From Candidatus Nitrososphaera evergladensis SR1 (lineage in GTDB: Archaea; Thermoproteota; Nitrososphaeria; Nitrososphaerales; Nitrososphaeraceae): a stretch of 64,000 bases of DNA. Of this stretch, positions 1 to 64,000 are shown piece after piece. A program made the translations under genes and the position numbers. A model generated the notes under the pieces. The model worked only from the letters and a program-made list of their open reading frames with translations, was not told the origin of the DNA and did not search any database. The stretch is from positions 2,046,001-2,110,000 of the forward strand of contig NZ_CP007174.1 in assembly GCF_000730285.1 (NCBI RefSeq), written 5' to 3'. Each line of letters begins with the position of its first letter. Within the stretch, counting starts at the first letter, position 1.

Positions 1-34
1 TAACGCCTGTCACGGAGGTGTCCTGATAATAAAT

Positions 35-2896
35 ATGGCTCACGACAAGATAATCATCAAGGGCGCAAGGCAGCACAACCTGAAAAACATCAACGTCGAG
101 ATCCCAAAGAACAAGCTCGTCGTAATTACAGGGCTGTCAGGTTCAGGCAAGTCGACGCTTGCATTTGACACGATATACGCCGAAGGCCAGCGCCGGTACG
201 TCGAGTCGCTGTCGGCGTACGCAAGGCAGTTTCTGGAGCTCATGGACAAGCCCGACGTCGATTCTATAGACGGGCTTTCGCCGGCAATATCCATACAGCA
301 AAAGACCACCAGCAAGAACCCGCGCTCTACCGTCGGCACCGTGACAGAGATCTATGACTATTTGCGCCTGCTTTTTGCAAGGATAGGAATCCCTCACTGC
401 CCAAGGTGCGGCAGGCGCATCGCAAGCCAGTCCGTAGATTCCATAACAGAGTCGGTGCTCAAGACGGCAGAAGGCAAGAGCGTGATGGTTCTTGGGCCGG
501 TGGTGCAGGCAAAAAAGGGCACGTACGAAAAGCTGTTTGACGAGCTAAAGCAGGAAGGCTACTCCAGAATAAGGCTTGACGGCGAGGTTACAAACCTGGA
601 AGATGAAGAAGATGAAAAACCCAAGGTGCCGAGGCTTGACAAGCAGAAAAAGCACACAATAGAAGTCATCGTCGACAGGCTAAAGCCGTCGGCTGAGGAA
701 AAGAGCAGGCTCTTTGAGTCCATCCAGTCTGCCCTAAAGGTGGGCGCCGGCACCGCCGTAGTGTCGGTGGACGGCAAGGACACTATGTACTCGCAGAAAA
801 ACGCGTGCCCCCACTGCGAGATAAGCATAGGCGACATTGAGCCCCGCACGTTTTCGTTCAACTCGCCCTTTGGCGCCTGCCAGGGCTGCAATGGCCTTGG
901 CATAAAAATCGAGTTTGACCCCGACCTGATAATACCGGACAAGCAAAAGAGCATCTTGGATGGCGCGATAAAGCCGTGGATGGGGCACTTTGCCACATTC
1001 CGTGCATCAATGCTAAAGGACGTGGGCAGAAAATACGGCTTTGACCTTGCCATGCCGGTTTCCAAGATGACGCAGAGGCAGCTCAACGTCATCCTGTACG
1101 GCACCGACGAGAACATCCACTTCAAGTACGAGTCAAAGTACTCCGACAGCCGGTGGGAATACAATGGTACTTTTGAAGGCGTGATTCCAAACCTGGAGCG
1201 CACGTACAGGCAGACCGAGTCGGAAAGCAAGCGCGAAGACCTCATGCAGTTTATGCGCGAGCGCCCCTGCGAGCGCTGCGGAGGCAGACGCCTGCGGGAA
1301 GAGGCGCTTGCAGTCAGGATAGGGGACAAGTCGATAATGCAGGTCTGCGACCTGTCGATTGACGCCTGCTACAACTTTTTCCAAGAGATAGAGCTGTCAG
1401 AGACAGAGCGCTACATCGCCCGGACGATACTAAAAGAGATAATGTCGAGGCTAGAGTTTTTGCGAAATGTCGGCCTCAACTACCTTACGCTCAATAGGAT
1501 GAGCGCGACACTTTCTGGAGGCGAGTCGCAGAGGATAAGGCTTGCGACGCAGATAGGCTCAAACCTCACCGGCGTCCTGTACGTCCTTGACGAGCCGACA
1601 ATCGGCCTGCACCAGCGCGACAACTCGCGCCTTATCGACACGCTAAAGAAACTCCGGGACCTCGACAACACGCTTGTAGTGGTCGAGCACGACGAGGAAG
1701 TGATACGCAGCTCTGACTGGATAATAGACATCGGCCCGGGAGCCGGAATTCACGGCGGCCAGATAGTCTCTTCAGGCACTCTTGAAGACATTATCGCCAG
1801 CGGCGATTCAATCACCGGCGCGTTCCTGCGTGGCGAGCAGACTGCGGCTCACATGCACGAGCGCAAAAAGCCAGGCAGGTGGATTGCCGTGCACGGCGCG
1901 CAGGAAAACAACCTGAAAAACATCGACGTCAGGTTCCCGCTTGGCTGCATGTCGGTAGTCACGGGCGTCTCGGGCTCTGGCAAGTCGACGCTTGTAAACG
2001 ACATACTGTTCAAGGCCCTTGCAGGCCACTTTTTTGGCGCAAAGGACAGGCCCGGCAAGCACGACCGGATTTCGGGGCTGGAAAACGCAGACAAGGTAAT
2101 CGGCATTGATCAATCGCCCATCGGCAGGACTCCAAGGTCCAATGCCGCGACGTACGTCAACGCATTTACGCCAATCCGGGAGCTGTTTGCCAAGACGCCG
2201 CACGCCCGCGAGATGGGCTACACCGCTGGCAGGTTCTCGTTCAACGTGTCAGAGGGCAGGTGTGAGGCGTGCGAGGGTGGAGGCGTCAAAAAGATAGAGA
2301 TGCAGTTTCTGCCCGACGTCTATGTCACATGCGACGAGTGCAAGGGCAGGCGCTACAATTCAGAAACGCTTTTGGTAAAATACAAGGGCAAGACGATTTC
2401 CGACGTGCTTGACATGACTATAGAAGAAGCCCTGTCATTCTTTTCAAACATACCGGCCATAACCAAGAAACTGCAGACGCTAAACGACGTGGGCCTTGGT
2501 TATTTGCGTCTTGGCCAGCCGGCAACGACAATGTCGGGAGGAGAGGCGCAGAGGATCAAGCTTGCCGCAGAACTGTCAAGGCGCGACACGGGCAAGACAG
2601 TCTACATCCTTGACGAGCCTACGACTGGCCTCCACTTTGCCGACGTCAGCAAGCTGCTGCACGTGCTAAAGAGGCTGGTAGAGCTTGGCAACACGGCCAT
2701 CATAATCGAGCACAACCTCGATGTCATTGCCTCGGCAGACTGGATAGTCGACCTCGGACCGGAGGGAGGCGAAGGCGGTGGCACGGTCGTGGCCGAGGGC
2801 ACTCCAGAGCAGATAAGCGAAAACACCGCAAGCTACACCGGCCAGTACCTGAAGCAGAAACTTGCAATGGATCAAAAGCTGGTGCGGCACAAGTAA
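35..2896 (+). CDS. uvrA: Excinuclease ABC subunit A (UvrA)
   Basis: DNA damage-recognition ATPase of bacterial-type nucleotide excision repair, which loads UvrB onto lesions. The 953-residue protein has the full UvrA layout: Walker [10 protein letters not shown] at about 33-41, zinc-binding CPRC near 124 and CPHC/CQGC near 258-285, ABC signature LSGGESQRI near 494, a second Walker A near 645, a third Cys cluster (CEAC...CDEC) near 744-770 and a second signature MSGGEAQRI near 832. A GGAGGTG ribosome-binding site lies at 15-21, upstream of the ATG. The gene ends one base before the uvrC start, so the two are probably co-transcribed; uvrB may lie to the left of the window, which cannot be seen. 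Confidence 0.97.
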
Positions 2897-2897
2897 G

Positions 2898-4502
2898 ATG
2901 ATGATAACCACGGCCGTCCTTCGAGAAAAGCGGATACCAAAGAACCCGGGCGTCTACCTCATGAAGGACACAAAAGGCCAGATAATCTATATCGGCAAGG
3001 CCAAGGACCTGAACAAGCGCGTCACTTCTTACTTTACAAAGCATGACCACGATGCCAAGACCGCAAGGCTGGTGGAGGAGATAGCGGACATTGAGTTCAT
3101 GGTCACAGACAATGAAACTGAAGCGTTCCTGCTAGAGTCGAACCTGATAAAGCGCTACCGGCCCGTGTTCAACATAGCGCTCAAGGACAACAGCCACTAT
3201 TCGTACCTAAAGATAACCGACGAGCCTTTTCCCCGGCTCCTTGTCGCGCGCCGGAACAGAAACGGCGAGTTTTCAGACCCAAGGGGGAGGATCTACGGAC
3301 CGTTTGTGCGCGGCAGTTCAAAATACCTGACGGTAGGGCTCTTGCGCAAGCTGTTCAAGGTCAGGGTGTGCACCCGCCTGCCAAAGGTGCCTTGTTTGCA
3401 ATATTTCATCAAAAACTGCGACGCGCCCTGCATCGCAAACGTGACGCGGGAAAAGTACATGGAAGGAATTGACGCGCTGCGCGACATCCTTGAAGGCAAG
3501 AGCAGCGTCGAGCGCTTTGCGCAGGAAATGGAGGCAGAAATGAAGCGCGCATCCGACGTTGGTGACTATGAGCGCGCCAAGGAGATCCGCGACACGCTCT
3601 ACCGCCTAAGCGACCTGCGAATAAGGCAAAAGATGGAGAAGGCAAACAAGAGGCCCCACGAAGAGTACGTCGGGATAATGCGCGACGAGAAAAAAGGCGT
3701 GGCGCACGTCATGGCGCTCAAGCGCACCCACGGCGTCATAAGCGACAGGAGGAAATTCGAGTTCGAGATGGTGGCAGATAACTCGTTCTCGTCGTTTCTT
3801 TTGCAGTACTATTCGTCGGCTCCGGCAATCCCGCAAATAATATGCACAAGCGAAGAGCCGGAGGAAAAAGATGTGCTTTTGATGTCGCTTGAAAAGCTTG
3901 CAGGGCACACAGTAAAGATAGTGACTGCCGGCAGTTCAGGCGAGAGGCGCCAGCTTGTCAACCTGATAATGAAGAACCTGGCGATGTACGTCGAGCGCGG
4001 CTACGCGCCGGCGGTCGTGGAGTTAAAGCAAGTCCTTGCGCTTTCAGTCATGCCAGAGACCATCGACTGCTTTGACGTCTCTAACCTCGGCACAGACATT
4101 GCGGTGGGCTCAAGCGTGCGCTTTGTAAACGGCAAGCCGTACAAAAGCGGCTACCGCAAATTCAGGATAGAGACTGTCCCTGGCCAGAACGACTTTGCAA
4201 TGATTGCCGAGCTTGTGAGGCGCCGGTACAAGGAGCCAAGGGACCTGCCTGACCTTGTGGTAATAGACGGTGGCAGAGGCCAGCTTGGAGCGGCTACCTC
4301 TGCGCTTGCCTCAGCAGGGCTCATTATATCATGCATCGGCCTTGCCAAGGAAAACGAGGAAATCTATGTGCAGGGACAAAAAGAGCCGATAGCCCTGCCA
4401 AGGAGGAATCTTGCACTGAGAATGCTGCAGCACGCGCGTGACGAGGCCCACAGGTTTGGGCTTGCATACAACAAGAGCCTGCGAAGGCTCACTCGACCTT
4501 GA
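2898..4502 (+). CDS. uvrC: Excinuclease ABC subunit C (UvrC)
   Basis: Dual-incision nuclease of the UvrABC pathway. The ATG at 2898 is preferred over an upstream in-frame ATG inside uvrA because it follows the uvrA stop directly and leaves the GIY-YIG domain (GVYLMKD...IIYIGKAK) close to the N-terminus. A UvrB-interacting UVR segment lies near residues 205-235, and the RNase H-like 5' nuclease domain follows with CFDVSN near 390, VIDGGRGQL near 454 and RDEAHRFG near 515. At 534 residues it is shorter than typical bacterial UvrC (about 600), and no clear C-terminal helix-hairpin-helix repeat is seen. Its 3' end overlaps the convergent small gene by 14 bases. Confidence 0.96.
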   Translation: MMITTAVLREKRIPKNPGVYLMKDTKGQIIYIGKAKDLNKRVTSYFTKHDHDAKTARLVEEIADIEFMVTDNETEAFLLESNLIKRYRPVFNIALKDNSHYSYLKITDEPFPRLLVARRNRNGEFSDPRGRIYGPFVRGSSKYLTVGLLRKLFKVRVCTRLPKVPCLQYFIKNCDAPCIANVTREKYMEGIDALRDILEGKSSVERFAQEMEAEMKRASDVGDYERAKEIRDTLYRLSDLRIRQKMEKANKRPHEEYVGIMRDEKKGVAHVMALKRTHGVISDRRKFEFEMVADNSFSSFLLQYYSSAPAIPQIICTSEEPEEKDVLLMSLEKLAGHTVKIVTAGSSGERRQLVNLIMKNLAMYVERGYAPAVVELKQVLALSVMPETIDCFDVSNLGTDIAVGSSVRFVNGKPYKSGYRKFRIETVPGQNDFAMIAELVRRRYKEPRDLPDLVVIDGGRGQLGAATSALASAGLIISCIGLAKENEEIYVQGQKEPIALPRRNLALRMLQHARDEAHRFGLAYNKSLRRLTRP

Positions 4503-4713
4503 CGCTTTCCTTGCGCTGGGCCTTCTGCATCTCCTGCTCTGCAAGCTCGATGTACTTGCCAAGGGCAGTGTCTGCAGACTGGGCCGCTATCTGGACTATT
4601 CTCGCAAACGAAACTGACGCCATTATGGCCATCTCAGTTGCCATCTTGCCGGCCACAAGAGGCCAGACGTACAAGTCGGGACCGGGAATGTTACTGCCGC
4701 TCTTTTCGACCAT
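4489..4713 (-). CDS. Small helical protein of unknown function
   Basis: A 74-residue open frame convergent with uvrC and overlapping its 3' end by 14 bases. The sequence is alanine-rich and looks alpha-helical (VAGKMATEMAIMASVSFARI, then an acidic and basic tail ending in SVKVE). No catalytic motif is visible. It is called from its protein-like composition and fit in the convergent interval; I do not recognise a family. No ribosome-binding site is evident. Confidence 0.5.
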   Translation of the reverse strand: MVEKSGSNIPGPDLYVWPLVAGKMATEMAIMASVSFARIVQIAAQSADTALGKYIELAEQEMQKAQRKESVKVE

Positions 4714-4995
4714 GCAGCAGATATGTGTGCCTGCTGCGTCTTAAACTTTATACCAAGACAGCCAAGGGTCGAGAGAATGCAAGCAAAGCATATACACACC
4801 CTCCTCGAACGACAACACCGTCGACCATACAATATGCCTCCATTTTGCACCATAATGGTGAAAAATACCAAAACGGCGGGGCGGTCGCGTGCTTGCAGCG
4901 CACCAAAATCCCGGCCGATATGAGGCATGAGGCAATGCGCGATATGCAAAATTAAAATGCATGGTAGGTACATATACCTGTGGTGGAGGAGAGGC

Positions 4996-5295
4996 GTGTC
5001 AGCTTTTGACGATAACCCATACTCGGTGCATTTTGCACACTTTGCAAGCAAACTAGAGCAATACCTGAGAAAGAACGGGATCTCGTGCGACGACGCGGAC
5101 ATGATAATCGAGGAAAGCTCGGCCATCTACTTTGAAAAACTGGGCTCTTCGACAAACAGGCTCTTAAAAGCCTTCAAGAAGCAAGACCCTGCAGACGTGT
5201 TTGTCGACTCGGCCCACAAGGCCATCGAAAGGCACATCCCGGAGGCAAAGGACACCTTTGGATCAACGGCCGAGATATCCAAGCTCATACGCTAG
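4996..5295 (+). CDS. Hypothetical protein, 99 aa
   Basis: The GTG start at 4996 is chosen because a strong GGAGGA site lies about 8 bases upstream; a longer version from 4927 would begin in what looks like leader sequence. The protein is mixed charged and helical with conserved-looking segments (FASKLEQYLRKNGISCDDAD, ESSAIYFEKLG). No membrane segment or known motif is visible. It stands alone between the divergent small gene at 4489 and alanine dehydrogenase. Function unknown. Confidence 0.7.
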   Translation: MSAFDDNPYSVHFAHFASKLEQYLRKNGISCDDADMIIEESSAIYFEKLGSSTNRLLKAFKKQDPADVFVDSAHKAIERHIPEAKDTFGSTAEISKLIR

Positions 5296-5346
5296 GGAAA
5301 AATAATAATAGGAAATTTTGGCTATAGCCTCTCTGCATACATATTG

Positions 5347-6546
5347 ATGACAATAGGCGTCCCAAAGGAGATAAAAGATCATGAAAACAGGGTCGCGCTC
5401 ACCCCGCGCTCTGTTGCGTCGCTCGTTTCGTCAGGAATCAAGGTGGCAGTCGAACGCAATGCCGGCGCCAAGAGCGGCTTTTCGGATGCAGATTACGCTT
5501 CTGCGGGCGCGCAGGTTGCAAGCGATGCGGCAGAGCTGTATTCAAAAGCAGACCTTGTAGTCAAGGTAAAAGAGATCCAGGTCGGCAAGGGCGAGCACGC
5601 GCACATCCTGCAAAAGCACATAATTTTTGGCTACAACCACTTTGAGTCAAGCCGCGAGTTGACAAGCGCTGCGATACGCTCTGGGGCGACGTTCATCTCG
5701 TTTGAGAAGGTAACAGACGGAAACGGCCAGACGCCTCTTTTGATGCCCATGAGCAGGATTGCCGGGACCCTTGCCGGCATCTGGGCAGGATTTTTCCACA
5801 ACTATGCATTTCGGCACGACAAGTCGCTTCGCATGAAGGCAGGGGCAGACCAGGTCAAGGCAAGGTTCATCGAGGATTTTGAGCGCATCATAGACGGCAA
5901 GCTTGACGCGGCGACGGCAAACAGCCTTTCGCTTCATGACAAGCAGGTCGTGATATTTGGAGGCGGGACTGCAGGCGAGATGGCCTCGCGGACGTGCCAT
6001 GCCCTTGGAGCCAAGCTTACGATAGTGGAGAAGAGGGACAGCCGCAGAAAATACCTGCAGGGGCTTGGCCTGGGCAGGTGCTCGGTCGTGGCAAGTGCCG
6101 ACTATGACGCAATAAAGGGGGCAAGCGCGGTAATCGGCGCGACGTACGACAAGGAAAAGGCCGATAGAATGATTGATGAAATGACGCTAAAGAACGCATC
6201 AGAGGTGCGCAAGAAGGTGATAATCGACATTTCCATTGACCAGGGAGGAAACTTTCCCTTCGTCGATTCAACAGGCAAGTACGCGCCTGAAAGCATGGGC
6301 ACCATAATGTCGCCGGCGCAAATGGACTATTTTGGAAACGTCTTTGTGCGCGTTCCAAACATGCCGTCCATCGTTCCCCGCTATGCGTCAATGGCGCTGT
6401 CAAACGCGATAACCGACCATGTCAAGGCCATTGCCACAAACCAGACCAGACCTGAGCTTGTGCGGGCAACCAGCATTGCAGGAGGCAAGGTGCTTGACGA
6501 GGCGGTCGCAAGGGCGCACAGCTTGCCTTATGCAAAGACCTTTTAG
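5347..6546 (+). CDS. ald: Alanine dehydrogenase
   Basis: NAD-dependent interconversion of L-alanine with pyruvate and ammonium. The 399-residue protein shows the AlaDH/PNT family pattern: N-terminal GVPKEIKDHENRVALTP, the substrate-domain segment PLLMPMSRIAGTLAG, and a Rossmann fold (VVIFGGGTAGEMASR) followed by an acidic-basic strand end (IVEKRDSRRK) that contacts the cofactor. The ATG at 5347 is preferred to the TTG codon just before it. Length fits the family (about 360-400). It could take part in ammonium assimilation or alanine catabolism; direction cannot be told from sequence. Confidence 0.92.
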   Translation: MTIGVPKEIKDHENRVALTPRSVASLVSSGIKVAVERNAGAKSGFSDADYASAGAQVASDAAELYSKADLVVKVKEIQVGKGEHAHILQKHIIFGYNHFESSRELTSAAIRSGATFISFEKVTDGNGQTPLLMPMSRIAGTLAGIWAGFFHNYAFRHDKSLRMKAGADQVKARFIEDFERIIDGKLDAATANSLSLHDKQVVIFGGGTAGEMASRTCHALGAKLTIVEKRDSRRKYLQGLGLGRCSVVASADYDAIKGASAVIGATYDKEKADRMIDEMTLKNASEVRKKVIIDISIDQGGNFPFVDSTGKYAPESMGTIMSPAQMDYFGNVFVRVPNMPSIVPRYASMALSNAITDHVKAIATNQTRPELVRATSIAGGKVLDEAVARAHSLPYAKTF

Positions 6547-6581
6547 CCAAGGATTTTGCTGAGAAAGAGGGCATACACAAG

Positions 6582-6710
6582 TTGGAAGCAAAAGAAGACT
6601 CGCACATGCTCTGCCCTACGTGCCAGCACGAATACGGCTACCATGACAAGGAAGGCCATTGCCACAAGGGTTGTTGCGGCTGTGGCTCTGGCCATTGCTC
6701 AACAACCTAG
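6582..6710 (+). CDS. Cys/His-rich microprotein
   Basis: A very short frame just downstream of ald. From TTG 6582 it encodes 42 residues, or 34 from ATG 6606. The core has CPTC, several His residues and a tight run CCGCGSGHC, which together could bind one or more zinc or other metal ions. The stop overlaps the 3' end of the convergent cupredoxin gene by a few bases. The metal-ligand spacing is the only evidence for coding; the start is uncertain and no family is recognised. Confidence 0.5.
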   Translation: MEAKEDSHMLCPTCQHEYGYHDKEGHCHKGCCGCGSGHCSTT

Positions 6711-7198
6711 GAAAAGTTTGGCACGACATGGACCACGCCCTGCATGAAAGGATGCGGGACGCAATGGTAGTGGTAGTCACCCTCTTTTGTGAACGTGAAC
6801 GACCATGAGCCGCCCTCTGCAATAAAGCCGTTAGTAGTTTCATCAAGGTGAGCTTGCGAATCGAACTTGCCGCTTATGGCGTCAACGTAGTTTTCGCTGT
6901 CATCAGTAGTCACAGTATGAAATGTAGAATCCTGATTGGTCCAAGTCACTTTGTTTGACAGCCCAAGAACTGCGCGCACATCCATCGGGTCATAATGCTT
7001 TGGGTTTGACTCCAAGCCTGCATCCTTTACAATAGTTACATGAGTGGTTTGCTCAGGGTTTCGTATTTCTGGCGGCACATAGGGCGTCCTGTTGGCTTCT
7101 GGCACGTACACGTACTGGTAGTAGGCCAGGCTGACGGCCACGGCAGCTATGAATGCAGTCAGCGCTATGCCGCCAGCGTGGTTTTTTGCTACTTGCAT
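6707..7198 (-). CDS. Membrane-anchored cupredoxin (plastocyanin-like)
   Basis: Predicted type I copper electron carrier held outside the cell membrane by an N-terminal helix (about residues 8-28). The cupredoxin domain carries the expected ligands: His in TFHTVTT, then Cys, His and Met in HYHCVPHPFM. The ATG at 7198 is used; a TTG eight codons upstream is the alternative. Thaumarchaea use many such proteins in copper-based ammonia-oxidation electron transfer, so that role is likely but inferred. The gene is divergent from the secreted protein at 7308, with a shared palindrome between them. Confidence 0.88.
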   Translation of the reverse strand: MQVAKNHAGGIALTAFIAAVAVSLAYYQYVYVPEANRTPYVPPEIRNPEQTTHVTIVKDAGLESNPKHYDPMDVRAVLGLSNKVTWTNQDSTFHTVTTDDSENYVDAISGKFDSQAHLDETTNGFIAEGGSWSFTFTKEGDYHYHCVPHPFMQGVVHVVPNFS

Positions 7199-7241
7199 GT
7201 GCCGCAAGTGCAGTACGGGCAATGTTGTATTTGGAAATTAG

Positions 7242-7255
7242 TCCAAACGTTTGGA
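7242..7255. promoter_or_regulatory. 14-bp perfect palindrome in divergent promoter
   Basis: TCCAAACGTTTGGA is a perfect inverted repeat located between the cupredoxin gene (start 7198) and the gene at 7308. On the minus strand an archaeal TATA-like box (ACTATATAGG, about 7261-7270) lies just upstream, so the palindrome would cover the likely transcription start of the cupredoxin gene. That position suits a repressor operator. The binding protein is unknown. Confidence 0.5.
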
Positions 7256-7307
7256 TAAAATCCTATATAGTTAAAACTACTATCTATGTTCCGGGACGGC
7301 AAACAAA

Positions 7308-8081
7308 ATGCTTCCTAAAATCATAGCACTGCCTTTGGCAGGAGCAGGCATTATTGCACTTGTAACAGCGGCCTTTGTTCCATTTTCAGCATGGAGCATT
7401 ACCACCGCCACCACTGGAATTGAAAATAATACGCCTGTGGCGGCTGCCGCAGAATCAAAGCGTGAGACAAAAGCGCCAGAAAGTGTAGACGACTTGTATC
7501 CGGTTATCAAGCAGAGATGGAGCGGATCTAACTTCACCGCCATAACCAATGAATCGGAAGCGTCCTCGTTGGCAGGCTTTGATGTAAAGTTTCCAACACG
7601 GATGCCATCAAGCGATTATAAACTTCAGCTAGGAATTGTTAATCGTGAAACTGGCGATAACAACAAGTACGTTTTTCTCTACTGCTCGGAGAAGCCAGTA
7701 ACGGATGACATGACATTCAACCAATTCTGGGAGCAGGGTGGAATCTCTGTTACTTACCACAAGAACGCTACATCATATGTAAATGAGTATGACGGCAATA
7801 CCTATACTTCGTATTCCAATATTACGGCTATGTATGAAATAGTTGTCCATGAATATGGATTTGATGCCCACCTGACCAATGTTAACGGGCATCAAGCAAT
7901 CGCAATAGCGGACGTGCACAGGGAATTTGTACCTGAACCGTACAATGAACTGGAATTTGCTGTGCATGACCCGGCTCAGGTAGACTTTGTTGCGGGCAAC
8001 ACGTACGTCACGCTGCAAGGGTACAAGGATGCTGATGAGCTAGTACGAATCGCAGAATCAATACCCTTTGATGCTGAATGA
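7308..8081 (+). CDS. Secreted or membrane-anchored protein, DUF4367-like C-terminus
   Basis: A 257-residue protein with an N-terminal hydrophobic segment (about residues 8-30) and a Ala-rich linker, so it is probably exported. The C-terminal part (VTLQGYKDADELVRIAESIP) resembles the end of DUF4367/LolA-like lipoprotein domains, in which a beta-sheet is followed by a helix. No catalytic residues are apparent. It is divergent from the cupredoxin and shares the palindromic control region. The domain match is from memory of the pattern and needs a profile search. Confidence 0.75.
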   Translation: MLPKIIALPLAGAGIIALVTAAFVPFSAWSITTATTGIENNTPVAAAAESKRETKAPESVDDLYPVIKQRWSGSNFTAITNESEASSLAGFDVKFPTRMPSSDYKLQLGIVNRETGDNNKYVFLYCSEKPVTDDMTFNQFWEQGGISVTYHKNATSYVNEYDGNTYTSYSNITAMYEIVVHEYGFDAHLTNVNGHQAIAIADVHREFVPEPYNELEFAVHDPAQVDFVAGNTYVTLQGYKDADELVRIAESIPFDAE

Positions 8082-8331
8082 AAAAAGAACTCAAGTATTT
8101 TTGCCGATGATGGCAGGGCAAGCATCAGGAAGTTGCAATAGGTGCAGTTGCAGAGCGAACATGGGACCCATTAGCACTATTTTTGGCTCCGCAACGCCTA
8201 AGGTTATCCATAACTATTTTGCCTAATTCGTCAAGTATCGCTGCTTAGATTTTGGGTAAAAGACGTGTGGCCGCCGGTCGGTACGGTTGGCGCGGCTTGC
8301 GGCCAAAGCGACGCCAAAAGCTAGCCGAAAA
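8082..8331. other. Intergenic stretch without a convincing gene
   Basis: No credible reading frame, tRNA or strong hairpin was found between the secreted protein and the lysine-rich micro-ORF. Confidence 0.5.
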
Positions 8332-8382
8332 TTACTTCTTTTTCGGTTTCGCCTTGGACTTCTTTGCCTTTTTAGCTGCCAT
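8332..8382 (-). CDS. Lysine-rich 16-aa micro-ORF
   Basis: The ATG at 8382 opens a 16-residue peptide, MAAKKAKKSKAKPKKK, ending in TAA. Nine residues are lysine and the rest are mostly Ala, Ser and Pro, like the tails of nucleic-acid-binding proteins. An AT-rich TATA-like patch lies upstream on the minus strand (around 8410-8420). It could be a true small basic peptide or a chance frame; composition is the only argument. Confidence 0.35.
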   Translation of the reverse strand: MAAKKAKKSKAKPKKK

Positions 8383-8517
8383 TGTTCTAGTAGAGTGACA
8401 GCTTATTGATATTATTTTGGGTCTCCGGAATTTTTTGTACTCTAGCAACAACAAAAAAAATGCTGTCTGCGATTTTGCAGCATTACTTTGATGCCGCTGC
8501 GTCAAGGTTCTTCTTCA

Positions 8518-8958
8518 TCATCCCCCTGATGGAGCTACTACCACCACCGTTCCTACCATGTTAGGATGGATGGCACAAAAGTACGGATATTCTCCTTCCT
8601 TGTCAAATGTATGGCTGAATACCTCGCCCCTTTTCAGCGGATTAGAGTCAAAGGCGCCGTCGCGCGAGGTCGCCGTGTGCGTGGCAGAATCGTCGTTTAC
8701 CCAGGTAACCGTGTCTCCGGCCTTGACCCTGACTGGATTTGGACTGTACGAGTTGCTTTTTGAATTGTCAACTATGCTCACCTTTGTTCCATTTATGGCA
8801 GCAGGAGGTAAGCCTTGTTGTCGCGAATCTTTTGCTTGCTGCTGACCTATGCCATCTGGGATGTTGTTTCCAAGAACCTGTGCCGCCACGATGGCACCGG
8901 CTATGATGAATGACGCGATCACTATGGCTATTGAGAGTATCACGATTTTCCAAACCAT
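8518..8958 (-). CDS. Membrane-anchored cupredoxin (blue copper protein)
   Basis: A 146-residue predicted type I copper protein. One N-terminal membrane helix (about 5-30) is followed by a Gln/Ser linker and a cupredoxin domain with ligands His in SATHTATS and Cys, His and Met in YFCAIHPNMVG. It is the second such protein in the first 9 kb and probably works in extracytoplasmic electron transfer. An inverted repeat at 9008-9020, matching one at 9470-9482, lies about 50 bases upstream and may be the site of the neighbouring winged-helix regulator. Confidence 0.88.
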   Translation of the reverse strand: MVWKIVILSIAIVIASFIIAGAIVAAQVLGNNIPDGIGQQQAKDSRQQGLPPAAINGTKVSIVDNSKSNSYSPNPVRVKAGDTVTWVNDDSATHTATSRDGAFDSNPLKRGEVFSHTFDKEGEYPYFCAIHPNMVGTVVVVAPSGG

Positions 8959-9007
8959 GACATCAATAGCCAGATTTTTTGTTTTAACGCTTGTTTACCT
9001 GTCCTAC

Positions 9008-9020
9008 GTAACTGAGTTAC
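9008..9020. promoter_or_regulatory. Inverted repeat GTAACTGAGTTAC (operator candidate)
   Basis: A 6+1+6 inverted repeat upstream of the minus-strand cupredoxin gene. A copy with one central change lies at 9470-9482, on the other side of the winged-helix gene at 9146. Two matching dyads flanking a regulator gene suggest the regulator's binding site. Confidence 0.5.
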
Positions 9021-9145
9021 CTGAATGCTTATTTGGTTCGCCAATAGGTAAATGACCGGTGGCTGGAAAAAGAGAATGGCGACGATGCCCGCTGCTCTTG
9101 CTCCGGCCCCAGACAGCAAGACGCGTCTGTGGCAATTGAGTCAAA

Positions 9146-9451
9146 TTGGTACATGCACATCGAGAGAGGATTTACATAAGGAAGGACATCATCTTGAAGC
9201 TAAGTGATTATGGGGAGCTCAACCAGAGCCAGCTGATGAGCTACTGCGGGCTCAACAACGTCAAGCACAAGCCGATTGTTGACGAACTGGTGGAAAAGGG
9301 CCTGATAATCAGGTTTGAAGAACCCTGGGGCGAGCAGAACAGGATAATCAAGTACAGAGTTTCAGAGAAGGGCAGAGAGATTGTCAAGGCAGTGCTAGAG
9401 CCGTACGAGCTATTGTTTCCAAGAGGGGAGGACAAGGAGAAGCAGAAATGA
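9146..9451 (+). CDS. Winged-helix transcriptional regulator
   Basis: A 101-residue protein with the one-domain archaeal winged-helix pattern: a helix-turn-helix (LNQSQLMSYCGLN...KPIVDELVEKGLI) followed by a beta wing (IKYRVSEKGREIVKAV), ending in a charged tail. The TTG at 9146 gives the longest frame; no ATG is available near the N-terminus, so the exact start is unsure. It lies between two copies of the GTAAC-n3-GTTAC dyad and probably controls the cupredoxin on the left and the membrane protein on the right. Confidence 0.82.
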   Translation: MVHAHRERIYIRKDIILKLSDYGELNQSQLMSYCGLNNVKHKPIVDELVEKGLIIRFEEPWGEQNRIIKYRVSEKGREIVKAVLEPYELLFPRGEDKEKQK

Positions 9452-9469
9452 TAAAGTCGCATGGTGCAG

Positions 9470-9482
9470 GTAACAGAGTTAC
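9470..9482. promoter_or_regulatory. Inverted repeat GTAACAGAGTTAC next to TATA box
   Basis: This dyad differs by one base from the one at 9008-9020. It ends 7 bases before TTTATAAT (9490-9497), the probable TATA box of the gene starting at 9518. The position overlaps the site where TFB would bind, which fits regulation by the adjacent winged-helix protein. Confidence 0.5.
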
Positions 9483-9517
9483 TGCCTTCTTTATAATGCA
9501 GAGGAGGGAATCGCCTA

Positions 9518-9895
9518 GTGAGTGACTTGAAAGATCATAGCAGTGAAAAGAAAGGGACTGCGCACGAGAACCTGCTAGAGATACTGGACAACGTCATCAG
9601 GCAGCTGGATTTTACAAAAAAGATGATAATCATAATGGTGATCTCGTTTATCACCGTCGTGCCAGTTTCTGCCGTCGTAATCAATGCAGTGACTGGAGGC
9701 AACAACCTGGGAGTTGCAATCCCCATCATCGCAGTCACGGTTTTTTTCATATGGCTTGGGGTGGGCATCAGGCAGTGGATAGTGTTTTCGAGGTGGACGC
9801 GCAAATACCGCCTGTACAGGCAGCTGCAGAAGGACCTTGAAAAGAGGCTGGATTTTGAAAAGAACAATGAAGAAAAAAGTCAGGAAAAGAAGTGA
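9518..9895 (+). CDS. Two-helix membrane protein, 125 aa
   Basis: The GTG start follows a GAGGAGGG ribosome-binding site. A polar N-terminus is followed by two membrane helices (about residues 35-57 and 66-86) and a long basic, then Lys/Glu-rich C-terminal tail likely to be coiled coil (RQLQKDLEKRLDFEKNNEEK). No family is recognised. It follows the winged-helix gene and an operator-like dyad, so it may be that regulator's target. Confidence 0.72.
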   Translation: MSDLKDHSSEKKGTAHENLLEILDNVIRQLDFTKKMIIIMVISFITVVPVSAVVINAVTGGNNLGVAIPIIAVTVFFIWLGVGIRQWIVFSRWTRKYRLYRQLQKDLEKRLDFEKNNEEKSQEKK

Positions 9896-10090
9896 GGACA
9901 GTGTGAAATCGCCTACGGCTGCTGTGTTATCCAAAGTAGTTTTTTTCGCCCGAAAAAAGAAGCGAGGACACATCCCCAGCCCCTGCTTTCTGTTTTTGCA
10001 GCTACATCTTCTTGCCCCATGTTTCGGCTGCACAAAGCCACTGCCGCAATTCCTCCTATGCGACGACAATCCTCCCAATTTTTAGACGCA

Positions 10091-10477
10091 TCATGATTGT
10101 ACGCTTTTTGAGTAGAGGAAGCGTCTAACGGGCAGCAGCAATCCCAGAAGCGACAGGACAATGAAAACAACTTGATGAACATGATCATTGCCCGGCGGCA
10201 ATCCAAGTGCCAAATGCAGTAACCAGAAGACAGGATAATACCAAAGGGCAAGCCACGCCCATTTTTCTCCTCTTCTATAAGCCGTCAGGGTAATCATGAC
10301 ACCAAATATCCCCATTCCAGTTGTTGCGACGCCAATCGTTCGTAGTAGCAGTTCCTCTTCTTTAATGCCAGAGTAATCAGAGGAAATTTGCGGATATGCA
10401 GAAGTTATCAGTCCAAAACCAAGGATCCCGATCCCGGTGGCTAAAAGCAGCATCCAGCCGATTCTTAATGATTGCAT
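10091..10477 (-). CDS. Four-helix membrane protein
   Basis: A 128-residue protein from ATG 10477 (a GTG seven codons upstream is the alternative). Four hydrophobic segments are separated by short loops, with a helix-end motif WAWLALWYYPVFWLLH in the third. The pattern suits a small integral membrane protein of unknown function. It is not linked to an obvious operon. Confidence 0.65.
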   Translation of the reverse strand: MQSLRIGWMLLLATGIGILGFGLITSAYPQISSDYSGIKEEELLLRTIGVATTGMGIFGVMITLTAYRRGEKWAWLALWYYPVFWLLHLALGLPPGNDHVHQVVFIVLSLLGLLLPVRRFLYSKSVQS

Positions 10478-10636
10478 GTTCAGAGCTCCATGATACACAA
10501 AAATATTTTAGGCGATTGTCCGGGCTCCGGACTATGCCATTGATGCCCTTTTGCTTACTTGCCATCTAGCATCGCCGTTCTCGCCAAATGCCTAAACTAT
10601 TTTTGCTACATCAACATAACTTTGTAGTAGAGGGAT

Positions 10637-10957
10637 TTGAAAACGAGAGCGGAGGAGCTAACGAACCCGGCAGTACAAGCGGTAGTAGCCGCGATGCGTG
10701 ACGGCAATAGAGAGGCATTCTTTGCCGCGTTTGCCCCGTCGGCAGAGCTTACCGACGACGGTCACCCGCAGCCGCTGGAACAGTGGGCAGACAGGGAGAT
10801 CTTTCAGGCACACGGCCATCTAGACGTGGAGCGAGAAGACAATAACGGGTTGGAGTTGGTCGGACCATTCCATTCGGATCAGTGGGACATGAAGACAATG
10901 TGGCGGTTCAGAGTCATAAATGGACGTGTACAGCGTCTCGATGTATCTGCCCTTTGA
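10637..10957 (+). CDS. NTF2/SnoaL-like protein
   Basis: A 106-residue protein starting at a TTG after a GAGGG motif. The order of elements (N-terminal helix with NPAVQAVVAAMRDGNREAFFAAF, then ELTDDGHPQPLEQWADREIF, then strands ending in WRFRVINGRVQRLDVSAL) is typical of the NTF2-like fold, which includes SnoaL cyclases and ligand-binding proteins. Substrate cannot be inferred. The family call rests on pattern only. Confidence 0.7.
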   Translation: MKTRAEELTNPAVQAVVAAMRDGNREAFFAAFAPSAELTDDGHPQPLEQWADREIFQAHGHLDVEREDNNGLELVGPFHSDQWDMKTMWRFRVINGRVQRLDVSAL

Positions 10958-11208
10958 AGTTTCTATTGTATAGCATACAGAAGCTAGCATTTGTCGCTAG
11001 TAACCCATGATTTAGGCTCGACCTTGAAAATCCGGCGCGGCCGCTAGAAAACCTGCATAACCTTGCCCACACCTCCTTTCCCTTCATTACCATTCCAAAA
11101 GGAACGTCTCTTCAAAAGCATAGAATTGAACCATATCATTTACTAGCTGCTGAAATACCAATATTTTTAAATTCTCTAATGTATTTTACCATATTTGGGG
11201 ATAGACTT

Positions 11209-11523
11209 ATGTCACAAACAAATATCAGTATTATAGCTGATGCAATGCTGCAAAATCTTAGAGAAAGTTTAGGTGCAGAAGCATACGATATAGTAATGTC
11301 AAGAATAGTTAAGGACTACTTTGGTGAGAAGATAGACATACACACGGCAATAATTCAAAGACCTGAAGTATTTGAAAGTGCATTTGTAGATTTGCTAGGA
11401 CAAATGGGCAGGATTCTTCTTACAAAGTTGTTAGACGACATTTGCCCTGAAAGTATTATAGATCTGCATTATTCAAAAGCTGGCGACTTTGCGAAATATG
11501 TCGTCGCAATCCAGAATGGCTAA
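11209..11523 (+). CDS. Hypothetical protein, paralogue of the gene at 12950
   Basis: A 104-residue helical protein. It aligns over nearly its whole length with the protein at 12950-13303: shared features are IADAxL, DIHTAI/DIRTAI, a Glu-rich FExAF segment and the C-terminal YSKAGDxAKY. The function is unknown. ATG 11209 is preferred to ATG 11179 because the homology starts soon after it. Surrounding DNA is AT-rich compared with the flanking genes. Confidence 0.72.
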   Translation: MSQTNISIIADAMLQNLRESLGAEAYDIVMSRIVKDYFGEKIDIHTAIIQRPEVFESAFVDLLGQMGRILLTKLLDDICPESIIDLHYSKAGDFAKYVVAIQNG

Positions 11524-11559
11524 GATTGAGAAAGACGCAAACTAGCAACCAGGCTTATC

Positions 11560-11751
11560 TCATGCATACCCGTCTTGCTTTTTCACTATGAGGTAGAGCA
11601 AAGATTTCAGCAACTCTCTTGCTTGCTCGTCATTCATAAATTTCAAAAATTCTGTGTTTACTCCAAGTTCGGTCAGTTTGCGCCGGTCATATGAAAAGTC
11701 ATCCTCTACTGTTGTTGTTGTCAGAAACTCTGCTGAGTTGGCCGTACTCAT
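11560..11751 (-). CDS. LGVN-type microprotein, 63 aa
   Basis: A small acidic protein whose C-terminal half (DRRKLTELGVNTEFLKF...LLKSLLYLIVKK) shares the R..L..LGVN pattern and following amphipathic helix with the proteins at 12499-12678 and, more distantly, 35693-35848. The function is unknown. The likeness to the other two is weaker than theirs to each other. Confidence 0.55.
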   Translation of the reverse strand: MSTANSAEFLTTTTVEDDFSYDRRKLTELGVNTEFLKFMNDEQARELLKSLLYLIVKKQDGYA

Positions 11752-12186
11752 TTTACCTTGAAAAAAGGTTTATTGCTAATATTCATTATACAAGCGGCAT
11801 TCAAAAATATTTTAAATCGATTTCTTATGATACATTTCTACCTATATTCTACAAGAAAGCATCTTATCTGAAAAGTAGGCGCAGTTGATCAGAAAAAGAA
11901 AGCAGTTATGGATTGAAGCTCGATGCAGGTACTCAAGGTAGGCCAAGGAGGCTAGGCTGCCACGATATCAGGAAGGCGATTGATTATAGCATTCTTTCTC
12001 TTCTTTGTCAGACTCAAACACTAGAACTCAAGAACAAAATTACTTTCACCAAAACAGCAAATCAGAGCTGGCAAGATAGAATTGGAGAATCGCAATCCTG
12101 AATAAATATTAGGCTAGGCTAACAGTCTACGTCAATTCTTTTGGTCTAGGAGGATTGACGTCTACAGACAAGTCATCAGACATATC
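11752..12186. other. Stretch without a convincing gene
   Basis: AT-rich sequence with only short, compositionally poor frames. I see no gene or RNA that I can support here. Confidence 0.5.
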
Positions 12187-12216
12187 CCTACCCGGTTTCG
12201 GCAGCAACCGGGTAGG
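12187..12216. repeat. Perfect 11-bp hairpin
   Basis: CCTACCCGGTT at 12187-12197 pairs exactly with AACCGGGTAGG at 12206-12216 around an 8-base loop. It lies just downstream (minus strand) of the small gene ending at 12281 and may act as a terminator or RNA 3' structure. Confidence 0.55.
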
Positions 12217-12280
12217 TCTAACCATTCTGATATCGTTTATGACACCAAGGCAGCAAATCAGTTTCTGAATGGAACAGGGG

Positions 12281-12447
12281 TTATTCTTTAGACTCAATCT
12301 CTGACACAGCATATCGGATAATCTTTAACGTTTCCAACTTCAAAGCCTCAGTCAGTGCGTCCAATGGCTCCCTACCAGATACCTCGTACGCTTTAGCATA
12401 GCGAGACACATCAGCTAGTATTTTTCCTCACTGGTTTGCTTGTCCAT
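12281..12447 (-). pseudogene. Small helical protein gene with apparent frameshift
   Basis: From ATG 12447 the frame reads MDKQTSEEK and then hits a stop, but adding one base in the five-A run (12421-12425) continues into a protein-like frame (ILADVSRYAKAYEVSGREPL...RYAVSEIESKE) ending at 12281. Either one A has been lost, by mutation or in sequencing, or translation begins at an in-frame GTG (GTG TCT CGC) and gives about 44 residues. Function unknown. Confidence 0.45.
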
Positions 12448-12498
12448 AATGGGAACTCGGCTTGGCAACATAAAGGAAAGGAGATCTTGGGGAGAGTG

Positions 12499-12678
12499 CT
12501 ATCTCTCCCATCTTGGCTGCTTTCTAGAGTTTACAAGTTTCTCCAGCCGGTCTGTCAAGTCCGACAGCTCGTCATAACTCAGGTCACACTTCTCAACCGC
12601 AGAGACATTTACGCCAAGAGACCTAAGGCGCTCGTAAAGATCTTTTTTGCGTCTTGAGTCTATGGTTGCCGATGTCAT
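12499..12678 (-). CDS. LGVN-type microprotein, 59 aa
   Basis: ATG 12678 to TAG 12499 encodes a 59-residue charged helical protein. The segment LYERLRSLGVNVSAVEK, followed by LSDLTDRLEKLV, matches the protein at 35693-35848 inside the integrated element at most key positions. It lacks cysteine pairs or membrane helices. A short DNA- or protein-binding helix bundle is possible; function is unknown. Confidence 0.68.
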   Translation of the reverse strand: MTSATIDSRRKKDLYERLRSLGVNVSAVEKCDLSYDELSDLTDRLEKLVNSRKQPRWER

Positions 12679-12949
12679 GTAGAATTTTGAATTTTATAAA
12701 ATAAATGATTCATGATATCTAGCACGATTAACAGAAAAATTCTTGCAGACTATCAATTATTGGGTAATACAGTAGCTAGCTATCTTGTTACTCCATCAAG
12801 CTTCAGAAAGACACAGAACTAATGAATGCCACGGCAAGTATGACAGTATGATAGTGTAGAAATGACAATTCATCGTACCTTCTTTAGCAATTAGTACCCA
12901 AAAATGGTTAAATAAGATGTTTGTCTCTCTATACAGTGACACACCGCCC
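12679..12949. other. Intergenic region with a TATA box
   Basis: AT-rich. A TTAAATAAG element about 12908-12916 is the probable promoter of the gene at 12950. Nothing else was found. Confidence 0.4.
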
Positions 12950-13303
12950 ATGGAATCCAAGCCTCATCGAGGGCAGCGACGGCAGCAGCAAGCAATAGCA
13001 GATGCAATTCTGGCCAACATCAAAGAGATCTTTGGCTGGAATGTATACGACATGATGACAAGGAAAATAATGGAGAATTACTTGAATAACAAGATTGACA
13101 TTAGGACAGCGATAGTTGAGCACCCTGCAGTTTTTGAGCGCGCCTTTATCGGGTTGATTGGGCCGCTGGGCGAAAAGTTTCTCGCAGACGTCTGTGAAAA
13201 GGTGCAATCAGAGCTTGACCTTGATCAATCTACACGCTATTCAAAAGCTGGTGACCTTGCAAAATACATCAGAACGGCTAGCAATAGTAGTAGTGCTGCT
13301 TAG
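12950..13303 (+). CDS. Hypothetical protein, paralogue of the gene at 11209
   Basis: A 117-residue helical protein homologous to the one at 11209-11523 (IADAIL, IDIRTAIVEHPAVFERAF, YSKAGDLAKYI). The N-terminus is basic and Gln-rich (HRGQRRQQQ). ATG 12950 is used; ATG 12917 would add 11 residues and cannot be excluded. A possible promoter box lies at 12908-12916. Function unknown; the paralogue pair suggests duplication within this AT-rich island. Confidence 0.72.
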   Translation: MESKPHRGQRRQQQAIADAILANIKEIFGWNVYDMMTRKIMENYLNNKIDIRTAIVEHPAVFERAFIGLIGPLGEKFLADVCEKVQSELDLDQSTRYSKAGDLAKYIRTASNSSSAA

Positions 13304-13320
13304 GAGTGTTGTGTCCTGTC

Positions 13321-13461
13321 ATGACTGTTACACCTGTGAGGTGCGGTGTTTGTGGAAAGGCGATGGCGTCAAAGGCAGAGCGGGCCAGACACTTGGACCA
13401 AATGCATAGGATCAGAGCGGAAAAGCTTTCGCCGAGTCCTAGCGGGGAAGACGATTTATAG
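13321..13461 (+). CDS. C2H2-type zinc-finger microprotein, 46 aa
   Basis: ATG 13321 to TAG 13461. The core CGVCGKAMASKAERARHLDQMH has the Cys-x2-Cys and His-x4-His spacing of a single classical zinc finger. It starts 18 bases after the preceding gene ends and may be co-transcribed with it. A nucleic-acid- or protein-binding role is likely from the fold; the target is unknown. Confidence 0.7.
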   Translation: MTVTPVRCGVCGKAMASKAERARHLDQMHRIRAEKLSPSPSGEDDL

Positions 13462-13536
13462 CGACACGCTCAAGGGCGATCTACTGACGCAATTCTCATA
13501 GACTAGACAGTGCTAGGTAAGACCGGGTGCACGGGA

Positions 13537-13749
13537 ATGTCAGGAATTAATGAGGAAAAGCTGTAGCCAAAGATCCAAGAAGCCATAAACACACTATGCA
13601 AATATTGTGGGAAGTCGATGCGAGAATCAGCAGCAATCGCTAGTGCTTCTGGAAAGGAGTGGGCATATACGCACTGTGAAGAGGATGGACGCCAGCATAG
13701 TTTTATCGGCGGGAAAGGACTTGACTTTGGAAGGCCGAAGAGTGAATAG
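13537..13749 (+). pseudogene. Zinc-ribbon-like gene with in-frame TAG
   Basis: From ATG 13537 the frame encodes nine residues (MSGINEEKL), a TAG at 13564-13566, then continues without interruption through CKYCGKSM and HCEEDGRQHSF to a stop at 13749. Coding character is the same before and after the TAG. A nonsense mutation, a sequencing substitution, or a start downstream of the TAG are the options. Pyrrolysine decoding is not expected in this lineage. Confidence 0.5.
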
Positions 13750-13823
13750 GAGATCAAGGACTAGGGGAGGGCAAGCCGATACCAAAGAATTTTTTGGTGG
13801 CTCTGTTCTTTGTGTCGACCTAT

Positions 13824-14042
13824 TCATGGATACAAGCATGCACCAATACTAAAGAAGTAAAATATTGTACCGAGCACTGTAACTGCAGCTGCCAGTCCAA
13901 CAAACAACGAAAATACCCAATTCTCATAATTCTCACAAAACCTATGTCTTCTCTTTAAAGCATAGACGATACTTGCTATTCCAACAATAACGAATGATGT
14001 CGATAAGGAATAGCAGAAAAAGAGTGTAAGAATATCAGCCAT
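13824..14042 (-). CDS. Small two-helix membrane protein
   Basis: A 72-residue protein with two hydrophobic helices (about 5-27 and 43-65) separated by a basic loop, ALKRRHRFCENYEN. Positive residues in the loop predict a cytoplasmic hairpin. No family is recognised. Confidence 0.5.
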   Translation of the reverse strand: MADILTLFFCYSLSTSFVIVGIASIVYALKRRHRFCENYENWVFSLFVGLAAAVTVLGTIFYFFSIGACLYP

Positions 14043-14162
14043 ATACTTTGACTATGCCGATACTGCACAGTTTATGATTAATCAAAGTGATGGTGGTGCG
14101 CTACTTTAGCTGCATCTAGAAAGAGCGGAAGATGGTTGTCGGTAGTGGGCGGAGGAGGGCAG

Positions 14163-14627
14163 CTAATCAGCATCCATCTGGTGTTCTAGAGATTTGTGCG
14201 TCCTAAGCTCCGCCTCTGGAAGATACAAAGCCCCAGAACAGTATGGACAATCCTCCAACGCATTCTGAACAAGCGACTTGATTGACTTAACGGACCTTTC
14301 TTGCTTTCTGGGTAATTCAGAGGTGCAATGGTCAGAAAGGGCAGATGCGTCAGTTGCAACCTTTTGCATGTATAAAAGAAAAGCCCACCACAAGCCGAGC
14401 ATTAAAGACGCTTGTGTTGTTCTTGGATCTATTGGTTCAGTGCATGGCACAATATGCTCGACATGTATTCTAACTGAAACAGGAGAACCATATCTGGTAC
14501 AATCCGGATTATCGCAAGCAAACCGATTGCCTCCTTTCGGATCGTGAGCTAATAGATGAAGCCTGCCTTTCTTGCAATAACGGCAAACAAGGTCGTTGCA
14601 ACTGCCACCATCATTCTCAGTGTGCAT
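14163..14627 (-). CDS. Two-zinc-finger protein, 154 aa
   Basis: The N-terminal part has a zinc-ribbon-like CRYC...CDNPDC arrangement (about residues 15-43), a middle helical stretch, and the C-terminus has CPYC followed by HKSLEH, a C2H2-like finger (about residues 127-149). This pairing suggests a nucleic-acid-binding or regulatory protein. No enzymatic motif is seen. It belongs to the cluster of small Cys-rich proteins in this island. Confidence 0.6.
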   Translation of the reverse strand: MHTENDGGSCNDLVCRYCKKGRLHLLAHDPKGGNRFACDNPDCTRYGSPVSVRIHVEHIVPCTEPIDPRTTQASLMLGLWWAFLLYMQKVATDASALSDHCTSELPRKQERSVKSIKSLVQNALEDCPYCSGALYLPEAELRTHKSLEHQMDAD

Positions 14628-14744
14628 GCAATTATGGTAGAAAAATACGTGAATAGCCTACTTAAACAGGGTTGCGAATTGGAAGTTGAAAGACGATGGA
14701 CTAGGAAGGGCAAGTGTGATCTATGTCGTTATCTTAAAAAAGAG

Positions 14745-14882
14745 TGGGGCCGAAGGGATTTGTCCTGACGCGGGGTTAACCGCAGCCATTTGAACCCTTG
14801 ACCCACGGGTTTCTTTCTCTAACTAGCCCTTTATTGTGTTAGATCTGGAGCCCGTTGCGATGCCTGGCTTCGCTACGACCCC
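14745..14882 (-). tRNA. tRNA-Trp (CCA) with two introns
   Basis: Read on the minus strand from 14882: acceptor GGGGTCG, D-stem GCGA/TCGC, anticodon stem ACGGG/CCCGT with loop C-T-CCA-G-A, T-stem AAGGG/CCCTT with loop TTCAAAT, acceptor CGGCCCC and discriminator A at 14745. Two inserts must be removed: 34 bases at 14811-14844 between positions 37 and 38, the common archaeal site, and about 30 bases (14758-14787, flanked by repeated AAAT) in the T-loop. The mature length would be 74. A TATA-like box lies near 14924-14934 and a six-T run follows the 3' end. Confidence 0.8.
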
Positions 14883-15080
14883 ACCAAGTGTGGCACCGTG
14901 TGTTTTTGATAGCAGAAAGATGTCTGTATAAGTCTTATCATCCTGCTATCGCAAACGCCTTGTCAATTGAACCTCATATTAAACAATTTATTAAATAGAA
15001 AAAATGCACCTAATTTTTCGCTGGCAAGAGTTACTGCGAATCCTCGTAACTTCTTAATATTATAAATCCCGAAGTAATCT

Positions 15081-15386
15081 ATGTCCAGCGAAGACAGAAG
15101 TTATGAGGAAGGTGCCGCGGGAACCGAGAAGAAAAGGAAAGGCGATCCGCTAAAAGAATATGAAGAAAAAGAGCCGATGACTCCTGCCAAGATAAAAGAG
15201 CACGAGCCAACTGCTGTCAAGCGTGACTCTTCTGACCAAAAGATTGTTGAAAGGGGACAGGAAGGTACGGACCCAGAGCGTGCAAAAGAGATTGCAAGAA
15301 GCAAGGGCATGGCAAAGGGAACGGCAGGCGCGTGGAAGTCGGGCGACGAATACGAGCAGGGTGCTGCAGGAACAAGTACACAGTAG
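15081..15386 (+). CDS. Hydrophilic disordered protein
   Basis: A 101-residue protein made almost entirely of Glu, Lys, Gly, Ser and Ala, with no hydrophobic core. A short motif occurs near both ends (YEEGAAGT and YEQGAAGT). A TATA-like stretch (TTAATATTATAA) lies 20-30 bases upstream. The composition resembles desiccation or stress-related hydrophilins; that role is inferred from composition only. Confidence 0.7.
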   Translation: MSSEDRSYEEGAAGTEKKRKGDPLKEYEEKEPMTPAKIKEHEPTAVKRDSSDQKIVERGQEGTDPERAKEIARSKGMAKGTAGAWKSGDEYEQGAAGTSTQ

Positions 15387-15504
15387 ACATACTTTTTGAC
15401 TGATGTGTACACAGATGCGTGGCTACCGGTGACTAGGCCGGTGCCTCTCTACTTTTTATGATTATTAGCCTGCAGGCTTTTTTCTCAAACCGTGCGTGTG
15501 CACC

Positions 15505-16770
15505 TTACTGCTGTTGTTGCTGTTTCTTGGCGTCTTTGTAGCGGAACTTGTCCAGCTTTACCAGCTGATGGTACGAGCCAAACTGCGACGAATTGACATT
15601 ATCAAGTGCCGACTCGGTTTCGTCGCTTTCATTGCGAAAAGTCTTTAGCAGCTTGTAGGTGGTTGAGCGCTGCGCCGGGATTCTGCCTGATGAGCGTATC
15701 AGCTGCCTTATCTCCCGTGGCCTCATAAGCTGGCCGTGCTGTGCGCCTGCCGCAGTCGAGATGCTCTCGTTTATCAGCGTGCCTCCAAAGTCGTTTGCGC
15801 CGGCGGCAAGCAAGAGCTGCGACATCCTTGCGCCTTCCTTGACCCACGACACCTGGATGTTTGGTATGTGGTTGTTCAGCATTATCCTTGCCACCGCGTG
15901 CATCTTGACCACTTCATTGCCGTCAGCGCCGGCGCGTATTCCCGGGACGGTGTGGTGGCTGTACATAGGCGCTTCCGTGTGGACAAAACTGAGCGGGACA
16001 AACTCGGTAAAGCCGTGCGTTTCTTTCTGGATCTCGCGCAAAAGCGCGATGTGCTCTGCCTTGTGGCGCGACGTCTCGATGTGGCCGTACATTATGGTCG
16101 AAGTAGTTGCGATGCCAAGCGAGTGCGCCTGCTTGATTATCGACACCCAGTCGTCGACCTTTATCCTGCCCGGCGATATCACGTCGCGAAGCGACTGGTC
16201 GAGTATTTCAGCGGCAGTGCCGGGCAGACTGCCGACCCCGGCCTCCTTGAGCATTTTCAGATAGTCAAGGGTCTGCGTGCCGGACCTCACTGCGCCGTAC
16301 AGCACCTCTTCGGGCGAAAAGGCGTGTATGTGCATGTCTGGCAGGTCCTTTTTCACGGCCTTGCAGATGTCGACGTAAAGGTGGCCGTCCATCTTGGGCG
16401 GGAGCCCTGCCTGTATGCACACCTCCGTTGCGCCAAGCGACGCCGCCTCCTTGGCGCGCCTCACTATCTCTTCGTTTGGGAGAAAATAGCCTTCTTCTTC
16501 GCGAAAGTCGCGTGAAAAGGCGCAAAAGCCGCACTGCTTGATGCAGACGTTTGTAAAGTTGACGTTCCGGTTGACCACGTACGTGACGATGTCGCCCACG
16601 GTCCGGCGCCGAAGCTCGTCTGCCACCGTCACGAGCAGGTTCATCTCAAGGCCCGTGCAGTCGAAAAGCGCGATTGCCTCGTCGACAGTTATGTCCTTGC
16701 CGGAAAGGGCGCGGTCAAGCGCAGAAGCCACTATGGGGTCGGCGTTTTTTAGCACGGATTCAAGCGCCAT
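15505..16770 (-). CDS. cofH: FO synthase subunit 2 (CofH)
   Basis: Radical SAM enzyme that joins 5-amino-6-ribitylaminouracil with the tyrosine-derived unit in coenzyme F420 (FO) synthesis. The [4Fe-4S]/SAM motif CxxxCxxC is at C76, C80 and C83 (CIKQCGFC). A TIM-barrel follows, with ATEVCIQAGLPP and AGVGSLPGTAAEIL segments typical of CofH. The C-terminal tail is Gln-rich. It starts inside the end of cofG (11-base overlap), so the two are translated together. Confidence 0.93.
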   Translation of the reverse strand: MALESVLKNADPIVASALDRALSGKDITVDEAIALFDCTGLEMNLLVTVADELRRRTVGDIVTYVVNRNVNFTNVCIKQCGFCAFSRDFREEEGYFLPNEEIVRRAKEAASLGATEVCIQAGLPPKMDGHLYVDICKAVKKDLPDMHIHAFSPEEVLYGAVRSGTQTLDYLKMLKEAGVGSLPGTAAEILDQSLRDVISPGRIKVDDWVSIIKQAHSLGIATTSTIMYGHIETSRHKAEHIALLREIQKETHGFTEFVPLSFVHTEAPMYSHHTVPGIRAGADGNEVVKMHAVARIMLNNHIPNIQVSWVKEGARMSQLLLAAGANDFGGTLINESISTAAGAQHGQLMRPREIRQLIRSSGRIPAQRSTTYKLLKTFRNESDETESALDNVNSSQFGSYHQLVKLDKFRYKDAKKQQQQQ

Positions 16771-17947
16771 TAATTACATATTCCTCCTTTACAAGGCCCG
16801 AGCTGTCAGAAAGCAAGCGCACATACTCTTCAAGACGTTCTGATATAAATCCTCCATCCTTTTTGAGGAGGTATTCCGGGTAAACTGGCAGGCGGGCGCG
16901 CAGGCGCTTGCCCTTTTCCTCCGTGACCTGCTTTACAGAGTCGATTGTAGGCCAAGGAAACTCGGGGTTGACGTGGTCGATTGTGACAGGGGATATTCCG
17001 CCCCAGTCGTTGATGCCTGCGTCGACGTAGCGGCCATAGATTGCAGGGTTCAGGTTTGGAGGAACCTGTATGTTCATAAAAGGCATCACGAGGCGGCAAA
17101 CCGCGACTGCGCGCAGGAAATACTCTTTTTCAGTCGACGCAAAGTTTGCCATCCCCGTGCCCGGCTTGGGCTCAAAGTTTTGCAGTATCACTTCCTGGAT
17201 GTGGCCGTGCTTTTCATGCAGCTCCTTTATCACAAACAGCGAGTCGACAAGCTCCTCTGGCGTCTCGCCGATGCCAACCAATATCCCGGTCGTCATCGGT
17301 ATCCTTAGCTCGCCGGCGCTTGTGAGCGTCTTTATCCTCACCCTTGGGTTCTTGCTTGGCGCGCCTTCGTGGGCCATCCCCTTGCTCATCAGCCGCTCGC
17401 TTGACGTTTCAAGCATGACTCCCATGCTGACGTTGGTGTCGCGCAATTGCGCCATCTCTTTTTTCGTCAGGCTGCCGGCGTTGGTGTGTGGCAGCAGGCC
17501 TGTTTTTGCAAGCACAAGCTCGCTCATTTCCCTGATGTAATCGACCGTAGACGAATGGCCCATTGACGACAGCCACGACCTTGCCTCGCCGTATTTTTGC
17601 TCGGGGCGCTCGCCGGTGACAAACAGCGCCTCCGTGCACCGGGCGCGCCTGCCTGCCTCTGCTATCGCAAGCACCTGCTCAGGGTTGAGCATCGAAAGCA
17701 TCGGGTCGCCCGGCTCTTTTTTGTAAGTGCAGTACGAGCACGTGTCGCGGCAGAGGTTGACAAGATTGATGAATACTTTGCGGGAATACGTTATGATGCC
17801 GCCGGGCCTAGTCAGGTCGCGGACTCGGCCCGCTGCTGTTACGAGCTCCTCGGTGGAGCACTCGGCCATCAGCCGGGCCGCGTCGGGGCGGGTCAGGGCG
17901 CCGGGCCTTTCAACCAATCCTAAAAGAGTTTCCAAGTCAGCCAGCAT
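16760..17947 (-). CDS. cofG: FO synthase subunit 1 (CofG)
   Basis: Radical SAM partner of CofH that completes the deazaflavin ring of F420. The CxxxCxxC motif is at C66, C70 and C73 (CRDTCSYC), followed by the CofG-type segment YKKEPGD. Other family features are ALFVTGERPE and TTGILVGIGE. In many bacteria the two activities are fused in one protein, whereas here they are separate genes, as in most archaea. It is the first gene of the cofG-cofH pair. Confidence 0.94.
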   Translation of the reverse strand: MLADLETLLGLVERPGALTRPDAARLMAECSTEELVTAAGRVRDLTRPGGIITYSRKVFINLVNLCRDTCSYCTYKKEPGDPMLSMLNPEQVLAIAEAGRRARCTEALFVTGERPEQKYGEARSWLSSMGHSSTVDYIREMSELVLAKTGLLPHTNAGSLTKKEMAQLRDTNVSMGVMLETSSERLMSKGMAHEGAPSKNPRVRIKTLTSAGELRIPMTTGILVGIGETPEELVDSLFVIKELHEKHGHIQEVILQNFEPKPGTGMANFASTEKEYFLRAVAVCRLVMPFMNIQVPPNLNPAIYGRYVDAGINDWGGISPVTIDHVNPEFPWPTIDSVKQVTEEKGKRLRARLPVYPEYLLKKDGGFISERLEEYVRLLSDSSGLVKEEYVINGA

Positions 17948-18007
17948 CTCTGCGTGTTCAGTATGTTTTATCGCCGGGTCGTCTAATAAACACAGTGTCT
18001 ATTGCTA

Positions 18008-19225
18008 CTACGGCGATTCCTGAGTCGACGGACGTGGGTCAAGGTGCACCTGAATATGCTGCAGCTGGCCGCCGCGAAGGACGGTCACGTCCATGTTGTC
18101 TCCCACCGACTTTTCCCTCTGCAGGTATACGAGTATGTCGTCGACCTTTCTCACCTGGTGGCCGTCAAGCTCCAGCACAATGTCGCCTCCAAGCGGCACT
18201 GTCCGGCCGTCCACCTTTGTAGGAGTGTCGCCAGCCTTGATGCCGGCCTTTTCTGCCGGGCTTCCGCCAATAACTTCAACCACAAGGACGCCGCGGGGCT
18301 CCGTGAGCTTGAGCGCGTTTGCGAGGCCGGGCGTCATGTCGGCTCCAGAGATCCCGACCCAGGGGTGCTGGAACTTGCCTGTCTTTATCAACGACGGCAC
18401 TATCTTGGATATGGTGTTTGACGGGACTGCAAAGCCAATGCCCGCAAACTCGCCGGTGGTCGAGCGGATGGCCGAATTGATTCCGATTACCTGGCCACGC
18501 ATGTCAAGGAGCGGACCTCCCGAGTTGCCGGGGTTTATCGGCGCATCCGTCTGTATGATGTCAGGAATGAAAAACGGCAGGGGACCGGAATCCTGCGATG
18601 GGATGAGGCGCCCTACTCCGCTCACGATGCCGGCAGTCATCGAGCTTGAAAGCCCAAACGGGTTCCCTATTGCCGCAACCTGCTCGCCCACGCGGATCTT
18701 TGTCGAGTCGGCAAGCGGCAGGGGCACGAGTTTGTCCTTTGGAGCGTCTTTGATGTAGAGCACGGCAAGGTCGGTGAACGGGTCAGAGCCAAGAAGCGTC
18801 GCGCGGTATATGGTCCCGTCCTCGAACGTGACATCAAGCTGGTTAGAGCCCGACGCGACGTGCAGATTGGTGACAATGTGGCCGTTGTCGTCGTACACGA
18901 ACCCAGAGCCAAGCTTGCCCTGCTCAGAGGCGTCGTTGCCTGCAGATACCTGCACCACAGACGGCCCGGCCTTGTCAAAAAGGTCGGGAAGCGTCATTTC
19001 AGAGTCCGCCGCTTCAACTGTGCTGACACGCCCCACTTCAAAGGCGCTGTTCTGCAGGCCCTGGCGCGGATTGTCAGAAGTATTATCGGTATTGTCAGTT
19101 ATCAGCTTTGAAATGTCAGGCAGCTGCGTTCTTGGCGTCCAGTCTAGGGAACTGAACTGCGAATAAGCGAAAAAGATAGCAACTGCAGCGGCAACTACTG
19201 CCGCTGCAAGTAATCCTCTGTGCAA
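18008..19225 (-). CDS. HtrA/DegP-type serine protease
   Basis: A 405-residue membrane-anchored trypsin-like protease. One N-terminal helix (about 3-22) places the protease outside the cell. The catalytic triad is visible: His122 (TNLHVASG), Asp152 (FTDLAVLY) and Ser235 (NPGNSGGPLL). A single PDZ domain covers about residues 290-395. The likely role is quality control of exported proteins under stress. The gene is leftward and separated from cofG by about 60 bases on the same strand. Confidence 0.93.
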   Translation of the reverse strand: MHRGLLAAAVVAAAVAIFFAYSQFSSLDWTPRTQLPDISKLITDNTDNTSDNPRQGLQNSAFEVGRVSTVEAADSEMTLPDLFDKAGPSVVQVSAGNDASEQGKLGSGFVYDDNGHIVTNLHVASGSNQLDVTFEDGTIYRATLLGSDPFTDLAVLYIKDAPKDKLVPLPLADSTKIRVGEQVAAIGNPFGLSSSMTAGIVSGVGRLIPSQDSGPLPFFIPDIIQTDAPINPGNSGGPLLDMRGQVIGINSAIRSTTGEFAGIGFAVPSNTISKIVPSLIKTGKFQHPWVGISGADMTPGLANALKLTEPRGVLVVEVIGGSPAEKAGIKAGDTPTKVDGRTVPLGGDIVLELDGHQVRKVDDILVYLQREKSVGDNMDVTVLRGGQLQHIQVHLDPRPSTQESP

Positions 19226-19270
19226 CCTGAAGGAAAAAGACCCTTTAACGCTAATAATCTTTTTCCCCGG

Positions 19271-19579
19271 TTACTTGCTCAGATATGGCATTTCAAGGCC
19301 AGCCTGCTGCGGGATCTCGAGAAAGTCCACTATCTTGTTGTAAAAGTAGAGGAACTCCCTCCCGCGCTCTGTAGTCCTGTACACCACTCCCTCGTCGGTC
19401 GCGTGTTGTACCAGCAGCCCGCGCTCGATGAGCTCTGACAGGTACATGTGCACCTGCTCGTAGCTCAGGTTAGCCCGGTACATGATATGGGTCTTGCGTA
19501 TTCCGGACGTCGCAAGTCCGAGCACGTCGCCCATGATCTGTATCCTTCCCCTGTTGTTCTTGCGTTCTGGTATCGACAT
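19271..19579 (-). CDS. Winged-helix regulator
   Basis: A 102-residue protein from ATG 19579 (an ATT/ATG-containing extension to 19603 is possible). The helix-turn-helix segment IRKTHIMYRANLSYEQVHMYLSELIERGLL and the wing YRTTERGREFLYFY are typical of a thaumarchaeal one-domain winged-helix family. It lies 45 bases upstream of htrA on the same strand and may regulate it. Confidence 0.85.
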   Translation of the reverse strand: MSIPERKNNRGRIQIMGDVLGLATSGIRKTHIMYRANLSYEQVHMYLSELIERGLLVQHATDEGVVYRTTERGREFLYFYNKIVDFLEIPQQAGLEMPYLSK

Positions 19580-19664
19580 TTTTGTTCTGCCGTAATGTAT
19601 CATCTGGTCGATAAATTAGGGGAAGGGCGGAATTTGCTGCTGAAACGGCCGTTTCAGGCCCGTT

Positions 19665-20933
19665 TCAGTGCAAAAAGTTCTGCTTTTCGCTTACCGTGTA
19701 CTGCCTGTCGCGCCAGCTAACCGCGCCCTTTTTGCGTGCATCGACTATCGCCGAGGCAAAACCGAGGTAGATGAGAGCGCCGGACAGGGGCGAGCCAAGC
19801 GCATAGGCAGGGCTCTGCATGACCCCAAGCTTGCTCTGGACGGCAGTCGTCGCAAGGAGCATCAGGATTGTGGCAACGTGGACGCCAAGCAGGATTGTCG
19901 CCGACAGCCCGCCAAGCCCTCCGCTATTAGCCGCAAGGGCAAAGAAGGCTGGAACGGTATAGCCAAGGAACAGGAACGGGGCAAACATTATGAAAAACAC
20001 CGCTACTGCTATCAGGTGGGCTCCTGTGTGGTCCTGGTGGTACAGCGGAATTACCAGCCGGCGCAGGCCGTGCCACAGCGTCGTAAAGTCTCTTGCCCAT
20101 ATCGCCTCTACGTGTTTTTCGCCCCTCACCATCTTCATGCGAAAGCCGGCCGCCTTGACCTTGTTTCCCAGCGCGCCATCCTCTACAAGCTCTTGCCTGA
20201 CGCCTTCGTGCGTCCCGACTGCCTCGTACGTCTTTTTTGTGATTACAAAGAAGCTGCCAAAAAAGTAGCCGGTCTTGTGTTTTGGGTCGTTTACGCGCAG
20301 GGGCGAAAACCGGGTGTGCAAAAACGTGGAAAGCGCCGGAAGCGTCACCTTGGTCCAAAAGTCGTTGCAGAGAAGCCTAGGTATTGCAGTCAATGCGTCG
20401 AGGCCCTCTGACAGCATGCGGCCCACGGCAAGCGACATAACGTCCGGCGCGTGCTCGGTGTCGGCGTCCGTGAAAAACAGGTACTCGCCTGACGCCTTTT
20501 TGTAACCTTGGTGGCAGGCCCAGTTCTTGCCGGCCCACCCTTCCGGCTTGGCAGGCGTGCTCACGTACACTATGCGCCTGTCCCTGACCGCGTAGGACTG
20601 GATTATCTCGCCCGTCCTGTCAGTCGAGTTGTCGTTTATCGCTATTACCTCAAAGTTTGGATAATCCTGCGCAAGGAGAGTGTCAAGGCAGCGTGCAATG
20701 TATTTTTCCTCGTTCCTTGCAGGCAGTATCACGCTCACCTTGGGCTTGCTATCGCTGCCGCCGTTTGCAGGCGCAAGAGGATAGTAGTGATAGTCATCCA
20801 TCCTCGGCGCAAGGCGGAATGACTTTGTCATGTATGTCAAAAAGTATACCCAGACGCCAAGTATCCCGGCAAATATAGCGGCCAGCGTGAAATTGACGGC
20901 CGCTATTGCCACGTCAAGGGCAGCAGGCTCCAT
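19665..20933 (-). CDS. Membrane glycosyltransferase, family 2
   Basis: ATG 20933 is chosen because the longer open frame would run back into the adjacent gene. Residues 10-34 form a membrane helix. The GT-A domain shows VSVILPARNEEKYI, INDNSTDRTGEI, the nucleotide-sugar DxD-type motif in FFTDADTEH and QELVEDGALG. Three or four further membrane helices fill the C-terminal third. The family transfers sugars to lipids or polysaccharides. The substrate is unknown; a role in cell-envelope glycans is likely. Confidence 0.88.
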   Translation of the reverse strand: MEPAALDVAIAAVNFTLAAIFAGILGVWVYFLTYMTKSFRLAPRMDDYHYYPLAPANGGSDSKPKVSVILPARNEEKYIARCLDTLLAQDYPNFEVIAINDNSTDRTGEIIQSYAVRDRRIVYVSTPAKPEGWAGKNWACHQGYKKASGEYLFFTDADTEHAPDVMSLAVGRMLSEGLDALTAIPRLLCNDFWTKVTLPALSTFLHTRFSPLRVNDPKHKTGYFFGSFFVITKKTYEAVGTHEGVRQELVEDGALGNKVKAAGFRMKMVRGEKHVEAIWARDFTTLWHGLRRLVIPLYHQDHTGAHLIAVAVFFIMFAPFLFLGYTVPAFFALAANSGGLGGLSATILLGVHVATILMLLATTAVQSKLGVMQSPAYALGSPLSGALIYLGFASAIVDARKKGAVSWRDRQYTVSEKQNFLH

Positions 20934-20971
20934 ATGTGTATACGCAGTTGTTGTAAAAAGAGAGACGTTAT

Positions 20972-21391
20972 TTATTCGGCTGCCTTTGCTATTCTCTCTA
21001 GTGCTTGCTCTGTTCCTTCGGCAATGTGCTTTTTCACCATGCCGCCAAACACGGACAGCAGACCTGCGAGCTTGAAGTCCCACGTCACATCGACTTTTGT
21101 CTTGTCGCCTCCTCCCACAGAATTCAAAGTCACGATCCTGCTTCCGGTTATCGGCCCTTCCGTTATCCTTGTATCGATTGAAGTCATGGGGTTCAGGGTG
21201 ACTGTCTGCATTGTCTTGGCGTCCTTGAATGCGATCACCACTTCGCGCTGGATGACGTTGTCGTTTTTGCTGATGTTGCGGACCGACTTGGTGCCGTGCC
21301 AGTACTGCGCCTCGTTGTCGACGTCAGAGATGATGCTCCATACCCTGTCAAGCGGCGCTCCAATTTCACGGCTGACGTTGATTGTGGGCAT
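20972..21391 (-). CDS. SRPBCC (START-like) domain protein
   Basis: A 139-residue protein with the polyketide-cyclase/START-like pattern: VSREIGAPLDRVWSIISDVDNEAQYW at the start, alternating beta strands (TRITEGPITGSRIVTLNSVG), and the long C-terminal helix MVKKHIAEGTEQALERIAK. These folds enclose hydrophobic ligands. The gene precedes the glycosyltransferase gene on the same strand with about 40 bases between them, which suggests an operon and perhaps a lipid ligand. Confidence 0.83.
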   Translation of the reverse strand: MPTINVSREIGAPLDRVWSIISDVDNEAQYWHGTKSVRNISKNDNVIQREVVIAFKDAKTMQTVTLNPMTSIDTRITEGPITGSRIVTLNSVGGGDKTKVDVTWDFKLAGLLSVFGGMVKKHIAEGTEQALERIAKAAE

Positions 21392-21434
21392 ATGTTTTGC
21401 TAATTGGTATCAGGTTGCCGGGGTATATTTTTGC

Positions 21435-22166
21435 TTATGGCGCGTTCTTTACCGTGGCAGTCTCGTGCGGTTTAGTCTTGTCCCACAGCACGCCAAGGAC
21501 CGCCCCAAGGACCAGCCAGAACATCGCCATCGTGGAGGCGCTTGCGATCCTAAAGCCGTTGACAAGGTCCATGGGTGCAGTAACAGGATCGGGGTTTGCC
21601 GGTAGCGCAAAAACCGCCGCAATCACTACTGCAACATACACGGCAGGGACGACTGCCTTTCTTGCGCTTTTTTGCGGCCCCATCTTTTTGTAAAGGAACG
21701 CAGAGCCGATTGCTGCGGCGCCGGAAATCGCCAGCATGGCAACGTAGAGGGTCATGCGCAGGTAGATGGTGTCAGGGTTGCCCACTGCAGGCGGGTTTGC
21801 AGGATATTTTACTGCGACTGCAAGGTATATCACTATCCACATTATCCCTGCAAGCAGGACGGCCTTTGCAATGTTGTTTTTACCGGGCAGGCTCTTTCTT
21901 GCGTAGGCAAAAACCACGCCCAGGAGGGCGCCGTACGAAAGCCCAAGGAGGGCGCCGGCGGCTACGCTTCCTTCCTTCTGCCACAGCCTGTACGCGTCCA
22001 TGGCAGTTGGATCGATCATCTCGCCCTGCGCCACGGCATTCTGGTTTTCAATGGCTATTGCCCTTTCGATAAAAGGCAGGACGACACTTTGGTTAACAAG
22101 TGCTAAAATGGTTCCAGCAATAATTCCAGACAAAAGAGAAATGGCAATAAAAGTGAGGGTCTTCAT
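21435..22166 (-). CDS. cbtA: Cobalt transporter subunit CbtA
   Basis: A 243-residue membrane protein with six or more helices and the CbtA family's features: N-terminal LLSGIIAGTILALVNQ, GALLGLSYGALLGVVFAYARK and IMWIVIYLAVAVKYPANPPAVG. CbtA and CbtB together are thought to import cobalt for cobalamin. It follows cbtB with a 19-base gap in one operon. Thaumarchaea are cobalamin producers, which fits the need for cobalt. Confidence 0.87.
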   Translation of the reverse strand: MKTLTFIAISLLSGIIAGTILALVNQSVVLPFIERAIAIENQNAVAQGEMIDPTAMDAYRLWQKEGSVAAGALLGLSYGALLGVVFAYARKSLPGKNNIAKAVLLAGIMWIVIYLAVAVKYPANPPAVGNPDTIYLRMTLYVAMLAISGAAAIGSAFLYKKMGPQKSARKAVVPAVYVAVVIAAVFALPANPDPVTAPMDLVNGFRIASASTMAMFWLVLGAVLGVLWDKTKPHETATVKNAP

Positions 22167-22185
22167 CTAGTGTTTCAGACCTTAC

Positions 22186-22419
22186 TTAGTGACATGCGAA
22201 TCCTGCGGCGTGCCTCATGTCATGCGTGAATTCGTGCATCAACAAGTTTTCGTACGCAGGGTTTGCCGGGTCGGCCGGATTGCCCTGCGCCAGCGCAAAC
22301 AGCTGGCCTTGGTCAAAGCCCACTACAAAGATGCCGAATACGAGGATGCCAAGCAGAATGCCAACGGCGATCTTGGGAACTCCTTCTGTTGCTCGTGCGA
22401 TCTGGTTAGTAAATGACAT
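22186..22419 (-). CDS. cbtB: Cobalt transporter subunit CbtB
   Basis: ATG 22419 gives a 77-residue protein with one membrane helix (about 15-36) and the His-rich C-terminal tail HEFTHDMRHAAGFACH, the CbtB hallmark thought to bind metal. A much longer upstream frame is rejected. A TATA box (TTTATATAAC, minus strand, about 22443-22452) lies only about 24 bases before the ATG, so the mRNA is probably nearly leaderless. It is the first gene of the cbtBA operon. Confidence 0.9.
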   Translation of the reverse strand: MSFTNQIARATEGVPKIAVGILLGILVFGIFVVGFDQGQLFALAQGNPADPANPAYENLLMHEFTHDMRHAAGFACH

Positions 22420-22461
22420 TCTATTTCGCTTGCAATCTGGTGTTATATAAAGAATGAGATA

Positions 22462-22490
22462 GTTTGTCCAACTGGATGGTTTATCCAACT
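22462..22490. promoter_or_regulatory. Direct repeat upstream of cbtB TATA box
   Basis: GTTTGTCCAACT (22462-22473) and GTTTATCCAACT (22479-22490) are 12-base repeats with one mismatch and a 17-base period. They lie between the cbtB TATA box and the divergent regulator gene at 22511. The placement suggests a regulator-binding site acting on one or both promoters. Confidence 0.5.
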
Positions 22491-22510
22491 CTTGCGCGGC
22501 ACGTAAATAC

Positions 22511-23182
22511 TTGTTCAGGCAACCAAAGATAGTGCACACTTTTGTAAGGGCGCTTGAAAAGGTGGCAAGCAGGTATGCCCCAAGCAGGCTCTTGTCCTTT
22601 GGCGAGGTGCACGTCTTTGTTGCGCTGCAGCTGATGAGCAGGCGCGGCCACGTGAGCAGGAACGCACTTTCCAAAGAGCTTGCCCTTGGCGGAGGCGCGG
22701 TAAAGACGCTTGTCAAGCACATGAAGATGAACGGCCTGATAGAGACATCAAACGGCGGCACAAAAATGACTGCAAAAGGCAAGGACATCTTTGAAGGTCT
22801 TGCATCGGCAATCCCGGCGGAAATGGACCTTCCAAGGTCGCAGGTTGCGCTTGCCAAATACAATTATGCAGTTCTGCTGCGCGAGTTTGGCTTTGCAGTC
22901 AGGTCGGGGATCGAGCAGCGTGATGCCGCAATAAAGATGGGCGCCACTGGCGCGACCACCCTTCTGTACCATGACGGCAGGTTTGCCATGCCAGACGACG
23001 GCAGGCAGGATCCGCTGAAAAAAGAGCAGGCGCTCAAAAAGGAGCTTGCCGAGATGCTAAAGCCACAGGAAGGAGACGTGGTGATAATCGGCAGTGCGGA
23101 AAGGGGCATGAAGGCGGCCGAGCTTGCCGCAAAAAGCGCGGCCCTTACCACCATAATGGCACATGAAAAGCACGCCAGCTAG
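22511..23182 (+). CDS. Winged-helix regulator with DUF4443-type domain
   Basis: A 223-residue two-domain protein. The N-terminal half has a winged-helix domain (HVSRNALSKELALGGGAVKTLVKHMKMNGLI), and the C-terminal half (YAVLLREFGFAVRSGIEQRDAAIKMGATGATTLLYHDGRFAMP...EGDVVIIGSA) resembles the archaeal DUF4443 domain. It starts at a TTG. It is divergent from cbtBA across a 91-base region with direct repeats, so it is a good candidate for cobalt- or cobalamin-dependent control, though no ligand site can be named. Confidence 0.8.
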   Translation: MFRQPKIVHTFVRALEKVASRYAPSRLLSFGEVHVFVALQLMSRRGHVSRNALSKELALGGGAVKTLVKHMKMNGLIETSNGGTKMTAKGKDIFEGLASAIPAEMDLPRSQVALAKYNYAVLLREFGFAVRSGIEQRDAAIKMGATGATTLLYHDGRFAMPDDGRQDPLKKEQALKKELAEMLKPQEGDVVIIGSAERGMKAAELAAKSAALTTIMAHEKHAS

Positions 23183-23371
23183 CTGACTTTGGCCCTCATG
23201 CCGTCCTTGTATGCATGTTTTCTTCTCACCAAAATCGTGTCACATACACACGCTTTTTCACATCCGGTCAGCCAGATAAACTAAGTAGCAATTTATGACT
23301 CACTTACCGGATGTCCTAGAACTAACTTCGGTCAGTTTAATATAGTAGAATGTTCGCAAAACGGCGGGCAT

Positions 23372-23554
23372 ATGGGGTTACTCAAAAAGCTAAAGAACGT
23401 TGCAGAGCAGGGCGTTGAAAAGGGCGCCGAGCTTGGCAAGAAAGGAATCGAAAAAGGCGCAGAAGTAAGTACAAAAGCGTACGACGGCGCCAAAGAAGCA
23501 GCGCAAAAAGGCTACGAAAAGGCGCGGGAAGACAAGAAAAAAGAAGAAAAGTAA
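23372..23554 (+). CDS. Amphipathic repeat protein, 60 aa
   Basis: A small Lys/Glu/Ala/Gly protein with repeated units close to 11 residues (VEKGAELGKKG, IEKGAEVSTKA, AQKGYEKA). This is the pattern of LEA-like or apolipoprotein-like amphipathic helices, which are often disordered until they meet a membrane or partner. A TTTAATATAG box lies about 35 bases upstream. A stress-protection role is inferred from composition. Confidence 0.75.
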   Translation: MGLLKKLKNVAEQGVEKGAELGKKGIEKGAEVSTKAYDGAKEAAQKGYEKAREDKKKEEK

Positions 23555-23612
23555 AAGAGGAAATCAGTCAGCCGGTCAGCATCGGTACACATACACATAT
23601 TTCTTTTATTTT

Positions 23613-24194
23613 TTATTGTCCCAGCATCCGCACCATACTGACCAGACCATAGAGAGGAGTCTCGCCAAAGTGGTTTAGCACGCTTGTGTCAAGTGTTATC
23701 ACGATAACTTGCTTTTGCAGGATCTTGACGGTGACTGGCACCTGCGCCGGCCCGTCTCTGGTGGTTATCATGGCTGTGCCGTCAATGGTGATCGAGGAAT
23801 CGTCTGAGGACCATTTGCTCATCTTAAAATCGCTTATCGTGTGCCTGTGCATCGCATTGCCGTCAGTCATTACCATCCTCACCGACGCGTTGAACGTGAC
23901 GTTGGGGTTTTGGCCTTCTTCGCCGTTTGGCTGAGCGACTACCATCATCCTCCACGGCCCGTAGACAAGCCAGTGCGCGCCGTCTGCCCCGGTCTGCATG
24001 GTTGAAAGCACGCCGGTTGCAACCATCCGCTTGTTGTCCTTCATTGCCGCCGTGATGCGGTCAGACATGTTCATGTTGTCGCTCTGGGCCTGCGCAACGT
24101 TGCCGTACAGAAGGGCTGAAAATGCCACCCCTGTCACGAGAATTGCGCTCAGGCCAAGTATTGCCGCCTGTTTGGCAGTTGTCGTTGTTGCCAT
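23613..24194 (-). CDS. Secreted protein of unknown function
   Basis: A 193-residue protein with a clear signal peptide (hydrophobic residues about 9-33, then AQAQSDN). The mature part is beta-rich and Met-rich, with repeated VMTDGNAM, FKMSKWSSDDSSITIDGTAMI and a hydrophobic end. Many Met and a few His residues could bind copper, but no defined site is seen. It lies convergent with the 60-aa repeat protein. Confidence 0.72.
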   Translation of the reverse strand: MATTTTAKQAAILGLSAILVTGVAFSALLYGNVAQAQSDNMNMSDRITAAMKDNKRMVATGVLSTMQTGADGAHWLVYGPWRMMVVAQPNGEEGQNPNVTFNASVRMVMTDGNAMHRHTISDFKMSKWSSDDSSITIDGTAMITTRDGPAQVPVTVKILQKQVIVITLDTSVLNHFGETPLYGLVSMVRMLGQ

Positions 24195-24222
24195 GAGGAC
24201 ACGCGCTAGTTCACCTTTAGAT

Positions 24223-25005
24223 ATGTTTTATGTAAAAGGAATACATTTTCGGTTTGGGCAAATCTTTTTACCCGCGAAAGGGAACGTAGGATCAGGCGCC
24301 TTGCTCTCACCCACCATCGACCTCAAGCAGATACAGGCAAGGGCAGAGCGCACCATAGAAAAGGGCGTCCAGATAGACCTGTCGACGGCTCTGTGCAAGC
24401 GCTATTTGCGCCGGCACGCAAACCAGAAGACAAGCGTGGTTGTGCTTTACGTAGACATTGACGGCTCGACTAAACTGACGCAGAGCGTGCCTTCAACGCA
24501 GCTTGCGCTCATACTCCAGCTGTTCTCGCAGGAGATGAGCCTCCTCGTGTCAAACTATGGCGGATACGTGCTAAAGTACGTGGGCGACGCAGTCATTGCG
24601 CTTTTTCCGGCAGAGCACGATGTAGAACGCGCGTGCAAGAACGCGCTTGAATGCGGGTGGACGATGCTTGAGGCCATCGGCGGAGGCATCAATCCCGCCC
24701 TAAAGTCGCACGGCCTCCCAGAGCTTGGGATAAAGGTGTCGATGGACTATGGCGAGGTTCTGGTGGTGCTGTACGGAAAAAGCCTTGAAAACTCGCACAT
24801 TGACATCATTGGCTCAAACATCAGCATGGCTGCAAAGATGCTTGCGTTTGCCCCGTCAGGAAGCATAATAATGGGCATGAGGGCGCGTGACAACCTCGGC
24901 AAGGCAGGAGGAAAAGACATTCAGGAAATCCACGATCCGGACTGGTCGTACACCGACGAAAAGACGGGCGGGCGATACAGGCTTTACCGTTCTTCCCGTT
25001 TCTAG
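24223..25005 (+). CDS. Class III nucleotidyl cyclase homologue
   Basis: From ATG 24223 the protein has 260 residues; a TTG at 24301 would give 234 and is also plausible because an AT-rich promoter lies just before it. The cyclase homology domain shows VLYVDIDGSTKLTQ with the first metal-binding Asp and YVGDAVIALFP with the second. The later segment SNISMAAKMLAFAPSGSI is also typical. It may make cAMP or cGMP, but substrate-specifying residues cannot be assigned by eye. No sensor domain precedes it. Confidence 0.8.
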   Translation: MFYVKGIHFRFGQIFLPAKGNVGSGALLSPTIDLKQIQARAERTIEKGVQIDLSTALCKRYLRRHANQKTSVVVLYVDIDGSTKLTQSVPSTQLALILQLFSQEMSLLVSNYGGYVLKYVGDAVIALFPAEHDVERACKNALECGWTMLEAIGGGINPALKSHGLPELGIKVSMDYGEVLVVLYGKSLENSHIDIIGSNISMAAKMLAFAPSGSIIMGMRARDNLGKAGGKDIQEIHDPDWSYTDEKTGGRYRLYRSSRF

Positions 25006-25061
25006 CTTCACACCTCTATGTTATTAGGAATGCCGTGCAAGTAGTAACGACCGTCATACAT

Positions 25062-25499
25062 ATGAGCGCAGTAAGCGAGATAATGTCAAAGGGCGTCGTC
25101 GCCATCGATCTTGGAGCCGGCACTTCCGCGCTGGATATCGCCTCTGCGATGGTCAAGGGCAAGACAGGCGCGGTAATTGTTCTCAGGGACGGCAGGCCGG
25201 CGGGCATAATCACCGAGCGGGACCTGCTCAAAAAAGTCGTGGCAAAAAACGTCAAGCCGAATCAGGCAAGGGCGGAGGACATCATGTCGTCGCCTCTTGT
25301 AACCGTCAAGGCTTATGACTCTGTCGACACCGCGGCCGGCCTGATGACCAAGAACAGGATAAAGAGGCTGCCGGTGCTCGAAGACGACGGATCGCTTGCA
25401 GGCATGCTTTCTGCCACGGACATTGCAAAAAGGCTGGCCAAGATACTGGCTGACGACCAGAGCAGATACCGCTCTTTAAATGCGGCGGCTGAACTGTAG
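25062..25499 (+). CDS. Tandem CBS-domain protein
   Basis: A 145-residue protein made of two CBS motifs: VSEIMSKGVVAIDLGAG...AVIVLRDGRPAGIITERDLL and AEDIMSSPLVTVKAYDSV...RLPVLEDDGSLAGMLSATDIAK. Such pairs bind adenine nucleotides and act as energy or redox sensors. ATG 25062 is preferred to the upstream TTG/ATG frame because it begins the first CBS domain. The adjacent universal stress gene has related ligand preference. Confidence 0.9.
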   Translation: MSAVSEIMSKGVVAIDLGAGTSALDIASAMVKGKTGAVIVLRDGRPAGIITERDLLKKVVAKNVKPNQARAEDIMSSPLVTVKAYDSVDTAAGLMTKNRIKRLPVLEDDGSLAGMLSATDIAKRLAKILADDQSRYRSLNAAAEL

Positions 25500-25583
25500 C
25501 AAAAAATTTTATCATCATTATCATCATTGTATGCGCATCGACCTTGAGGCGGCAAAAGCTGGACATGCAGTTTTTGCAGCATC

Positions 25584-26081
25584 ATGGCCATGTCACGTAA
25601 ATATCGCAGAGTGAATTGTCATCTCGTGGTTTCAAGGATTCTGGTGCCCCACGACGGGACAGAGATGTCTGACAGGGCACTTGAAAAAGCGACAGAGTTT
25701 GCCAGGGCGCTCAAGGCAGATATCATTATTGCACACATTGTTGACAGCAGGTTCGTGCCACCGAGCGCAACTCTCAGTTACATAAGCGACAGGACGTCGC
25801 TTGAAGGAGCCAAAACAGAGCTTGTCGAAATCCTAAAGTCTGGCGCAGAGCAGATGCTCAAAGAAAAGATGGCAAAGATAAAAGCAGAAGGCATAGGCGT
25901 CGACTTTATCCTAGGAGTTGGGTCTCCTGCCGACGAGATAGTCAGCATCGCACGCAGCACGGAATCGGACCTTATAGTGATGGGAAGCAGGCAACTGAAA
26001 AGCAACATTATTGCGTCGCTTGGTAGCGTGGCAAGAAAGGTGCTGGACACGGCACACTGCCCTGTTATGATAATACGCTAA
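25584..26081 (+). CDS. Universal stress protein (UspA family)
   Basis: A single Usp domain. It begins with the ILVPHDGTEMSDRALEKATEFA strand-helix and ends with the ATP-binding motif GSRQLKSNIIASLGSVARKV...CPVMIIR, the G-x2-G-x9-G-S/T type. The N-terminal 20 residues before the domain are poorly conserved, so a GTG or ATG inside them may be the true start. It probably binds ATP and acts in stress response. Confidence 0.9.
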   Translation: MAMSRKYRRVNCHLVVSRILVPHDGTEMSDRALEKATEFARALKADIIIAHIVDSRFVPPSATLSYISDRTSLEGAKTELVEILKSGAEQMLKEKMAKIKAEGIGVDFILGVGSPADEIVSIARSTESDLIVMGSRQLKSNIIASLGSVARKVLDTAHCPVMIIR

Positions 26082-26239
26082 TCCTGACGTGTGCAACCTT
26101 TGCACCTAAACCCTGTTTTTGCACTTTTTCACAAGCGACTCTGGTGACTCTCCTTTGTACCGGTCTGCTCGGCCAAGTTGCAGGAGCACAAGCATCTCAT
26201 AGATGTTATAAGTGTGATCCACGAATACACTATACAACA

Positions 26240-26746
26240 ATGAGCTCAGAGACTCCGGCACCATCAAGCGGCTCCCAGCCAGAGCTGGTCCTTGCAAGGT
26301 GGAGTGACCGCTTTTTCGCGTGGTTGATAGACTTTGTCATGGTGCAGGTGGCGCTGTACGCGATATTTGCGGCGGCGGCATTTCCATTCTGGTTTGACGA
26401 TTTTAGCCGCGCAGATAGGTTCTGGGGAGACGGCCCGGTAAGATACGTTATCACAAGCGTCGTATTCTTTGCGTACTGGACGTTCTTTGAATCCACCAAG
26501 GGCCAGTCGTTGGGCAAGATGGTGCTAAAGATAAGGACCGTCGACCTTGCGGGCAGGCCGGTGGACACTAGGAGCGCCGCAATACAGAGCTTTGGCAAGG
26601 CGTTCCTTCTTCCCATAGACGTAGTCCTTGGCTGGATATTCACAAACGACAAGAGGCAGCGCCTGTTCAACAGGGCAAGCGACACGATTGTAATCAAGGA
26701 AACAGCCGCAAGTACTCAGCCGAGTACAAGCTACAGAAAAGACTGA
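26240..26746 (+). CDS. RDD-family membrane protein
   Basis: A 168-residue protein from ATG 26240. The RDD hallmark is present: LARWSDRFFAWLIDFVMVQ at the start of the first helix, with the basic-acidic Arg and Asp residues, and TKGQSLGKMVLKIRTVDLAGRP between the second and third helices. Three membrane helices are predicted. RDD proteins are putative transporters, some for sodium; the substrate here is unknown. Confidence 0.85.
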   Translation: MSSETPAPSSGSQPELVLARWSDRFFAWLIDFVMVQVALYAIFAAAAFPFWFDDFSRADRFWGDGPVRYVITSVVFFAYWTFFESTKGQSLGKMVLKIRTVDLAGRPVDTRSAAIQSFGKAFLLPIDVVLGWIFTNDKRQRLFNRASDTIVIKETAASTQPSTSYRKD

Positions 26747-26823
26747 CCAGTAGTAGCAGTAGAAAGTTTATTCTACTTCATACTTCAAGGCCTTGTGCAG
26801 CAGTATGCGCAGGTTTACTGCTG

Positions 26824-27234
26824 CTAAAGTTTTGAAACGAGGTTGCCTGCTTCCATCTCGCCCTTTTTCGTCAGGGAAAACAGTTCCTCGCCGTCGTCGC
26901 TTGAACCGTCCTTTTTCACTAGGCCGGCCTTGACCAGCCTGCCGGAAAAGTTGCCCCCTTCAAACCAGCTGCCATAAGCCTTGCCCCAATCGTTGAGTAC
27001 CTGGCGAATCCGGGCCTTGCTCTGCTTTGGATTTTGCAGCAGCGCGACAAGGATAAGGTCTTGCGTGCCAATGTCATCAACTTTTTCCACGATACGCTGC
27101 TCTAGGCCGCGCATGGCTGCCTTTGCACCGCCGTTGTTGCTGCTTCCTCCGCTGCTGCCGTACACTGCCTGCTCAAGGCTTGCCACCCTCTTTTGCAGGT
27201 CCAAAACAACCTTTTCAAGATTGGAGCTGTCCAA
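26824..27234 (-). CDS. Coiled-coil plus winged-helix-like protein
   Basis: The TTG at 27234 (LDSSNLEKVV) is preferred to the longer frame to 27300, whose first 22 residues look non-coding. An N-terminal coiled-coil (NLEKVVLDLQKRVASLEQAVYG) and a Gly/Ser/Asn linker precede a helical domain with LILVALLQNPKQSKARIRQVLNDWGK and the ending SLTKKGEMEAGNLV, a wing-like tail. It may be a small DNA-binding regulator. Family not recognised. Confidence 0.65.
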   Translation of the reverse strand: MDSSNLEKVVLDLQKRVASLEQAVYGSSGGSSNNGGAKAAMRGLEQRIVEKVDDIGTQDLILVALLQNPKQSKARIRQVLNDWGKAYGSWFEGGNFSGRLVKAGLVKKDGSSDDGEELFSLTKKGEMEAGNLVSKL

Positions 27235-27265
27235 CGGAATATATGTCAAAATGCAGAGGTACTTA

Positions 27266-27424
27266 TTACTTTCTTGGCAGTTCCTTCTGCAGCTTGACAA
27301 ACAGATCCTTGGCTTTTTTGCGGGCGTCCTCGGTGAGCTCTTCGTTGAAAATGGTGTTGCTCAGCGCGTCAAGTACCACCTGCCACTCGTCGGCCGAAAG
27401 CGCAAATGCCTGCTTGTCGCTCAT
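27266..27424 (-). CDS. Small acidic helical protein, 52 aa
   Basis: ATG 27424 to TAA 27266. The sequence (MSDKQAFALSADEWQVVLDA ... DARKKAKDLFVKLQKELPRK) is a two-helix design with good codon character. It lies upstream of the coiled-coil gene on the same strand with 31 bases between them. Function unknown. Confidence 0.65.
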   Translation of the reverse strand: MSDKQAFALSADEWQVVLDALSNTIFNEELTEDARKKAKDLFVKLQKELPRK

Positions 27425-27536
27425 CTAGATCTCTTGCTCAAAGTCATGGCAGGTAGCAAGCCAATATATGCCTTAAAGAATAAGCTTCCTGCAACATCTT
27501 TATTGCGGATTGCAGAATCGCAGGCCATAAAGAGAC

Positions 27537-27668
27537 ATGTTTGAAGCCTCTCCGTTTGTAGTAATATTCCAGTACGCGTTCATTGCCGCATTCCCGCTGG
27601 TTGGCCTTGCGGTGGTTACGAAATGGGTTTTTGACGACTGGAAAAAATCAAGGCGCACTCAAGGCTAG
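27537..27668 (+). CDS. Single-helix membrane microprotein, 43 aa
   Basis: ATG 27537 to TAG 27668. One long hydrophobic helix (about residues 6-30) is followed by a basic tail VFDDWKKSRRTQG, giving a predicted N-out, C-in orientation by the positive-inside rule. Function unknown. Confidence 0.6.
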   Translation: MFEASPFVVIFQYAFIAAFPLVGLAVVTKWVFDDWKKSRRTQG

Positions 27669-27721
27669 ATTTTCTCCAGAAAAGTTATGTTGCTGCAAGT
27701 GGCAATATTGCAGAAGCAAAA

Positions 27722-27964
27722 GTGTCGAGTAGCCCGGGAATAGAAGGAGAAAGAGAAGCAGAAGAACCGTGCCAGTACTGCGGCCACCCTTTTTCCATGC
27801 ATTTCAGCGACGATGTCAGGGGCCTTGGAAGCAAGGATGCATCCAGCGTCCACAAAGGGTGCAGCTACCAGTCGCCAAGCGACGGCTCCATTTGCCAATG
27901 CCCAGGATTCAGGTCGGTCCCAGGTACGACGACGACAACAAAAAACTCGGCTGGCGTGCTGTAG
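27722..27964 (+). CDS. Small Cys/His protein, 80 aa
   Basis: Starts at GTG 27722. It contains CQYCGHPFSMHF, then KGCSYQ and CQCPGF: six Cys and some His in total, enough for one or two zinc sites. The C-terminus is Thr-rich. It is one of many small Cys-rich genes in this window. Target and function are unknown. Confidence 0.65.
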   Translation: MSSSPGIEGEREAEEPCQYCGHPFSMHFSDDVRGLGSKDASSVHKGCSYQSPSDGSICQCPGFRSVPGTTTTTKNSAGVL

Positions 27965-28057
27965 AGAAATATGCATTTTTGCAATATTTTATAGCATTAT
28001 GCAAATTAATTTCATAACTAATTTGAATCATGGACGGGAATTAACTGACGTAGCCAT

Positions 28058-29437
28058 TTGGTTGATTCTGCTGCTGACAAAAAGGACGCGGTCCCAAGGC
28101 CCAACGATTCGTCGTCGCCGCAAGATGCAAACCGACGACCACATAAAACAAAAAAGATGCAATCATCTTTTGCCAAGATAATCGGGCCGGGCGTGATAAC
28201 GGGGGCTTCCGATGACGACCCGTCGGGGATAGCGACCTATTCACAGGCAGGTGCCAAGTTTGGCGCAGGGCTTCTCTGGATGGCACTGTTCCAGTATCCG
28301 CTAATGTCTGCAATCCAAGAGATGTGCGCCAGAATAGGCCTCGTCACGGGAAACGGCCTTGCAGCAGTCATGGCCAGCAAGTACTCCCGCAAAATAGTCC
28401 TGCCAATTTCGGTCCTGCTTCTTGCGGCAAACACCATCAACATTGGCGCCGACATCTCGGCCATGGCGGCGTCTACGCGCCTGATATTTCCCCAGGTCCC
28501 GTTCATTGCGGCAAGCGTCGCCTTTGCCGCCCTGATGACTGCGGCATTGATAGCAGTCCCGTACAGGAGGTACGTCAGAGTGCTAAAGTATCTGACGCTG
28601 TTTTTGTTTGCGTACGTCATTACGGCGGCAATTGTGGGCGGCAAGTGGGATGAGATCCTAGTTGCAAGCGTGGTGCCGCACGTGGAATTCAGCGCCGAGT
28701 TTGCGATGCTGTTTGTGGCAATTTTCGGCACGACGATATCTCCGTACCTGTTCTTCTGGCAGACTTCAGAAGAAGCAGAAGAGGATGTCGACAAGGGAAA
28801 GAAAAAAGAGATAGACAGCCCGGAAAAACCAAGGGTATCCAAAAAAGAAGTCAGGCTGATGAAGGCCGATGTGATGGTTGGCATGGGCTTTTCGCAGCTT
28901 ATAATGTGGTCCATCATCGTCACCACGGCAGGCAGCCTGCACGCCAACGGAGTGACAGACATCACTACCGTAGAGCAGGCTGCAAAAGCGCTGGAGCCGC
29001 TTGTAAACTCGTTTCCGCACGCCGGCACCATTTCAAAGAGCATATTTGCCCTGGGAGTCATCGGGACAGGGCTCTTGTCGGTGCCTGTCCTGGCGGGGGC
29101 AAGCGGGTATGCGCTGGCCGACGTTTTTGGATGGAAGCAGGGGCTGAGCAAAAAGTTTGGCCAGGCCAGATCATTTTACCTCGTAATTGCCGCATCCGTG
29201 ATCGTCGGGCTGTCGCTTAATTTTCTAAACATCGATCCAATTCAGGCGCTGGTATATTCTGCAGTGATAAACGCCGTTGTTTCTGTTCCCATCCTGTTTG
29301 TCCTGCTCAGGATTGCCAATGACAAAAAGATACTTGGAAGCAGGGTAAACAGGCGAGTCTCCAATGTCCTTGGGTGGCTCACGTTTGCCATAATGGCCGC
29401 CTCTGTCTGCATCATGCTTGCGGCATGGGGAAGATAA
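28058..29437 (+). CDS. NRAMP-family divalent metal transporter homologue
   Basis: A protein of about 460 residues with 11 predicted membrane helices. The first helix carries ASDDDPSGIATYSQAGAKFG, aligned with the NRAMP DPGN site but changed to DPSG, and the sixth carries TTISPYLFFWQTSEEAEE in place of the classical metal-binding MPH. This places it among divergent NRAMP-like proteins whose ion may not be Mn or Fe. A TTG at 28058 gives an extra polar N-terminus; ATG at 28157 (MQSSFAKIIGPG) is the likelier start by homology. Confidence 0.82.
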   Translation: MVDSAADKKDAVPRPNDSSSPQDANRRPHKTKKMQSSFAKIIGPGVITGASDDDPSGIATYSQAGAKFGAGLLWMALFQYPLMSAIQEMCARIGLVTGNGLAAVMASKYSRKIVLPISVLLLAANTINIGADISAMAASTRLIFPQVPFIAASVAFAALMTAALIAVPYRRYVRVLKYLTLFLFAYVITAAIVGGKWDEILVASVVPHVEFSAEFAMLFVAIFGTTISPYLFFWQTSEEAEEDVDKGKKKEIDSPEKPRVSKKEVRLMKADVMVGMGFSQLIMWSIIVTTAGSLHANGVTDITTVEQAAKALEPLVNSFPHAGTISKSIFALGVIGTGLLSVPVLAGASGYALADVFGWKQGLSKKFGQARSFYLVIAASVIVGLSLNFLNIDPIQALVYSAVINAVVSVPILFVLLRIANDKKILGSRVNRRVSNVLGWLTFAIMAASVCIMLAAWGR

Positions 29438-29716
29438 TAATATTGTAGAAAAGCAAGAAAACGAACTTGCGTATTTCATTTACTTTTTCCCATAGAGCGC
29501 TATATTGAAGCACTTTTGTCTAAAAGGCCTGCCAGTAACTAAACAAAGTAGTTGAACAGATTATCGAAACATTTATTATAGACAAAAATCTGTGCTATTG
29601 TCATATTTAATTATCAAATAATACAACGATCATACGTTGTAATTTCAAAATAATCACATTATCTATTATTTTTGCTCAAGACTTTAAAGATAGCACTTCC
29701 AGTCATTATGATAATG

Positions 29717-30025
29717 ATGTCAAGCCTAACAAGTAACAAGACAGCACTGCTATCCCTGTTGATAGTCGGTGTCGCACTCGCGTCGTATGCCCTGCCTATT
29801 GCTGCCTTTGCGCAGAATGGCGGAGAAGACGGGAAACCCAAATGGAACGACAAACACTGGCCGCAGCACAATTGGGATAAGGAGAGCAAATCCTACAAGG
29901 ATGACTCTGGCAACGAATACAAGTGTGAAACCTTCCACGACGGGTCCTACTACTACTTCTACAAAGGCGAGTTCTACAAGTGCGACGACTACAAGCCATC
30001 AAGCCCCTCTGAAACACCCTATTAA
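29717..30025 (+). CDS. Small secreted aromatic-rich protein
   Basis: From ATG 29717 the protein has 102 residues. A signal peptide (about 8-31, ending AFAQNG) precedes a mature part rich in Trp, Tyr, Lys and Asp (KWNDKHWPQHNWDKESKSY, FHDGSYYYFYKGEFYKCDDY) with two Cys. The pattern suggests a compact extracellular domain with one disulphide. Family unknown. A strong hairpin terminator follows. Confidence 0.65.
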   Translation: MSSLTSNKTALLSLLIVGVALASYALPIAAFAQNGGEDGKPKWNDKHWPQHNWDKESKSYKDDSGNEYKCETFHDGSYYYFYKGEFYKCDDYKPSSPSETPY

Positions 30026-30042
30026 AAATTCAACTGTACTGC

Positions 30043-30077
30043 AGGAACGATAACTTCAACACACAGTTATCGTTCCT
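30043..30077 (+). terminator. 13-bp hairpin with T-rich tail
   Basis: AGGAACGATAACT at 30043-30055 pairs perfectly with AGTTATCGTTCCT at 30065-30077 around a 9-base loop, followed by a T-rich stretch. It lies 18 bases after the stop of the secreted-protein gene and fits a transcription terminator. Confidence 0.7.
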
Positions 30078-30269
30078 TCTCTTCTTTTTCTGTTTTCCAA
30101 ACAGAATGAATATGCCTGTTTCGTTTGAGAGTCGTTGAATTAGGTTTGTAGTTAATAGTACAGTCGCTTTGAGAAGCGGCAGCTTTATGATGAGGCCGAT
30201 TCCACAATTTGACAAAAGCGAGACAGGAATCGTGCTTAATAGTGCGTAATGACATATTGATAGCAGGGA

Positions 30270-30443
30270 ATGGCTGCTACAGACCTAAAGCGCGCCCCTT
30301 CAGAAAAGAAAGAGGTAGTGAAAAATCTGTATGTTTCTGGAATTCCTGAAGAGTTTATTGCGATGCAACTTGACATAGAAATCCCGGTTGTTATTGCCAT
30401 CCTTAAAGAACAAGGAATCTATAGACACGCAAACGAACCATAG
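30270..30443 (+). CDS. Small helix-turn-helix-like protein, 57 aa
   Basis: ATG 30270 to TAG 30443 with AGGGA just upstream. The segment EKKEVVKNLYVSGIPEEFIAMQLDIEIPVVIAILKEQGIYRH has the length and hydrophobic spacing of a helix-turn-helix (two short helices, VSGI turn, recognition helix ending in EQGI). Function unknown; a DNA-binding role is inferred. Confidence 0.62.
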   Translation: MAATDLKRAPSEKKEVVKNLYVSGIPEEFIAMQLDIEIPVVIAILKEQGIYRHANEP

Positions 30444-30661
30444 ATTTGGTTCTTGTACGCGTCAAAAGTGCTAGTGCAGTGCTACTCCATATCACAGTTA
30501 GCTTGGCAATGTCTACTTGGGTTTTATCTTGTGTATTGTTAAAGAATCTGACACCTCTCAAAAAGAAGATATCGTCTCTGCCTAGACGTATGCTAGTTCT
30601 TGGAGGTTTTTCCGCTCATGGGATAGAATTAAGCGATGACATCCGTCAAACCCTTGATTCT
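30444..30661. other. Intergenic, no convincing gene
   Basis: Only a hydrophobic low-quality frame is present (its last 29 residues, MLVLGGFSAHGIEL and onward, look somewhat protein-like). I cannot support a gene. Confidence 0.35.
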
Positions 30662-30841
30662 TTAGCTGGACGCTTGTAGCAGCAACATCTCTGCTGGCCT
30701 TGATTCATTGATTCGAAGTATTTCGAGATAGCATTCTTGGCAAAACAGCTTGCCGTTGTACTGGAACGCCCTCTTTCCGCCTTCCTCGTATTCAATCAAG
30801 CTCGTAGCAGTCTTGCACGTGCATTTTTCACAGGTGGACAT
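30662..30841 (-). CDS. Small zinc-binding protein, 59 aa
   Basis: ATG 30841 begins MSTCEKCTCKTAT and the frame contains CQEC about 30 residues later, so two Cys pairs form a likely zinc ribbon. The rest (IEYEEGGKRAFQYNGKLF) is beta-hairpin-like. A 12-residue longer version from 30877 is possible. Function unknown. Confidence 0.62.
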   Translation of the reverse strand: MSTCEKCTCKTATSLIEYEEGGKRAFQYNGKLFCQECYLEILRINESRPAEMLLLQASS

Positions 30842-30959
30842 TCTTGAATCGCCGCAATTTGGCGCTACATGATTCATAACTTTGCACTTCTTGTAGTAGC
30901 AATTTAATGACCTAAATACTCATTTAATTCGCTAAAGATGTTCTATTCTCTGATATAGT

Positions 30960-31150
30960 ACGAAGCTTCTAGTATCGGTAACAACGGGGTCAGGCTAAGC
31001 AAGGTCGTCTGATAATGGGGTGAAAATCCCCGAGGAATGGACAAAATCTGCTTCCCTGATCACCCGAGTAATAAGCCACGACCGAAGTGTCTGTTCATTA
31101 CATCCCGCGCTCGTGCTGTGCCATTATCGAGCGCGGATGTTTTTCTTCAT
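30960..31150 (+). ncRNA. Possible structured RNA with terminator hairpin
   Basis: No reading frame fits. The 5' part has GGGGTCAGG (30986-30994), which can pair with CCTGATCACCC (31055-31065) with two bulges; inside is a GGGG/CCCC hairpin around TGAAAAT. The 3' part has ACATCCCGCGCTCG and CGAGCGCGGATGT, a 13-base-pair stem with one bulged C, followed directly by a T run at about 31139. This organisation suggests an independent RNA with its own terminator. I do not recognise a known class; orientation is taken from the T run. Confidence 0.4.
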
Positions 31151-31159
31151 ATTCTGACT

Positions 31160-31595
31160 TTAAACATCTGAATTGCCCTTATTCGGAATGTTTTGTATTT
31201 TTGTGATGGCTATTTCAAAGTTGGCCAGTGACACCCATTTAGACTTCGTAAAATTGCGGTGTTGAGCCCAAGAAAAGAGAGATCCAAAGAGATTCGAATG
31301 GATATTGGTATGGAACCAAGCTAGCACACTGACTACAAAGACACATGCATCTGCACAACAGAGACACAATGTCAGACTAGTCATGCATATCCTTGGTGCC
31401 AAGGTGGTTCTAGGTGCCGGATCCATTTCCTAGTAATTTTACTAGGAGGAGACAAATATCGCCACAGAAATAATATGGATTTTCGAAGCATGGGCCCTTA
31501 CAGCTTTTGTTACCAAGCTGACCATGGACGGTGAAAGTACTTCATCCGGTAGAAGATTATTTACCAGACCAAGAAAAAACTATCTATCAGATTCT
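31160..31595. other. Stretch without a supported gene
   Basis: An 88-codon minus-strand frame (31160-31426) is present but has an unconvincing composition, so it is not called. Confidence 0.4.
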
Positions 31596-32042
31596 TCAAG
31601 AAAAGCAGCTTTCTTTCTCTAGGTATTCCAGAATGCTGTTCTTATCCTTTGTGAGCTGTATTCCTCCACCATGATCATTGATGCAGGTAAACGCCATTCT
31701 TTCAACATTGGCATCATAATCGATGTCGATTAAGAGTGTGACCTGAGGCTCCATTCGCTGGGTGCCATTGTATTGCACGCCTGTAATCTGTGCTTCTGTC
31801 TTCTCGTAGATCACCTGACGACCTAAAACGGTTACATTTGGCTCTGCGTACCTGTTATGAAACGCTTTCACCTCTGGCAAATTACCCAGTTTTTCTTTCA
31901 CAAGTTCTTTGTTGTTGGGCCGAAAGCCTACGGGAACGTCGGTTAGACGCCACCAGTTGTTCAAGGCTCCAACAACAACGATCACAAAGATCGCTACACC
32001 GATTATTGGGATTGATATCAAGACCTTCTTGTTCATGTCCAT
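31596..32042 (-). CDS. Membrane-anchored protein, 148 aa
   Basis: One N-terminal helix (about 6-27) followed by an extracytoplasmic domain with DVPVGFRPNNKELVKEKL, RQVIYEKTEAQITGVQYNG and VTLLIDIDYDANVERMAFTC. Two Cys late in the protein could pair. A second start (ATG 32036) is possible. No family is recognised. Confidence 0.68.
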   Translation of the reverse strand: MDMNKKVLISIPIIGVAIFVIVVVGALNNWWRLTDVPVGFRPNNKELVKEKLGNLPEVKAFHNRYAEPNVTVLGRQVIYEKTEAQITGVQYNGTQRMEPQVTLLIDIDYDANVERMAFTCINDHGGGIQLTKDKNSILEYLEKESCFS

Positions 32043-32072
32043 GCTAATCTGGTCCTCAGCAAATAGGATAAT

Positions 32073-32942
32073 TCACTGAGCATTACTAATGTACCTAGTA
32101 TCATTTGATGCCATTTTAAGATGAAAACTTGTAAACCAGCTTTGAAAATCTACTCTTGCCTTTGCGTCTACTCTACCAATTATTCTCCCTCTTTCTTCCA
32201 AAAACCAGTACTTGACCGAATTGATGTCGAGTGGCTGACTATCGCGCTCTTCCGCTTTTGAAGCAATCACGTATGGAGAATAATAGATTGGATTAAGCCC
32301 ATCATCGGTTCTAAATGATTCTACTGGAATTTCAAATTCTGATGCAATTTCAGCGTACATACGCGGAGCCCATCCTCTGAATTTTTTCACTATGTCAAGC
32401 AGGATGGCTCTTTCCCGAGGATGCTGTTCCTTCAGATTCTCTTCAATTTCTTCATCTGTGAGATATTCATTGATAGGGATGGCTTTTCCTCCTGTGATAG
32501 CATCTATGAATAAATACATCGAATAGCCGTGTTGTTGCAAGGTCGCCTGCAGCTGCTGGCGGTGTCGTTCCATTTTCTCATCCATTGACGCTTGTATTAT
32601 CTTCGCTTTTTCTGTGTAAGCGTAGTATACATTTTCAAATATAGCTTTTTTATCGCTAATGCCAGTCATGTGATCAACTATGAATGTCCTATTGAGAGTG
32701 GTGTTGTCTAGCTCTATTAGGACAGGATACGAATCATAATGCTGGCACAGGGACAATATCTGGTTTTTAAGCTCCTGCTCCGAGTCGACTTGCAGATCAG
32801 AAATCATTTCCTCGCTGATTACCTTTTGGGCGCCATACCAGCGAATTTGCTCCGCCCTGTGTCTGGACATCAGCCGGATTTCATCCTCTAGAAAGGGCCC
32901 TGTGATTGGCTTGTAGACTTTGGCCTCGATTACTTTTGTCAA
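32073..32942 (-). CDS. Hypothetical protein, 289 aa
   Basis: A soluble protein with a helical middle (ASMDEKMERHRQQLQATLQQH) and segments ITGPFLEDEIRLMSRHRAEQIRWYGAQ, YLTDEEIEENLKEQHPRERA and KYWFLEERGRIIGRVDAKARVDFQSW. No metal-binding motif, Walker box or membrane helix was found. It could be a stand-alone gene or part of an older mobile region. Function unknown. Confidence 0.65.
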   Translation of the reverse strand: MTKVIEAKVYKPITGPFLEDEIRLMSRHRAEQIRWYGAQKVISEEMISDLQVDSEQELKNQILSLCQHYDSYPVLIELDNTTLNRTFIVDHMTGISDKKAIFENVYYAYTEKAKIIQASMDEKMERHRQQLQATLQQHGYSMYLFIDAITGGKAIPINEYLTDEEIEENLKEQHPRERAILLDIVKKFRGWAPRMYAEIASEFEIPVESFRTDDGLNPIYYSPYVIASKAEERDSQPLDINSVKYWFLEERGRIIGRVDAKARVDFQSWFTSFHLKMASNDTRYISNAQ

Positions 32943-33087
32943 CCTCTCTACCTCATCCAGACGATGGAACTAAGAAGGATAGTTTCACTCATAAAGAATC
33001 TGTTCATCCTTGCAGCAATTTCCATAATTCGTCAATCAACGTAAAATCACAAATCTTGGGAGTCTTATCTATATCCCGAAATGTAAG

Positions 33088-33162
33088 TGGGCCCAAAGGG
33101 ATTCGAACCCTTGGCCGACCGGTTATGAGCCGGTCGCTCTAACCAGGCTGAGCTATGGGCCC
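33088..33162 (-). tRNA. tRNA with CAU anticodon (Met or Ile2)
   Basis: Read on the minus strand from 33162: acceptor GGGCCCA pairs with TGGGCCC, D-loop contains AGCCTGGTTA, anticodon stem ACCGG/CCGGT with loop C-T-CAT-A-A, T-loop TTCGAAT and discriminator A. The 75-base gene has no intron. The CAU anticodon can belong to elongator Met or to Ile decoding AUA after modification; sequence alone does not decide. Confidence 0.9.
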
Positions 33163-33221
33163 GCGTACGTGCGTACGTGCAGAATCAAAAATCGGACGAG
33201 TATGTATAAAGGTTTGGAGCG

Positions 33222-33920
33222 TCAGCAATACATGCTGCCGACATATTTTTCCTGTACAGAATCCAAGAGCAGGTTCTGCGCCTTGAGCGACTCGACAGCG
33301 GCCGCAAACGCCTTTTCGCGTTTTTCAGCCGGCACTGCCTGCAGGATGTCGCGCCATACCTGTGCGTGCCTCACGTCGGCGTCTTCATGTATCTCAAAAT
33401 AGTTGAGAGCATCCTTGTTGCCGGTCATGCCATAGAATTTTGCCAGGCCGTCTATCTTGCTCCTGCTTATCTTTGGGAGCTCTGCTTCAAACGCATACAT
33501 TGCAGCGACTGCTTCCTCAAACGACAGCAAAGTGAGCGACATCATCTTTGCCACCGCGTCGTTTGTCTTTGCTGCACCTGCATAGCTGGCAAGCTCTGAC
33601 TGCGAAACGCCCATCGCACCGGCAAACCTTGCCCAGGGCTCGATGTGCTCTGACTCTTCCTTCAGGTTCTCTTTAATGCCTGGAACTTTTGAGGGGTCGG
33701 TATTGTTGGCAGCTGAGGCAATGTTTTGCACGAACGCCGGGACTGCCTTTACAAGCTGAAAGTATTCCTTGGAATAGCCCTGCAGGTGGTCGACTGTCAG
33801 CCTGCCTTCCGACCACATCTGGTAGAACGGGTGCTTCAAAAGGCTGCGGTTTTCTATTTCCGAGTCGATCCTCTCTACAAGGTCGTAGTTTTCCATATTG
33901 TATCTCACTTCAAAAGCCAT
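33222..33920 (-). CDS. CADD/PqqC-like haem-oxygenase-fold protein
   Basis: A 232-residue all-helical protein. SLLKHPFYQMWSEGRLTVDHLQGYSKEYFQLV, LKEESEHIEPWARFAGAMG and NYFEIHEDADVRHAQVWRDIL carry the Glu/His residues of the TenA/PqqC-like fold, including an E-x2-H and a late H-x-D-x3-H. In Chlamydia and some ammonia oxidisers related CADD proteins make p-aminobenzoate for folate from tyrosine. That role is possible here. ATG 33896 is an alternative start. Confidence 0.82.
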   Translation of the reverse strand: MAFEVRYNMENYDLVERIDSEIENRSLLKHPFYQMWSEGRLTVDHLQGYSKEYFQLVKAVPAFVQNIASAANNTDPSKVPGIKENLKEESEHIEPWARFAGAMGVSQSELASYAGAAKTNDAVAKMMSLTLLSFEEAVAAMYAFEAELPKISRSKIDGLAKFYGMTGNKDALNYFEIHEDADVRHAQVWRDILQAVPAEKREKAFAAAVESLKAQNLLLDSVQEKYVGSMYC

Positions 33921-33978
33921 AGAAAAACCTTATGACAGCAAGGATTTTATGTGAATCTCCCATCGATTGTGCTCAAGT

Positions 33979-34098
33979 GCTCCGGTGGTGTAGTGGCTAT
34001 CCTGCCGGCAACCATCCTCCGGCAAGGGGCTGCACAGTCCGGTCAAGCATTGTGGCCTTTCGAGTCGCAGATCCCGGGTTCAAATCCCGGCCGGAGCA
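33979..34098 (+). tRNA. tRNA-Glu (UUC) with D-loop intron
   Basis: Acceptor GCTCCGG (33979-33985) pairs with CCGGAGC (34091-34097), discriminator A 34098. D-stem GTGT/GCAT, anticodon stem GTGGC/GTCGC with loop C-T-TTC-G-A, T-stem CCGGG/CCCGG with loop TTCAAAT. A 44-base insert at 33995-34038, bordered by repeated AGT, must be removed to give a normal D-loop (AGTCCGGTCAA) and a 76-base tRNA. This is a non-canonical intron position. The 3' exon from the anticodon loop onward is the left attachment site of the integrated element. Confidence 0.85.
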
Positions 34099-34100
34099 CT
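34055..34100. repeat. Left attachment site (attL core)
   Basis: The 46-bp core begins just before the anticodon loop of tRNA-Glu (GCCTTTCGAG) and ends two bases after the discriminator (GGAGCACT). It is identical to 45170-45215. It completes the tRNA gene on the chromosome side and is in frame with the C-terminal integrase part. Confidence 0.92.
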
Positions 34101-35051
34101 ACTCTCTCATGTTATACCAAGTCCGATAGTAACCCTGACCACCACCTTCAGCCCTTACCATTAGCAGTAAGGTCGTTCTTACCACAGACATTAAGCTCGA
34201 AAGTCACAACGCTTGACCGGACTGTGCAACCCGACTGGAATGGCTTCCGTCAATACCTAAACAACATACAAAATCCAAAGGTAGCCAACGACACCTTGCG
34301 CTATGCCCGCCAACACTATCGCATTCTGTGGGGAGAAGGAATGGAAGAGCTTCTTCAGCTATCACAAGGGAAGCAACGACACGTTATGAAGGCAATGTCT
34401 TCTCTCTCAAAGTATCTTGGGTGTTACAATCATTGGAAGGAAATCAGAGAAGGCTACCAATTGAAATGGTCTCAACAGGACAGCCTTGAACTGTTCCATA
34501 ACATAATCGACAATGAGCATAATTACAGTGCCATGATAGAATGGCTGAAAGAAGCTTGTGCCAAATCACCCAAGTCGTATGCAGATATCCTGATCTATGC
34601 CACTTTAACTGGCCTAAGAGCACAAGAGGTCATAGATAGCATACGCTTGATCAAGACTACTCCTGAAAATTACCTGAAAAAAGATTCAATGATTCTAGAG
34701 CACTATCGATATCCCAATCTCTTTATCAGACGAACCAAGAAAGCATACGTGAGTATAGTAAGCGAAGACATACTACAATTAGCGAAGACAGCGGGCAATC
34801 ACAGCTATATGGCCATTCGAATGGCGCTGGAAGAACGAGGAATGGCTACCAATATGAAGTATTGCCGCAAGATTTTCTCCACCTATCTTCGTATGAATGG
34901 CATTGAATCAGAGTTAATCGACCTACTTCAAGGGAGGATACCAAAGACTGTATTTGCGAGGCATTATTTCAGGCCAGACTTTGAAAAAGACATGGTAAGA
35001 ATAAGGAATGTACTTGAAAAATTGAAGGGTGAAATTACACTGCCAGCATGA
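34056..35051 (+). CDS. Integrase, C-terminal part int(C)
   Basis: This segment encodes the catalytic part of an archaeal SSV-type tyrosine recombinase. The conserved Arg is in TGLRAQEV, the second box in KYCRKIFSTYLRMNGIESE, and the His-Tyr nucleophile in RIPKTVFARHYFRP. The frame is open back through the attachment core, with no good start codon between, so it is only complete when joined to int(N) at 44979-45215. The joined protein would be about 395 residues, with Arg near 250 and Tyr near 367. Alone, this part is probably not translated. Confidence 0.9.
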   Translation, partial: PFESQIPGSNPGRSTTLSCYTKSDSNPDHHLQPLPLAVRSFLPQTLSSKVTTLDRTVQPDWNGFRQYLNNIQNPKVANDTLRYARQHYRILWGEGMEELLQLSQGKQRHVMKAMSSLSKYLGCYNHWKEIREGYQLKWSQQDSLELFHNIIDNEHNYSAMIEWLKEACAKSPKSYADILIYATLTGLRAQEVIDSIRLIKTTPENYLKKDSMILEHYRYPNLFIRRTKKAYVSIVSEDILQLAKTAGNHSYMAIRMALEERGMATNMKYCRKIFSTYLRMNGIESELIDLLQGRIPKTVFARHYFRPDFEKDMVRIRNVLEKLKGEITLPA

Positions 35052-35063
35052 CTACGGCGGATA

Positions 35064-35384
35064 TCAAAGCTCTACGGCATATTCGCCTGTTCTCAGGAAT
35101 CGATCAACTGCGCCAAAGAACGTAATAACTGTCAAGATCAAACTAAATGCCGGACTGACTACCCAATCAACTAGGAATTTTGTGTTATTTGCAGCCTGCA
35201 AACACTTGTCTTGATTGTCTGTCATTCTCATACATTGTGCAACCGTGGTATCGTAGGTACTGTTGAAAATCCGTGCCAAGCCTTCCTTAATGGGATCAAA
35301 TATCCACCCGAGAACATATTCGGTGACCAAATGCCATGATAACCAAAGCAAAAGAAAGACAACAATCTGTATTTTAGTTACCAT
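35064..35384 (-). CDS. Two-helix membrane protein, 106 aa
   Basis: Helices at about residues 5-28 and 72-92 flank a soluble loop with two Cys (VAQCMRMTDNQDKCLQAAN) that could form a disulphide. The 3' end faces the integrase gene and is 12 bases from its stop. Function unknown; membrane proteins of this type are common in small archaeal elements. Confidence 0.6.
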   Translation of the reverse strand: MVTKIQIVVFLLLWLSWHLVTEYVLGWIFDPIKEGLARIFNSTYDTTVAQCMRMTDNQDKCLQAANNTKFLVDWVVSPAFSLILTVITFFGAVDRFLRTGEYAVEL

Positions 35385-35486
35385 AGGCAGACAGAATCTT
35401 GTTCCGGTATTTACCTACTAAAGTTTTCGAACTATCTTTTGGCATGGGCAGCTTTCAAATAACTCTCCCATTTTTCTAGCCGCCCT

Positions 35487-35618
35487 ATGGAAAAAGAAAA
35501 ATGCAAAACATGCAATGGCCGGGGATATGTGGTGATCGGTACAACTACTACGAGTTGCGAAGCCTGCAAGGGTAATGGTGTGATCACTTCTAACACTATG
35601 GAGAACTACTTTGGTTAA
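35487..35618 (+). CDS. DnaJ-type zinc-finger microprotein, 43 aa
   Basis: ATG 35487 to TAA 35618. It contains two Cys-x2-Cys-x-Gly-x-Gly units (CKTCNGRG and CEACKGNG), exactly the DnaJ zinc-finger repeat spacing, so one zinc is probably bound. It has no J-domain. A role as a small protein- or nucleic-acid-binding module is possible. Confidence 0.68.
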   Translation: MEKEKCKTCNGRGYVVIGTTTTSCEACKGNGVITSNTMENYFG

Positions 35619-35692
35619 AAGCTGTCTTGCTTCCACTATTAGATCCGTTAATAAATTGCAAATTTTTTATATTATCACAATAAATCAATTCT

Positions 35693-35848
35693 ATGTCAGA
35701 AGAAGACCCAAGGCGTACAGCTCTTTACCAACGTCTACAGGTTCTTGGAGTCAATGTATCTAAGATAAAGGACATGGAGATTACATTAGAGGCTCTTTTA
35801 GAGCTGACTGAAAGATTGGAGGAGATCATTCAAACAGATAAGTTTTAG
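35693..35848 (+). CDS. LGVN-type microprotein, 51 aa
   Basis: ATG 35693 to TAG 35848, with an AT-rich TATA-like box (TTTTTTATATTA) about 25 bases upstream. The sequence DPRRTALYQRLQVLGVNVSKI followed by LLELTERLEEII matches the chromosomal protein at 12499-12678. Acidic and helical; function unknown. Its presence in the element links the element with the 11-14 kb island. Confidence 0.7.
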   Translation: MSEEDPRRTALYQRLQVLGVNVSKIKDMEITLEALLELTERLEEIIQTDKF

Positions 35849-35898
35849 GCACCACCGACAGCACAAAAAAATACTGCGGCCTTGTGATCTTACCAAGT

Positions 35899-36450
35899 CT
35901 ACAACCAAACCTTTCTGGTAATGGCAAAATCTTCAATGATACCTACTTCTGATCCCCTGTTTACCAGAGTAACACGTATTCTGGAAGCATAGGGAGTATA
36001 AGGAATTGGAGTGAATGCTAACGAGTATTTCTGCCCTTCTTGGCCAGTAATATCAGCTTCTTCCGTACTCTTATAGCGTAAAATGTATGGGTGTCTGGGG
36101 TTGCTTTTTCCCGCCGGGTCAGGGGAGATTCCTGCCACCGGTGCCACTTCGCCCGCACCTACGCCCCAATTCTTGGTTATCAAATCGACAAACGTTTCAT
36201 GCCCTTGTTGGATACTGACACCAGCTCCACTAGTACCCCAGATCTCTACGTTCAGACCAAGATATCGATAATTCCCATGGAGTTCGAATAAGTAAAGCTC
36301 TCCGCTTTCTTTTTGATCTATTACAACTCTTTCTTCTCTGCCCTCTAATGCCAAGTTGCTAATGTCATTTTGAACGAATTGATACTTTCTGCCAAAGTTG
36401 TCGGTTTGAACAGCGTGTATGGATTGATTTATGGACTTATTTGTTGACAT
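35899..36450 (-). CDS. Beta-rich protein, possible structural component
   Basis: A 183-residue protein predicted to be mostly beta-strand (GELYLFELHGNYRYLGLNVEIWG, KYSLAFTPIPYTPYASRIRVTLV) without catalytic motifs or membrane helices. The strand-rich, soluble pattern is compatible with a virion or sheath protein, but nothing proves it. It is the last gene of a leftward group with 36458 and 36701. Confidence 0.6.
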   Translation of the reverse strand: MSTNKSINQSIHAVQTDNFGRKYQFVQNDISNLALEGREERVVIDQKESGELYLFELHGNYRYLGLNVEIWGTSGAGVSIQQGHETFVDLITKNWGVGAGEVAPVAGISPDPAGKSNPRHPYILRYKSTEEADITGQEGQKYSLAFTPIPYTPYASRIRVTLVNRGSEVGIIEDFAITRKVWL

Positions 36451-36457
36451 GTTTTTA

Positions 36458-36676
36458 TCACCTGAAACGGTTGCAATCCGCCGTCAGTGCTTTAATGAAA
36501 ATTGCCTCATTGCTAAGATTTCGGATAGAGTTGTAGTCTCCAAGATTGGTGGAGCGGATAATGCCTCTATCCACGTCATCAAGAATATTCATTGCAATCT
36601 TGCATACTTCTGCTTTCGCTCCCCTAGATAATCTTGGAACCAGCCTGTTAACAGCTCTTACACTTTTGTCTGGCAT
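36458..36676 (-). CDS. Small helical protein, 72 aa
   Basis: A basic helical protein (VRAVNRLVPRLSRGAKAEVCKIAMNIL...SIRNLSNEAIFIKALTADCNRFR) 7 bases before the next gene on the same strand, which suggests translation as part of one transcript. Function unknown. Confidence 0.58.
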   Translation of the reverse strand: MPDKSVRAVNRLVPRLSRGAKAEVCKIAMNILDDVDRGIIRSTNLGDYNSIRNLSNEAIFIKALTADCNRFR

Positions 36677-36700
36677 TTTGATTCACCAAATTAGTACAAC

Positions 36701-37255
36701 CTAAGTATAGGAGAAATCTGCATAGGAAATCTTACTATTTACTGATCTAGATAACTCGTTTGCCCGGTATGAGCCGCCGTTACTTGTAGGGGTAAATGAA
36801 TAGAGAAAACTATTGGCCCGGCCATCGTTCTGTGCTCTGATATCTCGGGGTGTCATTTTCCTTAGATTACCTTGGGGAGCTGAAGCGTACGCTTGCGAGG
36901 GTGTAAAAGTCCTATCCCATATTGCTCTCGCTTGTGAAACTGCACTGGTAACGTGATTCTGGAGATTGAAGCCCGCTGCACTGGCCATTTTGCTTATGAC
37001 CGTGCCAACAACAGCTCCAGCTCCAAGATTGACAAATGTCTTTTGCTTGAGTACGTAGCCGGTGCCGGCTGCGGCGAGTCCAAGCCCACCGGTCAGTGCA
37101 TCTGCTTTTGTCAGTGATACCATTCCTGTTAATGGAATGATAGGAGAATTAAGGACTGGTTGCGAGTTTGCAATCTGATTTACTGCAAAGCCGCCCACAG
37201 CTCCTAACGCCAACTGAACAACGTCATTAGAACCTAAATTTGTAAGACTAGTCAT
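36701..37255 (-). CDS. Hydrophobic Gly/Ala-rich protein, possible virion or membrane protein
   Basis: A 184-residue protein with Gly/Ala-rich hydrophobic stretches (VQLALGAVGGFAVNQIA, LTGGLGLAAAGTGYVL, LGAGAVVGTVISKMASAAGF) in the first 100 residues and a polar Ser/Tyr-rich tail. Small viruses of archaea often have such membrane-embedded structural proteins. The gene follows a TATA box and a palindrome (37272-37283) just before its ATG. It is the first of three leftward genes. Confidence 0.62.
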   Translation of the reverse strand: MTSLTNLGSNDVVQLALGAVGGFAVNQIANSQPVLNSPIIPLTGMVSLTKADALTGGLGLAAAGTGYVLKQKTFVNLGAGAVVGTVISKMASAAGFNLQNHVTSAVSQARAIWDRTFTPSQAYASAPQGNLRKMTPRDIRAQNDGRANSFLYSFTPTSNGGSYRANELSRSVNSKISYADFSYT

Positions 37256-37271
37256 GAATATTCAATATAAT

Positions 37272-37283
37272 ATGTTTAAACAT
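37272..37283. promoter_or_regulatory. Palindromic operator candidate, left copy
   Basis: ATGTTTAAACAT, a perfect 12-bp palindrome, lies between a minus-strand TATA box (CTTTAAATAC) and the start codon of the gene ending at 36701. A repressor bound here would block transcription start. The same 12 bases occur at 37566-37577. Confidence 0.58.
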
Positions 37284-37348
37284 GTATTTAAAGTACTGCT
37301 GATTTTAATGAAAAAAGGGCAAGAAATACCCCTATTACTATACTAAAC

Positions 37349-37522
37349 CTAACTCGAAATTACAGGAGTAAACACAATTGAACCTCCAAACCTTTTCTGT
37401 CTAAAGGTAATTTGACGAGATCCGTCAAAACCTAGCTCTTTCAATAATTCTTTATTTATACTCACATAATGGGTTTGCCGGATTAATTGCGTTTTTCGTA
37501 TGTTAGTGGGATTGTATGTCAT
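37349..37522 (-). CDS. AbrB-like DNA-binding protein, 57 aa
   Basis: ATG 37522 to TAG 37349. The segment IRKTQLIRQTHYVSINKELLKELGFDGSRQITFRQKRFGGSIVFTP has the strand-helix-Gly-strand layout of the SpoVT/AbrB swapped-hairpin fold (YVSINKELLKELGF). Such proteins dimerise and bind AT-rich sites. It lies between the two copies of the ATGTTTAAACAT palindrome, so it is a candidate for the element's repressor. Confidence 0.66.
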   Translation of the reverse strand: MTYNPTNIRKTQLIRQTHYVSINKELLKELGFDGSRQITFRQKRFGGSIVFTPVISS

Positions 37523-37563
37523 CTATACTAAATAACCAAACGGTTATATTTAAGAATTATAGG

Positions 37564-37579
37564 AAATGTTTAAACATTT
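37564..37579. promoter_or_regulatory. Palindromic operator candidate, right copy
   Basis: AAATGTTTAAACATTT is a perfect 16-bp palindrome containing the same 12-bp core as 37272-37283. It lies about 8 bases upstream of the TATA box (ATTTAAATAC) of the gene at 37621. A related half-site (GGTTAAACATT) precedes the TATA box of the gene at 42764. Confidence 0.6.
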
Positions 37580-37620
37580 TAGGCTAAATTTAAATACTTG
37601 CAAATAGTATAAATACTGGA

Positions 37621-38118
37621 ATGACAGCAAGTATCAGTTTTTCAGGGTCAGGATTTGACTTTGACATTAACATGTACGGATTCACACCCGGCGAATTAGT
37701 TACCATCGTCTTTACCAACGTGAACAACTCTAATGATATGTATTCGATCGACACCTATGTAGGTTACAATCCGATACATGTCCTGCAGCAACATTTCCCG
37801 GCGGAAGCTGAAGGCAATTACCACGTCACGGCCGTAGGTTCAACTGGCACAAAGGCGGAAAATACTTTGACTATAGGTTATCCTACCGTGCAGGGCATTC
37901 TGCCAAATACAGAAGTGCCTCTGGAAAATATCACAAATCAAGGTGGAGAGACGGTACCAATATTCGGGCAGCTCGAATCGATTGGTGGAGCAGCTGTACC
38001 TTCAGCTATTCCTACTCAAACTTCACAGAATAATTCAATTCCATTAGTCTTGGCAGGTGGAGCTCTGTTAGGAGGTCTGTTGCTAATATCTGGTGGAAAG
38101 AAGAAAGTGTTTGCCTGA
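37621..38118 (+). CDS. Surface-anchored beta-domain protein
   Basis: A 165-residue protein with an Ig-like beta domain (residues about 5-95, FTPGELVTIVFTNVNNSND, HVTAVGSTGTKAENTLTIGY), a Pro/Ser/Thr/Asn-rich stalk, and a C-terminal helix (PLVLAGGALLGGLLLIS) ending in the basic GGKKKVFA. No N-terminal signal peptide is evident. It could be a tail-anchored surface or virion protein of the element. TATA and AT-rich sequence place the transcript start almost at the ATG. Confidence 0.65.
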   Translation: MTASISFSGSGFDFDINMYGFTPGELVTIVFTNVNNSNDMYSIDTYVGYNPIHVLQQHFPAEAEGNYHVTAVGSTGTKAENTLTIGYPTVQGILPNTEVPLENITNQGGETVPIFGQLESIGGAAVPSAIPTQTSQNNSIPLVLAGGALLGGLLLISGGKKKVFA

Positions 38119-38218
38119 CTTTTACCATATCAGATAATGGAGGTAATACAACTTAAGGAGTAGTCTGAAACAGAGACAAATACCTAAAATAATATCGTTC
38201 TAATCTTAGGTAATATCA

Positions 38219-38917
38219 TTGCAAAATAGTGATCTAACTCTTACGAAAGCACTTTTCAAAACTGCACTTTCTGATTATAATGCTGCAAAGCTATTATGGG
38301 AGAAGGGATTCTATCCACAATGCATTTTCTACTTAGAACAAGCCTTTGAAAAGGCAAGCAAATCTATTATTGCGCACTTTTCCGTTAACCTCAAAAAATG
38401 TCCTCAAGAGAAAATTGAAAAAGAATTGAAGAAATCTTTCGGGCACAATAACAAGTATTCTGCCTATACGGTAGTAATGGAGCTACTTGAAGCTGACAAG
38501 TGGAAGAAACAACAATCCGGGAAGTGGAACGAAAAACAGGCTAACGTTGCTTTTGCTTTTGCTGAAGGTCATAAGAAAACAAAGCAGAATTACAAAATTG
38601 AACAATATTGCAATATGGTCGATTACTACTATTCGAAATACAATCAATTCATGGCACACCCTAAACTAAGACATCCTGCTAATGCAATCTTGGCGTTAAA
38701 TTGGGCATTGTCCAGCTGCTTTGAAGATATGGAGAATAGAGCAAGATACCCGCTTTCAGAACACGGATACTTGAATCTAGATAAACTAAACCAAGAAAAG
38801 AACAAAGACTGTTACAAATTGCTCCTTATCATGGTAAGAGACTACATTAACCGAACGCCTGATTTGATTAATGTTGCAAACGAGCAATTACCACCGTATT
38901 ATAACAGACAGAGATAG
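38219..38917 (+). CDS. HEPN-domain-like protein
   Basis: A 232-residue helical protein starting at TTG 38219. The N-terminal region (KTALSDYNAAKLLWEKGFYPQCIFYLEQAFEKASKSIIAHFS) matches the HEPN pattern of a two-helix pair with A-x2-Y and E-K-A-x-K positions. A catalytic R-x4-6-H is not clear. HEPN proteins are often RNases or partners of nucleotidyltransferases in toxin-antitoxin and defence systems. No nucleotidyltransferase gene is adjacent. Confidence 0.65.
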   Translation: MQNSDLTLTKALFKTALSDYNAAKLLWEKGFYPQCIFYLEQAFEKASKSIIAHFSVNLKKCPQEKIEKELKKSFGHNNKYSAYTVVMELLEADKWKKQQSGKWNEKQANVAFAFAEGHKKTKQNYKIEQYCNMVDYYYSKYNQFMAHPKLRHPANAILALNWALSSCFEDMENRARYPLSEHGYLNLDKLNQEKNKDCYKLLLIMVRDYINRTPDLINVANEQLPPYYNRQR

Positions 38918-38971
38918 AATTCAAGAACAAAAGAAAAAGGACGTTGCTCACTTCACGATAGAGTGAGCTCA

Positions 38972-39163
38972 CTAGTTAGCTAACAGCGTATGCACTACTC
39001 TTTCGAACCAATCTTCAAGCGAAGTTACACTAGAGGTTACACTGGAAGTTCCACTATAAACCACAGTAATATTGTGTCCACTAGATCTGCCGTTCGAAGT
39101 TACACTAGAAAAATGAATGGGTGTGGTGGTGTTAAGTAGGAAGTCGTCTATCAGGTCAGACAT
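38972..39163 (-). CDS. Ser/Thr/Val-repeat protein, 63 aa
   Basis: ATG 39163 follows the MCM gene stop by one base, so the two are probably translated together. The middle (FSSVTSNGRSSGHNITVVYSGTSSVTSSVTSLEDW) contains repeated SVTS units, and the DNA shows repeated GTTACACTAGA-like blocks. The ends are helical (DLIDDFLLN and DWFERVVHTLL). Function unknown. Confidence 0.5.
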   Translation of the reverse strand: MSDLIDDFLLNTTTPIHFSSVTSNGRSSGHNITVVYSGTSSVTSSVTSLEDWFERVVHTLLAN

Positions 39164-39164
39164 T

Positions 39165-41297
39165 CTAGTTACCACCTTTTTTGAATCCGACACTTAGGCA
39201 GGAATTGCCAGAAGCTATGACTATTTCTTCGTCTTTATGTGCAGGACAGGCACAGGATTTGCCTTTTGGTTCATGGTCGTAGATATCATTTGTTTCTGGC
39301 ATTGACGGAACCCTCCATTTTAGGACTAATGGTTTCTTTTGTATGATCTCGACTCTGCTATCCGTGCATTCTTGGAACATTTCAAGCAGGTTTCGTAATT
39401 TCTTGTTCTCTCTGGTTACAAGGTTGACTCCTAGGTAATTGCCAACTCTTTCGTTGTTTTTGCAAGCTATTCTCGCTGCTTCTACGAATTCAATTGGTTT
39501 TTTGGCGTTCTCGACAACTTTGACTATCTCCTTGAATGCGACTTCTATTGGATCTGCACGAACTGTCTCTGCAAGTTGTCCTTGCTCTGCCAACATTGTA
39601 GTGTAATATTCCATTAATTCAATGACAAGCTCTTTGTCCACTACAGTTTCTAAGTGAAGTCGTGCATATGCTGAAGAGAGTCTAAAAAGAGCGTCAAGAT
39701 TTCTGTTTGTCGCCCTGCCGGTAGATCTCAAACTAATCCAGTATTCTTTGAGCATTTCCCTTGCTTCGGTTGTGAAAGTTGGATAGATTGTCTTGGCGTG
39801 AGCTATGTATTTTCTAAGGAAGTTGTAGTTGTGTTCAATATGTCTTTCATCATAGTCCATTTTTGCATCTGCATAATCCCTCATAGATTCTTCAGTCACA
39901 AAGTCACGGAATACAAACTTCTGATCAAATCTATCCAATACTTCTTTCTTGACTGGTATTTCACTCATGTCAATCGAATGATCACTATTCCAAGTTGAAC
40001 CGATTGGGTTGCACGTTGCAATTATGGTAGTTGGGGAATCGATTTCTTGACGAATGCCATACTTATCAATCGTGAAATCCCCTTCTTCCATGACATCATG
40101 CAAGTGTTTCTGATCTTCAAAGCTCATTGTTCCAATTTCGTTGATTGCACAAATGCCATTCTTTGACAGCGGAATTGATCCAAGTCTCAATACTGCATTT
40201 TCATTCTCCATTACAATAATCGCTGTCAGACTCTTTCCGCTTGCGCCCTGAGCGCTTACATACCGACTGTTAGGAACAAGTCTTATGGATTCTCTAGCTA
40301 GCATGGACTTTGCTGTACCGGGTGCTCCTACAAAGAGTGAATGTATTCTACCACGTTTTCCATTCTCTGGTGCTCCGACAGCAGATAACAGGATTCCTAG
40401 TTTCTTGTCTTTGTGACCAACTACGTTAGGAGCTACCATTGATACTAGTCTTTCACGAAGAGTTGGTATGTATGTGACCTTTGTGACGCTAGTGACCTTT
40501 GTGCCCAGATCCTTGAACCTATAGATATTTTCTACGTCCTTTTCAGTTACCTTCAGCTCTTGTCTTCTGTGATATTTGATAGATTCTGCATGTAGGACAG
40601 TAGTTAGCTTCTTTGTTATGAATTTCATTATGTGACTTGTGCCCTTGATTTCTACTAGCTCCCCGGCAATGACATTACAAGTATCCTTTCCATACAGTAT
40701 GATATCCAGACGTTCTAGATCTCCTGTAGGATTAGGATCTTGGAGTTGTATAGAGAGAGCGGTAGCATAGTCAAACTTGGGTAGGTTTTTCTGTCCACAG
40801 TTTCTACATTTTTTTGGTATACCAGATTCTTCAAATTTTGGAGGATTGTGCTCTGTCTCGTCATACTGGTCACAAGAGTTACACCCTATCATTGTCTTTG
40901 TAATAACCTTGTAAGGTAATGATTGACTAACGATTACTCCTTTGACAGATAGTTTCACGGAAGACGTTGTACGTAATGCTTCAGAAATTGTCATAGACAC
41001 AAAATTCTGGTCACATTGGGCACAAGGGTCACTATGTGGATTAGATTCTTCTGCCATAGTCGAGTGTGAAGGTCTTTCGCCGGCGATAATCAACCTCGTG
41101 TTGAATCTCTTTAGCCGTGTAATTTCGCCTTTAAATCTATCCGCTATCTCAACTGGCAACAACTTGACGGCTTCGATAAACGTGAGTGAATCAATCGGGA
41201 ACCTACTATCACGAGATATCCCTTCATTCTCTAATGCAGACTTTAGCTCAATTGGCATAGTCGCAAGGAATTGATCAAGTTCTTCTCTTGTTGTCAT
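39165..41297 (-). CDS. Element-encoded MCM-like replicative helicase
   Basis: A 710-residue MCM-family AAA+ protein. The N-terminal OB region has a zinc ribbon (CNSC...CRNC) near 138-170. The motor has Walker A GAPGTAKSML near 320, a Walker B region ICAINEIGTM near 380 in which the usual first Asp is Asn, sensor-1-like IIATCNPIG, and the arginine finger in VLDRFDQKF. It probably unwinds the element's origin. The sequence departs markedly from chromosomal MCM, and the Walker B change makes full ATPase activity uncertain. Confidence 0.85.
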   Translation of the reverse strand: MTTREELDQFLATMPIELKSALENEGISRDSRFPIDSLTFIEAVKLLPVEIADRFKGEITRLKRFNTRLIIAGERPSHSTMAEESNPHSDPCAQCDQNFVSMTISEALRTTSSVKLSVKGVIVSQSLPYKVITKTMIGCNSCDQYDETEHNPPKFEESGIPKKCRNCGQKNLPKFDYATALSIQLQDPNPTGDLERLDIILYGKDTCNVIAGELVEIKGTSHIMKFITKKLTTVLHAESIKYHRRQELKVTEKDVENIYRFKDLGTKVTSVTKVTYIPTLRERLVSMVAPNVVGHKDKKLGILLSAVGAPENGKRGRIHSLFVGAPGTAKSMLARESIRLVPNSRYVSAQGASGKSLTAIIVMENENAVLRLGSIPLSKNGICAINEIGTMSFEDQKHLHDVMEEGDFTIDKYGIRQEIDSPTTIIATCNPIGSTWNSDHSIDMSEIPVKKEVLDRFDQKFVFRDFVTEESMRDYADAKMDYDERHIEHNYNFLRKYIAHAKTIYPTFTTEAREMLKEYWISLRSTGRATNRNLDALFRLSSAYARLHLETVVDKELVIELMEYYTTMLAEQGQLAETVRADPIEVAFKEIVKVVENAKKPIEFVEAARIACKNNERVGNYLGVNLVTRENKKLRNLLEMFQECTDSRVEIIQKKPLVLKWRVPSMPETNDIYDHEPKGKSCACPAHKDEEIVIASGNSCLSVGFKKGGN

Positions 41298-41300
41298 TTT

Positions 41301-41546
41301 TCAATTCACCTTTACGGCGTGGAGCATTGCAGTACGGAAGAGTATGCGAATATGCTCGACTGAAGCGTACCAAATATTGTAGAGGTTACAACGTTCTTCT
41401 ATCAATTGGTGAATCTTTTGCAATGACGTACCATAGGCGACAGAGATTGGTGTCTCACAACCATCTGTGCTGTAAATGGTAATCACTTCACCGTTAATGC
41501 CAATGTGGTCAATGCGTCTTTCAGCGTCAAAATGAGATACCATCAT
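41301..41546 (-). CDS. Hypothetical protein, 81 aa
   Basis: A small mixed alpha/beta protein (MVSHFDAERRIDHIGINGEVITIYSTDG, TSLQKIHQLIEERCNLYNIWYA) whose stop lies 3 bases before the MCM start codon. It is therefore likely to be co-transcribed with the helicase. An initiator or helicase-loading role is possible from position only. Confidence 0.55.
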   Translation of the reverse strand: MMVSHFDAERRIDHIGINGEVITIYSTDGCETPISVAYGTSLQKIHQLIEERCNLYNIWYASVEHIRILFRTAMLHAVKVN

Positions 41547-41648
41547 TTTGCAATCACCGAGATTAGCACCATATTCAGGATCACAGACAACGAAAATGTC
41601 AGTGGTAGAACATAATTCGTTATAAGATTAATATAAGAGATCTTCGAT

Positions 41649-41840
41649 CTATACACTGTTCACCACCTTTGAATCTGGTAGGTTAACATCTGATTGCGGA
41701 GCTGCAAACTCTGCGATCTTATTTCTTTCCACGTTAACTTTTGACCAGCAAGAAGGACACGAAGTATTTTGCCTCAATGACCTTGTATTCCAAGTCCAAG
41801 AACACTTTGGACATTTTATCGGTATTTGATTACCTAACAT
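41649..41840 (-). CDS. Zinc-ribbon protein, 63 aa
   Basis: The N-terminal half (IPIKCPKCSWTWNTRSLRQNTSCPSCWSKVNV) is a C-x2-C...C-x2-C zinc ribbon, common in small nucleic-acid-binding proteins. The rest is polar. It is the first gene of the leftward group (zinc ribbon, 81-aa protein, MCM, repeat protein) facing the palindromic region, so it may aid replication or its control. Confidence 0.65.
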   Translation of the reverse strand: MLGNQIPIKCPKCSWTWNTRSLRQNTSCPSCWSKVNVERNKIAEFAAPQSDVNLPDSKVVNSV

Positions 41841-42185
41841 TTTACAAGTAGTAGTAGCACTAACAGATATATAAACTTTTAATCTATCTATAGCTTTCGC
41901 TACAATTTAGTATAATACTGTACCACTAATAAACTTACCGATTCAGCGTTGGACGGTAACACGTGTTAGAAATGCCATTTTTGATTTTTCAAAAGTTTTA
42001 ACTACACTATGAAAAGTGAAAAAGATCATGTGTTACCGTGTTGATTTTTGTCAAAGTCTGCAGAAATTCGTGCTCAAAAATGGTGGTAACAGCAGTAGCG
42101 GCAGTAACACGTGCCACAATGCTGTATACTATACATAATGTAATCATTCTTTACCTAATACCAGACGTTATAGGACATGTTACAA

Positions 42186-42201
42186 GTGTTACCGTGTTAC
42201 C
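42186..42201. repeat. Tandem GTGTTACC iterons
   Basis: GTGTTACC is repeated twice back-to-back. Further GTGTTAC or GTAACAC copies lie at 41956-41968, 42029-42036 and 42104-42110, so the left half of the region has an iteron-like array. Confidence 0.65.
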
Positions 42202-42325
42202 AAACTAGTTATCTCTGATACTACATGCCTCTGAATAACACATTCGTCAATTATCGCACCAAGTGAAAGGGTCTTGACCTTGGCACATTAGTGTAGTCCA
42301 ATGGATACAAGAGACAACAATATTG

Positions 42326-42356
42326 TTACACTATTAATAGTGTAAAACACCGGTGT
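42326..42356. repeat. Palindrome module 1
   Basis: TTACACTATTAATAGTGTAA (20 bp, perfect) is followed after one base by the perfect palindrome ACACCGGTGT. A related TACCGGTGTA occurs 22 bases later (42379-42388). Confidence 0.75.
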
Positions 42357-42564
42357 AATCCATTAGAAATAGGTCAATACCGGTGTAAAAATATGTAAAC
42401 GTTATGTAAAAGTAAAAGAAAGATCCCGAAAAACCACCAATTTCAACCATTCTGTCTCATGCGATCAAACCTACAATTTTCGTTTGCTTTTATTTCTTTG
42501 TACATATTTGCAGATCTAAAAATCATTTTTCCAATGGATTATTAGTGTTTATTGTTAGTATTTT

Positions 42565-42603
42565 ACACTATTAATAGTGTGTTTTACCGGTCACACCGGT
42601 GTG
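42565..42603. repeat. Palindrome module 2
   Basis: ACACTATTAATAGTGT (42565-42580) shares its 16 bases with module 1. It is followed by ACCGGT and the 12-bp palindrome CACACCGGTGTG (42592-42603). The repeated order of the two palindrome types is the main evidence that the modules are functional. Confidence 0.75.
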
Positions 42604-42763
42604 CCTCCAATGTATCCAGTAGAAATAATAGTGTTGCAATATTATTCACCAAAAACCGACCATGCTACTGTAATAACTATTCCAAATCTTAGTCTTTTTT
42701 GTTAGTTTTGGTTAAACATTTAAATAATAGTGTAAATAATAATATGATATCGTATATAATAAT

Positions 42764-43180
42764 TTGACAGAAGAAAATTTGACGGATAATTTAACAAAAG
42801 AAAGTTTACCTCAAAGCACAGAACAAGTTAATACAGCACAAAGTGGCAAAGAAGAAACGACTTCGTTCATACCACAAATCGATTCCCAAACTCAGCGCAT
42901 GATAATCGAGCGTGGCGTGGACTTTTTGGAGAAGATGGCAGGTGTTCAACCAAAAAAGCCGGAGCAAAAGCAGTTTGGCGTTTACTTCAGTCCAGAAGAG
43001 ATCCAGCTTCTTGAAATATACGCTAGGGAGTTATTCAATGACGGTTATATCAGTCGCAACTCGATTGGATCACTTTGTAGATTCTGCACTATTGCCTTTC
43101 TAAAGAACTCGCAAAACCAAGCATTGGAAAATGTTCGTGCAAGACAAGCGGCGCAAACAAAAGAAAGTGGTCAACAATGA
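42764..43180 (+). CDS. Hypothetical protein, 138 aa
   Basis: Starts at TTG 42764 (the ATG-free start follows a TATA box CATTTAAATAATAG about 40 bases upstream). The first 40 residues are polar Asn/Thr/Glu-rich; the second half (FGVYFSPEEIQLLEIYARELFNDGYISRNSIGSLCRFCTIAFLKN) is a compact helical domain. Its layout resembles that of the last protein of the block (44282). It starts a rightward block of six genes. Function unknown. Confidence 0.6.
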   Translation: MTEENLTDNLTKESLPQSTEQVNTAQSGKEETTSFIPQIDSQTQRMIIERGVDFLEKMAGVQPKKPEQKQFGVYFSPEEIQLLEIYARELFNDGYISRNSIGSLCRFCTIAFLKNSQNQALENVRARQAAQTKESGQQ

Positions 43181-43611
43181 CAGTCTACATTATAGACGCT
43201 GATAATATCGACTTTGAAGGGATTAACAAGTTCAAAAAAATGGGTTTGATAACTAATGGAGAACCTATCCTTCGTAGCATTGTACTTGAGCAGACAATCC
43301 AGAACAAAGACTGGCCAGTGTTCAGGATAGACACACCTTATGGGAAGTTCAAGGAAATCTTTGAAAAATTCTTACCTGAATTAATGACGGTTGTATCTGG
43401 CAATGCTGACTCGAAAACATTAAGCGATAACGCTGGAGTTGACACTGAAGTTGACACAGAAACCAAGAAAAAAGAAGTTGATAAGGTCAAAGTTGAAAAT
43501 GCTGATCCTGAGATACCTCAATATCTTCAGACTATGCAACAAGTTGTTAACACTGTCGGAGTACCAATCCTTGAAAAGTTTGGTGGTGGATTAGCGCAAA
43601 AGGTGAATTAG
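43177..43611 (+). CDS. Hypothetical protein, 144 aa
   Basis: Overlaps the previous gene by 4 bases (ATGA), a sign of coupled translation. The N-terminus MTVYIIDADNIDFEGINKFKKMGL contains an Asp pair that loosely resembles P-loop or NYN-type starts but does not match them. The middle is charged (VDTEVDTETKKKEVDKVKVEN) and the end helical. Function unknown. Confidence 0.55.
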   Translation: MTVYIIDADNIDFEGINKFKKMGLITNGEPILRSIVLEQTIQNKDWPVFRIDTPYGKFKEIFEKFLPELMTVVSGNADSKTLSDNAGVDTEVDTETKKKEVDKVKVENADPEIPQYLQTMQQVVNTVGVPILEKFGGGLAQKVN

Positions 43612-43616
43612 AAAAA

Positions 43617-43994
43617 ATGGACACAATAAAAGATAACGTGAATTGCACTGTCTACCTCAACCACCACTTTGCCAAAACGATTGACACATACTTAGATTCA
43701 TTCAAGTCGCTCCGCTTTGACGTAAAACAGACGAGGGCGAGTGCAATCAAACACATGGCAGCCTCCTATTCTTCAATATTCAATCTGGACAATATGGCAT
43801 TGCTCAAAAAGTATGATGAGCTCCAGAGAACAACCGCCATTGGCAAGTCCTCCAAAGATCTCTACTCAGAGTTAAAACAAGAAGCGAACAATGCAGTAAA
43901 GGAAAAGCTCACCAACGCAATCAACAATTTGAGTCAACGAGCGGGGAAGTTTGCAACGTTTGAAGCTCTCGACTCTTTGAGAAACAGGCGATAG
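43617..43994 (+). CDS. Hypothetical helical protein, 125 aa
   Basis: A predominantly helical, Lys/Asn-rich protein (VYLNHHFAKTIDTYLDSFKSLRFDVKQTRASAIKHMAASYS, KQEANNAVKEKLTNAINNLSQRAG). Five bases separate it from the previous gene. No motif is recognised; it may bind DNA or a partner protein. Confidence 0.58.
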   Translation: MDTIKDNVNCTVYLNHHFAKTIDTYLDSFKSLRFDVKQTRASAIKHMAASYSSIFNLDNMALLKKYDELQRTTAIGKSSKDLYSELKQEANNAVKEKLTNAINNLSQRAGKFATFEALDSLRNRR

Positions 43995-43996
43995 AA

Positions 43997-44110
43997 ATGA
44001 ACAAGTTAACTATACCGCCAATCATGGAGAGAGAAGAAGCATTAGAAAGAGTTGCGCTATTCCTCATAGCAAAAGAGGTATCGGTACTTCGTAAATGGTT
44101 AGGGGAATAA
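43997..44110 (+). CDS. Short helical protein, 37 aa
   Basis: ATG 43997 directly after the previous stop, TAA at 44110. The peptide MNKLTIPPIMEREEALERVA and onward is helical with a basic and hydrophobic end (VSVLRKWLGE). It fits between its neighbours with no gap, so coding is plausible. Function unknown. Confidence 0.5.
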   Translation: MNKLTIPPIMEREEALERVALFLIAKEVSVLRKWLGE

Positions 44111-44112
44111 GA

Positions 44113-44277
44113 ATGGGCAGACCAAGGAAGAAGAAGCAAGAAAAGAGAACATTCAGCCGAACAGAATGGGAAAGGATCCGCAGAGAAATGCCTTCATTCA
44201 ATGAACAAGAGTTAAAAGAATTCTTTGACTTTCCCCGGATAGTAGCTGATCCAAAAATGGATTCTGGGTATCTTTAG
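44113..44277 (+). CDS. Basic small protein, 54 aa
   Basis: ATG 44113 begins MGRPRKKKQEKRTFSRTEWERIRREMPSFNEQELKEFFDF. The basic start resembles an AT-hook (GRPRKKK) or nuclear-type basic patch, followed by two helices. It may bind DNA. Two bases separate it from the preceding stop. Confidence 0.55.
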   Translation: MGRPRKKKQEKRTFSRTEWERIRREMPSFNEQELKEFFDFPRIVADPKMDSGYL

Positions 44278-44281
44278 CAAG

Positions 44282-44698
44282 GTGGGCAGATTGGGAGACA
44301 TAAACAGTTTCAATGTTGACGACATTCCACTTTCAAAGAAGTCTAGTAATGTGGTAGCAGGTGACATTAATGTTGGAAAGAAGTCTCCAGCGGAGTTAGA
44401 GCAAGTTCATATCGAAGAGGATTTACAGACACAATTAGCAGTAACTGATTCAATCTTTTCATTACAATCATTAGACGATAAAACCCAGAGAGAGTTAGCG
44501 GAGTTTGCCGGGTATTACTATGAACGTGGAAGGATAACCCAACCAACTATACAGGCGTTAATCCAATACCACTTTGACAAAATAATGGACAGTATAAGAT
44601 CAGAGTACGAGAGCCATATTTTCAATAAGCAATTGGAAGAAGCAATGATGCGATCAATGGGCATAAAACCTGAAGATATAGACAAATTCAAATTTTAA
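44282..44698 (+). CDS. Hypothetical protein, 138 aa
   Basis: Starts at GTG 44282. An acidic N-terminus (LGDINSFNVDDIPLSKKSS) is followed by a helical domain (LAEFAGYYYERGRITQPTIQALIQYHFDKIMDSIRSEYESH). The order of acidic region and helical domain is like the protein at 42764, and the helical parts may be distantly related. It ends the rightward six-gene block. Function unknown. Confidence 0.58.
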   Translation: MGRLGDINSFNVDDIPLSKKSSNVVAGDINVGKKSPAELEQVHIEEDLQTQLAVTDSIFSLQSLDDKTQRELAEFAGYYYERGRITQPTIQALIQYHFDKIMDSIRSEYESHIFNKQLEEAMMRSMGIKPEDIDKFKF

Positions 44699-44840
44699 CA
44701 ACTTTTATCTTCCTTAGTATGATACTGTACCTCTTTTTTCCTGCTTTTTTGTGATTTTTCCTATAAACTTAAATACTTAAGTTAGTATATTTTACATTGC
44801 CCACAACACTACTGTTTGAACGACACTTTGGAACATGCAG

Positions 44841-44871
44841 GAGGTGAGAGGAGTCATTACCCTCTCACCTC
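44841..44871. repeat. Perfect 11-bp stem hairpin
   Basis: GAGGTGAGAGG at 44841-44851 pairs exactly with CCTCTCACCTC at 44861-44871 around a 9-base loop. It lies between the last gene of the block and the int(N) gene. It could be a terminator, an RNA element, or a protein-binding dyad. Confidence 0.6.
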
Positions 44872-44978
44872 ATACTTATCTCAAATTTGGTAAGATTAGT
44901 TCTGTAGCTTCTTCTCTAACTCTTTAAGTCCAATAATAGACTCAACTCTAATTAACAACAATCCAATATACCGCATTA

Positions 44979-45215
44979 ATGGCGCTTCTCACAGCTTCTG
45001 AACTAGCTTGGTTGAAAGGTGAAAAACAAGTTTCTAAAGGCTATGAACATAAAATGAAAAGTGTAGTCAAGAAGAAGCTGCATACTTTCCTAGCTGAGGA
45101 ATATGCCCTAATTGTAAGAAAGTGCTACGGACGGAATTTGAACGAATTACCAGATATGGTAAGAAATTTGCCTTTCGAGTCGCAGATCCCGGGTTCAAAT
45201 CCCGGCCGGAGCACT
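44979..45215 (+). CDS. Integrase, N-terminal part int(N)
   Basis: From ATG 44979 it encodes MALLTASELAWLKGEKQV and a basic helical domain (KMKSVVKKKLHTFLAEEYALIVRKC), then PFESQIPGSNPGRST, which is the translated attachment core. The same 15 codons, in the same frame, open int(C) at 34056. Joining the two through the core gives one integrase. In the integrated state the frame runs past the core into chromosomal sequence and ends at 45293, so the truncated product is probably inactive. Confidence 0.85.
45170..45215. repeat. Right attachment site (attR core)
   Basis: An exact 46-bp copy of 34055-34100. It forms a partial tRNA-Glu 3' exon without the 5' half, so it is not a tRNA gene. It marks the right end of the element. 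Confidence 0.92.
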
Positions 45216-45928
45216 TTCTCATGTTTTCACACATATATTGCATCGAACCAGAAAGAGCAGATACAGAATTACCGCAGCAGCATAAAGACATAACAAATAG
45301 AGAGTGGTCAGGAGAGCATATTATTTTGGTCTGGTAGCTCTGTTACAGACAAAAGGGATACAAACAAGCCGCTCCCCCTGACCAAGGGGAAGGATGCTTG
45401 CATTTCTTTTATAACTTGTGTAATGAGTGCCTAGAGATTGCCTCTTTCCAAAAGCTCCTTGACCAACGGTCCTGTCCCCGGAACGATGCAACTTGTGGAG
45501 ACAGGACCATGTGCGAGTCGTTATATCTGCTATTTGATGTGCATCACCGCGGTATAAAAAACTCGATTAACTTGGTTATCGCGGCGGTTCCCAGACAATC
45601 GCCAGTCGACGTGTATGTTTCAAAAGGCCACTACTAAAAGTCAGAGTTTCTAATGGCAGGAAGGCAAAGTGAAAAAATACGATTTCACTCATTTTACATC
45701 TTTCAAACTGTGAATAAAATAACAAGGGGGACTGACGCTGGAACGGGACAAGGTTCCAGCATGAGCCACAACAACGATCAAGCGTACACGAGAGGTAACG
45801 GTTCCTTTTTCAGCCCCTGCCTTTTCCAGGGATCGAGAGATTAAATGACTTTCTATGATTCTCTGGCCGCCTCTCCCTCCCCTTGGGGTGCCAGCTAGAA
45901 TATAATGTTCAACTTGCTTGGCAATGTG
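45216..45928. other. Gene-poor stretch with hairpins
   Basis: No gene is supported. Two clear inverted repeats are seen: GGTCCTGTC/GACAGGACC (45468-45476 and 45500-45508) and GCTGGAAC/GTTCCAGC (45737-45744 and 45753-45760, 8-base loop). A short frame from 45761 (MSHNNDQ...) is too weak to call. Confidence 0.45.
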
Positions 45929-46129
45929 ATGGCATGTCGAAACATGTGTGAAAGGTTAAGAGACACTACTCGCACCTTTTACCCTTCGCCGTATGAAGCA
46001 GGCTACAAATATTGCCAGAGGTGCGCGCTCTTCATAAAGTTTCAGGGCATTGCGTGCCCTTGTTGCCACAAACGATTAAGGGTCAGGGCTCGTGAAAGTG
46101 TCAGGAAAAAAGAGCACGTCCGGTTTTGA
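45929..46129 (+). CDS. Zinc-ribbon protein, 66 aa
   Basis: ATG 45929 gives MACRNMCERLRDTTR followed by KYCQRCALFIKFQGIACPCCHKRLRVRAR. The C-x2-C...C-x-C-C ribbon and basic end are typical of a small zinc-binding family in thaumarchaea. An extra eight residues are possible from 45905. It probably binds nucleic acid or protein; target unknown. Confidence 0.72.
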   Translation: MACRNMCERLRDTTRTFYPSPYEAGYKYCQRCALFIKFQGIACPCCHKRLRVRARESVRKKEHVRF

Positions 46130-46190
46130 ATAGTCAAGCGAAGAAAACCGTCACGGAACATGATGATGCAACACACGCCCAACTGGGCAT

Positions 46191-46364
46191 TTATTTTGAT
46201 TTGGGCAGGCAGTGCTTGCAAAAAAACTGAATGGCTGTGCTGCCCCACAGGTCAAACATGGCTTCGCTTGTCGCAGGTCTAGAACATTCTGAGCAGTACT
46301 TTGGAAATGCATTCTTTTCTTCTTCCTCGTCGTCAATTGATCTGATTTCGTATGGCATCAGCAT
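46191..46364 (-). CDS. Zinc-finger protein, 57 aa
   Basis: ATG 46364 to TAA 46191 encodes an acidic N-terminus (IDDEEEEKNAFPK) followed by YCSECSRPATSEAMFDLWG and FFCKHCLPKSK. The two C-x2-C pairs, about 20 residues apart, form a probable zinc ribbon. Convergent with the zinc-ribbon gene at 45929. Function unknown. Confidence 0.65.
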   Translation of the reverse strand: MLMPYEIRSIDDEEEEKNAFPKYCSECSRPATSEAMFDLWGSTAIQFFCKHCLPKSK

Positions 46365-47181
46365 GAGAAGTAAACGGGCTGCATATTATAAAAGCGACAG
46401 GAGTACAGTGCGCTATCTTTTCACTGACAGCAAAAAAATTATTGCGATGTACCCTTGACATTTTTATTTTATGAATTCAAACTTCTCCTTAAGAAGGTAA
46501 GGTCCCACACAACTTATCTTCGCCCCACACAGATGCAGATGACGGGGTCAGGAACGGGCTAGCTCTCGCAGGCAAGGGCCTTGAAAAGCGGCAGTTCCCC
46601 CTGATCTCCCGATTCTCTCTTGGATACTTGTTGTTTTACTTTTCAATGAGTTTCGGATGCATATATAACAGGCTGGCAAAAAATATTAGAAATTGTCCAA
46701 GTCGACTCTTGTCGTGTCCTTGCTGCATAACTTCATTGAAGCGGCGACGGATTTATCCTACTAGTCGAAAAAAATAGCACGCGGAACAAGCCTTGTCTGC
46801 ATCTGTCGCATTTATTTATCCACAGACAATGGCAGCAGCAAAAACATTCCTGCTGGAACCCAAGCATACAGAACAGGAAGATTGTTTGAAGGCATATTGG
46901 ATGAAATAGCAGCGGCATCTAACCCGAAATTGCTGGATGGGGTGTTCAGCAGGAGAGCACACAGGATGGGCAACAGTCGAGGCCCGGGAGGAATCAGAAG
47001 CAAGAAACTTACTTACTTGCACTCTCTCTCCACATTCTACTAAAAGAATAGAAAAGCAGAATGGAGAAGGTTTTCTGCAAGCATCACCCATATTCTGTAT
47101 GTTATTGACATATTCGTATCGATGTAGTGATAAATTAATATGGTCAACTAATCGAATCACCCTCAAGGAAAGAGCTAGTTC
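46365..47181. other. Long intergenic region
   Basis: No convincing gene is present. A GGGGTCAGG (46544-46552) and CCTGATCTCCC (46600-46610) pair resembles the core helix of the possible RNA at 30960-31150, and a TATA-like ATATATAA lies at about 46661-46668. Confidence 0.4.
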
Positions 47182-48045
47182 TTGGGCAGGAGAAACATAG
47201 AGGCCAACCCACTGACAGACCTTTGTGGCGACTACCTCGTTCGAATCGAAGACGCGCTCAAGCGCGAGCTCGACTCTTATTCATGGTCTGAATTTCATGC
47301 GCCACTGCGCTATGCCTGCGATGGAGGCAAGCGCATCAGGCCGCTAATCCTGGTTTTATCGGCAGAGGCGATAAAGGGCAAAAAGGCAAACGGCGACGCG
47401 TACCTTGCCGCTTCGGCCATCGAACTTTTGCACACAGAATCGATCATCCACGACGACATAATTGACGAGGAGCATACCCGCAGGGGCAAGCCGTCGTTCC
47501 ACGTAAAATACGGATACAACAGCAGCATCCTTACCGCAGATTTCGTTCTCGGCGTCATACTTTTCATAGGCTCTAAATTAAAGAATCCCAGGGTGCTTAA
47601 CGAGCTGTCAAACGCTGCAACGCGCATGAGCGAAGGCGAGATGATGGAGATAAGGCTGAACAAGGCGCCGGCAATAACCGAGGACGACTACATCAAGGTG
47701 CTTGACTACAAGACGGCGTCATTGTTCGAGACATCGGCCAAGATAGGCGCAATACTGGGCGAGGGCACCGAGGAGCAGATCCACGCGATGACGACCTTTG
47801 GCCACATGCTAGGCATTGCCTACCAGATCCACGACGACCTCATCGACTGGAACGACGAGGACAAGCTGTTCAACATGCTGGTCAAGCAGAACGACAGGTC
47901 CAAGGACTTTATCGACAGGATGGAAAAATTATACCAGTCGTACGCTGCAAAGGCCAAGGACGAACTGCTAAAGGTGGCGCCGGCAAACAACGAGGTTATT
48001 CGCCATCTAGAGTTGATGACCGACCTGGCATCAGTGCAGATCTAG
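47182..48045 (+). CDS. Polyprenyl (geranylgeranyl-type) diphosphate synthase
   Basis: Makes the isoprenoid chain for archaeal lipids. The 287-residue protein has both Asp-rich Mg-binding motifs, IIHDDIIDEEH (first) and QIHDDLIDWND (second), plus the family's GGKRIRP, HTESIIHDD and KTASLF segments. It begins at TTG 47182. Chain length cannot be set by eye; geranylgeranyl or farnesyl are both possible. It is convergent with nuoN. Confidence 0.92.
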   Translation: MGRRNIEANPLTDLCGDYLVRIEDALKRELDSYSWSEFHAPLRYACDGGKRIRPLILVLSAEAIKGKKANGDAYLAASAIELLHTESIIHDDIIDEEHTRRGKPSFHVKYGYNSSILTADFVLGVILFIGSKLKNPRVLNELSNAATRMSEGEMMEIRLNKAPAITEDDYIKVLDYKTASLFETSAKIGAILGEGTEEQIHAMTTFGHMLGIAYQIHDDLIDWNDEDKLFNMLVKQNDRSKDFIDRMEKLYQSYAAKAKDELLKVAPANNEVIRHLELMTDLASVQI

Positions 48046-48183
48046 TATTTTTATGCCCGCGCAGAAGCTCGCAATATGCTGCACGCACACCATACTATCA
48101 TGGTACTTAAGTTTCGGGGTTGCTGCAGCAGTATTATTAGTAGCGCAATAACCACCGCCAAGGCTGCTGTGCGTATGCAACCC

Positions 48184-49695
48184 TTAATGCAGCGGGCCAG
48201 CGTGGGCGCCAGAGATAAAGCTGAGGTCAGGCACCGCCTTTGACGCAAAGTCAATGAGGGGCGCGTGCCAGATGCCAAAGCCGACCATGAACACCACCGC
48301 AAACACCAGCACTGCAATCATAGCCCGGGGTTCTTTTACCCTCTTCATGTCTGGAGCGTCTTCCATGTACATCTTTCTCATTATCCAGGCATAGTAGCCA
48401 AGCGAGAGCGCGCTGTTGAGGACGCCGGCGATTGCAAGCCACGGCCCCCAGTCTACCACGGGGCCCGCGTTTATAGCTGCGCCAAAGATCATCAGCTTGC
48501 TCCAGAACCCGTTGAGCGGAGGGACGCCTGCAAGGGCAAGCAGCGCTATTGAAAACGTTGCAGCCGTTATTGGCATGCGCCTTCCAAGGCCGCGGTACTT
48601 TTCAAGGCTATAGCTGGCAAGCGTTATCGCCACCGCGGCGACTGCAATGAAGCCTGCCGACTTCATGACGGCGTGGTTTATGATGTGGAAAAGCGAGCCG
48701 GAAAGCGCCTGGTCAGAGTATGGCGCAAGCGCAATGCCTATCATGATGTAGCCTGCCTGTGCTATGGACGAGTAGGCAAGCATCCTTGGAACGCTCCTCT
48801 GCATTATGGCGCCAAGGTTTCCAATCGTCATAGTAAACACTGCGAGTATCGCAAGGGTGAGCGTCCAGTCGGCGTTGAGCGCAAACATGCCCAAGACGAT
48901 AACGCGGAGAGCCGCTGCAAAGCCGGCCTTCTTGGTTCCCGATGCTAGCAGGCCGCCGATGGTTGCAGGCGAGCCCTCGTACGCGTCTGGGAGCCACATG
49001 TGGAACGGGACGAGGCCCATCTTGAATCCAAAGCCGGCGATGAATAGCGCGATTGCAAGCAGGCCTACAGGCATCATCGACGGGTCGAGGTTTGTCAGCG
49101 CTTTTACAGAGTCGCCGATGTTTGTGGTGCCGGTCATGCCGTAGACGAGGCCTATTGCAAAGACAATGAGCGCCGACGACAGGGCGCCAAACATGAAATA
49201 CTTTATTGCAGCCTCGTTTGATACCGGGTCGCGTTTTTGGAAACCTGCCAAGGCGTATGTCGGAAGCGACATCAGCTCCCACGCGACCAGGAGCATTACA
49301 AGGTCTGTCGAGTAGGCGATGAGCACCATGCCGATGCTCGACAGCAGGATAAGCGAGTAGTACGCCGCCGGGTTTGACCTGCCCTTCCAGTAGTTCCACG
49401 ACGATGCCGTCATCATGAGCGACACGAGCAAGAGCGCGACTGCAAAGAATGAGCCGAACAGGTCGTCCGTGAGCACGTCCGTTCCAAACGCGACTGCAGG
49501 CATCACCTCGCCGGAGAACACATTGAATATCACGATTCCCATGGCGACGGCGAGCGCGCCAAACGCGATTGCGCTGTACACCTTGTTGCGGTCGATGCCC
49601 TTTTCGCGCCTTCCGGCGTCGATGGCGGGTATGGCCAGGCCTACCACGCCCAGTATTACCGTCACGAGTATTGGTGTTGAGGTCAGCTCTACCAT
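48184..49695 (-). CDS. nuoN: NADH-quinone oxidoreductase-like subunit N
   Basis: Antiporter-like proton-pumping membrane subunit of complex I. The 503-residue protein has about 14 helices, with the conserved Glu in MLLVAWELMSLPTYAL, Lys in KMGLVPFHMWLPDAYEG and Lys in GTKKAGFAAAL. Last gene of the leftward nuo operon; its start lies 16 bases after the nuoL stop. Confidence 0.94.
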   Translation of the reverse strand: MVELTSTPILVTVILGVVGLAIPAIDAGRREKGIDRNKVYSAIAFGALAVAMGIVIFNVFSGEVMPAVAFGTDVLTDDLFGSFFAVALLLVSLMMTASSWNYWKGRSNPAAYYSLILLSSIGMVLIAYSTDLVMLLVAWELMSLPTYALAGFQKRDPVSNEAAIKYFMFGALSSALIVFAIGLVYGMTGTTNIGDSVKALTNLDPSMMPVGLLAIALFIAGFGFKMGLVPFHMWLPDAYEGSPATIGGLLASGTKKAGFAAALRVIVLGMFALNADWTLTLAILAVFTMTIGNLGAIMQRSVPRMLAYSSIAQAGYIMIGIALAPYSDQALSGSLFHIINHAVMKSAGFIAVAAVAITLASYSLEKYRGLGRRMPITAATFSIALLALAGVPPLNGFWSKLMIFGAAINAGPVVDWGPWLAIAGVLNSALSLGYYAWIMRKMYMEDAPDMKRVKEPRAMIAVLVFAVVFMVGFGIWHAPLIDFASKAVPDLSFISGAHAGPLH

Positions 49696-49711
49696 TTTTT
49701 CTCCATCTCCT

Positions 49712-51745
49712 TTACATCAGCAACAGCATCACTACTATCATGATGCCCACTGCGAACACGAACAGGTACGTCTGGGTGATGCCAGTCTGGCCGCTCTTGA
49801 CGACTTTGGACATGCCGGCCATGGCACCCTGGAACGCAGGGTTTATTCCGTCGATTACCGTGCTTTCAAAGTAGCGCCAGATAAAGCGGTATATTGCAAG
49901 CGGCCCGATGACTCCTCCCCAGTACAGGGCGGTGTTGAGGTACCACCTGTTGTAGAGGAACTTCCAGATGCCCCTCGTGATGATGTTGCGGCCGATTGCC
50001 TCCGGGTCTGCCTTTCTTGCGATGTAGAACACGAATCCAAGGCCCGCGCCTACTGCAAACGCGCCCACGGATGCAATCGCGGCTATTGGGTTGAGGTTGA
50101 GGAACGTCCTGCCGGTTGCTTCGTGCGCCGGTGCGATTCCAAACGACTCGCCCAAATATTCGCTGAACAGCTCGTGCAGCTGTTCTTCAAACACAAACCC
50201 GACTACACCGACTGCAATCGTCGCCACGGCAAGTATCGCAAAGGGCACCCACATCACAGGACCCACTTCGTGCACATGGTGGCCCTTGTGCTCCATCTCT
50301 TCAAGGTGCTTGCTCTTGTTGCCAAAGAACGACATGCCTATCATCCTCATGGTGTAGAACGCAGTCATGACGGCGACTATTACTGCCATTGCAAACAGAG
50401 GCCACGAGTAGGTGTATCCTGATTCGAGGATGGCTGCAAATATTGCATCCTTGCTCCAAAAGCCGGACGTAAACAGCGGAGCGCCGGCAAGCGACAGCGC
50501 GGCAAGCATCATGAAAATGTAGGTCTTTCTCATGTCCTTTCGCAGGCCGCCCATGTCGGTCATAAAGCGCGACCCAACGCTGTGCAAGAGCGCTCCTGCG
50601 CCCATGAAAAGCGACGCCTTGAACATGGCGTGGCTCATCAGGTGGAAGAACCCTGCGGTGTAGCCGTCTGTAAAGTTGAGCGAGATGCCGGCGATGCCAA
50701 GTGCCATCATCATGTAGCCTATCTGCGAGCCGGTAGAGTATGCAAGCACCTTCTTTATCTCGGGGCTGACCAGCGCCTGGGTTGCAAGCAGGAACGCCGT
50801 GATGGCGCCGGTCCACGCGACCACTTCAAAGAACTGGCTCGTGTTGAGCGCAGAAAGCGCAAAGAACAGAGGTCCTAGCCTTGCGACCAGAAACACACCG
50901 GCCTTTACCATGGTCGCGGCGTGTATGAGCGCCGAAACTGAGGTCGGGCCGGTCATGGCCTCAAGGAGCCACTCGTTTAGCGGGAACTGCGCAGACTTGC
51001 CCACCGCGCCTCCAAAGAGGAGCACTGCAGCCGGCACTAGCAGGTTCTGCTGCGACATGGCCGCCGCCCACGACTGGTCGGCGACAAGCTCCTTGAACCC
51101 AAAGGTGCCGGCATAGGCAAATATCAGGAACATGCCGGCAAGCATCATGACGTCTCCAGCCTTGGTCATGAGGAATGCCTTCATGCCGGCATGCGTAGGG
51201 GCGGTCCACATAGGGATTCCTCCTGCCATGTGGCCTTCCTTTCCGACATAGTCCTTCTTTCTGTCGTGGTACCAGAACCCGATGAGCGCGTACGACGCAA
51301 GGCCCACTCCCTCCCATCCAAAGAAGACCATGAGCAGGTTGTCAGATATGACGATGAGCTGCATCGAGCCGATGAAGAACAGCATAAAGAACCAGTACCT
51401 AGTAAGGTCCCGGTCGCCGTGCATATATCCTAGCGAATACACGAATATCAGAAACGCTATCCAGGCCACGACGTTGGTCATGACTATGGCAAGCGGGTCA
51501 GCAAGGACGCCTGCCTTCAGGCCGAGCGCCGAGATCCAGGTAACCTGGCTGTGCACTTCGTGGCCGGCAAGCCCTATGGGTATCAGAGTTGCAGCGGATA
51601 TTGCGCTTGCCAGCGCAAAGCCTACTGCGATGTAGTCGCGAGCCTTCTTGCTCCCCTTGGCGATTGCAGGTATGATAGCAGCACCTGCAAACGGGAGTAT
51701 CCATATCAGCCAAACGTTGATTGAATTAGCAAACGTTTCCACCAT
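49712..51745 (-). CDS. nuoL: NADH-quinone oxidoreductase-like subunit L
   Basis: The largest antiporter-like subunit (677 residues, about 15 helices). Conserved segments include FFGWEGVGLASYALIGFWYH, KSAQFPLNEWLLEAM with the proton-path Lys, and SALIHAATMVKAGVFLVARLGPLF. The C-terminal lateral helix that lies along the membrane arm is expected in the last 100 residues. Two bases separate it from nuoM. Confidence 0.95.
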   Translation of the reverse strand: MVETFANSINVWLIWILPFAGAAIIPAIAKGSKKARDYIAVGFALASAISAATLIPIGLAGHEVHSQVTWISALGLKAGVLADPLAIVMTNVVAWIAFLIFVYSLGYMHGDRDLTRYWFFMLFFIGSMQLIVISDNLLMVFFGWEGVGLASYALIGFWYHDRKKDYVGKEGHMAGGIPMWTAPTHAGMKAFLMTKAGDVMMLAGMFLIFAYAGTFGFKELVADQSWAAAMSQQNLLVPAAVLLFGGAVGKSAQFPLNEWLLEAMTGPTSVSALIHAATMVKAGVFLVARLGPLFFALSALNTSQFFEVVAWTGAITAFLLATQALVSPEIKKVLAYSTGSQIGYMMMALGIAGISLNFTDGYTAGFFHLMSHAMFKASLFMGAGALLHSVGSRFMTDMGGLRKDMRKTYIFMMLAALSLAGAPLFTSGFWSKDAIFAAILESGYTYSWPLFAMAVIVAVMTAFYTMRMIGMSFFGNKSKHLEEMEHKGHHVHEVGPVMWVPFAILAVATIAVGVVGFVFEEQLHELFSEYLGESFGIAPAHEATGRTFLNLNPIAAIASVGAFAVGAGLGFVFYIARKADPEAIGRNIITRGIWKFLYNRWYLNTALYWGGVIGPLAIYRFIWRYFESTVIDGINPAFQGAMAGMSKVVKSGQTGITQTYLFVFAVGIMIVVMLLLM

Positions 51746-51747
51746 TA

Positions 51748-53520
51748 TCAGGTTCCGCCTCCATTACCACTAGTTTGTGCCGAGATTCCTTCCTGCATTG
51801 AAACGCCGTCGGATTCGTGACCGAGGGCGGCTGCAGGCTCTATTGCTGCATTAGAGTGCTCGGGCAGAGGGAGCACGTTTTCATGCCCGGCGAACATGCC
51901 CTGTATGTAGCCTGTTATCGGGTTGAGGAACAGGTCCGGCAATATGCCTATCGTAAGCGAGAGCGCTGCAAAGACCAGCATCGTCATGGTGATGTACGGG
52001 CTTGCCTCCTTGACGTGCGCCATCTCTTCAGGGATCTTGCCAAAGAACACGCGCTTTAGCATCCACAGTATGTATGCGGACGTCAGTATCGTTGCCATGA
52101 TGCCAAAGCCAAACATCGCCGCGCGGAACCAGTCGCCGTTGTGGGCCGCAGTCTGCAGGGCGCCGTTGAACATTGTCCACTCGGCCATAAAGCCGCTTGT
52201 GGGCGGGACGCCCATGATTGTAAGGGCACCGATGAACGCAATGACTGCCGTGTACGGCATCTTGCCTGCAAGGCCGCCAAGCCTTGACATGCTCCTTGTG
52301 CCTGTCTGCAGGATGATAGAGCCGGCCATCATGAAGAGCACAGCTTTGCCAAGGCCGTGTGATACGTAAAGCATGGTTGCGCCAGAAATGCCAAGTATGC
52401 TCTCAGAGCCGAGGCCAAAGAGAATGTAGCCCATCTGGCTGATAGACGAGTACGCAAGCACCTTCTTGATGTCGTCCTGCATCAGCGCCATGGCGCCTCC
52501 GTATATCATGGTGGCAAGGCCCCACATGTTGATGTAGAGGCTGTACTGCTCGTAACTGCCCGTCAAAAGTTCCAGCCATAGCCGGAGAAGGGCGTAGGCG
52601 CCGATGCCGATCATCGCCGGCGAAAGCAGCGCGGATACTGGCGTAGGTGCTTCGGCGTGGGCGTACGGGAGCCAGATGTGGAGCAGGAACGCGGCAAGTT
52701 TCACGCCAAGGCCGGCTACGAGCCCAAAGACAATGAGCGCAAGCCACTGCTGCGGTATGTTGCCAGCATTGGCCTTTATGGTCGCAAAGTCATAGCCTCC
52801 TGCAAAGAATCCCATGGCAAGCAGGCTCAACAGCAGGACGACTGCGCCGACGTGGGTCCAGAAGAAGAACATCAGGGCTATTCTGCGCCTTGCGCCATAG
52901 CCGTAAAAGGCGATCAGGAAGAACGACGGCACGAGCATCAGCTCAAAGAACACATAGAACTCGATCACGTTGGTCGCAAGGACCGTGCCGAGCATACCCA
53001 TGGAGAACGCCAGATAAAGCGCAAAGTAGAGCCCCATCTGGCTGTTCACGTACTGCTTTTGCTCGGGGCTCAGCAGCATCATGGTTCCACCGCCATGGCC
53101 GGGGCTTTCATGCGAAGAAGAGTGAGAAGGAGCGGAAGAGGACGAGGATGATGAGGAGCCGTCGCCGGCCTTGCCGTGGCCGGGCATGTCCTCCATTATC
53201 TTGTGGATCATGTACGGCTTTGAATAGATGGCAAGCACGGTGCACAGCACGTAGATGATTAATGCAAACGGAAGTGCCAGGCCATCAAGCCTCAGGCCAA
53301 AGTCGCCAAACTGCCCCCACTTGTACGTCTCTACATACGAGGTCATGCCCCCGTGCAGGAGCATCGTCGGGATGAACAGCAGACCAGTGGATATCGCAAG
53401 TGCGCCAAAGGAAAACCACGTGACGGCTGTAGCCCCTGCGCGCCGGCCAATGACGTACGCAACGGGCGCCAAAAGGAGGGGTATAAAGGTCGCTGCCAAC
53501 AGGAAATATGACTCTGCCAT
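51748..53520 (-). CDS. nuoM: NADH-quinone oxidoreductase-like subunit M
   Basis: Antiporter-like membrane subunit, 590 residues. Conserved features include FYVFFELMLVPSFFLIAFYG with the key Glu, KLAAFLLHIWLPYAHAEAP, and SALLSPAMIGIGAYALLRL. Unusually it has a low-complexity Gly/Ser/His insertion at about residues 112-146 (GDGSSSSSSSSAPSHSSSH) between early helices. The loop is polar and could be exposed. The C-terminus also has an extended polar tail. In the operon it is followed by nuoL. Confidence 0.95.
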   Translation of the reverse strand: MAESYFLLAATFIPLLLAPVAYVIGRRAGATAVTWFSFGALAISTGLLFIPTMLLHGGMTSYVETYKWGQFGDFGLRLDGLALPFALIIYVLCTVLAIYSKPYMIHKIMEDMPGHGKAGDGSSSSSSSSAPSHSSSHESPGHGGGTMMLLSPEQKQYVNSQMGLYFALYLAFSMGMLGTVLATNVIEFYVFFELMLVPSFFLIAFYGYGARRRIALMFFFWTHVGAVVLLLSLLAMGFFAGGYDFATIKANAGNIPQQWLALIVFGLVAGLGVKLAAFLLHIWLPYAHAEAPTPVSALLSPAMIGIGAYALLRLWLELLTGSYEQYSLYINMWGLATMIYGGAMALMQDDIKKVLAYSSISQMGYILFGLGSESILGISGATMLYVSHGLGKAVLFMMAGSIILQTGTRSMSRLGGLAGKMPYTAVIAFIGALTIMGVPPTSGFMAEWTMFNGALQTAAHNGDWFRAAMFGFGIMATILTSAYILWMLKRVFFGKIPEEMAHVKEASPYITMTMLVFAALSLTIGILPDLFLNPITGYIQGMFAGHENVLPLPEHSNAAIEPAAALGHESDGVSMQEGISAQTSGNGGGT

Positions 53521-53550
53521 TTTCTTCTTCTCTCTCCCTTTTTCCTCTCT

Positions 53551-53853
53551 CTATCCCCGCATGCTCCTGAATTCAGCGACGTCGATTTCCTTGTAGAGGC
53601 GGTATGCTACAATCACAAGCCCAAGCCCCACTGCGACTTCGGCCGCAGCGATTGCGATTGAAAAGAGCGCAAAGACCTGCCCCTGGACGTTGCCGGTAGA
53701 TCTTGAAAATGCGACAACCACAAGGTTTGCCGCATTGACGATTATCTCTATTGAAATCAGCATCCTTATCGCGTTGCGCTTGACTACGATGCCGTATATG
53801 CCGACGGCCACGAGCGCGACCGACACTATGAGGAAGTCAATCAGTTCGGTCAT
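53551..53853 (-). CDS. nuoK: NADH-quinone oxidoreductase-like subunit K
   Basis: Small three-helix subunit of the proton channel (100 residues). It carries the conserved Glu in LISIEIIVNAANLVVVAFS and the second Glu in AIAAAEVAVGLGLVI. It overlaps nuoJ by 4 bases, showing coupled translation. Length is normal for the family. Confidence 0.95.
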   Translation of the reverse strand: MTELIDFLIVSVALVAVGIYGIVVKRNAIRMLISIEIIVNAANLVVVAFSRSTGNVQGQVFALFSIAIAAAEVAVGLGLVIVAYRLYKEIDVAEFRSMRG

Positions 53854-54386
53854 TCTTGTTGTTGTCCCTCCTCCTGCTCTGTCACAATATCTTCTCTGCG
53901 CGCAAGCGCAAGCGCCGCAATCACCGATCCCGCAAGCACCAGCCCAAGCACGATGAGCACAGGCGCATAGTACGTAAGCATCTCCTGGCCTATCTTCATA
54001 AAGTTGACGGGCGGCGCGGCAAAACTGTTGCTGCTGTTCAGGCCAGAAGCCAAGAGCAGCGCGCCAAGGCCACCCATTATGAACAGCATCAGCACGATGC
54101 CGCCTGCCTTTCTTCCCTTGTCCTCCTTTGTAGTAAATAGCGCCTGCGTCCTGACGAGCATGACCGTGAATATCAAGAGCACCGCGACTGCGCCGACGTA
54201 CACCGCGATCTGGAACATGGCCACAAACGGCGCGTCAAGTATCAGGAAAAATCCTGCGATGCCAAGCATCGATATGGCAAGGCCTATTGCGCCGTAGATG
54301 AGCTCGCGTGTTTCAAGCGCGATGATGGCAGAGCCGACGGTGAGCACTGCAAGGCCTACAAATACCGGGTCAACCATGCGAAGCAC
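53850..54386 (-). CDS. nuoJ: NADH-quinone oxidoreductase-like subunit J
   Basis: A 178-residue protein with five membrane helices. The conserved helix segment MFQIAVYVGAVAVLLIFTVML, with the pi-bulge-forming Tyr-Val-Gly-Ala, is clear. It overlaps nuoI by 17 bases and nuoK by 4. Part of the membrane hinge next to the quinone site. Confidence 0.94.
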   Translation of the reverse strand: MLRMVDPVFVGLAVLTVGSAIIALETRELIYGAIGLAISMLGIAGFFLILDAPFVAMFQIAVYVGAVAVLLIFTVMLVRTQALFTTKEDKGRKAGGIVLMLFIMGGLGALLLASGLNSSNSFAAPPVNFMKIGQEMLTYYAPVLIVLGLVLAGSVIAALALARREDIVTEQEEGQQQE

Positions 54387-54870
54387 CCCTGTCGGTTATC
54401 CTGATCTCGACATCACCTTCGTATTTTGGCTTGACTTCAAGCTGCTGCGGCGTGTATATCAGGTGTTCTTTTGTAAAGCCAGAGAGCTCGTAATCGTTTG
54501 TCATGAACAGAGCGTAAAACGGGCAGGCGTCAACACACAACCCGCAGAACACGCACTTGCCATAGTCAATCTGCGGCATTATGGATTTCTTGTTCTGCTT
54601 CCAGTTCTCGTCGACCTTGACCATGCCTATTGCTTCCGCGATGCCCTCGCACGCGATGGCGCACAGCTGGCAGCCGGTGCACTTGTCGTGCATGAGGATG
54701 TGGCGCCCCCTGTATCCGGCGATGCCGACTCCGCGCTTTGGATCAAACTGGTAGCCGTCGCCCACAAAGCGGAGCTTTTGCTCTGGGTAGCGAAAAGTAA
54801 AGCGCCTGATTACAAGGTGCTTTGACCCCGACTCGATTGCCTTGATAAACCCAGAAGCCGTGCCGCTCAT
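54370..54870 (-). CDS. nuoI: NADH-quinone oxidoreductase-like subunit I
   Basis: A 166-residue ferredoxin-like subunit carrying two [4Fe-4S] clusters: CTGCQLCAIACEG and CVFCGLCVDACPF. They pass electrons to the quinone-reducing subunits. ATG 54870 is chosen because it overlaps the nuoH stop by a few bases and begins MSGTASGFIKAIESG. A much longer frame upstream is a shadow of nuoH. Confidence 0.94.
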   Translation of the reverse strand: MSGTASGFIKAIESGSKHLVIRRFTFRYPEQKLRFVGDGYQFDPKRGVGIAGYRGRHILMHDKCTGCQLCAIACEGIAEAIGMVKVDENWKQNKKSIMPQIDYGKCVFCGLCVDACPFYALFMTNDYELSGFTKEHLIYTPQQLEVKPKYEGDVEIRITDRGASHG

Positions 54871-56132
54871 CTTACCAACAGCCCTCCCGGACCAAGTATG
54901 CCGCCATATATTAGTGCAAGGGCAACGAACATGTTGATGAACGAGAGCACGATCAGCTTGTACCAGCCTGTGTGCAGCAGTATGTCTATCCTGATTCTGG
55001 GGCTGATGCCTCTTGGGAGCAGCATGAGCATTATCACGCCGAACGTCTTGACGGTGAACCACACAATGGCTGAAAGCGTGACTGGGTTGTAGATCTTGTC
55101 GCCAGTGTAGCCAGGGATTATCTCTTGCGGGAATATCACGGGCCCTGCCCACCCTCCAAGGAACAGGACAACGAATAGTGCGGCAAGCGCGTACGTCTTT
55201 ACGTACGAGCCAAGCTGGATGAGGCCGTAGATCATGCCCGAAGTCTCGGTTATCCATCCCGCCACGATCTCTGACTCTGCCTCTGGCAGGTCAAACGGAA
55301 TCCTTTCAAGCTCTGCCAGCGACGAGAGGTAGAACACGAACGCGCTTATTGGCAGGAAAAAGATGTACCAGTACGACGAGATCTGGGCGTTGACGATGCC
55401 CGTCAGGTTGAGCGTGCCGGCGAGTATGACCACCGACAGCGCAGAGATTATGAACGGGATTTCAAACGCGATTATCTGGTGCAGGGCGCGTAGTCCGCCT
55501 ATGAACGGGTACTTGCTGTTTGACGCCCACGAGAAGAGGAGCGCGATGAGCGGGAAGAACCCAAGTATCGCAAACACAGCCAAGAGCCCCACGTCGACGT
55601 TGGCAACGACCCAGCCGGGCGCAACGGGAATAAGTGCAGTCACGGCCGCTGCAGTCGATACAAACGCAATTGGCGCCGCCCAGAACAACGGCTTGTCTGC
55701 GCCAGAAGGAACGATTATCTCCTTTGATATGAGTTTCAGGCCGTCTGCAATGAGCTGAAGCCAGCCCTCTATCTTGCCTACATAAAGCGGGCCGTACCTA
55801 AGCTGCATCTTGGCGAGGAACTTGCGTTCCACAAAGATGGTCACCGCTGCAAAGAGCGCTGCGTAGGTAAAGCCGGGGAATGCCGCCACGCGGAACAGGT
55901 CCGTGTGGATCATGTACTTGATTATCGGGATGGTGCGTGTCGGGTCCACCGTCATCGTCAAGAACAGGTATGGCGTGAGCGGGGCGCCGTTGACTGGCGG
56001 CAGCGGCACGTAGAACAGGACCACGAACAAGAGCGGGAGCCCTACGAGCGAGAATATGATGAGTATCCAGAATACCAGCCACAGGACGCTTCCAATGAAT
56101 TCGCCAAAGCGGAATGATTCTGTGTACGCCAT
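54867..56132 (-). CDS. nuoH: NADH-quinone oxidoreductase-like subunit H
   Basis: A 421-residue membrane subunit forming the quinone-binding chamber. It has the conserved KMQLRYGPLYVGKIEGWLQLIADGLKL, FSWASNSKYPFIGGLRALHQ and LAELERIPFDLPEAESEIVAGW segments. The N-terminus is longer than in bacterial NuoH, with an extra helix pair. Start 4 bases after the nuoD stop. Confidence 0.95.
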   Translation of the reverse strand: MAYTESFRFGEFIGSVLWLVFWILIIFSLVGLPLLFVVLFYVPLPPVNGAPLTPYLFLTMTVDPTRTIPIIKYMIHTDLFRVAAFPGFTYAALFAAVTIFVERKFLAKMQLRYGPLYVGKIEGWLQLIADGLKLISKEIIVPSGADKPLFWAAPIAFVSTAAAVTALIPVAPGWVVANVDVGLLAVFAILGFFPLIALLFSWASNSKYPFIGGLRALHQIIAFEIPFIISALSVVILAGTLNLTGIVNAQISSYWYIFFLPISAFVFYLSSLAELERIPFDLPEAESEIVAGWITETSGMIYGLIQLGSYVKTYALAALFVVLFLGGWAGPVIFPQEIIPGYTGDKIYNPVTLSAIVWFTVKTFGVIMLMLLPRGISPRIRIDILLHTGWYKLIVLSFINMFVALALIYGGILGPGGLLVR

Positions 56133-56136
56133 TTTC

Positions 56137-57297
56137 CTATCTGTCAGCCTCCACGGGCCAGTAGTTCAGCGACCAGTATATCGACGGCATGTCTGCCAGT
56201 TTGTTGCCCACAAGCAGGAAAGGTAGCGCAAGCATGTTGCGGAACGAGCCCACTGATATTTTCACCCTGTACGGCTTGGGAGTTCCGTCGCTTACAATGT
56301 AATAGCCTAACGCGCCCCTGCCGGACTCGACGCGCCTATATGCCTCGCCCGGCGGACCCTTGGGGTTTGGCTGCAGTTTCGTGCGCACGTCTCCAGAAGA
56401 CGGCATCTTGTCGAGCAGCTGCCTCATGATGTTGCACGACTCTTTCATGTCAAGGAACGGCACGTACGAGCGCGCAAACGAGTCGCCCGTCTTCATGTAC
56501 TGCACCTTGAAATCAATCTCGTTGTAAATGTCATAGGGCTCCACCTTGCGTATGTCGTACGGAACTCCTGACGCGCGCAGTACAGAGCCGGTAACTCCAA
56601 GCTTTATTGCGTCTTCCTTTGAAAGCACGCCGACGCCTTCGGTCCTCTGCCTGAAGAGCGGCATGTTGTAGAAAATGTCCTCGTATTCCTTTAGGCGCTT
56701 TTCAAAGTAGTTGATGTGCTCAAGGCACTTTGCCTTAAAGTTGTCAGGCATGTCGTTTCTGACGCCGCCTGGTATGTTGTAGGCGTGCGTGACGCGGGCG
56801 CCTGTCAGCCTTTCCAGAAGGTCGATGAAAAGTTCGCGGTCGCCTGCCGGCCACATGAACATGGTCGAGTGGCCAAGAAAGATGCCATAGATTGCAAGCC
56901 AGTACAGAGTGTAAACCTGCCTGTTCATCTCTGAAGCAAGGGCGCGGATGAACTGGCCCCTGCGCGGCACCTCGATTCCCATCAGCTCCTCGACTGCAAG
57001 GCTGTACGAGTACGTGATGTTGGTCGAGTCGTGGATTACCGGCCTTTCAAGATGCGGGATGTTCTGGATGACGTTGCGGTACTCGCACATCTTTTCCTCC
57101 CCGCGGTGGACGTATCCGGGGTCAGGATCGCAGTAGACGATATAGTCGCCGTCGACCTTGACCGTAAAGCGAAAGTGGCCGGAGCCGGGATGCTGCGGGC
57201 CGATGGAAAGCGTCATGAGGCGGTCGTCTTCGGTTTCCTTGACCACCTGCAGTCCCAGTTTTCTTGTCTCCTCTATCTTTTCTTCAAGGCTTGCCAT
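56137..57297 (-). CDS. nuoD: NADH-quinone oxidoreductase-like subunit D
   Basis: The 49-kDa-type subunit, with the quinone site. The N-terminal SIGPQHPGSGHFRFTVKVDGD carries the conserved His, and GYVHRGEEKMCEYRNV, the acidic pair and the late ESGRGALGYYIVSDG are typical. At 386 residues it is of normal length. It is separate from nuoC, unlike the NuoCD fusion in Escherichia coli. Confidence 0.95.
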   Translation of the reverse strand: MASLEEKIEETRKLGLQVVKETEDDRLMTLSIGPQHPGSGHFRFTVKVDGDYIVYCDPDPGYVHRGEEKMCEYRNVIQNIPHLERPVIHDSTNITYSYSLAVEELMGIEVPRRGQFIRALASEMNRQVYTLYWLAIYGIFLGHSTMFMWPAGDRELFIDLLERLTGARVTHAYNIPGGVRNDMPDNFKAKCLEHINYFEKRLKEYEDIFYNMPLFRQRTEGVGVLSKEDAIKLGVTGSVLRASGVPYDIRKVEPYDIYNEIDFKVQYMKTGDSFARSYVPFLDMKESCNIMRQLLDKMPSSGDVRTKLQPNPKGPPGEAYRRVESGRGALGYYIVSDGTPKPYRVKISVGSFRNMLALPFLLVGNKLADMPSIYWSLNYWPVEADR

Positions 57298-57306
57298 TTT
57301 TTATCA

Positions 57307-57987
57307 TCATCTTCCCTTTATCCTGAATTCTTTGCGCAGTGGCGGGATGTCGGCCCAGTCCTCCGGCAGGAGGAACCTTTCGTTCCTCGGGTGGCCGTCA
57401 AAGTAGACACCCAGCATTTCAAACGTCTCCCGCTCGTGGTACTCCACGGACTTGAAGACGTTAATTAAGCTTGGGATGTGCGCGTCGTCGCGGTTAGTTC
57501 GAGTAGCGAGAACAAGGACGTGTGCAAGCAGGTCGTCGCGGGTGTACGAGCCAAGGTGGTAGTTGACCTCTATCTGGCTGTCCTTTGGGTAGTCGGTGCC
57601 AGAAGCGCACTCGGCATGGTCAAAGCCCATGTTGTCGCGGATGTATGACGCGACTTCAATAAGGTTGCCGGGCTCGACTTGGACCTTGATGCGAAGCGGC
57701 CTTATATAGAGGACCTTGACTGCATTGCCAAAGCGCGTGACAAGTTGCTGTGCGATGCCCTTTTCAAAGGCAGGAGGCTCTGGCTCTTTCTTGGCGGCCG
57801 GAGGCGCAGCGGCTGCTGCAGGCTTTGCAGCTGCTGGAGCTGGCTTTGCAGCTGCTGGCGATGGTGGCGCTGCCGCTGGCTTGGGTACAGGTTTAGTAGT
57901 AGCATTAGAATCTTCAGGCTTTGCAGCTGCTGGAGCTGGCTTGGCTGGCGGAGCTGGTTTTTTCTGCTCTTCCTTGTCGCTGCTCAT
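57307..57987 (-). CDS. nuoC: NADH-quinone oxidoreductase-like subunit C
   Basis: The 30-kDa-type subunit that supports NuoD. The C-terminal 150 residues have the family core, including YERETFEMLGVYFDGHPRNERFLLPEDW. The first 75 or so residues are a low-complexity Ala/Pro/Lys extension (KPAPAAAKPAAAAAPPAAKK) that is not part of the fold and is probably disordered. The stop is 9 bases before nuoD's start. Confidence 0.93.
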   Translation of the reverse strand: MSSDKEEQKKPAPPAKPAPAAAKPEDSNATTKPVPKPAAAPPSPAAAKPAPAAAKPAAAAAPPAAKKEPEPPAFEKGIAQQLVTRFGNAVKVLYIRPLRIKVQVEPGNLIEVASYIRDNMGFDHAECASGTDYPKDSQIEVNYHLGSYTRDDLLAHVLVLATRTNRDDAHIPSLINVFKSVEYHERETFEMLGVYFDGHPRNERFLLPEDWADIPPLRKEFRIKGR

Positions 57988-57988
57988 G

Positions 57989-58510
57989 TTACTTGATCTT
58001 TTGTCTCTTGATCTTTTCTTGGAGCAACATACAGCCCTGGATAAGAGTTTCAGGCCTTGGAGGGCATCCTGGCACGTAGACGTCCACAGGAATGATGCCG
58101 TCGCACCCCGGAAGGACGTTGTACGAGTCGATGTATAGTCCGCCAGTGATTGCGCAGGCGCCCATCGCGATTACGTACTTGGGCTCTGGCATCTGGTCGT
58201 AGACCATTCTCAGCCTTGGGGCCATCTTTCTTGTCACCGTGCCCTGCACCACGATAAGGTCGCACATGCGCAGCGAGCCGAACGCTTCGATGATGCCGAA
58301 CCTCTCGACATCGTACCTCGGGCTCGAGGCGGCTCCAAACTCGACACTGCAGCACGCCGTTTCAAGGTGCACCGGCCATAGAGACCAGATCCTTCCCCAG
58401 TTGATCGCGTATCCAAGGGGTCTGTCAAGCGCCCTGACCAAGACGTCGGACAGCTTGGTCACAAGTACGTTGAAGTTGTTTGGTGTTGGGCTTACCAGTT
58501 CCTTGTTCAT
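57989..58510 (-). CDS. nuoB: NADH-quinone oxidoreductase-like subunit B
   Basis: Holds the terminal N2 [4Fe-4S] cluster. Ligands are the adjacent Cys pair in LETACCSVEFGA, a third in VIAMGACAITGG and the fourth in YVPGCPPRPETLI. The 173-residue length is normal. It precedes nuoC with a one-base gap. Confidence 0.95.
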   Translation of the reverse strand: MNKELVSPTPNNFNVLVTKLSDVLVRALDRPLGYAINWGRIWSLWPVHLETACCSVEFGAASSPRYDVERFGIIEAFGSLRMCDLIVVQGTVTRKMAPRLRMVYDQMPEPKYVIAMGACAITGGLYIDSYNVLPGCDGIIPVDVYVPGCPPRPETLIQGCMLLQEKIKRQKIK

Positions 58511-58580
58511 TTACGCAATCTTTCCTCCTCTGCCTGTACTTCGCCGTGACCGTATTTAAAACATGCTAGCATGATGATGT

Positions 58581-58964
58581 TTACCAAATTCCTTTCCTCC
58601 CTGCAAGATACAGAGCATAGCCCATCGCTGCAAACATGATTCCAAGGAAAGCGATTATCGGGAGCGTGGCGGTCCTTGGGATGTTAAAGAGGGCCGTGCC
58701 CCATGCGTACAGAAAGATGGACATGACGTCAAAGACGACGAACATGAGGATGTAAGCATAATACTGCATCATGAAATGAGAGCGGCCTTCGCCTGTAGGC
58801 ATCTGTCCGCACTCCATCGGCAGGAACTTGACGGGATTGTACCGGCGCCTTGGAGACACCAGCCTTGACAGGATAAGAGCGGGCACCGAGGCTACAAGAC
58901 CGAAGCCCAGCATGTAAAGAATTGGTGTAAAGTCTGCAGCGGTCTCCCCAGCCAAGTCACCCAT
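58581..58964 (-). CDS. nuoA: NADH-quinone oxidoreductase-like subunit A
   Basis: First gene of the operon. A 127-residue protein with three helices and the conserved loop PVKFLPMECGQMPTGEGRSHF, including the Cys exposed in some conformations. About 70 bases separate it from nuoB. The organisation is nuoA-B-C-D-H-I-J-K-M-L-N without nuoE, F or G, so the electron donor is probably not NADH but may be a ferredoxin. Confidence 0.95.
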   Translation of the reverse strand: MGDLAGETAADFTPILYMLGFGLVASVPALILSRLVSPRRRYNPVKFLPMECGQMPTGEGRSHFMMQYYAYILMFVVFDVMSIFLYAWGTALFNIPRTATLPIIAFLGIMFAAMGYALYLAGRKGIW

Positions 58965-59314
58965 GCTGGCCTAGCGAAGGTATAAAAACTTAACGAGAAT
59001 TGCGCGCGGCAATCGTCAATCGGTTAACCAATTAATTATCTTTCGATTTTGTTGCATAACGGGGTGCTGTTAGACCGGGAGTAATATTATATGCAACACG
59101 TATCAAGATGAACTCTGACGTTTTTGTCAAACATCTTAAATGGGTTCGTTTTCTTCACGGTATAAATGTCGTCAATGTTCAACAATATACTGTTCTTAGC
59201 AGGAGTCTTGATAACTAGTGTGTCATCTTCTGTTGTAAAAAATCAGAGCCATCAAGCTATGTTCTGAAAGTATCTGGCTAATGCAAGAAGAATGTTTTCA
59301 AACTTTATTCCTAG
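58965..59314. other. Intergenic region with an inverted repeat
   Basis: TGTTGCATA (59050-59058) and TATGCAACA (59090-59098) form a 9-bp inverted repeat with a 31-base spacer upstream of nuoA. The right arm overlaps a TATA-like stretch (TAATATTATATG). No gene is seen. Confidence 0.4.
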
Positions 59315-59833
59315 TTATTTTTGATGGTAAGTTATTTTGCCTTCCAGATCAACTCTGGCAACTTGCCAGTTGTAACTACCATTCCTTATGGCATCCCGGA
59401 TGGACTCTCTTATTTTATTCAGACCGTTGTTACTTATTTTCTTTGAAAGGAAAATTATTTCTTTCACATTTTCAGCACTGTGAAGACCATCAAATATGAT
59501 GAAATCCACAGGATGCATAAGTGCCTTGATGTCATAAGGATTGTATGATAAGTTCATAAACTCTATGCTCATTGATCTTCGGAGTATGTCTGGCACCTGC
59601 TTCCTGCCTTTCTCAGTAGCGCTCTGTCTAAGTTCTTCAGCCTTTTCCTCAAATGCTTCAACTTTCTTTTCCAAAGCTTTTACTCGCGATTCGTAAATGT
59701 CAAGCCATGTCTTCTTAATTCTGCCCCCGTATCTGGGGTTAATATCGGAAAGGCGTTGGATTTGGTTGCAGTATGGACACAAGCAAAGAATAGTCCTAAA
59801 AGACTGGAATAGCTCCAAGATATCGTTTGCCAA
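59315..59833 (-). CDS. Holliday-junction-resolvase-like endonuclease family protein
   Basis: A 172-residue protein matching the family of archaeal Holliday junction resolvase-related endonucleases (pattern Endonuc_Holl, from memory). It has a Cys pair (CPYCNQI), a coiled-coil (EKKVEAFEEKAEELRQSATEKGRK), then the core NPYDIKALMHPVDFIIFDGLH followed by KEIIFLSKK. It precedes no obvious partner besides the related gene upstream. Confidence 0.72.
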   Translation of the reverse strand: MANDILELFQSFRTILCLCPYCNQIQRLSDINPRYGGRIKKTWLDIYESRVKALEKKVEAFEEKAEELRQSATEKGRKQVPDILRRSMSIEFMNLSYNPYDIKALMHPVDFIIFDGLHSAENVKEIIFLSKKISNNGLNKIRESIRDAIRNGSYNWQVARVDLEGKITYHQK

Positions 59834-59836
59834 TCT

Positions 59837-60340
59837 CTATACCTCTTTGTAGCTCACTTCTCTCTTTTCTACAGCCTCTTTGATCGACTTCTCGCGTTTA
59901 CTTAGTTGTGCCTTACCGGTTTTAATTTCAAGGAATGTGATATAATCGACGGCATGATTGCTTGCCCCTTTGAATACTACCATGTCAATAGGTTCAAACA
60001 GTGGTCTACAATCAGACAATGGAAAGTTAAAGTCGCGGTATGCAGGTACTATCTTTTCAACAATCTTCCCAATGCTTACATAGATAGCTTTTTGTTCCGC
60101 GCCCTCTACAGAAAGCTTGCGTTTCGTTAATTCCTCTGCCTGCTCCTTTAATTCGTTTAACAACTGTTGGCGTATGGCTTTTGCTTCATCAGGGAATTTG
60201 CCTAGTCCATCAAACAAGATAGCTCTCGAAAGAGGAAAATCTCGGCCACAATTCAGGCAGGTACCAATAAGTTCAGAGTTTCTTAATGACTCTATGGTCT
60301 CCCTGTTTTCCAAGTGAATAAATCTTCCCAGAGCTGCCAT
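59837..60340 (-). CDS. Holliday-junction-resolvase-like endonuclease, paralogue
   Basis: Begins at ATG 60340 (MAALGRF); a longer start to 60448 is possible. It shares the layout of its neighbour: a Cys pair (CLNCGRD), a helical segment with Glu and Lys, then LFEPIDMVVFKGASNHAVDYITFLEIKTGKAQLSKREKSI. The E-x-K-x-G and D in the last part are the resolvase-like catalytic residues. The stop is 3 bases before the next gene's start, so they form a pair. Confidence 0.75.
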   Translation of the reverse strand: MAALGRFIHLENRETIESLRNSELIGTCLNCGRDFPLSRAILFDGLGKFPDEAKAIRQQLLNELKEQAEELTKRKLSVEGAEQKAIYVSIGKIVEKIVPAYRDFNFPLSDCRPLFEPIDMVVFKGASNHAVDYITFLEIKTGKAQLSKREKSIKEAVEKREVSYKEV

Positions 60341-60492
60341 GCTTAAGTATTTTAGTATGTGACATTTTTCTACGCACCTTGTTGAACAACCTATATTCGC
60401 AATAACTTGGCCTGATTGAGGGCGGGCATGTAGTTTAGCTGATATCAAGATTTATGAAAGTTATCTCAGTTTGGTTTGGAATCAGCGACATG

Positions 60493-63291
60493 TCACTTCA
60501 AGTTAAGGCTTTCTTCAATGACATTCTTTTCTTCCTCGGTAATACTATACAATTTGTAAACTAGCTCATCGATTTCAGTATCAAGTTTCTTTGCTTCCTC
60601 TTCTATTCTCGCCTTTTCATCAGTCCTTTTATCGCCAAGCTCGCTCAATTGTTTGTTTAATATTAGCATCCTTTCAACTAATTTTTCTAATTCAGGATCT
60701 CGTTTCTTTGCAATAGGTGCATTCCCAAAATATTTCCAAATAAGCTGGTATCCGTCTTGAACTTGAGTGCACGTATTCATAATCAAGAACCATCCTAATT
60801 TAGAGTTAAGAATTGCAAGCAGCTGCTTGTCTTCAGTAGGGATAAAAAAATTAGCGTTATTTGCAAAGTACCCTTTTGTATCTATTGCAAATCTAGGAGC
60901 AACTGTAATCACACCATAGATTAATTTTGGTTTTTCAAACAGATCATAGTAGTCACACGCTCTTAGCTCATACCAATAATTTCCTTTATCCCATCTTTTT
61001 TCTAATTCTGGTTTAAACTTGGAAAGCCACTTGAGTATAGCTGGATACCTTTGAATATCGACTCCAATCCTAGTCAGTATAACATATTTTTCTTTGAAAC
61101 TAATTCCATACCGCCTAACCTCCTTTCCAGTTAGGAAGGGCATGATTATCTCTGCTGATTTTCTGTCCTCCTGAATAAGGAGATCTTTGGTGTCTTTATC
61201 TATGACAAAGGCTTCAGTTAATCCTGTTATTATTCCACGATATACCTCATCACGGGTGTACTCTTTCAATGAAATACTTTGGGACCGAATCTTTGCCAGT
61301 AACTTTGCAATATCATTGCTTTGAAAATTCCAGCCGTTATCATCTAATTGGTGCTGGTTTACAGTAAATTCGTTCTCTTTCACATAACTCTCTAATGAAG
61401 GGAAATTAAGACTCCTTACCAAACATACTCTGATCTTTGGATTCTCTTTCTCAATCTTCCTCATTATTATAATGCATGGATATGTGGTCGCATCTGGGAA
61501 GACTTTCAGATCACCAAAGTCGATAAATTGTTCAATCCAATACTTCCTGAGCAACCGCCGGAGTTTCAATGCGTAACCTGCCTTCAACCACTTGTTTGAA
61601 ACAATCATCCCCAGGTAACCGCCTTCCTTAAGCAATTTCAACTCCTTTTCAAAGAAGTATACGAATAGGTCTGCCATGCTATGATAAACCTGATAACTAG
61701 CTTCCAAGTATGGCTTGATCGAAGAAAGCTCTTCTTGTCTGACATAGGGTGGATTGCCTACTATAACATCAAAGCCATCAGCATCATCTTTCAGTATTTT
61801 TGAAAATTGACTCCCCCAATCGAATGGTCTATCCTCTGAATTCAGAGAACTATGAACCAGCGAATTACCCTGTTTTATGTTCTGTTGCAATAATGGTAAT
61901 CTCCTGCCTTTGTCACCTTTAACAGAAGATTTAGTTGAGCAACCTCCACTGCTTGCCTGTCCAAGTCTACACCGAAGATATTATTCTGAACAATCTGAAG
62001 CTTCTTGGTATATACCGAATCTTCAGAGGCAAATCCAACCGAGTTTGCGCATAATCCTTGTCATGCCGTAGGTAATGTTCATTCAATATATCAAAGGCTT
62101 TAATTAAAAATGAACCGGATCCACACGCAGGATCTAGAACTCTAATCTTTTCAATGTTGATTTTCTTGTCTTCAAGCAACTTTCCAAGTGTATTCCTAAC
62201 AATGTAATCAACTATGAATATTGGGGTGTAAAAGATACCCTGCTCCTTTCTATGGGCCTGACTTTCAGTGAGTTTCGCTGTCTTGGATGTTTTCTTTAGG
62301 ATATGGCCTAGATATTGTTCGTAGATATTCCCAAGTACATCAGCTTCGATAGCAGAGAAGTCGTAGGAAATCGATCTATCACTTGTAAAATGCAGCCCTT
62401 CAATTATCTCATAAAGAACATCATTGTCTATCTCTAGTTCATCGCAAAGATGCTTGGCAAAGATTTTGCTGTTGTAGTATTTATCAAAGTAAGAATACAC
62501 CTCTCTGATACTTCTAACAAGCTGGCCTTTCCCTCTGCTAGCCCATTCTCTTACATTGGAGATGAGTCTCTTTTCTTCTAGACCTCTGTCTTCACAATAA
62601 CGAATAAACATTAACCTGTCTAGGATCCTCTGGGTAGATTCGTTGAGATCTTCTTGACTCAAGCTTTTGTTTTGGTTCAATCTCGTAATGCTCTTGGATA
62701 GAATCTCTCGAAACCTAGTGAAGTCTGATAAAAGTTGTTTATCTACCGGCGTCTTCTTTGTCTTTTTGCCCCATTTTTCAGCTTCCTTATCTAGTAGTCC
62801 CTGTTCGAAGCTCTCTTTTGATAGAAGCCAGAGCTCTTCAAACCTACTAATAAACTGGCTACAGTGAATGTCCTTTATCCTGCTTTGCGAATACTGTGAT
62901 TCACGCCATTCTGCATTGAAGACTTTTACTTCTTCAAAGTCTGTCAGAACGGCCCAAGTACACCCTTTATGCCATGAATAGTTGATGGCCTGTTCTACAT
63001 ATTTTGGATTCTCCAGATTTTCCCTGAGTGCCTTAGCTTCTAAAAAGAACTTTGGTATCCCATTGATTCTAAAACTATAATCTACTCTATCCTTTGAGAT
63101 ATTTTCCTCTCTAGTAACTTCGTCAGGATGATAGGTATTCCGAACATCCCACCCAAGAGCTTCAAAAAGAGGTTCGATAAACTCTGCTTTGGTATTTTCT
63201 TCATTGTACTTTGAAAGTTTGTTTTCCTGTCTTATCCATTATACTTGTCTACAAGGGCCTTGATAATTTGCTTGGCTATTTCCTTTGTCAA
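60493..63291 (-). pseudogene. Restriction-modification enzyme (type IIG-like), frameshifted
   Basis: Four open segments together encode one large enzyme. The start (about 63291) leads to a PD-(D/E)xK nuclease domain (RVDYSFRINGIPKFFLEAK), then a helical region, methyltransferase motif I (VLDPACGSGSFLI), motif IV (NPPY), and a target-recognition C-terminal domain. Single-base losses at about 63240, 62045 and 61915 shift the frame. Type IIG enzymes cut and methylate. Each loss lies in or next to a short run of one base, so sequencing error cannot be excluded. Confidence 0.78.
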
Positions 63292-63371
63292 TAGGTGAAC
63301 TGTACCAGATACAGTCAACTATGTCAGAGTATCGGAAACTGATTTTATTATAAGACCATTGCTTCTCCCTG

Positions 63372-63662
63372 TTGCCCTCACAGTCTAATGCAAGATGGTC
63401 TCTAATCCGAACTTTAGCTCAGACCTATGCATTAGACATACTTGAAGCTCTGAGCAAGAAGCCCTCAAGATTTAGTGATTTGTCTCTTGTCAGCCCTAAT
63501 GAAAGAACAAGAGCACAAAGACTGAAGGAATTGGAAAGTATTGGTTTTATATCGACAGTAAGTCTCAAGGTAGAGAAGAGATATTTCGTTCACTACAAGT
63601 TGACAGATAAGGGAAAGGAAGCACTCCAAAAAATGCAAGAGATCGATAAATTAGGAGGATAA
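63372..63662 (+). CDS. HxlR-like winged-helix regulator
   Basis: A 96-residue winged-helix protein: TYALDILEALSKKPSRFSDLSLVSPNERTRAQRLKELESIGFI with the wing FVHYKLTDKGKEAL. It starts at TTG 63372, though a later start is possible. It is divergent from the restriction-modification gene, 80 bases away, so it may be its controller. Confidence 0.78.
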   Translation: MPSQSNARWSLIRTLAQTYALDILEALSKKPSRFSDLSLVSPNERTRAQRLKELESIGFISTVSLKVEKRYFVHYKLTDKGKEALQKMQEIDKLGG

Positions 63663-63711
63663 GTCATTCGCTAAATTGATGGTTGTTCTTAAATGGTTGG
63701 AAGCAGCGAAT

Positions 63712-64000
63712 CTACTGCCGCTTTTCTGCCAATACGTAGCCAAGTCCCGCATGGCAAGTGCCTGACGTGCTTGGACCTTGAGCCCATATTAAAATAGTCA
63801 GCTCTTGCTGGTTCAAGGCCTTCTCCTTGCGTCCTTGACATTCTACACAAAGTTGAAGGTTGGATAGCGCCATATGATTGCCGCCTTGGCTGATAGGGAC
63901 TATGTGGTCAACTGTCATAGTCTTGTCATGTTTGCCAGCGAATTGTTTGCCGCAGGCTCTGCAGTAGAGTCCGCTATCGCGTATCCTAAGCTGCTCTACA
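63712..64000 (-). CDS. HNH endonuclease, partial
   Basis: The frame runs off the right edge, so the N-terminus is missing. It has a zinc Cys pair (CRACGKQ), then the HNH core TVDHIVPISQGGNHMALSNLQLC, and a final CVECQGRKEK. The His-x-x-P and Asn-x2-Leu positions are those of HNH nucleases. It may be part of a mobile or defence region. Confidence 0.83.
   Translation of the reverse strand, partial: VEQLRIRDSGLYCRACGKQFAGKHDKTMTVDHIVPISQGGNHMALSNLQLCVECQGRKEKALNQQELTILIWAQGPSTSGTCHAGLGYVLAEKRQ

Follow-up and report, generated by a model that had tools for sequence, protein, structure and literature searches.

The window analysed here, a stretch of 64,000 nucleotides from the soil archaeon Candidatus Nitrososphaera evergladensis SR1, carries on its minus strand (14882-14745) a tRNA-Trp(CCA) gene interrupted by two inserts (Table 1). 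The coordinates and the isotype proposed by the first-pass annotation were confirmed, and the sizes and places it had given for the inserts, 34 nt at 37/38 and 30 nt in the T-loop, agree exactly with the Rfam alignment and the sequence letters. It had also held that the gene folds as a tRNA only if both inserts are removed. When the inserts were removed, the Rfam alignment and an ARAGORN run on the joined exons (38 + 21 + 15 nt) yielded a 74-nt cloverleaf with a CCA anticodon, named tRNA-Trp(cca) by ARAGORN, which missed the unjoined gene. The CCA tail is not encoded, exon 3 ending at A73. Because A is repeated at the junctions of insert 1 and AU at those of insert 2, the ends of the inserts are ambiguous by 1-2 nt, with the same mature tRNA resulting; the bulge-helix-bulge phase favours 37/38 for insert 1 and 58/59 for insert 2.

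Table 1. Features of the tRNA-Trp locus and its surroundings (positions in the window)
Feature	Position	Strand	Description
Exon 1	14845..14882	-	nt 1-37: 5' strands of the acceptor and the anticodon stem, the D-arm between them, and loop CUCCAG, which includes the anticodon CCA; from Rfam alignment; near-invariant in 59 family copies
Intron 1	14811..14844	-	34 nt, at 37/38; its splice motif is relaxed, with C32-G and U33-A retained and A facing C34; the GGGC of its loop is conserved
Exon 2	14790..14810	-	A38, 3' strand of the anticodon stem, variable region, 5' strand of the T-stem and T-loop bases UUCAA (54-58); from Rfam alignment
Intron 2	14760..14789	-	30 nt in the T-loop (phase 58/59 fits best); a 3-nt bulge is followed by the hairpin UGGC(U)GCGG/CCGCGUCA and by GGAC, the partner of exon GUUC (53-56)
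Exon 3	14745..14759	-	A59 U60, 3' strands of the T-stem and the acceptor, A73; from Rfam alignment
TATA-like element ACTTATAC	14926..14933	-	~44 nt upstream of the tRNA-Trp gene; putative promoter element
T6 run	14736..14741	-	just 3' of the tRNA-Trp gene; possible oligo-T terminator; not kept in all family copies
Two adjacent radical-SAM genes	15505-17947		upstream; one with a CofH/MqnC C-terminal domain
NitrOD2 protein	11179-11523		small protein, Pfam family NitrOD2 (Nitrososphaera output domain 2)
NitrOD2 protein	12917-13303		small protein of the same family, close to the preceding one

In most Nitrososphaeraceae copies of the gene CTTATA is found upstream at a distance (~45 nt) similar to that of the TATA-like element. 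The leader often contains GATGC, which is conserved in most of the family. With respect to the neighbourhood, the tRNA-Trp gene lies ~50-230 nt after the first radical-SAM gene in loci L032, L034 and L036, and kilobases off in others; the neighbouring CofH-type protein has its nearest named relatives in Nitrososphaera.

The Rfam tRNA model RF00005 aligned end to end (positions 1 to 71) across both inserts; the score was 39.2 bits against a gathering score of 29, with E = 9.3e-05 for the 64-kb window. An intact tRNA-Met in the same window scored 72.2 bits. ARAGORN made no tRNA-Trp call on the gene with or without its intron option, either in the window scan or with the gene itself, and lowering its thresholds resulted in wrong calls only. 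The prediction that a standard search would overlook the gene is thus right for ARAGORN at both intron settings and wrong for Rfam, which matches the full length. Excerpts of a further source describe tRNAscan-SE 2.0 as built for such introns, with a dedicated covariance model for thaumarchaeal non-canonical introns (PMC8450103).

The genome, a single contig of 2,954,373 bases, was searched for other tryptophan tRNAs, another intact copy being what the first-pass annotation had named as counting against its reading. None was found by Rfam, BLAST or an exon-1 pattern. No other CCA anticodon was present among the 39 tRNA matches above the Rfam cut-off, whose anticodons were read by eye (many of these tRNAs are intron-bearing, a few readings are uncertain and some isotypes were not recognised); three further matches fell below the cut-off and were left out of the typing. 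BLAST of the genome with the tRNA-Trp gene, as well as the exon-1 pattern allowing up to 3 mismatches, found one place only. Since intron-rich tRNAs are sometimes missed by Rfam, a second Trp gene with an unusual split could just conceivably have escaped. Many other tRNA genes of the genome contain introns, several of them seemingly at non-canonical sites (e.g. loci L027, L176, L177 and L178).

BLAST matched the gene in 58 of 70 Nitrososphaeraceae genomes, including 36 of the 37 high-quality ones; among the 12 genomes lacking a match 11 were less than 90% complete, and one (G055) was 92% complete. Both inserts were present in every complete gene copy (59/59, from 56 genomes), and two additional genes cut by contig ends agree with the two-insert layout as far as they reach. 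The exons are near-invariant, with a handful of variable positions and 20 distinct mature sequences among the 59 copies, and the introns range in length from 26 to 48 nt (intron 1) and from 23 to 33 nt (intron 2). Frozen exons combined with varying inserts is the pattern that a working tRNA with two removable inserts would leave. Probably the common ancestor of Nitrososphaeraceae already had the T-loop intron.

Bulge-helix-bulge folding at the junctions had been suggested as a check of the two-intron structure. At the T-loop junction a 4-bp GUUC/GRAY core can form in all 50 distinct introns. In phase 58/59 the partners of exon bases G53-U54-U55-C56 are the four intron bases preceding the last two: G53 faces C in 34 and T in 16 introns, U54 always faces A, U55 faces A in 40 and G in 10, and C56 always faces G. 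The 5' bulge has 3 nt (A57, A58 and one intron base), the hairpin beginning at intron base 2, whereas the 3' bulge has 4-5 nt and not the 3 of the textbook motif. Of the distinct introns, 100, 98, 96 and 92% form hairpin pairs 1 to 4, respectively, the means after shuffling being 98, 77, 62 and 73%; the introns are related, so these percentages are not probabilities. Sliding the register lowers mean hairpin pairing from 96% to 30-40%, and pair three occurs as AU, GC, GU, UA, UG and CG, that is, with changes on both sides. The minimum-energy unconstrained fold of the whole gene contains the GUUC/GGAC helix, the AAA bulge and the hairpin. The T-arm folded alone keeps the T-stem without the central helix, thus the bulge-helix-bulge core rests more on comparison than on energy.

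For the 37/38 site, 45 distinct introns were compared. Pairing is possible for C32 (with G) in 45/45, U33 in 40/45, C34 in 2/45 and C35 in 32/45, and C34 faces A in 41/45; judged from these counts, the site would be a relaxed, poor bulge-helix-bulge. The loop of intron 1 has a conserved RGGC (GGGC in 41 and AGGC in 4 of the 45 introns, with 1.5 expected after shuffling), mostly 11-16 nt from the intron start. Inspection by eye of the acceptor strand, the D-loop, the leader and the T-loop intron revealed no pairing partner of GGGC that holds across genera.

Two proteins of the Pfam family PF01974 (EndA) are encoded in the genome, only one of which has the catalytic His. The first (187 aa) closely resembles the catalytic subunit of solved enzymes of the crenarchaeal type and has Tyr, His and Lys at the same positions. 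The second is 215-250 aa long depending on the start and has Pro where His stands in 1a79. We take these Tyr, His and Lys residues, including the catalytic His, to have their customary roles. According to excerpts of PMC4090602, Thaumarchaeota have an alpha2beta2 EndA, and archaea with such an enzyme are rich in non-canonical introns; the two paralogues would fit this known endonuclease. In the pathway that we envisage, alpha2beta2 EndA would make two cuts in the anticodon loop (G37^A and A^A38) and two in the T-loop (A58^A and A^A59), the T-loop cuts each falling after the second bulge nucleotide; both introns would be released, and an RtcB-type ligase would join the exons.

Taken together, conserved exons, inserts that vary yet preserve their structure, the failure of the searches to find a second Trp tRNA and the presence of an EndA pair bear out the original proposal of a tRNA-Trp with two introns. 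Very probably this is a functional gene, and apparently the only one for tRNA-Trp(CCA) in this Nitrososphaera genome, whose transcript would contain two protein-spliced archaeal tRNA introns. ARAGORN's blindness to the gene and an Rfam score low in comparison with that of the tRNA-Met could also be expected if the locus were a pseudogene, a tRNA-Trp in decay that had acquired two insertions while another gene does the work. However, no other Trp tRNA was found in the genome, and in the 59 copies the exons hardly change, the inserts varying but staying paired, which makes decay so improbable as to be nearly negligible. A different view is that the 37/38 intron alone is removed and the tRNA works with an extended T-loop, for which the compactness and conservation of the hairpin could be cited. 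This we regard as very unlikely: the conserved complementarity between the 3' part of the intron and exon GUUC is what an EndA site needs and has no role in an extension, the insert ranges in length from 23 to 33 nt, and an insert left in place would disrupt the elbow formed by the T-loop and the D-loop.

Compatible with two spliced introns is the idea that the one in the T-loop is not merely tolerated but was imported or is kept as protection, breaking the 3' half of the tRNA gene that mobile elements use for integration. Thaumarchaeal elements do integrate in tRNA genes, and intron transfer by attP/attB exchange has been proposed, as stated in excerpts of PMC8371274; moreover, T-loop inserts recur in other families. 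The same excerpts report integration in intron-containing tRNA genes too (PMC8371274), and we consider such a protective role rather unlikely.

Box C/D guide introns of archaeal tRNA-Trp were reportedly described by Clouet d'Orval in 2001. Long introns of this type are presented as box C/D guides in excerpts of PMC2584109, and by analogy the long thaumarchaeal tRNA-Trp introns may act as such guides. When 330 genomes of the class were searched for GATGAT...TGGAG following GGCTCCA, which marks the long canonical intron, this signature was found in 179, all outside Nitrososphaeraceae (179/279 outside, 0/51 inside). The Nitrososphaeraceae intron occupies the same canonical 37/38 site of tRNA-Trp as the guide introns (excerpts of PMC2584109) but is only 26-48 nt long and lacks the signature; TGATG was seen in none of the 45 distinct introns, and the combination of C box, D box and anticodon-loop guide was not found in the 37/38 intron of the family. 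Throughout Nitrososphaeraceae a short, GGGC-bearing intron stands in place of the box C/D-like canonical intron that is common elsewhere.

A loose pattern for a stand-alone C/D guide directed to C34 had 12 matches in the genome (0 in the reversed control). The sole match with exact spacing, at genome position 60848, was the one followed up; it lies on the strand opposite to a 933-aa reading frame and was discarded as a chance hit, and no replacement guide was identified. One could imagine that the ancestor of Nitrososphaeraceae swapped a self-guiding box C/D intron for the short GGGC intron and kept or gained the T-loop intron, that anticodon-loop methylation disappeared or came to rely on a separate guide, and that some step yet to be recognised, for instance the excision of the two introns in a set order, depends on GGGC and on the A facing C34. 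As a whole this scenario is quite unlikely.

The tRNA-Trp genes of other families were sought with two covariance models (R1 and R2), which mostly ranked intron-free tRNAs first, and with anticodon-arm patterns, which were only partly better. In a family assigned to Nitrosopumilaceae on the basis of its relatives (f12), 13 of 15 genes have an intron in the anticodon stem (~28/29) plus the long canonical intron, two (genera g46 and g47) are intron-free, and the T-loop is uninterrupted in all 15. Among 30 loci outside Nitrososphaeraceae carrying the long-intron signature, the T-loop was uninterrupted in 25 and inserted in 5, namely four of family f2 (L317-L320) and one of f3 (L326), with junction sequences different from that of Nitrososphaeraceae. 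The f2 genes have a D-arm insert as well, bringing their inserts to three, and D-arm inserts occur in several other of the 30 loci. Given the T-loop inserts in f2 and f3, this insertion in tRNA-Trp would either predate Nitrososphaeraceae or have arisen more than once.

Excerpts of earlier papers list archaeal T-arm intron sites at 53/54, 56/57 and 59/60 (PMC4090602), T-arm introns in tRNAs of Caldiarchaeum (PMC3293823) and, in archaeal phyla among which is Thaumarchaeota, pre-tRNAs that bear non-canonical introns (PMC3218864). The intron studied here falls within this documented kind, and its mechanism is well precedented. It shares with the T-arm introns in the excerpts of PMC4090602 and PMC3293823 its short length, a bulge-helix-bulge-type site, in some cases an accompanying canonical intron, and a host with two-subunit EndA; it differs in that the site is best placed at 58/59 and is fixed in the tRNA-Trp of one whole family. 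The description of the T-loop site as rare must therefore be tempered. The thaumarchaeal non-canonical introns of tRNAscan-SE 2.0, of which excerpts of PMC8450103 report 107, come from the same clade, and the present gene may be among them. The listings of a literature search of open-licence PMC papers gave no description of family-wide T-loop intron fixation in tRNA-Trp, of the replacement of its long canonical intron or of the conserved GGGC of the short one, and did not name the present gene.

In an annotation made by a standard tool an essential tRNA of this organism would appear to be absent. Across the class, tRNA-Trp shows a turnover of introns, which are found in the anticodon stem, in the D-arm, in the T-loop or nowhere, and this turnover includes the absence, throughout a family, of an intron type that is believed to direct modification of the tRNA carrying it. 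With their frozen exons, the 59 orthologous two-intron tRNA-Trp genes of Nitrososphaeraceae should show clearly which features the two-subunit splicing enzyme needs.

Follow-up and report, generated by a model that had tools for sequence, protein, structure and literature searches.

A suicidal SSV1-type integrase of Candidatus Nitrososphaera evergladensis with an attachment site probably flipped through recombination at the anticodon loop

Introduction

An integrated 11-kb element of Candidatus Nitrososphaera evergladensis SR1, an ammonia-oxidizing archaeon of soil, encodes a suicidal SSV1-type integrase whose attachment site has probably been flipped through recombination at the anticodon loop of the target tRNA, the mechanism of the flip being deduced from its traces. 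The attachment core lies within the integrase (int) reading frame. When the element inserts at the 3′ half of tRNA-Glu(UUC), the tRNA is restored and int is divided into an N-terminal part, int(N), and a C-terminal part, int(C). An inverted copy of the tRNA and a recurrent palindrome accompany the core, suggesting that the direction of insertion has been flipped repeatedly in this integrase family. The persistence and the target change of integrases that destroy their own gene were called a paradox in a 2021 review of archaeal recombinases (PMC8371274). The present family offers many natural snapshots of these events: three geometries occur in one clade, individual tRNAs have been the site of switches, and the scars differ in age, with ends that mostly fall at the crossover site. 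One route by which specificity and orientation change can thereby be tested with no more than one enzyme and short DNA substrates. All coordinates refer to the window, the whole stretch of 64,000 nucleotides analyzed here (positions 2,046,001 to 2,110,000 of NZ_CP007174.1).

The Element and Its Target tRNA

The target (attB) is a tRNA-Glu(TTC) gene on the plus strand (33979–34098) with a D-loop intron of approximately 44 nt (about 33994–34037), and the intron position was set by comparison with intronless orthologues, including an alignment with orthologue L176. ARAGORN missed this gene with default settings and named it “Arg” when introns were allowed, and Rfam matches to plastid and tmRNA models are cross-matches to the tRNA sequence. 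The left-hand gene and tRNA-Glu are also present in congeners, and a polyprenyl synthetase gene follows soon after the tRNA in most of them; therefore, a comparison with the empty site is possible. The target is a tRNA gene rebuilt upon integration, as is expected for an SSV-type integrase. The att repeat extends from the anticodon loop to the 3′ end of the tRNA in its left copy (34055–34100, plus strand), where it also supplies the first codons of int(C), and its right copy (45170–45215, plus strand) is located within the int(N) frame. The two copies are identical over 46 bp, and beyond the repeat the similarity continues as an alignment of 59 columns (93% identity, one gap of 3 nt); an exact repeat of this kind is not a product of chance. 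The G+C content is 39.7% within the element versus 48–56% in the flanks. The right flank (45216–47130) was considered as a second int remnant and ruled out because it has no similarity to int or tRNA.

Briefly, the element carries an MCM-like replicative helicase of 710 aa (39165–41297, minus strand; PF00493, 6.6e-41), a HEPN-domain protein of 232 aa (38219–38917, plus strand; PF05168, 6.2e-7), and a module of four small genes (35899–38118) that is also present in a second element of the same genome; the other split-integrase elements compared have no gene content in common with it besides int. Neither Pfam nor PHROG yielded a match to virion genes in the element, and no relatives turned up in viral contigs, which were scanned with the integrase profile and with two small proteins of the element. 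A β-rich protein of 183 aa has only a low-confidence AlphaFold model (pLDDT 53), and its capsid-like Foldseek matches were set aside for this reason. The element is best read as an integrated, plasmid-like element with an MCM helicase and no recognized virion gene. It is very probably NitEve-E3 of N. evergladensis SR1, for which the published account (Krupovic et al., 2019; PMC6563490) already reports the integrase split and names the MCM-like helicase; the host, the split SSV1-like integrase, and the MCM without PolB all agree.

Reconstruction of the Split Integrase

The int(N) fragment (44979–45215, plus strand) starts with an ATG at 44979 and comprises the N-terminal domain through the att repeat, and int(C) (34055–35051, plus strand) comprises the linker and the catalytic domain. 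The att repeat is read in the same frame in both fragments, so the original prediction of 46-bp terminal repeats inside one integrase frame holds exactly. Joining 44979–45169 to 34055–35051 gives 1188 nt in frame, encoding 395 aa and a stop codon with no internal stop, and the circular form would thus encode an intact integrase of the predicted length of about 395 codons. The joined protein is supported as a predicted SSV-type (suicidal, type I) archaeal integrase, an assignment that had been proposed together with a profile search as its check. That search matched Phage_integr_3 (PF16795; E 5e-8, 33.5 bits against a cut-off of 27), as did all 13 aligned relatives, and a 2021 FEMS review assigned this Pfam family to suicidal integrases (PMC8371274). 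Furthermore, the only credible matches of the family profile in the PDB are the SSV1 integrase catalytic domains 3uxu, 4dks, and 3vcf (E ~1e-3), which the predicted int(C) fold also resembles (TMt 0.67–0.69). Conserved residues include the arginine of TGLR, a lysine, and the tyrosine of HY(F/Y)RP. The split gene would have been called into question by a complete integrase in another part of the element; none was found among ten scanned proteins (the joined integrase together with nine larger ORFs), nor was any further fragment of the same family within the element. Among relatives, L039 and L055 have apparently intact int genes, whose N and C parts are out of frame and point to tandem junctions or decay; therefore, they are no proof of a free form.

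Inverted tRNA Copies and the Inferred Inversion

Antisense copies of the target tRNA flank the attP core on both sides. Within int(C), an inverted stretch at 34196–34232 (minus strand, 89% identity; 0 of 1000 shuffles) corresponds to the intron end, D arm, and anticodon loop of tRNA-Glu; within int(N), another at 45117–45143 (minus strand, 89%) corresponds to the T arm, acceptor, and trailer and encodes RKCYGRNLN. Taken alone, the T-arm relic is only just significant (2 of 1000 shuffles). Inverted arms match the target tRNA of their own element in the present element and in L035, L020, L037, and L049, and this match includes the presence or absence of the intron and a C/T difference between Glu isoacceptors. 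Two copies of an anticodon-loop octamer, CTTTCGAG (34057–34064, plus strand) and CTCGAAAG (34196–34203, minus strand), form the inverted repeat that would bound the inversion. Among the candidate inversions (113 in the element, 111 in L035, and 65 in L020), only one in each case rebuilds a contiguous antisense tRNA. Its ends fall at the anticodon loop, and it raises the score from 45 to 63.5, from 44.5 to 63.5, and from 47 to 72, respectively. The signal is weaker in L037 (38 to 51, with 4-bp ends). Antisense attPs with both tRNA halves occur in L024 and L066, and no pre-flip/post-flip pair of one element was found.

From these data, we infer with moderate confidence that the placement of int(C) against the tRNA is a derived geometry, produced by a flip of an int piece of approximately 147 bp. 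By analogy with the known biochemistry of SSV1, whose integrase cleaves at the anticodon loop (PMC8371274), strand exchange would take place at this loop, and excision would require an intact integrase supplied in trans. The int piece between the inverted anticodon-loop copies would have been turned around, so that the attachment site changed from antisense to sense, and the antisense tRNA fragments on either side of the core would be relics of the flip. Such an activity has a precedent in the suicidal integrase IntpTN3, which catalyzes in vitro the inversion of DNA flanked by inverted att sites (PMC5495485). A one-step flip would require that an anticodon-like site had existed earlier on the int(N) side, which is a point against it. 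The same appearance would be expected if the 5′-half relic were an old half-site beside which a new core was inserted, since both end at the anticodon loop.

The inverted pieces could alternatively be functional attP arms, i.e., additional integrase-binding half-sites that match the target and are kept by selection. The clearest arms match the current target at 83–100%, and the int(C) arm tracks isoacceptor and intron in the element and L035, whose catalytic domains are just 57% identical. However, arms are not needed, since none can be detected at most of the classified loci of the family. Furthermore, arm identity to the tRNA decays in a graded manner from 100% to ~76%, as for relics of unequal age. 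Functional arms are accordingly regarded as improbable. A second alternative, also rather unlikely, is that related int genes recombined, homologously or illegitimately, and that the sense core was thereby acquired from another element, by insertion or exchange, with no att inversion. Exchange of int(N), int(C), and att by recombination of integrated relatives is described in the chimeric-integrase model of Badel et al. (PMC8371274), and at least three further elements with the same integrase family occur in the SR1 genome, so recombination partners are present. However, exchange alone leaves unexplained why, in three elements, the flanking pieces come from the opposite strand of the target that each element uses and join in register at the anticodon loop. 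Inversion at the anticodon loop is thus preferred here.

Palindromes Around the Core

A 16-bp palindrome with the consensus TTACYn6RGTAA recurs around the core, with 72 observed matches versus 5.1 in shuffles. In the element, TTACCAGATATGGTAA (45147–45162) and TTACCATTAGCAGTAA (34155–34170) are candidate arm-type sites on the int(N) and int(C) sides, respectively, and TTACCACAGACATTAA (34179–34194) is a degenerate third copy. Most copies on the int(N) side share one frame, read as L-T-x-x-x-K, which would suit a repeated peptide of the integrase linker rather than a DNA site. The int(C)-side copies are, however, read in another frame, as L-P-N-x-V-R, and so is the int(N)-side copy in the element and L035; because the codon phase differs between the sides, the palindrome is conserved as DNA, and its symmetry is that of DNA. 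A peptide origin is thus very improbable. The palindromes are candidate DNA-binding sites of attP, judged from their sequence, and would be bound by the N domain of the integrase or by some other factor. Their presence raises the possibility that suicidal integrases do employ arm-type sites; the literature consulted contained no description of true arm sites for such integrases.

Attachment Geometries in the Integrase Family

The integrase family was found in 31 of 70 Nitrososphaeraceae genomes and uses three attachment geometries, with at least seven to eight changes of geometry on the integrase tree. The element has int in the sense orientation with int(C) abutting the intact tRNA, and not the SSV1-like layout, in which int is antisense to the tRNA and int(N) lies at the intact tRNA. 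The claim that int(C), not int(N), adjoins the intact tRNA was therefore right, although this arrangement is not unique but is one of the three. It is a minority and probably derived state, and outgroup elements are mostly antisense. Switches are seen at the same tRNA: a sense element stands beside antisense relatives on tRNA-Thr (L020/L036), and the antisense L069 is nested in a sense clade (L041/L014/L057) on the same tRNA-Arg (98/82 and 100/83). We tentatively propose, as a possibility that is less likely than not, that suicidal integrases of Nitrososphaeraceae switch direction when Int inverts, at anticodon-loop copies, a piece of approximately 0.15 kb of its own gene, and that their attPs carry palindromic arm sites within the gene. 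If so, the same tRNA could be entered in sense or antisense with the int frame still open.

Comparison With Known Systems

NitEve-E3 and the element are alike in an SSV1-like split integrase, an MCM helicase, and the lack of PolB, and no viral genes were found in NitEve-E3; the available part of the NitEve-E3 account (PMC6563490) makes no mention of int–tRNA orientation, inverted tRNA arms, palindromes, or geometry switching. The pT26-2 plasmid integrases are likewise type I, with attP inside int and chimeric int/att evolution, and use the 3′ halves of many tRNA genes; however, their att is always at tRNA 3′ ends, and inverted tRNA arms or palindromes are unmentioned in the accessible portion of their description. 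IntpTN3 of Thermococcus nautili pTN3 is also a suicidal plasmid integrase, but it belongs to another family branch and another host order, and no record of a flipped attP was found for it. It rebuilds tRNA-Leu apart from its own promoter and therefore uses the 5′ side, as do S5 relatives. Searches of the open-access literature found neither inverted att arms nor flipped att sites described for archaeal integrases.

SSV1 and other fuselloviruses, which carry suicidal type I integrases, share with the element Phage_integr_3 and a core inside int, and the crossover at the anticodon loop and the fold that are predicted for the element also agree with theirs. By contrast, int(N) overlaps the rebuilt tRNA in SSV1 (PMC3293823), whereas int(C) does so in the element, and palindromic arm sites are not described for SSV1 in the review (PMC8371274), whereas the element has candidate ones. 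Layout, not family, thus sets the element apart from SSV1, and what is new here is the set of three geometries with repeated switching, the antisense tRNA copies in attP, and the recurrent palindrome.

Integrase Gene and Target tRNA

As the original prediction had it, 44979–45169 of the N-terminal integrase fragment (int(N)) and 34055–35051, the C-terminal fragment (int(C)), of the plasmid-like element join into a frame of 395 codons plus stop without interruption. The 46-bp att repeat is exact at 34055–34100 and 45170–45215, beginning in the tRNA anticodon loop and ending just past the tRNA 3′ end. The predicted assignment of the joined protein to the SSV type is likewise supported by a match to Pfam Phage_integr_3 (E 5e-8), by the SSV1 integrase as the sole credible solved relative (profile built from 13 relatives), and by the predicted fold of int(C), which matches SSV1 integrase structures over approximately 170 residues; PHROG 5127 “integrase” is also matched (E 4.8e-12). 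The element integrase is almost certainly suicidal, i.e., SSV1-type with its gene split by its own integration. As read from the sequence, the core (the att repeat inside the integrase frame) lies in frame, the gene is split, and the tRNA is restored. The element would integrate once and lose its integrase in the process, and excision would depend on help in trans. After integration, a GTG at 33951 opens a reading frame that crosses the entire tRNA gene, intron included, and runs on in frame into int(C) (33951–35051).

The target is tRNA-Glu(UUC), located at 33979–34098 and containing an approximately 44-nt D-loop intron, as determined by comparison with intronless orthologues (loci L176 and L178). 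ARAGORN by default found tRNA-Met (33087–33162) alone and missed tRNA-Glu, which was labeled “Arg” when introns were allowed and scored under the threshold of the Rfam tRNA model. Congeners share the left-hand gene and the tRNA-Glu behind it, most of them with a polyprenyl synthetase gene tens to a few hundred bases farther on; in comparison with them, 34101–45169 is an insert. Base composition also marks out the element as foreign, its G+C content being 39.7% versus 48–56% outside. Furthermore, 1.9 kb of other origin (45216–47130), absent from most congeners, separates the right att copy from the polyprenyl synthetase gene, and genome G042 holds about 4 kb at the equivalent site. The region downstream of tRNA-Glu looks like an insertion hot spot.

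Element Identity and Gene Content

The element carries genes for an MCM helicase and a HEPN protein, together with orphan genes. For NitEve-E3 of N. evergladensis SR1, Krupovic et al. (2019; PMC6563490) describe an SSV1-like integrase split by integration and an MCM helicase without PolB; from these matches, the window element is very probably NitEve-E3, and the split itself is therefore already known. A second element of the same genome, near tRNA-Leu(TAG) (L265/L266, genome 1020814–1022979 and 1028719–1029397), shares with the window element the right-end genes (44095–44698) and four small genes (35899–38118, 57–97% identity), including a β-rich 183-aa protein and two hydrophobic proteins, and has a putative helicase or primase of 514 aa in place of MCM. 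The common module may encode virion or transfer functions. A palindromic iteron, TTACACTATTAATAGTGTAA, is exact at 42326–42345, has two mismatches at 42563–42582, and recurs less well preserved at 42002 and 42124, all ahead of the rightward genes that start at 42764; the region 42002–42582 is a candidate replication origin or operator.

Distribution and Attachment Geometries

Of 70 Nitrososphaeraceae genomes, 31 have matches to the integrase. Across the class, the profile picks up 38 of 330 genomes, and contigs of Nitrosopumilales and Bathyarchaeia contain further relatives. Listing the tRNA fragments per locus in the integrase orientation gave three geometries. In A3, the SSV1 layout, int is antisense, attP (the attachment site of the circular element) holds the 3′ half, and int(N) adjoins the intact tRNA; in S3, int is sense with the 3′ half and int(C) adjoins the intact tRNA; in S5, int is sense with the 5′ half and int(N) adjoins the intact tRNA. 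The window element is S3, and the predicted position of int(C) beside the intact tRNA is thus real and a minority state. At least four split-integrase elements or remnants, including the window element, are found in the SR1 genome; L053 (approximately 814465–818888, tRNA-Pro(TGG), 44-bp repeat), L054/L267 (approximately 1722595–1738413, tRNA-Pro(CGG), 52-bp repeat), and the decayed L049 (approximately 783500–789150, tRNA-Thr(CGT), A3) are antisense. One tRNA-Glu in MAG G018 (L047) seemingly lies between two family elements, one on its 5′ half and the other on its 3′ half.

A maximum-likelihood tree of 45 catalytic domains requires at least seven changes of geometry, and one of 55, outgroups included, requires at least eight. 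L069 (A3, tRNA-Arg TCG) is nested in a clade of S5 loci that use this same tRNA (support 98/82 and 100/83); the pairing of L020 (S3, tRNA-Thr) with L036 (A3, tRNA-Thr) is less well supported (86/61 and 86/66). S3 is probably derived because outgroup members are mostly A3. Over the 200 codons checked downstream of the core, the joined frame is fully open in S3 loci L035, L043/44, and L045, S5 loci L038, L041, and L052, and A3 locus L040, is open for 182 codons in L046 (A3), and is broken in L036, L037, and L050.

Inverted tRNA Arms

Inverted tRNA pieces flank the core: int(C) contains the tRNA-Glu intron end, D arm, and anticodon loop as an antisense copy (34196–34232; 0/1000 shuffles), and int(N) contains an antisense T arm with acceptor and trailer (45117–45143; 2/1000). 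L035, integrated at an intronless tRNA-Glu(CUC), has the same two arms at the same positions. Its int(C) arm is of the CUC type without intron, and that of the window element is of the UUC type and includes the intron end. In L020, the 5′ half of its own tRNA-Thr is present as a perfect antisense copy of 43 nt, and A3 loci L037 and L049 are the mirror image, with sense arms around an antisense core. On the sequence evidence, these arms are probably relics of the opposite geometry, with ends at the anticodon loop.

Within each attP, all inversions between exact inverted repeats of 5 bp or longer were evaluated. In the window element, the tRNA becomes contiguous only through an octamer pair at the anticodon loop (34057–34064 and 34196–34203), raising the alignment score against the 120-nt tRNA gene from 45 to 63.5; a 9-mer pair in L035 (44.5 to 63.5) restores nearly the whole tRNA, and an 18-mer pair in L020 raises the score from 47 to 72 of 74. 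The next-best inversion scores at most 50 in all three. These results support recombination at the anticodon loop. A new core inserted beside an old half-site without true inversion would look alike, and the inversion test alone cannot separate the two because it makes use of the anticodon loop being the end point of both fragments. Antisense attPs with both tRNA halves (L024 and L066) represent the state that a pre-flip arrangement requires, and we consider it somewhat more probable than not that attP orientation flipped through recombination between the anticodon-loop copies.

Palindromes Around the Core

The integrase linkers carry the palindrome TTACYnnnnnnRGTAA, with 72 matches across 34 kb when up to one mismatch is allowed, compared with a mean of 5.1 and a maximum of 11 in dinucleotide shuffles and 6.7 expected from the rest of the same loci. 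The ratio is slightly optimistic as the motif was chosen from these loci and four sites, on two contigs with overlapping N and C stretches, are counted twice. The 64-kb window contains three occurrences of the strict form, against an expectation of 0.13, and the core lies between two of them. In A3 and S5 attPs, the int(N) side commonly has two palindromes spaced 21–60 bp, and the first of them usually lies at nt 161–179 of the gene; S3 attPs keep that first copy in place, with the core approximately 8 bp beyond it, and carry the other copy on the int(C) side. Since the palindrome reads mostly LTKFSK on the int(N) side and LPNTVR on the int(C) side, it is conserved as DNA and not as peptide. 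Around Nitrosopumilales and Bathyarchaeia cores, none was found except a few one-mismatch copies. The palindromes are quite probably protein-binding sites and may act as arm sites of attP, with Int as a possible binder.

Comparison With Known Systems

What goes beyond the routine is the attP, which switches geometry within one family, bears inverted scars matching its target, and contains hidden palindromic sites; no earlier account of these features was found in the openly accessible literature searched. Among relatives, the anticodon loop is the cleavage site of SSV1 Int (PMC8371274), and inversion between inverted att sites has been obtained in vitro with IntpTN3 (PMC5495485). SSV1 itself has the A3 layout, whereas the window element has S3 instead.

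Follow-up and report, generated by a model that had tools for sequence, protein, structure and literature searches.

A candidate replication origin and control region in an integrated plasmid-like element of Candidatus Nitrososphaera evergladensis SR1

The described element nearest to the locus analysed here is NitEve-E3, which Krupovic et al. (2019, PMC6563490) described as a cryptic integrated element of the soil ammonia-oxidising archaeon Candidatus Nitrososphaera evergladensis SR1. Both NitEve-E3 and the element that we call E1 encode an SSV1-like integrase that is split on integration and an MCM without PolB (PMC6563490), and E1 is very probably NitEve-E3 itself. The text on NitEve-E3 in that paper describes no repeats, no origin and no core shared with a sister element, and in the literature searched we found no description of the origin of any thaumarchaeal mobile element. 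More distant systems offer partial likenesses to the intergenic gap of E1 considered here. Iteron plasmid origins also carry tandem short repeats beside replication genes; however, they are served by a Rep-type initiator, whereas none was recognised in E1, which has an archaeal MCM in its place and only putative binding sites. In archaeal plasmids of the pT26-2 family, which often exchange modules, a predicted origin rich in repeats accompanies the rep gene, which may be an MCM; these origins lie close to that gene in 12 of 15 cases and show no consensus (PMC6972569). No sequence or core-gene relation of the family to E1 was found. The pRN1 minimal replicon likewise combines a small repressor gene and a replicase gene with a nearby origin, although its origin takes the form of a stem-loop and lies downstream of the gene for the PrimPol-helicase (PMC4234260). 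Finally, the ORB dyads of archaeal chromosomal origins (PMC4010727) resemble dyads in two modules of the E1 gap; unlike those origins, E1 has no adjoining orc1/cdc6 gene, and its boxes are degenerate and absent from the sister element, E2.

The integrated element E1 and its genes

Coordinates refer to the window, the 64-kb stretch of chromosome that was analysed, unless prefixed C1. E1 is an 11.1-kb integrated element limited by 46-bp perfect direct repeats at 34055–34100 and 45170–45215. The repeats lie at a tRNA gene and the integrase gene is split by integration, as in integrative plasmid-like elements, and the two integrase parts fuse in frame to give 396 aa. The features of E1 that bear on the gap are as follows.

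34055–34100, plus strand: attL, the left copy of the 46-bp repeat, which forms the 3' part of a tRNA-Arg(CCG) gene with an intron (33979–34099)
34055–35051, plus strand: C-terminal part of the split SSV-type integrase (ORF 33951–35051; Pfam Phage_integr_3, 5e-8)
39020–39106, minus strand: repeats AGTGKAACYTCS just beyond the MCM 3' end, three in tandem (period 12) and one more
39165–41297, minus strand: MCM-family helicase of E1 (Pfam MCM, 6.6e-41)
41301–41546, minus strand: small MCM-operon gene that has an E2 counterpart (E1/E2 DNA match)
41649–41840, minus strand: first small gene of the MCM operon, zinc-ribbon-like with CxxC...CxxC (weak NCBIfam zinc-finger match)
41841–42763, no strand: intergenic candidate origin/control region
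42764–43180, plus strand: first gene of the divergent operon, with 28% identity to its E2 homologue
43177–44698, plus strand: other small genes of the divergent operon (43177–43611, 43617–43994 and 44282–44698), with homology to E2
44979–45215, plus strand: N-terminal part of the split SSV-type integrase
45170–45215, plus strand: attR, second copy of the 46-bp repeat

Among the E1 genes scanned, no Pfam match to PolB and no match to an Orc1/Cdc6 or Rep-type initiator was found, leaving the MCM as the only replication protein of this kind, in agreement with the earlier note, which had named no recognised initiator gene other than the MCM-like protein and small neighbours. No ParA/SegA-type ATPase was found in the same gene set. 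The three Orc1/Cdc6 genes of the genome (C1:134, 65978 and 1584119) are far from E1, and none adjoins the gap. By sequence inspection the 42764 protein is perhaps of the ribbon-helix-helix kind; structure predictions for the 42764 and 43617 proteins had low confidence, and Foldseek searches with them were uninformative.

Other E1 genes deserve mention in their own right. The gene at 38219–38917 encodes a HEPN-domain protein (Pfam 6.2e-7, with a weak AbiV match), possibly a toxin or defence gene. Three proteins without a family match (35899–36450, 36701–37255 and 37621–38118) are common to E1 and E2, two of them with long hydrophobic stretches; a role in a virion or envelope is conceivable, even though the published description of the element calls it cryptic. 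The usual Walker B motif of cellular MCM proteins is IDE. In the E1 group of MCM proteins (39165–41297 in E1) it reads INE, with the asparagine invariant in all seven proteins aligned.

Repeats, palindromes and the sister element E2

The gap at 41841–42763 is non-coding, its flanking open reading frames stopping at 41840 on the minus strand and starting at 42764 on the plus strand. Its repeats were tested against 2000 dinucleotide shuffles, and its layout is given below.

41955–42042, no strand: first iteron group, GGTAACAC with TAACACGTGTTA at 41955–41968 and GTGTTACCGTGTT at 42030–42042
42086–42112, minus strand: iterons GTAACAGCA.GTAGCGGCA.GTAACACGT, period 9, middle copy degenerate
42178–42201, plus strand: iterons TGTTACAAG.TGTTACCG.TGTTACC, spacing 9 then 8, including the tandem GTGTTACC pair
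42243–42279, plus strand: core, 37 bp, 95% identical to E2
42287–42400, no strand: module A, with TCCAATGGAT, AACAATATTGTT, TTACACTATTAATAGTGTAA (42326–42345), ACACCGGTGT (42347–42356), ATCCATTAGAAATA (42358–42371) and ATACCGGTGT (42377–42386)
42407–42516, plus strand: block 2, between the modules and conserved with E2 (Smith-Waterman score 40, reached by 1 of 2000 shuffles)
42525–42640, no strand: module B, with TCCAATGGAT, ACACTATTAATAGTGT (42565–42580), CACACCGGTGTG (42592–42603) and the ORB-like ATCCAGTAGAAATAATAGTGTT (42614–42635)
42719–42735, plus strand: TATA-like TTTAAATA, a reading by eye, followed by a TAGTGTAA half-site

Perfect palindromes include TTACACTATTAATAGTGTAA of 20 bp, ACACTATTAATAGTGT of 16 bp, ACACCGGTGT, CACACCGGTGTG, AACAATATTGTT (42316–42327) and TAACACGTGTTA (41957–41968). 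Six palindromes of at least 10 bp occur, against 1.55 in shuffles (P = 0.004), and the two of at least 16 bp were equalled in none of the 2000. The same holds for the counts of GTGTTACC (four copies) and GTGTTAC (five copies), which comprise a tandem GTGTTACC/GTGTTAC pair at 42186–42201 and further sites at 42030 (plus strand), 41956 and 42104 (both minus strand). Modules A and B follow a common order of TCCAATGGAT, ACACTATTAATAGTGT, CCGGTGT types and ATCCAKTAGAAATA. The limits of the gap, its place beside the helicase operon (now identified as the MCM operon of an integrated plasmid-like element), the palindromes in two modules of like order, and the tandem pair with its additional GTGTTAC sites had all been proposed in the earlier note, and each holds up, the palindromes and GTGTTAC sites lying where they had been placed and far above chance expectation. 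The 37-bp core, block 2, the ORB-like boxes inside the modules and the TAGTGTAA half-sites, found at 42728 and at the MCM 3' end, are additions to that account.

Measured across the whole of E1, repeat density has its maximum at 41951–42650 (72, against 26 for the next counting window). As at iteron-type origins, the GTGTTAC sites include short tandem copies in a non-coding stretch next to replication genes; a recognised Rep initiator gene, also typical of such origins, was not found among the E1 genes scanned. The cumulative GC skew of E1 has its minimum at 42688, which could be due to divergent transcription.

Gap DNA has a single other match in the genome, a 37-bp stretch at C1:1027424 on the same chromosome, which lies in an intergenic region of E2, a second integrated element (L005 and L006, about C1:1019000–1031200). 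E1 and E2 share two blocks with 81% and 87% DNA identity that include coat-like and small-protein genes, and in place of the E1 MCM, E2 encodes a PrimPol protein (PF09250) and a 514-aa protein without a family match, a difference that looks like module exchange. The plan of the gap is common to both elements: iterons, core, module A, block 2, module B and gene start, with 484 or 485 bp from the end of the core to the gene start, a difference of at most 1 bp. In contrast, all repeat families differ. The left arm carries GTGTTAC in E1 and TGACGGA in E2, and the right arm carries ACACTATTAATAGTGT, ACCGGTGT and TCCANTGGA in E1 versus GTACCAGA and AATAAAGAT in E2. The repeat content of each of the four half-regions exceeds that of every shuffle, and repeat density in E2 peaks at the same place as in E1. 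The small proteins of the two elements are 28–30% identical.

The earlier note had made conservation of the modules in related elements a check on the origin, and had named absence of these palindromes there as refuting it. Taken literally, that absence is observed, since E2 has neither the palindromes nor GTGTTAC sites. However, E2 carries different repeats at corresponding positions about the shared core, an outcome predicted by divergence in the specificity of an origin or control region. Conservation of the plan is known from this one pair. No third element with the core or plan was found in 70 genomes of the family or in viral and genome collections, and no relatives of E1 in viral contigs or other genomes were recovered by searches with the core, the 42764 protein, the MCM (viral contigs) or the 36701 and 44282 proteins. 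Several alternative accounts of the core were discarded. A match as a CRISPR spacer was ruled out, the other copy lying in an intergenic region of the sister element; a relation to ORB was unsupported (gapped alignment P 0.09–0.18); and a match with three mismatches in genome G363 is probably due to chance, its surroundings reading as coding. A match to ATCCATTAGAAATA in the MCM relative L074, which sits within an open reading frame, was judged a coincidence.

Origin, operators or partition site

On balance, we consider it moderately probable that the gap serves the 11.1-kb integrative plasmid-like element, once excised and circular, as its replication origin and control region. The small genes flanking the gap would supply element-encoded proteins that attach to the GTGTTAC iterons towards the MCM and to the palindromic modules in the opposite arm, and that open or mark the DNA in the vicinity of the conserved core and block 2. 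The bound proteins may then recruit the MCM helicase of E1 for loading in the gap, after which host polymerases would copy the DNA from a predicted start there, and the same sites probably also control both divergent operons. The att repeats, the split integrase and the MCM of E1, the sites above chance expectation and the repeat peak in the gap support this proposal, as do the like position of the E2 peak and the like core, spacing and block 2 in the face of different repeats in both arms and the change from MCM to PrimPol. The GC-skew minimum in the gap, with the caveat on transcription given above, and the predicted origins close to rep genes in the pT26-2 family point the same way. Since the repeats were swapped together with the helicase/primase and the small proteins diverged while the core and block 2 were kept, the sites are best explained as recognised by element proteins around a shared origin core. 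The strongest evidence is this comparison with E2: the swap around a kept core fits a plasmid-type origin/control region whose sites would co-evolve with element-encoded proteins.

Some points count against an origin in the gap: the two operons of E1 have no other divergent promoter region between them, the proposed conservation comes from a single pair of elements, and the relatives of the E1 MCM carry repeat pairs at the MCM 3' end rather than in an upstream gap. The main rival is plain regulation of the two divergent operons, which we regard as somewhat unlikely. The gap would then be a bidirectional regulatory region only, with the palindromes as operators for a repressor of the 42764–44698 operon and GTGTTAC as operators of the MCM operon, and the origin would lie elsewhere in the element, with the repeats beyond the MCM 3' end as one candidate site. 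Such a location is conceivable because E1 has direct repeats there and its MCM relatives have their pairs there. The divergent operons do encode small, possibly DNA-binding proteins, the E2 repeats co-diverge with the small proteins, repeats are present at the MCM 3' end as well, and a TAGTGTAA half-site directly follows the TATA-like sequence. However, for two small operons the region is large, almost 900 bp long and with numerous sites in both arms, most of the sites lie at least 80 bp upstream of the TATA-like sequence, and the core and block 2 are conserved where operators are not expected. The origin-like character claimed in the earlier note is partly supported, among other things by the plan and core kept in E2, but control of divergent promoters explains part of the right half of the gap equally well.

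A second alternative is an origin served by the host initiator, with Orc1/Cdc6 attached to the ORB-like boxes of both modules and loading the E1 MCM. Nearly all of the 30 orc1/cdc6 loci of the family have a tandem ORB pair, spaced by about 61 bp, upstream of orc1; only three loci cut by a contig end depart from this. The ORBs of these pairs, in L010 (1093 and 1155) and in orc1 loci L020–L048, have sequences close to YTCCAGTGGAAAYAAAGGGGTY, and the pair is a probable signature of chromosomal origins in the family. A matrix built from 30 distinct host-family ORB sequences gives its top score in the window at 42614–42635, a score reached by 1 of 3000 shuffles, and four distinct mini-ORB boxes fall inside 332 bp. 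A 20-bp ORB pattern matches only the two chromosomal ORBs and the 42614 site in the 2.95-Mb genome, but the pattern was drawn to include that site and a reversed control gave 4 matches at one mismatch. The gap holds one good match to the host ORB consensus with several half-sites. Against this, E2, in the same host, holds none. Host DNA of 863 kb has one site of equal score and a larger cluster, of six boxes whose even 15-bp spacing points to a tandem repeat. Moreover, a plain identity of 15 of 22 to ORBs of the host itself is unremarkable, and the boxes are not independent since they are located in duplicated modules. No orc1/cdc6 gene adjoins the gap. As E2 lacks the boxes, dependence on host Orc1 is a minority reading, possible in principle and not the leading one, and we consider it improbable. 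A partition (centromere-like) site bound by the small element proteins is very improbable: short-period tandem and palindromic sites adjoin genes for small proteins that are maybe ribbon-helix-helix by inspection, but that fold is unproven and the E1 genes scanned include no ParA/SegA-type ATPase.

Period-9 iterons near related MCM genes

We examined 20 loci with relatives of the E1 MCM from the same family, Nitrososphaeraceae; a scan of 300 genomes of the order found MCMs as similar to that of E1 only in this family. At 11 of the 20 loci under strict settings (L074, L077, L079, L081, L083, L084, L085, L086, L088, L091 and L093), tandem repeats of exactly 9-bp period form an inverted pair close to where the MCM match ends; relaxed settings bring the number to 17 (adding L075, L076, L078, L087, L089 and L092). 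The strict pairs lie from 134 bp before to 604 bp after the match end, at or inside the 3' ends of these mobile-element MCM genes. Periods of 8 and 10–12 did not occur at these loci, and period-9 pairs were absent from 30 replicates of a second-order Markov null and from 221 kb of control sequence. In host DNA, 863 kb gave only two matches, overlapping around a GGTACC palindrome. Ten other archaeal viruses and plasmids lacked period-9 pairs near the MCM 3' end. Thermococcus plasmid pTN3 (L178) has a period-9 inverted tandem pair of the GTTTGAAC type at about 1664–1746, in the 5' part of its MCM gene.

In most cases the pair falls inside the MCM reading frame. The two repeat blocks encode different peptides in four of the five loci inspected and a similar peptide in the fifth, so the constraint seems to be on the DNA. 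Many of the period-9 iterons conform to TGAYGNNNN, as do the iterons of E2. A family-wide scan for the TGAYG triplet pattern was swamped by GAT-type simple repeats, and a C-terminal zinc finger was discarded as a common iteron reader, being present at only three of the MCM loci. As a tentative proposal, mobile elements of Nitrososphaeraceae may share an origin code of inverted 9-bp-period iteron pairs, near TGAYGNNNN and mostly written into the 3' part of the MCM coding sequence; E1 and its PrimPol sister would be derived members with intergenic sites, E2 keeping TGACG and E1 having changed to TGTTAC. If this is true, the gene for the helicase itself contains the site at which the helicase is loaded.

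The kind of region proposed here, a plasmid-type origin/control region, is already known, and the probable example is new. Genetic tools for ammonia-oxidising archaea are scarce, and a compact candidate origin with its own helicase would offer a defined fragment for vector building. The E1/E2 pair, in which the core is kept while every repeat is swapped and E2 has a primase-polymerase in place of the helicase, would constitute a natural experiment on the specificity of archaeal plasmid origins.
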